Of a stretch of 20,888 nt of DNA, positions 1 to 20,888 are shown one piece after another (position 1 is the first letter of the stretch; each line of letters opens with the position of its first letter). Below the pieces are notes generated by a model that saw nothing but the letters and a program-made list of their open reading frames with translations, was not told the DNA's origin and did no database searches. Both the position numbers and the translations under genes were made by a program. Origin of the DNA: Firmicutes bacterium UBA4049 (GTDB taxonomy: Bacteria; Bacillota; Desulfotomaculia; Desulfotomaculales; Nap2-2B); assembly GCA_002382755.1 (NCBI GenBank), contig DFZT01000051.1, forward strand, positions 1 through 20,888. Reading direction: 5' to 3'.

Positions 1-26
1 GAGTATTCCGCTTCTAAAAAAACAAC

Positions 27-1727
27 CTAGTTTTCCAGGCCGGTTCGCCTGATCCGGAGCGTCCGGCGGTCCGTGCCCTGGTTATTGGAAGATGCCCGGG
101 AGACAACCAGTACGCGTGCAGATTCGAAAAAGAGCTGCGCATCACGGATCAGGAGCGCAAGGGCATTGCGCGCTTCCTGCCGGGTTTGCCGCCACATTTC
201 GAAATCAGCGCTGGGCACAAGAATATCGGGCTGCCCAAGCAGCCTGCTCACAATGCCCGTCCAGCGCCTTACGGCGCCCCAGCTCACCTGGCGCCCCAGC
301 TGTTCGGTGGCGGCATCCTCGAGATGGTGGGCCTCGTCGATTACTAAAGGACCGTAATCGGGTAATACTTTATTCTCCATGCGGATATCGGAAAAAAGCA
401 GTGAATGATTGGTAATAATCAGATTGGCCGCCTCCGCCGCCCTGTGCGCTTTGGTTACGTAACACTGCCCTTTGAACCAGCGGCAGAGCGTGCCAAGGCA
501 GTTTTCGCTGTCGGAGCAGATGTTCGACCAGTAATCCTGTTCAAATGAGGAAATATTCAGTTCGCTCCTGTCGCCTGCGGCAGTCGCCGCCGCCCAAACC
601 TGCACCCGGGCGTAGAACGACGCTTCCTCGGGGCGGGAGTTTGCGGCAGCCTGGACACCGGACCATCTGCGCAGGCAGAGGTAGTTTGACCTGCCTTTGA
701 CCAGCGCGGCCTTACAAGGCCAGGCTAAGGCGCCGAGCAGGCCGGGGATGTCTTTTGACCACAGCTGCTCCTGAAGGTTTATTGTCCGTGTCGATACAAC
801 CACACGTTCGCCGCGGGTTAATGCCCAGTGCAGCGCCGGAATCAGGTAGGCTATGGACTTGCCCGTGCCCGTTCCGGCTTCCATTAAGAGATACTTCCGC
901 CCTGTAAGCGCGCTGCTGACCGCACGGACCATCTGTTCCTGCTGGGGACGGTATTCGTAATCCGCAAGGTTTAAGGCCAGCCGCCCTTTCGCTTCAAACA
1001 GGGAGGGAAGGTCTTCGAACTCAGGCAGGAAAGAGGTTTCTGCAGGTGCTGTTTTTACATTATACTGCTCCGGACGGCTTAATTCCGGAATTGCGCAGAC
1101 AGCCGGCTCGCCGTTTCCTTTCTGCGCAGCACCGCCGGTTAAATCCTTCAATGCGCCCGATAGCGGCTTAACCCAGGAAGAACCCGCCTGCGAAAGAAAA
1201 GCAGTAACTTGTAAAATAACCCTGGTATCAAGCCTTTTTAGGGCTTCAACCAATTTCCCGTATAGCTCGACCGTGGCCAAAACGTCGGAAAGCGACCGGT
1301 GTTCTTTTTCATTCTTAATACCCAGGAACCGGCAAAGAGCGCTCAGGCTGAAGCCGGGCGAAAAGGGAAGGACGACCCGGGCCAGCTCAAGCGTGTCGTA
1401 TGACTGATTTTTCAGCGGGCCGGCCGCTTCCTCAAGAAAACTTTTATCAAAACCCACATTGTGGCCGACCAGCGGATAGCCGCCAAGAAATTCCAGGGCG
1501 CGGGGCAGCACTTCCGGCAGCTCCGGGCAGGAGGCGAGCATCTGATCGTCTATGCCGGTCAGGCGGCGTATACTTACCGGAAGTTTTTGCGAAGGCCGCA
1601 CAAGACTGTGGTAGCTTGCGGCGACCTCACCGTTTTCAACAAGCGCCATGCCTATTTCGATAATCTCATCTTGCCGGGGAGAAAGACCCGTTGTTTCCAG
1701 ATCGCAGACCACAAAGGAGCCAAGCAT
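27..1727 (-). CDS. dinG: DinG-family 3'-5' exonuclease/ATP-dependent helicase, C-terminus missing
   Basis: Residues 1-165 form a DEDDh exonuclease domain (D9, E11, D94, H143, D148) like DNA polymerase III epsilon. From about residue 255 an XPD/DinG-type superfamily 2 helicase follows, with Walker A at 284-291 (AGTGTGKS) and a DEAH box at 464-467. Cysteines at 351, 404, 410, 415 and 422 lie between the two motifs, where this family binds a 4Fe-4S cluster. The start is supported by GGAG 8 nt upstream. Firmicute proteins with this architecture are usually above 900 residues; this one stops at 566 with TAG, before helicase motifs V and VI. The frame stays open after the TAG to the window edge, so this is either a nonsense-interrupted gene or a sequence error. 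Likely role: DNA repair or unwinding of damaged or hybrid DNA in the cytoplasm. The family is certain; an intact product is not. Confidence 0.88.
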   Translation of the reverse strand: MLGSFVVCDLETTGLSPRQDEIIEIGMALVENGEVAASYHSLVRPSQKLPVSIRRLTGIDDQMLASCPELPEVLPRALEFLGGYPLVGHNVGFDKSFLEEAAGPLKNQSYDTLELARVVLPFSPGFSLSALCRFLGIKNEKEHRSLSDVLATVELYGKLVEALKRLDTRVILQVTAFLSQAGSSWVKPLSGALKDLTGGAAQKGNGEPAVCAIPELSRPEQYNVKTAPAETSFLPEFEDLPSLFEAKGRLALNLADYEYRPQQEQMVRAVSSALTGRKYLLMEAGTGTGKSIAYLIPALHWALTRGERVVVSTRTINLQEQLWSKDIPGLLGALAWPCKAALVKGRSNYLCLRRWSGVQAAANSRPEEASFYARVQVWAAATAAGDRSELNISSFEQDYWSNICSDSENCLGTLCRWFKGQCYVTKAHRAAEAANLIITNHSLLFSDIRMENKVLPDYGPLVIDEAHHLEDAATEQLGRQVSWGAVRRWTGIVSRLLGQPDILVPSADFEMWRQTRQEARNALALLIRDAQLFFESARVLVVSRASSNNQGTDRRTLRIRRTGLEN

Positions 1728-1887
1728 TTCTTATTCTCCGATTGTAAAAAGTGTGGATTTAAGTTTTCTTCGATGTTTTTGTAAAATAATCCTGCCTGGT
1801 TGATTAATCTTTTTGGTAGCAATAAAGCGGTCCGGGGAATAATCTGTTATTAAATTTAAAGAATAGCTTGGGAGGCGAAAAACATAA

Positions 1888-2112
1888 ATGACAAGTACTC
1901 CGCTTGACATGGATAATTTCTCGGAACTGATCCGCAGCCTGCTTCAAAATTTTGATCCGTCCATGTTGAAACAGATGGCGTCGATGATGGACCAGGATAC
2001 GCTGATGAACTTAATCAAAAACCTGATGGATAATCTCGACCAGACTATGAAGCCGGAGGAGGTCCAGGTATTAAACCAAATCATGGGGACTTTCCTGAAT
2101 TCCGGGAGGTAG
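1888..2112 (+). CDS. small Met-rich acidic hypothetical protein (74 aa)
   Basis: This is a 74-residue ORF preceded by GGGAGG 12 nt before the ATG, divergent from the DinG gene with a 160-bp gap. The product is rich in Met, Leu, Asn, Asp and Gln, has only one Pro-Ser break near residue 24, and reads as three amphipathic helices with heptad-like spacing of Leu/Met/Ile. That pattern suggests a small soluble helical, possibly oligomeric protein. There are no Cys residues, signal peptide or membrane segment. I do not recognise a family. Good RBS, compact length and helical composition argue that it is real. Confidence 0.6.
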   Translation: MTSTPLDMDNFSELIRSLLQNFDPSMLKQMASMMDQDTLMNLIKNLMDNLDQTMKPEEVQVLNQIMGTFLNSGR

Positions 2113-2349
2113 GGCCGTAGCATATATTGATGGACACTACGGAAAATATTGAAAATACGAAAATTTCCTTCGAGTGGAACTTTTTTGGCTTTAGAAGGTT
2201 AAAATCGGGCACCAACGGTTCCCGGCCGCGGCCATTTCCATGTTTTTCAGAATAAAAGGACATTTCATACCGTTTAAAAGTAATATAAACTTTTGAGGAC
2301 CAATTTTAACCACTGGCCGGTAAATACTTTTCTCCTTGTTAGACTGTAT

Positions 2350-2434
2350 TATAATTAGATTAACCAGATTGAATACAACCTAATCTCCTCTCCCTTTCTC
2401 TGCTGTATCTTCAGATACAGCTCTTTCTTTTTTT
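2350..2434 (+). ncRNA. possible short transcript between a TATAAT box and a terminator
   Basis: A perfect TATAAT at 2350-2355 is followed about 50 nt later by the intrinsic terminator at 2402-2434, with no ORF between. This could be a plus-strand small RNA antisense to nothing annotated. The -35 region is poor (CTTTTC at 17-nt spacing), so the promoter is weak evidence. The terminator may simply end the 1888-2112 transcript. Confidence 0.15.
2402..2434 (+). terminator. intrinsic terminator, plus strand
   Basis: A perfect 8-bp stem (GCTGTATC/GATACAGC) with loop TTCA is followed by TCTTTCTTTTTTT. On the minus strand no T-run follows, so it does not serve trxB. It ends a plus-strand transcript, either that of the small gene 290 bp upstream or a separate small RNA. 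Confidence 0.7.
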
Positions 2435-2449
2435 AATCCAAATCAGTCT

Positions 2450-3373
2450 TTATTCCCCGATCTCTTCGAGATATTTCCCGGCGGCTACTGCGGCGATTGC
2501 CCCGTCAGCCACTGCCGTAACTACCTGCCTCAGCAGCTTCCGGCGCACATCCCCCGCCGCAAAAAGCCCCGGCTGCCTCGTCCGCATATTGTCATCCGTA
2601 ATAATGAACCCGTTATTGTCCACTTCGGCCATTTCAACGACCAGCTGCGAATCGGGTTTCTGGCCCACATAAATAAAAACGCCGTTTAAATCCATCTTCT
2701 GAGTGGCGCCGGTACGGGTATCTTTGAGTACGACACCTTCCACTTCTTCCTGCCCTATAATTTCTTGTACGGTATTAAACAAGAAAAATTTGATCTTCTC
2801 GTTCTGCATTGCTCTCTGCTGTTCAACCTTGGTTGCCCTCAATTCGCCGCGCCGGTGGATTATGTTCACTCCCTTGGCAAACCTGGTCAAAAAGACAGCC
2901 TCGCCAACAGCTGCGTCGCCGCCGCCGACCACAGCCACTTCCTTGTTGCGGAAAAAGGCCCCGTCACAGGTAGCGCAATAGGAGACGCCGCGTCCTCTTA
3001 GTTTTTCCTCGCCCGGAACACCCAGCATCTGCGGCTGTGAGCCGGTGGCCAGAATAACACAACGGCTGAACAGCTCCTGTTCGTCAGTTTTAACGGCAAA
3101 TTTTCCGTCCCGGAAAGTCATCCCGGTGACATCAGCGCTGATAATTTCCAACCCGAAACGTTTGGCCTGCGCCTCCATCCGGGCTGTCAGGGCGGCGCCG
3201 CCGATCCCTTCGGCAAAACCGGGGTAATTTTCAATGAACTCCGTGTTGGCCGCAAGTCCGCCAGGCATTGCCCGCTCCAGCATCAGCACATCAATTTTTG
3301 CCCTCGCCGCATATAACCCGGCCGCTAGACCGGCAGGCCCGCCGCCTATGATAATCAGTTCCCGCTCATTCAT
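2450..3373 (-). CDS. trxB: thioredoxin-disulfide reductase
   Basis: A 307-aa flavoprotein of the low-molecular-weight bacterial type, which uses NADPH to reduce thioredoxin in the cytoplasm. The FAD-binding GxGxxG is at about residues 10-15, the redox-active CATC at 133-136 (SYCATCDG), the NADPH-binding GGGDAA motif follows, HRR(G)ELRA matches the NADPH-specifying HRR of this family, and the C-terminal ATG/AGD FAD motif is FAAGDV. I chose the ATG at 3373 because GGGGGAAGG lies 4 nt before it; an upstream ATG at 3397 would add eight residues and has no such site. It lies downstream of adk in the same direction, with a 275-bp gap containing a hairpin. No thioredoxin gene is visible nearby. Confidence 0.93.
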   Translation of the reverse strand: MNERELIIIGGGPAGLAAGLYAARAKIDVLMLERAMPGGLAANTEFIENYPGFAEGIGGAALTARMEAQAKRFGLEIISADVTGMTFRDGKFAVKTDEQELFSRCVILATGSQPQMLGVPGEEKLRGRGVSYCATCDGAFFRNKEVAVVGGGDAAVGEAVFLTRFAKGVNIIHRRGELRATKVEQQRAMQNEKIKFFLFNTVQEIIGQEEVEGVVLKDTRTGATQKMDLNGVFIYVGQKPDSQLVVEMAEVDNNGFIITDDNMRTRQPGLFAAGDVRRKLLRQVVTAVADGAIAAVAAGKYLEEIGE

Positions 3374-3484
3374 TTGCCTTCCCCCTAAAGTTATCAATTA
3401 CACATTTTTACAATTTCATCATATTAAAAATACTGTCAAACGTCAAGAAAGCAACTATACTTGCACCCGTGTGAATATATTGAA

Positions 3485-3508
3485 AGCGCCTGTATCAAAA
3501 CAGGCGCT
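3485..3508 (-). terminator. hairpin between adk and trxB, possible weak terminator
   Basis: A perfect 9-bp inverted repeat (AGCGCCTGT / ACAGGCGCT) with a 6-nt loop lies downstream of adk. On the minus strand it is followed by TTTCAATATATT, a poor U-tract, so termination would be partial. It could instead be a processing or regulatory stem in the trxB leader. Confidence 0.4.
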
Positions 3509-3648
3509 CCCAGACTTTGTCAGTTTAATCGGCTACAAATTGCGGCAAGGTCTCTCTTTACACCCCACCTCCCTCAATCCTTCTTAGTTGATTTATATTG
3601 GCGGGGTTTTAAAAACTTGCCTGGTAATTTATACTTTTACCAACAATC

Positions 3649-4293
3649 CTAACCTTTGAGGCTGACCAGGACGTCATCAAGGACTTTCTTAATATCCTGG
3701 TCGCCGTTGATATTTTTAAGCAGGTTTACTTTTACATAGTAATCAATGAGCGGCTGGGTCTGTGACTCATAGACATCCAACCTGTTGGAAACGGCCTCTT
3801 CGTTGTCGTCGCTGCGCTGATAAAGCTCGCCTTCGCAGGAATTGCACTTTCCTTCGCTCTTGGGCGGGTTAAACAAAACATGGTAGCTTGCCCCGCAGCC
3901 CCTGCAGATCCTGCGACCGGTCAGCCTGGCCAGCAGTTTTTCACGCGGCACATCAATGTTGATTACGCCGTCCAATTTAATGGCTAAAGCTTTTAGTGTT
4001 TCGTCCAGCGCTTCCGCCTGAGGCAATGTGCGCGGAAAACCGTCAAGTAAAAATCCCTTGGCGCAGTCTGGCATTGCCAGTCTTTCCTTAACCATGCCGA
4101 CGACTACCTCATCAGGCACAAGTCCCCCCTGATCCATGTACTCCTTGGCCTTTTTACCCATTTCCGTTCCTTCTTTGATTGCGCTGCGGAACATATCGCC
4201 CGTGGAAATATGGGTAATAGAAAGCTCTTTTACCAGCACTTCAGCCTGTGTGCCTTTGCCGGCGCCCGGCGGTCCCATAATCAATAAATTCAA
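3649..4293 (-). CDS. adk: adenylate kinase, zinc-binding long form
   Basis: Interconverts ATP+AMP and 2 ADP. The 214-residue product starts [15 protein letters not shown], with the P-loop at 7-14, the AMP-site STGDM/R and GFPRT motifs, and a LID domain carrying four cysteines (C130, C133, C150, C153) that bind structural zinc in Gram-positive enzymes. The start must be the TTG at 4293: GGGAGGGG lies 5 nt upstream and the family N-terminus begins there, whereas the ATG at 4362 would add 23 unrelated residues. In many Firmicutes adk sits between secY and map in the ribosomal protein cluster; here it is alone, upstream of trxB and divergent from a DUF1614 gene. Confidence 0.95.
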
Positions 4294-4339
4294 ACTTATC
4301 CCCTCCCGGAAAATTTTCTTGGACCCTGCGGCCAAAAAA

Positions 4340-4345
4340 ATTATA
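4340..4345 (-). promoter_or_regulatory. candidate -10 box of adk
   Basis: TATAAT on the minus strand, about 47 nt upstream of the TTG start of adk. No good -35 hexamer is found at 16-18 nt spacing, so this is a tentative assignment. Confidence 0.35.
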
Positions 4346-4457
4346 CCGCATGGTCGTCCCACAAATTATAATTTTTTATTCGATACGCTTCACTTTATTT
4401 CCTTCTCTGTTTAAGATAATATTAGAATTGCTAAAATATATAAAGGGGCGCTGCCGA

Positions 4458-5084
4458 GTGCCGGTTTTATATCTTGCCTTTTTCGTCCTGCTTCCCTTTC
4501 TGGTTTTTATGTTATTTTTCCAGATTGCGGCATTTTCATTTGCCAAGCTGGGTTTGTCTCCTCATGGAGCTGTTCTTCTTTTAGGCCTTTCCCTGATCGG
4601 GGGGATTATCAACATTCCAGTTTCCCGGCGCCTAATCAAAGAACGGATGTCGCCTCTAAATTACCTTTTTTATTACCCGCCGCGGGTAAGCGAGCAGGTT
4701 ATTGCAGTCAACCTGGGAGGCGCTATTGTACCCGTTTTGTTCAGCTTCTATCTTCTTCACCGGTCGCCTCTTCTGCCGACTATTCTGGCTGCTGTAATCG
4801 TCGCGATAGTTTCAAAGGCCCTGGCCCGTCCGGTCCCCGGCATGGGCATCTCCCTGCCGGCGTTTATTCCTCCGCTTGTGGCGGCTGCCGCAGCGGTCCT
4901 TCTGGCCAGGGAATACGCCGCCCCGGTCGCTTATATCGCCGGGGTGTGGGGAACTCTTGCGGGGGCGGACCTGCTTAACCTAAACAAATTCCGGGACATA
5001 GGCGGCCATGTCCTGAGCATCGGTGGCGCCGGAGTGTTTGACGGGATATTTTTAGTCGGCATTGTAGCCGCCCTGCTGGCCTAA
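4458..5084 (+). CDS. DUF1614 family integral membrane protein
   Basis: A 208-residue hydrophobic protein with about six to seven predicted membrane segments and a cytoplasmic-looking stretch IPVSRRLIKERMSPLNY after the second. The motif LAGADLLNL..I...VLSIGGAGVFDGIF near the C-terminus is typical of the DUF1614 family, whose function is unknown. The start chosen is GTG at 4458 with AAAGGGG 9 nt upstream; an ATG at 4350 is in frame but lies in the adk promoter region and adds a Phe/Ile-rich extension without an RBS. It precedes the deacetylase gene by 71 bp and may be co-transcribed with it. Confidence 0.8.
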   Translation: MPVLYLAFFVLLPFLVFMLFFQIAAFSFAKLGLSPHGAVLLLGLSLIGGIINIPVSRRLIKERMSPLNYLFYYPPRVSEQVIAVNLGGAIVPVLFSFYLLHRSPLLPTILAAVIVAIVSKALARPVPGMGISLPAFIPPLVAAAAAVLLAREYAAPVAYIAGVWGTLAGADLLNLNKFRDIGGHVLSIGGAGVFDGIFLVGIVAALLA

Positions 5085-5155
5085 ATCGGGTTTGGCCGCG
5101 CCGGACTTGTTTAGTAAAAACCGCGTGCTAGAATTTAAAAAGGAGGGTGTTTTTA

Positions 5156-6226
5156 TTGAGCCAAACAGGGTATGTATATGACCCGCTCTATCTTGATCAT
5201 TATACGTCATTTCATCCCGAATGCCCGGAACGCCTGGAAAAAATCATGTCCAAGTTAAATGCTGCAAGAATCCTGGACTATATCCAAAGCATACCTCCCC
5301 GCCCCGCCACAGTGGAAGAAGTCGCCATGGTACACTCTCCCGCCCACATTGAAGGCATCAGGCAGATTTGTTTAAACGGGGGAGGAAACCTGGACCCGGA
5401 CACTTATACCTCGGAGCGTTCTTATGACGCCGCCATGCTGGCGGCAGGGGGACTCCTGTGCGCTGTCGACAAAGTGATGGAGGGAAAATTCCGGAACACG
5501 TTTGCCTTGGTCAGGCCGCCGGGCCACCACGCCATGCCGGAGCGCGCCATGGGCTTCTGCCTTTTTAACAACGTGGCCATAGCCGCTCGCTACTTGGAAA
5601 AAGCATATGGCCTGGAAAGGATCCTGATTGTTGACTGGGACGTCCACCACGGAAACGGAACAGAATTTATCTTTTATAATACAAAAAAGGTGCTCTACTT
5701 CTCAATTCATCAGGGCTGGATTTTCCCCGGCACCGGTTGGACAAAAGACGTCGGCAAAGGAGAAGGGGAAGGGTTTACAATCAACGTCCCCCTGGAAGCA
5801 AGGATGGGTGACGCTGAATACGAAACGGTCTTCCAGGAAATTTTATACCCTGCCGCCCTGCAGTACAAACCCCAGTTTGTCCTGATTTCCGCCGGACAGG
5901 ACTCCCATCACAGCGACCCCATCGGGGCGATGCGTTTAACCTCGCTGGGCTTTGAAAACCTGACCAAAATCGTCATGAATATAGCGGACAAATGCTGCGA
6001 CGGCCGCATTACAGCCACTTTGGAAGGCGGTTACAATCTGGAAGGCCAGGCCCTTTCGGTGGCCGCTATTTTCAACGCTCTTTCCGGCTTAAATTTTAAT
6101 GTCCATGAAGATACAGGCGTTAAAAGGACTGCAACCGTATCCCCCATGTTTATGAACGACGTTAACGAAGTTAAAAAGATACATGGTAAGTACTGGAACT
6201 TTGACATGAACAGGGGTATGTGCTGA
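5156..6226 (+). CDS. histone deacetylase superfamily hydrolase (AcuC/acetylpolyamine amidohydrolase-like)
   Basis: A 356-residue arginase-fold zinc hydrolase that removes acyl groups from acetyl-lysine or acetylated small amines. RPPGHHA carries the catalytic His pair (124-125), DWDVHHGNGT gives Zn ligands D162 and H164, SAGQD gives the third ligand D249, and EGGYN is the C-terminal glycine motif. The usual SAGFDAH is here SAGQDSHHSD, a variation in the active-site loop. The start is TTG at 5156 with AAGGAGG 9 nt upstream; the GTG at 5147 directly abuts the RBS and is unsuitable. Whether it acts on acetyl-CoA synthetase (AcuC role) or polyamines cannot be decided here; no acu genes are adjacent. 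DUF763 follows after 27 bp, suggesting an operon. Confidence 0.9.
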   Translation: MSQTGYVYDPLYLDHYTSFHPECPERLEKIMSKLNAARILDYIQSIPPRPATVEEVAMVHSPAHIEGIRQICLNGGGNLDPDTYTSERSYDAAMLAAGGLLCAVDKVMEGKFRNTFALVRPPGHHAMPERAMGFCLFNNVAIAARYLEKAYGLERILIVDWDVHHGNGTEFIFYNTKKVLYFSIHQGWIFPGTGWTKDVGKGEGEGFTINVPLEARMGDAEYETVFQEILYPAALQYKPQFVLISAGQDSHHSDPIGAMRLTSLGFENLTKIVMNIADKCCDGRITATLEGGYNLEGQALSVAAIFNALSGLNFNVHEDTGVKRTATVSPMFMNDVNEVKKIHGKYWNFDMNRGMC

Positions 6227-6253
6227 TTAATCAGATATTTTAGGATGATTTTT

Positions 6254-7381
6254 ATGCGGACAGGCGTTGCAAACCTGCCGTTGCATCCAGGGAAATGCCC
6301 TTCCTGGCTGTTTGGCCTGATGAAGGCGCTTGGAACGGCAATCATCCAGGTGATTGTCGAAGAATACGGGCCGGAAGAAGTCTTGAGGCGCCTTTCCGAC
6401 CCGGTCTGGTTTCAGGCGTTCGGCAGCGTTTTGGGCTTTGACTGGCATTCCTCCGGCCTGACAACAACCGTGTGCGCCGCCCTCAAAGAAGGGCTTGCCC
6501 CCCGGCAGGGTGAACTTGGCCTGTTTCTAGCCGGGGGCAAGGGAAAGACTTCCCGCCAGACACCGCATGAGATAGACCTGGCCTGTGAAAAATTCGGGCT
6601 TCCTTCCACACTTGAAGACCTCAAATACGCCAGCAAAATGGCGGCCAAGGTCGACAGCGCCGCTGTCCAGGACGGCTACCAGATTTATCACCACTTTTTT
6701 GTTTTTCTCAAAGACGGCTCTTGGTCTGTCGTCCAGCAGGGATTAAACGACCAAACAGGCTGGGCGCGGCGCTACCACTGGCTCAGCAGCGGCTTAACCG
6801 ATTTTGTCTGCGAACCACACGCCGCCGTCTGCGGCAGCAGGAGCGTAAATGTTCTGAACATGGTGGCGCAGGAAAACGATCAGGCAAGGGATGCGGTGGC
6901 TTTCCTGTCCAGGGAAAAGCCGGAATCCATCCTGAAAGAAATTAAAAAGATCACTGAAAGCCAGTCTTTTAAAACTCTCGACCTGCCCTACCGGCACAGC
7001 ATACCTTCCTCGTCGCACATCAACAGGGTATTGCTGAACACCTACCAGAACCAGCCCGCAGATTTTGAAAAACTTCTTTCCGCCACAAACGCCGGACCGG
7101 CCACAATCAGGGCGCTGGCCCTGGTTGCGGAAGTGGCCTACGGCGTAAATTTAAGCTTCCGGGATCCCGTCCGCTACTCCTTTGCTCACGGCGGCAAAGA
7201 CGGGATTCCCTACCCGGTGGACAGGCCAAACTATCAAAAGTCAATTTCATCTCTTGAGAACGCCCTGCGCAGGGCTAAAACGGGCGACACATTAAAGCTA
7301 AAGGCGCTGCGCAGGCTGTCCCACATTGCCAGGGAGACGGGGTTGTTGACACAAACGAATATGGACGGGGAATCTAAGTGA
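6254..7381 (+). CDS. DUF763 domain protein
   Basis: A 375-residue soluble protein. The N-terminus MRTGVANLPLHPGKCPSWLF, the central SGLTTTVCAALKEGL, the run HHFFVFLKDGSWSVVQQGLN and the late SHINRVLLNTYQ are characteristic of DUF763, found in archaea and some anaerobic or thermophilic bacteria, function unknown. I chose ATG 6254 because AGGA lies 8 nt upstream; ATG 6245 is an in-frame alternative adding three residues. It follows the deacetylase by 27 bp on the same strand and is probably co-transcribed. The C-terminal part is basic (NALRRAKTGDTLKLKALRR), which may indicate nucleic-acid contact, but that is inference. Confidence 0.85.
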   Translation: MRTGVANLPLHPGKCPSWLFGLMKALGTAIIQVIVEEYGPEEVLRRLSDPVWFQAFGSVLGFDWHSSGLTTTVCAALKEGLAPRQGELGLFLAGGKGKTSRQTPHEIDLACEKFGLPSTLEDLKYASKMAAKVDSAAVQDGYQIYHHFFVFLKDGSWSVVQQGLNDQTGWARRYHWLSSGLTDFVCEPHAAVCGSRSVNVLNMVAQENDQARDAVAFLSREKPESILKEIKKITESQSFKTLDLPYRHSIPSSSHINRVLLNTYQNQPADFEKLLSATNAGPATIRALALVAEVAYGVNLSFRDPVRYSFAHGGKDGIPYPVDRPNYQKSISSLENALRRAKTGDTLKLKALRRLSHIARETGLLTQTNMDGESK

Positions 7382-7494
7382 ACAAAAAAGGTTATTATTG
7401 AAATGAAGACAATTTGGCCGACTGACGGTTTATATCTCCTGGTTGGCACAATAGGCCCTCTTTATGTTTTAAGTATTTGCTACACTTGACTCAG

Positions 7495-7755
7495 TTAGCA
7501 GCAGATTTCACCCTTACCTAATTTCCCTTTAATTATGGCTTGAGCGCAGCCCGCCCCGGCAGCTACGGAAATGGCGGAGAAAGGGCAGTTAATCGCGCAG
7601 GCGCCGCATTCCATGCAAGAATCCCTGTCCTGAATGGCAGCCTTTTTGTTGATAATTTTAAATACCTGGTGCGGGCAAACCTCGGCGCAGATCCCGCATC
7701 CGGTGCATTTCTCTTCGTCAAGATCCAGTGTAACCACATTTTTAAGATACTTCAA
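7495..7755 (-). CDS. hgcB: HgcB, 4Fe-4S ferredoxin of mercury methylation
   Basis: An 86-residue protein with two CX2CX2CX3C clusters (C17, C20, C23, C27 and C47, C50, C53, C57), the conserved lone Cys of HgcB (C70, in AAGAGCAQ) and the terminal Cys pair (C85-C86). HgcB is known to reduce the corrinoid of HgcA and its C-terminal cysteines are implicated in passing Hg(II). The TTG at 7755 is the likely start: AGAGGTG lies 6 nt upstream and the product then begins MKYLKNVVTLDLDEEKC as expected for the family. An upstream ATG at 7779 would overlap hgcA and add eight residues. It begins 13 nt after the hgcA stop, so translation is probably coupled. No clear terminator follows. Confidence 0.93.
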   Translation of the reverse strand: MKYLKNVVTLDLDEEKCTGCGICAEVCPHQVFKIINKKAAIQDRDSCMECGACAINCPFSAISVAAGAGCAQAIIKGKLGKGEICC

Positions 7756-7768
7756 AGAAGACACCTCT

Positions 7769-8860
7769 TTACAGAACAAACTGATTTAAAAAAAGCAGGA
7801 CAACCCCCAGCCCAGCTGAAATTATCGCTGCAGGGAGCGCAACTTTTAATTCTCGCTTAACACCTGATAAGGAAGTAAATGTGCTTGAGCCGGTAAAATT
7901 TACTGCCAGATAGGACGACAGCGCCGGTAAAATAAGAAGGTAAACCAAGGCCTTAGTCCAGCCGGACGGCACAGCCGGGAAGGAGTATAAAATAACGGCA
8001 GTAGACCAGAGCAGGCCAAGCAGCCACCCTTTCCAGGCAAAAGAACGGCCCGGTATCCAGGGCAGCAGGGCAGGCGTCAATACGCAGCCTGCAACAACCG
8101 CCCCTAGGTAAGGCAGTGTTGCCAAATAAGAAACGGACCAGATTTTAAGAAGGTTTAAAATGAATATGACCAGGTAAGCGGCAATGACTATTTTGATAAC
8201 CCTGACCAATTCTATGGGTATAAGTACAAGCCTGTCTGCAAAACCAAAGTTAACCCTGCGCATTTGTGGAGAAGCTTTCATGCCTGCGCCAAGAAATTTA
8301 GGAAGATCGCAGGCTCTTACCGGCCCATAGATAACCCTGAAACCGGATATTTTTAACAATCTGTGGGCAGCCACCCCTACAGCGCTTAACTGCGGCAAAA
8401 CCAGCGTCCGGTGTGAAACAACCCAGGAAAGGTTGGTCATGGCAATCACCCTGGCTATCTCCGTTGCGTTGAAGGTTCCCTTTCCGGCGGAACACCAGAC
8501 GTTGATTCCCCTCGTGTTGATAACTAGCACCCAGGCATTGACTCCTGACAACTCCTTTCTCAAACGGTCAAAAGTCATTTTATAATTGGCTGTTACCAGT
8601 ACCGGCGAATCTTCGCCGGGTTCCCCAATCCCATATAATCCGGGAGCAACTTTATATTCCATCCGGTTTATCCCCCAGCGCACTTTCCAGGAACCCATAA
8701 TGTCCTTTGCAGAAAGTTTTGTTGAGATGATCGGAATTTTTCCCGCCAGAGTAGTTTTATATCCGGTGATCCACCCGGCATTGGTTGGCAGGGGAGGAAC
8801 CTCCTCCTGCAGATCAGGGCCTCAACAAGTTTCACGCAAAGTATCTTCCTCAACTGCCAA
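7769..8860 (-). CDS. hgcA: HgcA, corrinoid-dependent mercury methyltransferase, with in-frame TGA (possible selenocysteine) at codon 13
   Basis: HgcA transfers a methyl group from a corrinoid to Hg(II). Seen here: the cap-helix motif NVWCSAGK with the cobalt-ligating Cys at residue 123 (codon 8494-8492), the flanking VRWGINRM and YGPVRACDLP blocks, and five C-terminal membrane segments. The first ATG in the open frame (8698) would remove conserved sequence: upstream codons read PTNAGWITGY...IPIISTKLSAKD, matching the N-terminal HgcA region, back to a TGA at 8824-8822. Before the TGA the frame stays open (MAVEEDTLRETC) to a TTG at 8860 with GGAGG 9 nt upstream; an ATG at 8869 abuts that GGAGG. 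A SECIS-like hairpin lies just after the TGA. If the TGA is read as Sec, the protein has 363 residues. Alternatives: nonsense mutation, sequencing error, or a non-ATG start after the TGA. Family identity is certain; the N-terminus is not. Confidence 0.93.
8791..8813 (-). promoter_or_regulatory. SECIS-like hairpin downstream of the hgcA TGA
   Basis: Counting from the first base after the TGA, bases 12-16 (GCAGG) pair with 30-34 (CCTGC), base 17 (A) is bulged, 18-21 (GGAG) pair with 26-29 (CTCC), and 22-25 (GTTC) form the loop. That is nine Watson-Crick pairs, one bulged 5' base, a four-pair upper stem and a G-first tetraloop, 21 nt after the stop codon. The E. coli fdhF SECIS has the same layout (bulged 5' base, four-pair upper stem, loop GGUC). 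The bulged base is A here rather than U, a difference from fdhF. Bacterial SECIS elements vary widely, so this is suggestive, not proof. Confidence 0.5.
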
Positions 8861-8869
8861 ACTGCCCAT

Positions 8870-8876
8870 CCTCCTT
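8870..8876 (-). promoter_or_regulatory. hgcA ribosome binding site upstream of the TGA
   Basis: AAGGAGG on the minus strand. It sits 9 nt from TTG 8860 and directly against ATG 8869, both in the hgcA frame. It supports translation starting before the TGA at 8824-8822 rather than after it. Confidence 0.7.
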
Positions 8877-8952
8877 TTATGGTGCATTTTAACCTTTTAA
8901 GCAGCCCGCTGCCCGGTTTCATACCTCAAACTTAAATTTTTAATGGTACAAA

Positions 8953-9234
8953 CTATAATTGAAACTGGTCGTTTAAGGCCGAGAGATATTTTTTCAATGT
9001 TTCTTCCTTAAAATAATAGTAGTTCCACCTGCCCCTGGTTTCTTCCCGGATAAGATCAGCTTCCTTTAATTCCTTGATGTGGTAAGAGACCCTTGATTGA
9101 AGCAATCCAGTATCGTCAACCAGGTGGCAGACACACAGCCACTTATCTTCACAGCATTTTTTGCCGGCGATTCGCCTGAGAATTTCCAGGCGCAAGGGAT
9201 CAGACAAAGCTTTGGCAATTTTTAAAATGTCCAT
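8953..9234 (-). CDS. arsR: ArsR/SmtB-family metalloregulator
   Basis: A 93-residue winged-helix repressor: ALSDPLRLEILRRIAG (helices 1-2), the recognition region GLLQSRVSYHIKELKEADLI, and a wing EETRGRWNYYYF. Metal-site cysteines are C27, C28, C34 and C36; the LCVCHLV block corresponds to the ELCVCDL As(III)/Sb(III)-sensing site of ArsR. The start at ATG 9234 fits the family N-terminus and has GGTG 5 nt upstream; the open frame extends to 9339 but across the promoter. It lies 92 bp upstream of hgcA on the same strand with no convincing terminator between, so it likely controls itself and hgcAB through the palindrome in its promoter. ArsR-like genes next to hgcAB are known in other methylators. 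Confidence 0.9.
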   Translation of the reverse strand: MDILKIAKALSDPLRLEILRRIAGKKCCEDKWLCVCHLVDDTGLLQSRVSYHIKELKEADLIREETRGRWNYYYFKEETLKKYLSALNDQFQL

Positions 9235-9254
9235 TATTTCACCAACCACTTTAG

Positions 9255-9282
9255 ATAATATCAAATATATTTGATGTGTCAA
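9255..9282 (-). promoter_or_regulatory. promoter of arsR-hgcAB
   Basis: On the minus strand, TTGACA (9277-9282) and TATTAT (9255-9260) are separated by 16 nt, with transcription expected to begin about 14 nt before the arsR ATG. The spacer holds the ArsR-type palindrome, so repressor and RNA polymerase would compete directly. This is the only strong promoter seen upstream of hgcA. Confidence 0.75.
9260..9275. promoter_or_regulatory. ArsR-type operator palindrome
   Basis: ATCAAATATATTTGAT is a perfect 16-bp inverted repeat lying within the -35/-10 spacer and overlapping one base of the -10. ArsR/SmtB repressors bind AT-rich inverted repeats of this kind over their own promoters. Position and symmetry make it the probable binding site of the adjacent ArsR. 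Confidence 0.75.
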
Positions 9283-9545
9283 TGCATAGTTGTAAACTTT
9301 GGCCGTGCTAGATCGCAGCAACCTTCCATTTGCTCTCAATCTACTTGGAGGTCTGGCTAAAGGTGATTCAGAATACGCGACGGCGCTGGTATCCTTTAGA
9401 CATTCGTGTTAAGATTTCGTTGAAAAAACCGCGGTTAGATCAGCCTCTCCACTGAAGCCCTGCATTACAAATTGCCGGATGATAACGAGAGAACCCGAGG
9501 ATAGCGAGGGAAGTGTTTGGAGCAAACAAGTGAATTGTCAAAATA
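9283..9545. other. intergenic region upstream of arsR
   Basis: About 260 bp with no supported gene. The plus strand has short open stretches (for example around 9450-9510) without start, RBS or family signal, possibly decayed coding sequence. A small inverted repeat GTTTG-GAG-CAAAC occurs near 9515-9530. I see no tRNA or known RNA element. Confidence 0.4.
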
Positions 9546-9579
9546 AAGGAGAGGGGTTCAGCTCGGTACCCCTCTCCTT
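9541..9579 (-). terminator. intrinsic terminator of the 49-aa gene
   Basis: A perfect 11-bp stem AAGGAGAGGGG/CCCCTCTCCTT (9546-9556 with 9569-9579), 12-nt loop, is followed on the minus strand by TATTTT. It lies 9 bp after the stop of the small gene at 9588-9737. On the plus strand no T-run follows. Confidence 0.75.
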
Positions 9580-9587
9580 ATCAAATG

Positions 9588-9737
9588 TTAAGTGGTTTTT
9601 ATCTCTATTGACTCAGGATGCTTCTTCAAATATCTGGTAACCAGATATGTACAGGCTGTAGTTGTAAGAGCGGTTAACAATACTTTGGCAATTATTCCTT
9701 TTCTTGAACGGGTGCGCCGCTTAAAAAAAGTCTTCAT
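9588..9737 (-). CDS. short basic membrane-associated hypothetical protein (49 aa)
   Basis: A 49-codon ORF starting MKTFFKRRTRSRKGIIAKVL, with AAGGGG 9 nt before the ATG. The product has a strongly basic N-terminus (residues 2-18), one hydrophobic segment (about 15-35, IIAKVLLTALTTTACTYLVT) and a charged tail, as in single-pass membrane peptides with a cytoplasmic N-terminus. It is flanked by two minus-strand terminators (9824-9845 upstream, 9541-9579 downstream), so it is an independent transcription unit. No family recognised. Confidence 0.6.
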   Translation of the reverse strand: MKTFFKRRTRSRKGIIAKVLLTALTTTACTYLVTRYLKKHPESIEIKTT

Positions 9738-9823
9738 AAACTTCAACCCCTTCAATTTTTAATATTATTATTCGTCATCCTCACATACTTACCTCTATGT
9801 AAATAGTGGTTGCTGTGGAAAAC

Positions 9824-9845
9824 AAAAAACCCCATACTACGGGGC
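9824..9845 (-). terminator. intrinsic terminator after the holin-like gene
   Basis: On the minus strand a GCCCC-GTAGTAT-GGGG hairpin is followed directly by TTTTTTG. The stem is short (4 bp) but GC-only with a clean T-run, 35 bp after the stop of the 9880-10221 gene. Confidence 0.7.
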
Positions 9846-9879
9846 ATTTGTTCAATTGCTCATAGCCCGCTTTTTGATT

Positions 9880-10221
9880 TTAATCCTTGATTAAAAAGCT
9901 GATTATTGAACTGATGATCATAATAATCAAAGCTGAAAGAAGGGCTACCCAAAAGTTTGCGATATTAAAGCCTTTGATTACCGCGCTGACCAGCCACAGC
10001 ATCAACCCGTTGATGACCAGGGTAAATAAGCCCAGAGTGATCAGGTTAATGGGTAAAGTCAGCAAAATAAGAACCGGGCGGATTGTAGCATTGATAAAAC
10101 CAAGTAAAACAAAGCCGAATATGGCCGCCAAAATTGTTACGTCAAAGCCCTTGACAAGATAAGCGGCCAAAATAATCCCCGCAATATTCAAGCCCCAGCG
10201 GATGATTAATTTCTGTCCCAT
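9880..10221 (-). CDS. phage holin family 4-type small membrane protein (PF04020-like)
   Basis: A 113-residue protein with four hydrophobic helices: about 8-24, 28-45, 55-80 and 90-111. The sequence GFINATIRPVLILLTLPINLITLGLF is the signature loop of the PF04020 four-helix family (called mycobacterial 4TM phage holin in Pfam, though most members are chromosomal and of unknown function). AAGGAGG lies 7 nt before the ATG. It begins 16 bp after the permease stop and may be the last gene of the ABC operon; a terminator follows it. No phage genes are nearby, so a lysis role is unlikely. Confidence 0.85.
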   Translation of the reverse strand: MGQKLIIRWGLNIAGIILAAYLVKGFDVTILAAIFGFVLLGFINATIRPVLILLTLPINLITLGLFTLVINGLMLWLVSAVIKGFNIANFWVALLSALIIMIISSIISFLIKD

Positions 10222-10237
10222 TGATCACCCTCCTTAA

Positions 10238-10996
10238 TTAATACAAGAATTTCCACGGACAAATCTTTTTTTCCAGCCAATCTAAAATTATATATAGAAC
10301 AAATCCCAGAAGACTCATTGCTATTACTCCGGCATACATCTCGTTGTAAGACAGGCGCGACCATGAATCCATCAGATAAAATCCTATTCCTTCGCTGCTG
10401 GCAAAAGTTTCAGTCATAAACAGGACGGCAATAGCCGCGCCGAGGCCTGTTCTCAAAGAGGTGAATATTTCGGGAAGACAAGCCGGTAAAATAACGTGCC
10501 GGTAAAGATCTTTTCGTGAGGCGCCCAGGGACTTTACCGAATAGAGATAAAGTCTTTCCACTGATCTTGCCGCGTCTCGCGCCGTTACCAATATTTGAAA
10601 AAATATGATTAGCGAAATCAAAAAAATTTTTGCCCAATTACCCAGGCCAAAAAGGGAAAGCACAACCGGAAGAAAAACAATTTTAGGTATCGGGTAGATT
10701 AGATAAACTACCGGACCAAGAAAACGGTCAAGATGAGTTTCCCTGCCCAACAGAAGCCCCAAAGGGACTGCCAGCAATGTCGACAGCAAAATGCTTATAA
10801 CTACGCGAAAAGCACTGAAAAGAAGATTTCTGGAAATGCCGTTGTCAAGTCCCGTTACAAAGGCGCGTATCGCCTGGACAGAACCGGGCAACGCAGGGTC
10901 AGCCATACAAAGACTGATGAACTGCCAAAGCAATATCAAAAAAAGAATAGCGATAATATAATTAATGAAACTTTTCACGGAAGGGTTAACATGCAT
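10238..10996 (-). CDS. ABC transporter permease, nitrate/sulfonate/taurine type
   Basis: A 252-residue inner-membrane protein with about six membrane helices and the cytoplasmic EAA loop SLGASRKDLYRHVILPACLPEI (about residues 155-177), which contacts the ATPase. It belongs to the SsuC/TauC/ThiX-type permeases. It overlaps the end of the ATPase gene by 11 nt, with GGGG 8 nt before the ATG, so translation is coupled. It completes a three-gene importer with the two genes upstream. Confidence 0.92.
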   Translation of the reverse strand: MHVNPSVKSFINYIIAILFLILLWQFISLCMADPALPGSVQAIRAFVTGLDNGISRNLLFSAFRVVISILLSTLLAVPLGLLLGRETHLDRFLGPVVYLIYPIPKIVFLPVVLSLFGLGNWAKIFLISLIIFFQILVTARDAARSVERLYLYSVKSLGASRKDLYRHVILPACLPEIFTSLRTGLGAAIAVLFMTETFASSEGIGFYLMDSWSRLSYNEMYAGVIAMSLLGFVLYIILDWLEKKICPWKFLY

Positions 10997-11762
10997 CGTT
11001 TATGCCCCGTTCCAGTAATTTCCTGACTTTCAGGCATTGTTCAAAGTAGGCTTGCTGATTGCGATAGCCGATATTGCCTGCAGAACTGTTTTCCAGCACG
11101 TTTAAAATTCGTCCCGGTCCCGGCGACATGATCAATACTTGCCGTCCAAGCAGTACAGCTTCTTCAATATTGTGAGTTACAAGGATCAGGGACATTTTTG
11201 TTTTTTGGCAAATATCAAGCAGCAATTCCTGAAGCGCTTCACGTGTAAGCGCATCAAGGGAAGACAGGGGTTCATCCATGAGCAGAAGTTCAGGCTCCAG
11301 CGCCAGCGCGCGGGCGATTGCCACGCGCTGCCTTTGACCTCCGCTAAGTTGAGCGGGGAAACGGTCTTTAAATTCCCATATTCCCAAATCTCGCAGTACT
11401 TTTTCTAAAATCCCCTGTTTTGCCTTGTTTGACATCCCTCTGATTTTCAAACCCAGCATTGCGTTATCCCAAACTGTTTTCCAGGGAAGCAAGCCGTAAT
11501 CCTGCAAGATTAGCGCCATCCTGCGCTTTTCAGGACTCAAGACACGTCCTCTGATTTCCACTTCAGCATCGGTGTACAACCCTGCCAGAATAAATAAAAG
11601 TGTACTTTTGCCGCATCCGGACGGTCCTATAACCGTGCATGTCTGCCCCTGTTCCAGGTACAAGTCGACGCTTTCCAGCGCGGGCGCCAGGGAACCGGAC
11701 TTTTTATACGAAACCTGCAGTTTTTCTATCTTTACCAGCTCATTTGCCAATAAAACCACCAC
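10986..11762 (-). CDS. ABC transporter ATP-binding protein, nitrate/sulfonate/taurine type
   Basis: A 258-residue ATPase with Walker A GPSGCGKS at 46-53, Q-loop ILQDYGLLPW, signature LSGGQRQRVAIARAL, Walker B LLLMDEP, D-loop SSLDALTR and H-loop VTHNIEEA. The LLPWKTVWDN segment is typical of the SsuB/TauB group. The start is uncertain: GTG at 11762 or 11759, or TTG at 11750 with GGTGG 5 nt upstream. All overlap the end of the binding-protein gene, implying coupled translation. Confidence 0.93.
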   Translation of the reverse strand: MVVLLANELVKIEKLQVSYKKSGSLAPALESVDLYLEQGQTCTVIGPSGCGKSTLLFILAGLYTDAEVEIRGRVLSPEKRRMALILQDYGLLPWKTVWDNAMLGLKIRGMSNKAKQGILEKVLRDLGIWEFKDRFPAQLSGGQRQRVAIARALALEPELLLMDEPLSSLDALTREALQELLLDICQKTKMSLILVTHNIEEAVLLGRQVLIMSPGPGRILNVLENSSAGNIGYRNQQAYFEQCLKVRKLLERGINDAC

Positions 11763-12702
11763 TTACCATGTCTTCATAACTCAATGCTTTCTTTAATAGA
11801 CCCTTGTTCAGCATCCAGTTAACTGCCCGGTCAAACTGCGCCTGGGTGGGCGTTTCCGGCAAAGAAAAGCGAGGTATCCGGTATGTGTCTTTAATCTCTT
11901 TCGGAACACCGGCTTTCTCCGTGAACAGAGCCCGGTAGCTTTCCGTATTGGCGTCTATTTCTTTTACGGCGCTGGAATAAGCCTGCAGAGTTCCGGTTAT
12001 TTCTTTGCTCCGTGATTTTAGCGCTTCTGTATGAAAAATTAGAACAACCTGAGAAATATCTTCCTTACTATTATCCAAAATTACTTTCGCTCCCTTGGAT
12101 TCGGCATAGGTTGCCATAGGATCCGGCAAAGTGGCGGCTTTAATTTGATTTTTGAAAAGCATTTCCATGCGCACCGGTATCTTGGGAACAACGATCTTTT
12201 TTATTTCGCCGGGCTTAAACCCCTGTTTTTGCAGTAACTGATCAGTGACATATTCGATAATGGAGTTCTGTGAAACACCAATTTCCACTTCTTTTAGCTG
12301 TTCTGCTTTGTTAATACCGGAGCCGGGAGCGGCCAGAATGGCAAACCGTCCCTCGCCCGGTTTTATTCCCAGCGTAGTTGTAACAATCTGGTGGTCAACA
12401 CCGGCATTTTTCAGCAAGGCTGCGGCTATCAGGTCTGTTATTTCCCCGTCAATCGCCCCGGCCTGAAAAGCGCTGTCACGTTCTAAAGCGCTCTGGAAAG
12501 GAACCAGTTCTACTTTAACATTTTCCTCTGCGAAATAACCTTTCTCCTGGGCTACGTAAAATGGCAGAGAGTCTTCTACCGGCAGGACACCAATTTTTAT
12601 CGGTTTCGCATGCTCCTTTTTATTATCGCAGCCGGTTCCCAGCATTATTATCCCGAGAAATAAAACCCCTAACAAAAAAAATATCTTGCTCTTCTGAATC
12701 AC
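11740..12702 (-). CDS. substrate-binding lipoprotein, NMT1/THI5-like
   Basis: A 320-residue exported binding protein. The N-terminus has a signal peptide and lipobox LGTGC, with acylated Cys at 25. The mature part starts KPIKIGVLPVEDSLPFYVAQEKGYFAEENVKVELVPFQSALERD, the standard beginning of periplasmic-binding-fold type II proteins of the SsuA/TauA/THI5 group, with DLIAAALL and QAGAIDG following. The start is GTG at 12702 with GAGAGGA 3-4 nt upstream. The ligand cannot be read from sequence. Its place directly behind ubiD-ubiA-ubiX raises the possibility that it imports an aromatic or menaquinone-pathway compound; thiamine precursors, sulfonates or other small anions are alternatives. Confidence 0.9.
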   Translation of the reverse strand: MIQKSKIFFLLGVLFLGIIMLGTGCDNKKEHAKPIKIGVLPVEDSLPFYVAQEKGYFAEENVKVELVPFQSALERDSAFQAGAIDGEITDLIAAALLKNAGVDHQIVTTTLGIKPGEGRFAILAAPGSGINKAEQLKEVEIGVSQNSIIEYVTDQLLQKQGFKPGEIKKIVVPKIPVRMEMLFKNQIKAATLPDPMATYAESKGAKVILDNSKEDISQVVLIFHTEALKSRSKEITGTLQAYSSAVKEIDANTESYRALFTEKAGVPKEIKDTYRIPRFSLPETPTQAQFDRAVNWMLNKGLLKKALSYEDMVSGGFIGK

Positions 12703-12773
12703 TTATCCTCTCTCCTTTCTTCTCTATTCTCTCTTACTAAAAACCAACTTGCCGGATCAATCTGCGCTGTATG

Positions 12774-13364
12774 TCAAATGTCTCCCCACGCCTCGTAGAG
12801 CTGATGCTCCAGCCCCAATTGGTCCATTGCCCTGCCGACAATAAAATCGACAAGCTCGGTTATTGTCCGGGGCTTCGTATAAAATGCGGGCATGGCCGGC
12901 AGAATCGTAACCCCCATTCTGGAAAGCGATAAAAGGTTTTGTAAATGAATTTGATTCAAGGGCGTTTCCCGCGGGACAAGAACAAGCGGACGCTTCTCTT
13001 TCAATACAACATCCGCTGCACGCTCAACCAAATTCCGGGCGAGGCCGTGAGTAATTCCGGCTATCGTGGCCATACTGCAAGGAATAACTATCATTCCGTC
13101 ACTTTTGACTGATCCGCTGGCGATTACCGCTGTAAGATCGTGGTAATCGAGATAATTGATCTTCTGTGAACGTCCGGGTCCCAGGCGCCGGGTAATGGCT
13201 GCCTGCTGCTCTGCGACATCCCCGCTGATCTGCCAATCCATCTCAAAAGCCATCACCTGTTTCGCAGGGTCGGTAATTAAAAGATAAAGGGAATGTCCCT
13301 GATCGGCTAATACCTCAACAAGACGCCAGCCGTAAATACAACCGCTCGCGCCGCTGATGGCCAC
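12774..13364 (-). CDS. ubiX: UbiX-family flavin prenyltransferase
   Basis: Makes prenylated FMN, the cofactor of UbiD decarboxylases, from FMN and dimethylallyl phosphate. Seen: AISGASGCIYG (FMN phosphate loop), IPCSMATIAGITHGLARNLVERAADVVLKE, and PLVLVPRETPLNQIHLQNLLSLSRMGVTILPAMPAFYTKP, all diagnostic of the family; 196 residues is normal. The start is problematic. The first strand of the fold (GRYIV) is encoded upstream of the GTG at 13364 but has no standard start codon, and the only well-placed ATG (13384, 2 nt after GGAGG) is in another frame and stops at TAG overlapping this GTG. It lies 49 bp after ubiA in the same operon. Confidence 0.92.
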   Translation of the reverse strand: MAISGASGCIYGWRLVEVLADQGHSLYLLITDPAKQVMAFEMDWQISGDVAEQQAAITRRLGPGRSQKINYLDYHDLTAVIASGSVKSDGMIVIPCSMATIAGITHGLARNLVERAADVVLKEKRPLVLVPRETPLNQIHLQNLLSLSRMGVTILPAMPAFYTKPRTITELVDFIVGRAMDQLGLEHQLYEAWGDI

Positions 13365-13413
13365 TATATACCGTCCGATATCATTTCCTCCTTCCTGTCA
13401 CATAACTATCCTG

Positions 13414-14265
13414 TCACATAATTATTGCCAAAAATACTGCAACAAATAAAATAATACTAATAGTTCCGTTTACATTAAAAAAAGCCAGGTTTACCTTGCT
13501 TAAATCTTCAGGATTGGCAAGATAATGCTCGTAATGCAGCAATGCAGCGGTAATCAATACACCTGCCGCATAAAGATAACCCAACCGTAAATAGATTCCT
13601 AAAACAATAAGCAAAATAACCACTATTACGTGCAATAAGCGGGCAATTAACAGCGCATTTTTTATGCCAAACCTGGCGGGAATTGAATACAGCCCTTCTT
13701 TGCGGTCAAAATCGTAGTCAAGGGTCGCGTAAATAATATCAAATCCCGCGACCCAGAAACAGACAATTAACCCAAGCAGTATTGTTGCCGGATGAATTTT
13801 ACCGGTTATCGCGATCCAGCCCCCCATTGGAGCGCAGCCGAGCGCCATCCCCAGTACGAAATGGCTGAGCCAGGTAAATCTTTTCGTGTAGGGATAAATT
13901 ACAAGCAATAATAAAAAGGGCAGCAGCTTCACGCAAAGCGGATTGAGCTGCGCCGCAGCAAGAATAAGCAGTCCCAGCGAAACGGTAATCAAGAGCAGAA
14001 CATCAGTACTTGTAACCAATTTCATAGGCAGGTGCCGCCCGGCTGTTCGAGGGTTACGCGCGTCAATCCGCCAGTCAATTAACCGGTTAAAAGCCATTGC
14101 TGTGCTGCGGGCTCCAAACATAGCAACAGTTATCCAAAGAATTTTAACGCCGGCCGGCCAACCCTGCGCCGCCAGGAATGAGCCCATATATGAAAAAGGC
14201 AGGGCAAAAATCGTATGTTCCCACTTGATAAGTTCGGCCAGTTTGCGCAGCTTAGTCCAGGCCAT
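13414..14265 (-). CDS. ubiA: UbiA-family aromatic prenyltransferase (menaquinone-type, MqnP-like)
   Basis: A 283-residue membrane enzyme that attaches a polyprenyl chain to an aromatic acid. The first Asp-rich motif is N60-RLI-D64-WRI-D68, followed by ARNPRTAGRHLP; the second is D183-Y-D-F-D187 in YATLDYDFDRKEGLYSIPARFG. About eight membrane helices are visible. It overlaps the ubiD stop by 14 nt, indicating translational coupling. In bacteria using the futalosine route to menaquinone, UbiA/UbiD/UbiX homologues carry out the late steps (MqnP, MqnL, MqnM); an anaerobe with this set most likely makes menaquinone rather than ubiquinone, but no mqnA-D genes are in view. Confidence 0.92.
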   Translation of the reverse strand: MAWTKLRKLAELIKWEHTIFALPFSYMGSFLAAQGWPAGVKILWITVAMFGARSTAMAFNRLIDWRIDARNPRTAGRHLPMKLVTSTDVLLLITVSLGLLILAAAQLNPLCVKLLPFLLLLVIYPYTKRFTWLSHFVLGMALGCAPMGGWIAITGKIHPATILLGLIVCFWVAGFDIIYATLDYDFDRKEGLYSIPARFGIKNALLIARLLHVIVVILLIVLGIYLRLGYLYAAGVLITAALLHYEHYLANPEDLSKVNLAFFNVNGTISIILFVAVFLAIIM

Positions 14266-15700
14266 AAGCGGTCCACCTCTGATTGACCAAGTTTTTTATC
14301 TCCTCGCTCATTATGATGTCGTCCGGCCAGGGTCTGCGATGCCCTTCTTCCGGCCATTTTTTGGTAGCGTCGATTCCCATCTTGGCGCCATAATTTGGAG
14401 TCGGCGAAGCGTGGTCAAGCACGTCCAGCGGGCCATCCGCGATTACGACATCCCTACGGGCGTCTATATTGTTATATACCTTCCACCAAACAGTCGCCAT
14501 ATCCTGAACATCAACGGAGTCATCAACTACAATAATCATTTTGGTAAACATCATATATCCCATACCCCAAAGCGCATTCATAATTTTTTTTGCATGCCCC
14601 GGGTATTGCTTTTTGATGGATACTACGGCGCAGTTATGAAATACGCCTTCCAAAGGCAGGTTAAGATCCTTCATTTCCGGCAATTGCATCTGCAGCAGCG
14701 GTAAAAAGATACGTTCCGTAGCCTTGCCCAGATAACAATCCTCCATCGGCGGCCGTCCAACTATTGTCGCCGGATAAACAGGGTCACGACGGCGGGTCAG
14801 GCATGTTAAATGGAACACCGGGTAAAAATCTTCCGCTGAATAATAACCCGTGTGATCTCCAAATGGTCCCTCGAGGCGTTTTTCCAACAAATCAACATAA
14901 CCTTCAAGGATAAATTCCGCCTGAGCCGGCACTGATAAGTCCACAGTCCGGCAGCGGACCATTTCCACCGGCTTGCTGCGCAAAAAACCGGCAAAAAGCA
15001 TTTCGTCAAAACCCCGGGGTAAAGGCGCAGTAGCTGCGTAAATGGTCGCCGGGTCTCCTCCAAGAGCGACCGCTACTTCCATTTTACCGCTCCCCTGCTG
15101 TAAATGCCGCGCAAAATGGTAAGCGCCGTCTTTATGAAGATGCCAGTGCATGCCTGTGGTTTTCCCGTCATAAACTTGCATGCGGTACATCCCCATATTT
15201 TGCTTTTTTGTAACCGGATCTTTTGTAAAAACCAGCGGAAGGGTGATAAATCGTCCTCCATCACCGGGCCAGCACTTTAAGACAGGAAGTACGTTCAAAT
15301 CCGGATTGTCATTTTCCACTACTTCCTGACAGGGCGCCTTCTTTACCGATACCGGAAAATAAGAAGCGAGTTTACTTAGCTTTGGAAGAGCCATCAGCTT
15401 ATTGATGATGCCGTTAATTTCAGGAGGCTGCAGCATTTGACGGATCCTCTCCCCTATTTCATCCAGAACGTCCACTTCAAGGGCCAGGCACATCCGTTCC
15501 ATGCTCCCAAAAGCATTGATTATTACCGGATAAGGGGAACCTTGAACATTTTCAAAAAAAAGAGCAGGCCCGCCGGTCTTGGAAATCCTATCGGTTATTT
15601 CAGTAATTTCCAGCTCGCAATCAACCGCAGTCTTAATTCGTTTTAATAAATTCCTTTGTTCTAAAACACTTATAAAATCTCTTAAGTCTTTATAGGCCAT
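14252..15700 (-). CDS. ubiD: UbiD-family prenylated-FMN decarboxylase (MqnL-like)
   Basis: A 482-residue cytoplasmic decarboxylase acting on a (prenylated) aromatic acid with the cofactor made by UbiX. Key residues are visible: R173 in MYRMQVYD, E277 and D282 in RLEGPFGDHTGYYS, corresponding to the E-R-E/D catalytic triad of the family. The N-terminus MAYKDLRDFISVLEQRNLLKRI and the late EGHRRPWPDDI are typical. Start ATG 15700 has AAGGA 7 nt upstream; a TTG at 15790 is in frame but adds 30 Lys-rich residues right at the expected transcription start and is rejected. First gene of the ubiD-ubiA-ubiX operon. Confidence 0.93.
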   Translation of the reverse strand: MAYKDLRDFISVLEQRNLLKRIKTAVDCELEITEITDRISKTGGPALFFENVQGSPYPVIINAFGSMERMCLALEVDVLDEIGERIRQMLQPPEINGIINKLMALPKLSKLASYFPVSVKKAPCQEVVENDNPDLNVLPVLKCWPGDGGRFITLPLVFTKDPVTKKQNMGMYRMQVYDGKTTGMHWHLHKDGAYHFARHLQQGSGKMEVAVALGGDPATIYAATAPLPRGFDEMLFAGFLRSKPVEMVRCRTVDLSVPAQAEFILEGYVDLLEKRLEGPFGDHTGYYSAEDFYPVFHLTCLTRRRDPVYPATIVGRPPMEDCYLGKATERIFLPLLQMQLPEMKDLNLPLEGVFHNCAVVSIKKQYPGHAKKIMNALWGMGYMMFTKMIIVVDDSVDVQDMATVWWKVYNNIDARRDVVIADGPLDVLDHASPTPNYGAKMGIDATKKWPEEGHRRPWPDDIIMSEEIKNLVNQRWTAYGLD

Positions 15701-15799
15701 TTGGTCGTCCTTCTCTTTCAATTCTCCCGCGGCGTTTTCTTGAATCACCTTTTTTAAGGATTTACTCCGGCTCTTTATTGGTTTCAACAATCATTTTTT

Positions 15800-15828
15800 A
15801 TTATAACTTTCAACATGGAAACATACAA
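15800..15828 (-). promoter_or_regulatory. promoter of the ubiD operon
   Basis: On the minus strand, TATAAT (15800-15805) is preceded at 17-nt spacing by TTGTAT (15823-15828). This places transcription start near 15793, about 90 nt before the ubiD ATG, and separates the operon from the P-type ATPase gene upstream. Confidence 0.6.
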
Positions 15829-15890
15829 ATGTCACTGCTTTAATTTTTCCATTGCCGCGACCTCCATTCCCCAGGAACCGTTTTAAGATT

Positions 15891-18017
15891 TCAGGCTGGA
15901 ACAGATCTTTTTCGGCGTTGCAGTGTCCGGCTGGCATTCAATACAGCCAGCAATGTCACCCCCACATCAGCAAAAACAGCTTCCCAGATACTAGCCAGAC
16001 CGATGGCGCCAAGCAAAATAAAGAAGGCTTTAACTGTCAATGCCATGTAGATATTTTGCCGAACAATTCGTCGTGTTCTTCTGGCGATTACCACCGCCCC
16101 TGCCAACTTGGAAGGAGCATCCTCCATCAGAACCACATCTGCGGCTTCAATTACTTCATCACTGCCCAATCCGCCCATTGCCACTCCGATGTCAGCCCTG
16201 GCAATAACGGGCGCATCATTGATGCCGTCACCGACAAATACCAGTTTTTGTTTTTCCCGATGCTTTATCTCCTTTTCCAATTCTTCAACCATCTCAACCT
16301 TATCTTCAGGCAGTAATTCCGCAAAATATGCATCAATTCCTATTTCCTGACTGACTTTTTCTGTCACTGTTTTATCATCACCGGAAAGCATTACAGTTTT
16401 CCTGATCCCTAGCTGCTTTAAACGACTGATTGCATCTTTTGCATCAGGTTTTAATTCGTCAGAAATAACTATATACCCGGCATAAACCCCATCAATAGCC
16501 ACATAAACAATGGTTCCTGCAACATCACAATCCTCATGGGCTATATTTTCCTTGTGCATCAGCCGGTCATTTCCCGCCAGAACCCTGTGCCCATTTACAC
16601 AGGCGCTGATTCCGTAGGCGGCAATTTCATGGAAATCCTTAACCTGGTCATCTGTTATTTCTTTCCCGGTCTTCTCCTTATACGCAGCAAAGATTGATTG
16701 AGCAATGGGGTGATTGCTGTATATTTCCGCTCCGGCCGCTGCCGACAGGATTTCTTCCGGGGTAATATGATTTTTGGATACGATCTGGGTCACTCGAAAA
16801 ACCCCTTTGGTCAAGGTGCCAGTCTTATCAAAAACGACCGTATCCAATTCCGCCAGGGCATCTATATAACTAGCTCCTTTAACCAGGATTCCGTTTTTCG
16901 AGGCGGCTCCAATTCCGCCAAAATAGCCCAACGGGATAGAAACCATCAGCGCACAAGGACAGGAAATAACCAATAGTACCAGCGCCCGGTAAATCCATTC
17001 ACTGAATTCCGCTCCCGGGACCAACAACGGCGGAATAACCGCAATCAAGACGCCTGCCCCGACAACGATAGGGGTGTATAAGTTTGCAAATTTGGTTATA
17101 AACTGTTCAGTGGGAGCTTTTCTCTCACTGGCTTTTTCGACCAATTCCAAGATCCTGGCTACCGACGAATCTTTGAACGGTTTGGAGACCATGACCGTAA
17201 GAAGTCCCTGACCATTGATCATTCCGGATAAGATATTTTCGCCAATTTCTACCTTGCGCGGAACAGATTCTCCGGTTAAGACTGATGTATCTACGAATGA
17301 TGTTCCATCAATAATCTCGCCATCCAAGGGAACTTTTTCACCAGGTTTAATTATAATTATCTGACCTATCTCGATTTCTTCAGGTCTTACTTGCCGTATT
17401 CCCCCATTTTCTTTAAGATTGGCATATTCCGGTTGAATATTGAGCAAAGCGGAGATAGATCGCCGTGAGCGGTTGACCGCCCGGTCCTGCAAGTATTCTC
17501 CAACCGCATAAAAAAGCATCACACCCACTGCCTCCGGCAATTGGTGGATCGCTATAGCTCCACCGGTAGCAATAGTCATCAAGAAATTTTCATCGAATAA
17601 CTCTCCGCCCGCCACTTTTCTAAAAGCGGCCAGGATAACCGGCCAACCAACCAGGAGATAGGCCGGAATTAAAACAGCATACTCAGCCCATGAGAACGGC
17701 GTATTATGCAGTGATTGGTTAAATATTATTCCAACGGCAAATAGTAAACCTGCTCCGATAATTATCCAAATACTATAATGTTCTTCCGCTTCCTCCGCTG
17801 ATGAAAAAGACTGTGACCCTTCAGCTATTTGCAGTTTCACTTCCGGTTCTACCCGTTTAATGATGGTACGGGCTTCTTCGGCCAATACTTCCGGCAGTTC
17901 GACGCTCAATGTATTAAAATTGATAGTTATATTCTCCAAACCATTTACTTTACGAAGTTCCCGCTCCAGTTTCGCGGCGCAGTTCGGGCAGTCTAGTCCT
18001 ACCAAAGAATAACGCAT
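15891..18017 (-). CDS. P1B-type heavy-metal ATPase, Zn/Cd/Pb exporter (ZntA/CadA-like)
   Basis: A 708-residue membrane pump. The N-terminal metal-binding domain has GLDCPNCAAKLE (C10, C13). Then come the A-domain motif TGES (248-251), the membrane metal site SCPC (C353, C355) in helix 6, the phosphorylation motif DKTGTLT (D397), the SNHPIAQSI HP motif, GDGINDAPV, and a C-terminal helix ADVGVTLLAVLNA whose Asp is a Zn/Cd ligand in ZntA. CPC plus this Asp points to the Zn/Cd/Pb subgroup rather than Cu. The ATG at 18017 has GGAACGG a few bases upstream, supplied by the end of a tetranucleotide repeat tract. No adjacent regulator is intact. The ubiD promoter follows downstream, so it is probably monocistronic. 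Confidence 0.93.
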   Translation of the reverse strand: MRYSLVGLDCPNCAAKLERELRKVNGLENITINFNTLSVELPEVLAEEARTIIKRVEPEVKLQIAEGSQSFSSAEEAEEHYSIWIIIGAGLLFAVGIIFNQSLHNTPFSWAEYAVLIPAYLLVGWPVILAAFRKVAGGELFDENFLMTIATGGAIAIHQLPEAVGVMLFYAVGEYLQDRAVNRSRRSISALLNIQPEYANLKENGGIRQVRPEEIEIGQIIIIKPGEKVPLDGEIIDGTSFVDTSVLTGESVPRKVEIGENILSGMINGQGLLTVMVSKPFKDSSVARILELVEKASERKAPTEQFITKFANLYTPIVVGAGVLIAVIPPLLVPGAEFSEWIYRALVLLVISCPCALMVSIPLGYFGGIGAASKNGILVKGASYIDALAELDTVVFDKTGTLTKGVFRVTQIVSKNHITPEEILSAAAGAEIYSNHPIAQSIFAAYKEKTGKEITDDQVKDFHEIAAYGISACVNGHRVLAGNDRLMHKENIAHEDCDVAGTIVYVAIDGVYAGYIVISDELKPDAKDAISRLKQLGIRKTVMLSGDDKTVTEKVSQEIGIDAYFAELLPEDKVEMVEELEKEIKHREKQKLVFVGDGINDAPVIARADIGVAMGGLGSDEVIEAADVVLMEDAPSKLAGAVVIARRTRRIVRQNIYMALTVKAFFILLGAIGLASIWEAVFADVGVTLLAVLNASRTLQRRKRSVPA

Positions 18018-18022
18018 ATCCG

Positions 18023-18110
18023 TTCCTTCCTTCCTTCCTTCCTTCCTTCCTTCCTTCCTTCCTTCCTTCTTTCTTTCTTTCTTTCTTTCTTTCCTTCTTT
18101 CCTTCTTTCA
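18023..18110 (-). repeat. tetranucleotide repeat tract before the P-type ATPase
   Basis: Reading the coding (minus) strand toward the gene: interrupted AGAA/GGAA units, six AGAA units, then eleven perfect GGAA units, ending 5 nt before the ATG at 18017; about 22 units and 88 bp in all. The purine strand supplies many overlapping Shine-Dalgarno-like GGAAGG sites. A TTGACT lies just upstream (near 18114-18119). Slipped-strand change in unit number would alter spacing between upstream signals and the start. The ATG at 18111, at the head of the tract, is out of frame with the ATPase by one base; loss of one unit would put it in frame. Confidence 0.9.
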
Positions 18111-18128
18111 TGTTTAGTCAATTAACAA

Positions 18129-18215
18129 TTAGTGTTCCTCTGCTAGATGATTCTGGACTACCCGGATCAGATTTGTTGCATCTCCCGCTGCCAACAGCTT
18201 AGTTGTAGTATTCAT
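18129..18215 (-). CDS. 28-codon ORF of uncertain status
   Basis: Encodes MNTTTKLLAAGDATNLIRVV and eight further residues ending in EEH. The ATG overlaps the stop of the hsdM-like remnant (GTATGA), and it ends just before the repeat tract. No clear ribosome binding site. It could be the tail of a decayed gene rather than a working peptide gene; I recognise no family. Confidence 0.25.
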   Translation of the reverse strand: MNTTTKLLAAGDATNLIRVVQNHLAEEH

Positions 18216-18352
18216 ACAAGATCAACAATCTGCTTTGTCTCAAGGATTTTATGGAGAAACATGTTCATCTTGGCCATTGACCAGGAAGAACCGTTCATTT
18301 CCTGCCCGTATAAAGAAAGGCTTTTGATTACGTTATTTTCCTGGCTGGCTTT
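18212..18352 (-). pseudogene. fragment of a type I restriction-modification methylase (HsdM-like)
   Basis: The minus-strand frame reads LSLYGQEMNGSSWSMAKMNM followed by FLHKI, the conserved block of N6-adenine methylases of type I systems (typically LYGQE.N..TWA.AKMNM.LHGI). Nothing upstream or downstream continues the roughly 500-residue protein: the frame stops 11 codons later and the upstream part is a different gene. It is therefore a remnant of a lost restriction-modification locus. Confidence 0.7.
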
Positions 18353-18491
18353 CGGTAAGTTTGAATAGGATGTTGGGGTCAGCAGCCCGCGCGGCGGCGC
18401 ACGGGGAAATATCGCACAGTACCATCTCAATCAAAAATACAAATGCAAGAAAAAGTGTCAGGCAAGCCAATTTTTTAGAAAATCTTATCAT
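18333..18491 (-). pseudogene. 5' end of an exported-protein gene, truncated at 52 codons
   Basis: GGGAGGAGG lies about 10 nt before the ATG at 18491. The product begins MIRFSKKLACLTLFLAFVFL, a basic n-region and long hydrophobic core, then ends the signal with a probable cleavage after AARA or similar (residues 31-38), leaving only about 15 mature residues before a TAA inside the hsdM fragment. The strong start and signal peptide indicate a once-functional secreted protein whose body was replaced by recombination near 18355. It starts 29 nt after the DUF2442 gene, so both were probably one operon. A functional short secreted peptide is less likely. Confidence 0.5.
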
Positions 18492-18520
18492 TACTCCGTT
18501 ACCTCCTCCCTATTACATCA

Positions 18521-18754
18521 TCATCTTTTCATACCGTCCAGCATCTCATGGCTGTACAGAATCAGGCTGTCGCTCCAGCGGATGCAGTCCCGTCCCACCA
18601 GCCTGCCGCTTTGAAAAAATTCCTGGTTGACCAGGGGAGCAAAGCGCACCGCGGAAAGCCTGGCCTTCAGGTCATAAACGAAGCTGGAGCCGTTTTCCAG
18701 TTCCACGGCGATTTTGTATCCCTCCAGGCGCTGTACCGAGCGCATTTTACCCAT
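18521..18754 (-). CDS. DUF2442-like small protein (77 aa)
   Basis: A 77-residue protein with the pattern of DUF2442 proteins: YKIAVELENGSSFVYDLKARL, then a segment ending GRDCIRWSDSLILYSHEML, i.e. two beta hairpins and the terminal W-(S/D)-D-x-I/L-x-L motif. GGGAGG lies 7-8 nt before the ATG. Such proteins are often found next to DUF4160 or in toxin-antitoxin-like pairs; no partner is intact here, and the gene immediately downstream is a truncated exported protein. Function unknown. Confidence 0.65.
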   Translation of the reverse strand: MGKMRSVQRLEGYKIAVELENGSSFVYDLKARLSAVRFAPLVNQEFFQSGRLVGRDCIRWSDSLILYSHEMLDGMKR

Positions 18755-19007
18755 GCTGATTCCTCCCTTGAATAGAAGAATAAGCTAAGAACAAAAAAAG
18801 CCCGCTGTACGGAAAGTATCGCAGATCTACTTTGCTGTGTATATCACACAAAAGTACCATTTTTATAGTACCATTTTTTATCCAAGAAATTTTTTGTATC
18901 CCTGGCCACCCTAGTTTTACAGCACACATAGAGATTCAATAGCCCGGAATCATTATAGATACTAATGAAACCGGGAATTTTTGTTTTAATTTTATGTCAT
19001 TATGGTA
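18755..19007. other. intergenic region between the DUF2442 gene and the transposase promoter
   Basis: About 250 bp, AT-rich. It holds a 14-nt tandem duplication (18853-18880) and a small inverted repeat TGTGT-ATATC-ACACA near 18835-18850. I see no supported gene; a 60-codon minus ORF (18747-18929) lacks an RBS. The left end of the insertion sequence should lie in here, but I could not find an inverted repeat matching the right side. Confidence 0.45.
18853..18880. repeat. 14-nt tandem duplication
   Basis: AGTACCATTTTTAT followed directly by AGTACCATTTTTTA: two near-identical 14-nt copies. It may be a local slippage event or part of an insertion footprint upstream of the transposase. Confidence 0.6.
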
Positions 19008-19036
19008 TTGCGTTATTGTGCGTTATGATATATAAT
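19008..19036 (+). promoter_or_regulatory. transposase promoter
   Basis: TTGCGT (19008-19013) and TATAAT (19031-19036) with 17-nt spacing, 34 nt before the TTG start of the transposase. Confidence 0.6.
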
Positions 19037-19069
19037 AGCAGTAAATAGTTGCAGAAAGGGGGCTGGAAT

Positions 19070-20803
19070 TTGTATCTGAAGAAATCCAGACAAAAAAATG
19101 GCAGGGTACATCTTTCTATCGCGACAGGTTATTATGACAAGAAAACCGGAAAAACCAAAACCGTCAATGTAAAAACCCTGGGGTATCTCGATGTCCTTGA
19201 AAAACAATATTCGGACCCGATTTCATATTTTTCGGAGGAAGTGCGCAAAATGAACGAACTGAGATCCTCTGAAAAGACCCCTGTAATTTTTAATGTCCGC
19301 CTAAATGAAAAGCTCGTCTCCGGCATGGATACCCGTAAGAATTTTGGCTATGCCTGTTTAAGTAAGATTTACCATGAACTAGGAATTCATACTTTCCTTA
19401 TTAACAGACAGCGTCATTCGAAAGAGGGATATAATGCCAACGCTATTATGCAGCTCCTTGTGTTTTCCCGTCTGCTTTTTCCTTCATCCAAAAAGAAAAC
19501 TTTTGAAAACCGCAGCATGTTTTTTGAAAATGCAGATTTCTCTTTAGATGACGTGTACCGTTGCCTCTCTTTTTTGAACAAACGCAAGAACGAACTTCTT
19601 TTATGGATGCATAAACGTATTCAGGATCAATATAACCGCGATACTTCTTTGGTTTATTATGATGTGACCAATTATTACTTTGAAATTGATGAGCAGGATG
19701 ATCTGCGCAGAAAAGGTGTTTCAAAGGAGCACAGGCACGATCCGATTGTTCAGATTGGACTGTTCATGGATAACAACGGCATCCCCATTACATATGGTCT
19801 TTATCCCGGCAACATTCTTGACAAGCAGACCCTGATCCCAGTGCTCGGAAAAATCCAACGGGATTTCTCTCTTGGAAGGATCGTGGTGGTGGCTGATAAA
19901 GGCATAACAACAGGAGATAACATTTACTATACTCTATCCGCAAGAAACGGTTATATATTGAGCTACTCCATTCGAGGCGCAGATGCTGCATTTAAAGCAT
20001 ATGTTCTGGATGAAGACGGTTATATCAAGATAAATGATGAATTTAAGATAAAATCCAGACTCTATCCAAGAGAGGTCGCCATTACTGCTAAAGGCGGTGG
20101 TAAGAAGAAGGTGACCGCGGACGAAAAGCAGTTGGTTTTCTATAGCAAAAAATATGCGGAAAAAGCCAGGGCTGAACGTGCCGGAGCTTTGCAAAAGGCA
20201 AAAGACCTGATTAAGAATCCACATAAATATAACCTTGCTACTTCTCATGGTGCGGCCAAATATGTAAAAAATATCTCTTTTGACGCCAAAACAGGTGAAA
20301 TAATGAAAGATGCAAAGAGACACCTTCTTTTTGATGAAGAAAAGTTACGGCAGGAAGAGGAGTTGGACGGGTACTATGCCATTGTCACTAGTGAATATCG
20401 AATGCCTGATGAACAGATTATAGAAATCTACCGCGGTCTTTGGAGGATAGAAGAATCGTTTAAGATAACGAAAAGTGATTTTGAGAGCAGGCCGGTATAT
20501 CTTTCTGCACAGGAACATATTCAGGCGCATTTCCTTACCTGTTTTGTGTCTCTTGTGATCGCCAGACTGCTTGAATACAGGATAAAAAGGAAGTATTCAG
20601 TAATGACGATACTGGAAGGCCTTGGCAAGGCTTCCTGCAGCCATATGCAGGGAAACTATTACCTGTTTAATTATTACGATAATCTTCTCGCTGATCTCGG
20701 CGCTGAACTCGGGATTGATTTTGCCAGGAAATACATGACTCTTGGAGAAATAAAAAAAATTTTGGCGGAAGTAAAAAAAGATACGAGATACTCGAACTCT
20801 TAG
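19070..20803 (+). CDS. IS1634/IS4-superfamily transposase
   Basis: A 577-residue DDE transposase. The first Asp is in LVYYDVTNYYFEID, the second in VVVADKGITTGDN, and the Glu in IYRGLWRIEESFKITKSDFE, the YREK-like signature of the IS4 superfamily; the long insertion between the second Asp and the Glu (about 150 residues, Lys-rich) fits IS1634. The N-terminus MYLKKSRQKNGRVHLSIATG is also typical of that family. TTG at 19070 is the likely start with GGGGG 7-8 nt upstream; an in-frame TTG at 19049 precedes the RBS. The gene appears intact. Its AT-richer composition differs from the flanking core genes. Confidence 0.93.
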   Translation: MYLKKSRQKNGRVHLSIATGYYDKKTGKTKTVNVKTLGYLDVLEKQYSDPISYFSEEVRKMNELRSSEKTPVIFNVRLNEKLVSGMDTRKNFGYACLSKIYHELGIHTFLINRQRHSKEGYNANAIMQLLVFSRLLFPSSKKKTFENRSMFFENADFSLDDVYRCLSFLNKRKNELLLWMHKRIQDQYNRDTSLVYYDVTNYYFEIDEQDDLRRKGVSKEHRHDPIVQIGLFMDNNGIPITYGLYPGNILDKQTLIPVLGKIQRDFSLGRIVVVADKGITTGDNIYYTLSARNGYILSYSIRGADAAFKAYVLDEDGYIKINDEFKIKSRLYPREVAITAKGGGKKKVTADEKQLVFYSKKYAEKARAERAGALQKAKDLIKNPHKYNLATSHGAAKYVKNISFDAKTGEIMKDAKRHLLFDEEKLRQEEELDGYYAIVTSEYRMPDEQIIEIYRGLWRIEESFKITKSDFESRPVYLSAQEHIQAHFLTCFVSLVIARLLEYRIKRKYSVMTILEGLGKASCSHMQGNYYLFNYYDNLLADLGAELGIDFARKYMTLGEIKKILAEVKKDTRYSNS

Positions 20804-20888
20804 AGAAACAGCGGGGCCTCACCAGTGCTGGCCTTCGCTATAGCCTAACCCGAACTAGCCGGTAACCAAAAAAGGATTTTTGATTATC

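Follow-up and report, generated by a model that had tools for sequence, protein, structure and literature searches.

Organization of the hgcA locus

The window, that is, the whole stretch of 20,888 nucleotides that was analysed, belongs to a draft assembly of 101 contigs. On its minus strand, an ArsR/SmtB-type regulator gene, hgcA and hgcB follow one another, and the features of this locus are given below in the direction of transcription.

8953 to 9237, minus strand: ArsR/SmtB-type regulator, upstream of hgcA (NF033788, 70.1 bits, cut-off 55)
8870 to 8874, minus strand: Shine-Dalgarno-like GGAGG, 9 nt from the TTG (sequence)
8858 to 8860, minus strand: TTG, likely start of the full-length hgcA (residue conservation with two relatives)
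7769 to 8860, minus strand: hgcA, predicted mercury-methylation corrinoid protein of 363 residues with Sec13 (NF040863, 449.1 bits)
8822 to 8824, minus strand: in-frame TGA, predicted selenocysteine codon (residue 13, following Cys in a Cys-Sec pair)
8788 to 8810, minus strand: SECIS-like hairpin of 5 bp, one bulged A, 4 bp and the loop GUUC at 8800-8797 (minimum free energy fold)
7495 to 7761, minus strand: hgcB, ferredoxin with a C-terminal Cys-Cys, start codon unsure (NF040864, 118.7 bits, cut-off 99)

The preliminary description of this DNA had followed the hgcA frame through a TGA at 8824-8822, with TGT (Cys) directly before it, back to a TTG at 8860-8858 preceded at 9 nt by GGAGG (8874-8870), and all of these elements are present in the sequence. 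Read from 8860, the frame is TTG GCA GTT GAG GAA GAT ACT TTG CGT GAA ACT TGT TGA GGC CCT, and it is closed by TAA at 7771-7769. The HgcA profile score was obtained with C entered for U, and the curated cut-off of that model is 275 bits. The cap helix of HgcA is known by the motif N(V/I)WCAAGK with its conserved Cys; the motif is present in the translation as INVWCSAGKGTF, and N120, W122, C123, A125, G126 and K127 were invariant in 28 aligned rows. The assignment as HgcA also agrees with the adjoining hgcB, whose product reads Cys rather than Sec in the GAGC motif.

Three other frames of the window were recorded. The exonuclease/helicase frame at 27-1727, which we take to be DinG-like, matched RNase_T and the start of a helicase domain only and is 566 residues long, ending close to the edge of the window; it may be cut or frameshifted. 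A P-type ATPase with an HMA domain lies at 15891-18017 on the same strand as hgcAB, and a transposase-like frame, presumably IS1634-like, occupies 19049-20803 near the window end.

Conservation around the in-frame TGA

A search of the window's own family at E 0.001 gave matches in 8 of 11 genomes. Near-full-length HgcA was found in two only, the window genome and a genome of the same genus, and the remaining matches were partial (29-35%, about 120 residues). The same-genus hgcA is 87% identical and has a single TGA, at the same codon as in the window. The same Cys-TGA was also present in a second hgcAB locus of the window's own assembly (G000:C19), whose hgcA has two 'nn' gaps. This second locus (L042:5400-7208) is arranged arsR-hgcA-hgcB, and its downstream sequence differs from that of the window. 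Its HgcB resembles the same-genus HgcB more than the window HgcB, and the locus may represent either another copy or a stray contig. In both the same-genus and the second locus, an ArsR/SmtB-type gene was seen by eye upstream of hgcA.

The codons of the window, the same-genus locus and the second locus were compared without gaps. Over the 12 codons from TTG to TGT, 11 residues of the window were kept in the same-genus locus and all 12 in the second locus; for the 8 codons 5' of the TTG, the figures were one and none. The changed codons from TTG to TGT were 3 synonymous and 1 nonsynonymous between the window and the same-genus locus, 2 and 0 between the window and the second locus, and 4 and 1 between the same-genus and the second locus. 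In the 8 upstream codons, 7, 8 and 4 nonsynonymous changes were counted for the same three pairs. Since TTG to TGT is conserved and the codons upstream changed mostly nonsynonymously, the TTG is the most likely start of the coding region in the window. The same-genus and the second locus have 4 of the 8 pre-TTG codons in common and a GTG three codons upstream, so that the start in these two relatives may be slightly earlier. After the TGA, 7 synonymous and 3 nonsynonymous changes were found among 35 codons between the window and the same-genus locus. Coding conservation, by which a selenoprotein gene is judged, was thus observed on both sides of the TGA in these nearest loci.

The preliminary description had proposed looking for Cys or TGA at this codon in homologues, and both were found: the TGA is kept in the two nearest loci, and Cys pairs are frequent in more distant proteins. 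An alignment of 121 rows was made from the query (C for U) and the best 120 of 7908 hits, two of which (P0002 and P0006) are 100% identical pieces. The two columns of the pair read CC in 54 of the 121 rows, query included, while 37 rows had one Cys, 28 no residue and 2 other letters; the tail aligns loosely, and individual rows are unsure. Cys was the commonest letter at the column aligned with the TGA among these best 120 hits and the query.

A wider set, composed of the best 80 of 584 relatives and other loci, provided 122 sources with an HgcA core, of which 114 were distinct. Going upstream from the core, the first in-frame stop was TGA in 61 of the 114 distinct loci, and 8 had no stop within reach. 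The stop directly followed a Cys codon in 20 of 61 loci with TGA vs 5 of 45 with TAA or TAG (one-sided Fisher p 0.008); this p-value and the one given below for folding are optimistic because the loci are related. L091 was rejected as a Cys-TGA locus: with an ATG one codon further on and Cys pairs beyond that ATG, its TGA was regarded as an ordinary stop. A Cys-TGA at the position of the pair was kept in 19 of the 114 loci of this set: the window, the same-genus locus, the second own locus, 13 deltaproteobacterial/Desulfobacterota records and three genomes of the same phylum.

For 111 of the 114 loci a tree was computed, with L017 taken out by hand and L068 and L157 by the length limit. The rows, which again include the best 80 of 584 relatives, were classed as 18 Sec, 64 Cys-Cys, 12 single Cys and 17 with none of these. 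The Sec label required at least 7 changes on the tree (7 to 7 over bootstraps), compared with a mean of 17.0 when labels were shuffled. The window and the same-genus locus grouped, with support 98/94, with a protein of the Cys-Cys type that belongs to a different family of the phylum; it is the nearest protein outside the genus among the 111 rows. On this tree, then, Cys and Sec were exchanged more than once. Over the 45 codons that precede the core, the 64 Cys-Cys tails had a mean of 4.0 Cys (at least 2 by definition of the class) and the 18 Sec tails 1.4. As a separate observation, the hgcA tail of L158 reads Cys-Asp-TGA. In the tree, this locus is the partner of the Sec-type L155, with a very long branch; its TGA may represent either an ordinary stop or another variant with Sec.

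The hairpin, the selenocysteine machinery and the reading of the TGA

The hairpin was recovered in the geometry in which it had been drawn: it is the minimum free energy fold of the 45 nt from the TGA, at -14.9 kcal/mol, with the GUUC loop starting at +22. The resemblance to the E. coli fdhF element that had been seen in its bulged base did not hold. The fdhF-type SECIS has a bulged U in its 5' arm, whereas the window has a bulged A, and this bulge is absent from the two nearest loci. An 8-pair helix without a bulge is possible there around a GUUC at +22, with stems that differ from that of the window, and in the minimum free energy fold of the same-genus locus the register is shifted by one. 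All three nearest loci have GGT at +21; in the E. coli element, GGU in the loop is a SelB contact. No SECIS family was matched in an Rfam search to E 5. At this loose threshold, Rfam returned four weak matches of unrelated kinds over 8600-9000, far under the gathering scores, and these were set aside.

The preliminary description had also raised the concern that the stem pairs by chance. For the window hairpin alone this concern stood, since the 45 nt including the TGA had a folding z of -0.72 and were equalled or bettered in 40 of 200 shuffles. The 45 nt after the TGA gave z -2.32 in the window, and +0.40 and -0.32 in the two nearest loci. Because the single-sequence score is not significant, the question of chance is decided by the comparison across loci, and there the concern was not sustained. 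An ungapped helix of at least 5 pairs (G-U allowed) with a loop of 3-6 nt starting at +15 to +30 past the TGA was possible in 19 of 19 Cys-TGA loci vs 22 of 59 Cys-Cys controls. This test accepts any register; the longest ungapped helix of the window is not its minimum free energy fold, and L155 was counted at +30. The mean folding z of the 45 nt after the TGA was -1.27 in the 19 Cys-TGA loci (range -3.5 to +1.4), compared with 0.00 for the 45 nt after CC in the 59 Cys-Cys loci (one-sided Mann-Whitney p 1.3e-4). Moreover, GGT at +18 to +24 was found in 12 of the 19 vs 5 of the 59.

The genome was searched for the genes of selenocysteine synthesis and insertion, which the preliminary description had named as a check, and all of them scored over their cut-offs: selA (605.1 bits), selB (384.9 bits), tRNA-Sec (71.5 bits, anticodon tca) and selD (384.6 bits). 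The selD gene has one internal in-frame TGA, which was present in all four genomes of the genus searched. selA was also found in 14 of 15 further genomes with Sec-type HgcA (L117 left out), and it exceeded the cut-off in 25 of 31 other HgcA genomes. We therefore rejected selA as a discriminator of Sec-type HgcA: being similarly common in both groups, it permits the selenoprotein but does not single it out.

Judged from these sequence comparisons, it is very probable that the hgcA of the window encodes a selenoprotein, with translation starting at the TTG and the UGA at 8824-8822 read as Sec by means of the hairpin. The machinery, the TGA in the two nearest loci, the Cys pairs of homologues and a helix at the right distance all bear out this reading, which the preliminary description had put forward.

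The only other reading to which we give some weight, and it is an unlikely one, is that the TGA is a real stop, that TTG to TGA is a conserved 12-codon leader, and that HgcA starts at the ATG at 8698-8696 or at a non-standard start past the TGA. This ATG has AGGA 4 nt before it, and 14 relatives with 75-89% identity, among the matches listed, are called from after the TGA position, although such calls are also expected if the TGA cuts these proteins. However, the ATG is the 42nd codon past the TGA (residue 55), and a protein begun there would lack D53, which is invariant in the 28-sequence alignment, as well as the nearly invariant G40 and L49. No ATG, GTG or TTG was found in frame between the TGA and this ATG. 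A leader would be in frame with hgcA by chance only; its final Cys would coincide with the Cys-Cys of many homologues, and a hairpin would happen to follow it at the distance of a SECIS. The same Cys-TGA was also seen in 16 more distant loci.

That the TGA is a sequencing error, or that hgcA has decayed, is extremely unlikely. The assembly is a draft and the second locus has gaps; nevertheless, the second locus and a separate assembly from the same genus have the same TGA, synonymous changes exceed nonsynonymous ones around it, and the remainder of the frame is open. Equally slight is the chance that the UGA is read as another amino acid such as Trp or Gly, without selenium: read-through alone would open the frame too, but UGA ends 6 of the 18 genes listed in the window, tRNA-Sec, SelA, SelB and SelD are encoded in the genome, and Cys is the commonest residue at the aligned column.

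Proposed role and comparison with known systems

If the TGA is read as selenocysteine, translation would start at the TTG at 8860, and the hairpin, which begins 12 nt past the UGA, would direct SelB and tRNA-Sec to insert Sec at 8824-8822. The ribosome would then translate the corrinoid and membrane domains and stop at the TAA. In the predicted product, the tail that precedes the corrinoid domain has a Cys-Sec pair in the place of the Cys-Cys of many homologues. This pair may plausibly bind Hg(II) or keep HgcAB reduced, together with the Cys-Cys tail of HgcB. In the model put forward in PMC7305189, Hg(II) is taken up by the C-terminal Cys pair of HgcB and handed on to the corrinoid. The HgcA pair could, by analogy with HgcB, take part in such an Hg(II) relay or keep the system reduced. 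A bolder proposal, which we advance tentatively and regard as rather less probable than not, is that the HgcA tail is a mercury-handling arm, that its Cys cluster was independently cut to a single Cys-Sec pair in several lineages including the genus of the window, so that the pair's second Cys would identify the reactive ligand by which Hg(II) is handed over between the tail of HgcB and the corrinoid.

Selenols have a high affinity for Hg(II), and methylmercury ranks among the major pollutants. The predicted Cys-Sec pair therefore points to a testable residue in the methylation cycle. Current annotation hides this pair, because the proteins of the clade are called past the TGA and the NCBIfam model for HgcA starts at residue 42.

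The preliminary description knew of no selenocysteine HgcA, and this statement is out of date. Among its selenoproteins, a table in PMC13188914 (a 2026 review) has HgcA, NF040863, with the motif 'CU' (refs 61 and 63), and HgcB, NF040864, with the motif GVGU (ref 63). Ref 63 of the review is Haft & Gwadz 2023, and for the HgcA row a 2008 survey is cited as well. Since the form is tabulated there, the predicted Sec HgcA of the window is not new as a form; the window adds its lineage to the selenium-containing form of this mercury-methylation protein.

Compared with the tabulated Sec HgcB, the HgcB of the window keeps Cys at the corresponding place. GVGU, i.e., TGA in the GVGC motif, was found in four loci of our set (L150, L151, L152 and L153). 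Two of these have Sec HgcA and two have Cys-Cys HgcA, which gave no firm link between Sec HgcA and Sec HgcB in these four. The overall HgcB TGA tally was not used because it also counts TGA resembling an ordinary stop after C-terminal cysteines.

With the Sec HgcA 'CU' of the review table, the window shares the family, the Cys-Sec motif and the in-frame TGA. The Cys-type HgcA of Pseudodesulfovibrio mercurii ND132, as described in PMC7305189 and PMC11588087, has in common with it the corrinoid domain with the NVWC motif and hgcB downstream, and the membrane domain of HgcA is given there as five-helix. The two differ in the tail, which in the window is predicted to have one Cys and one Sec.
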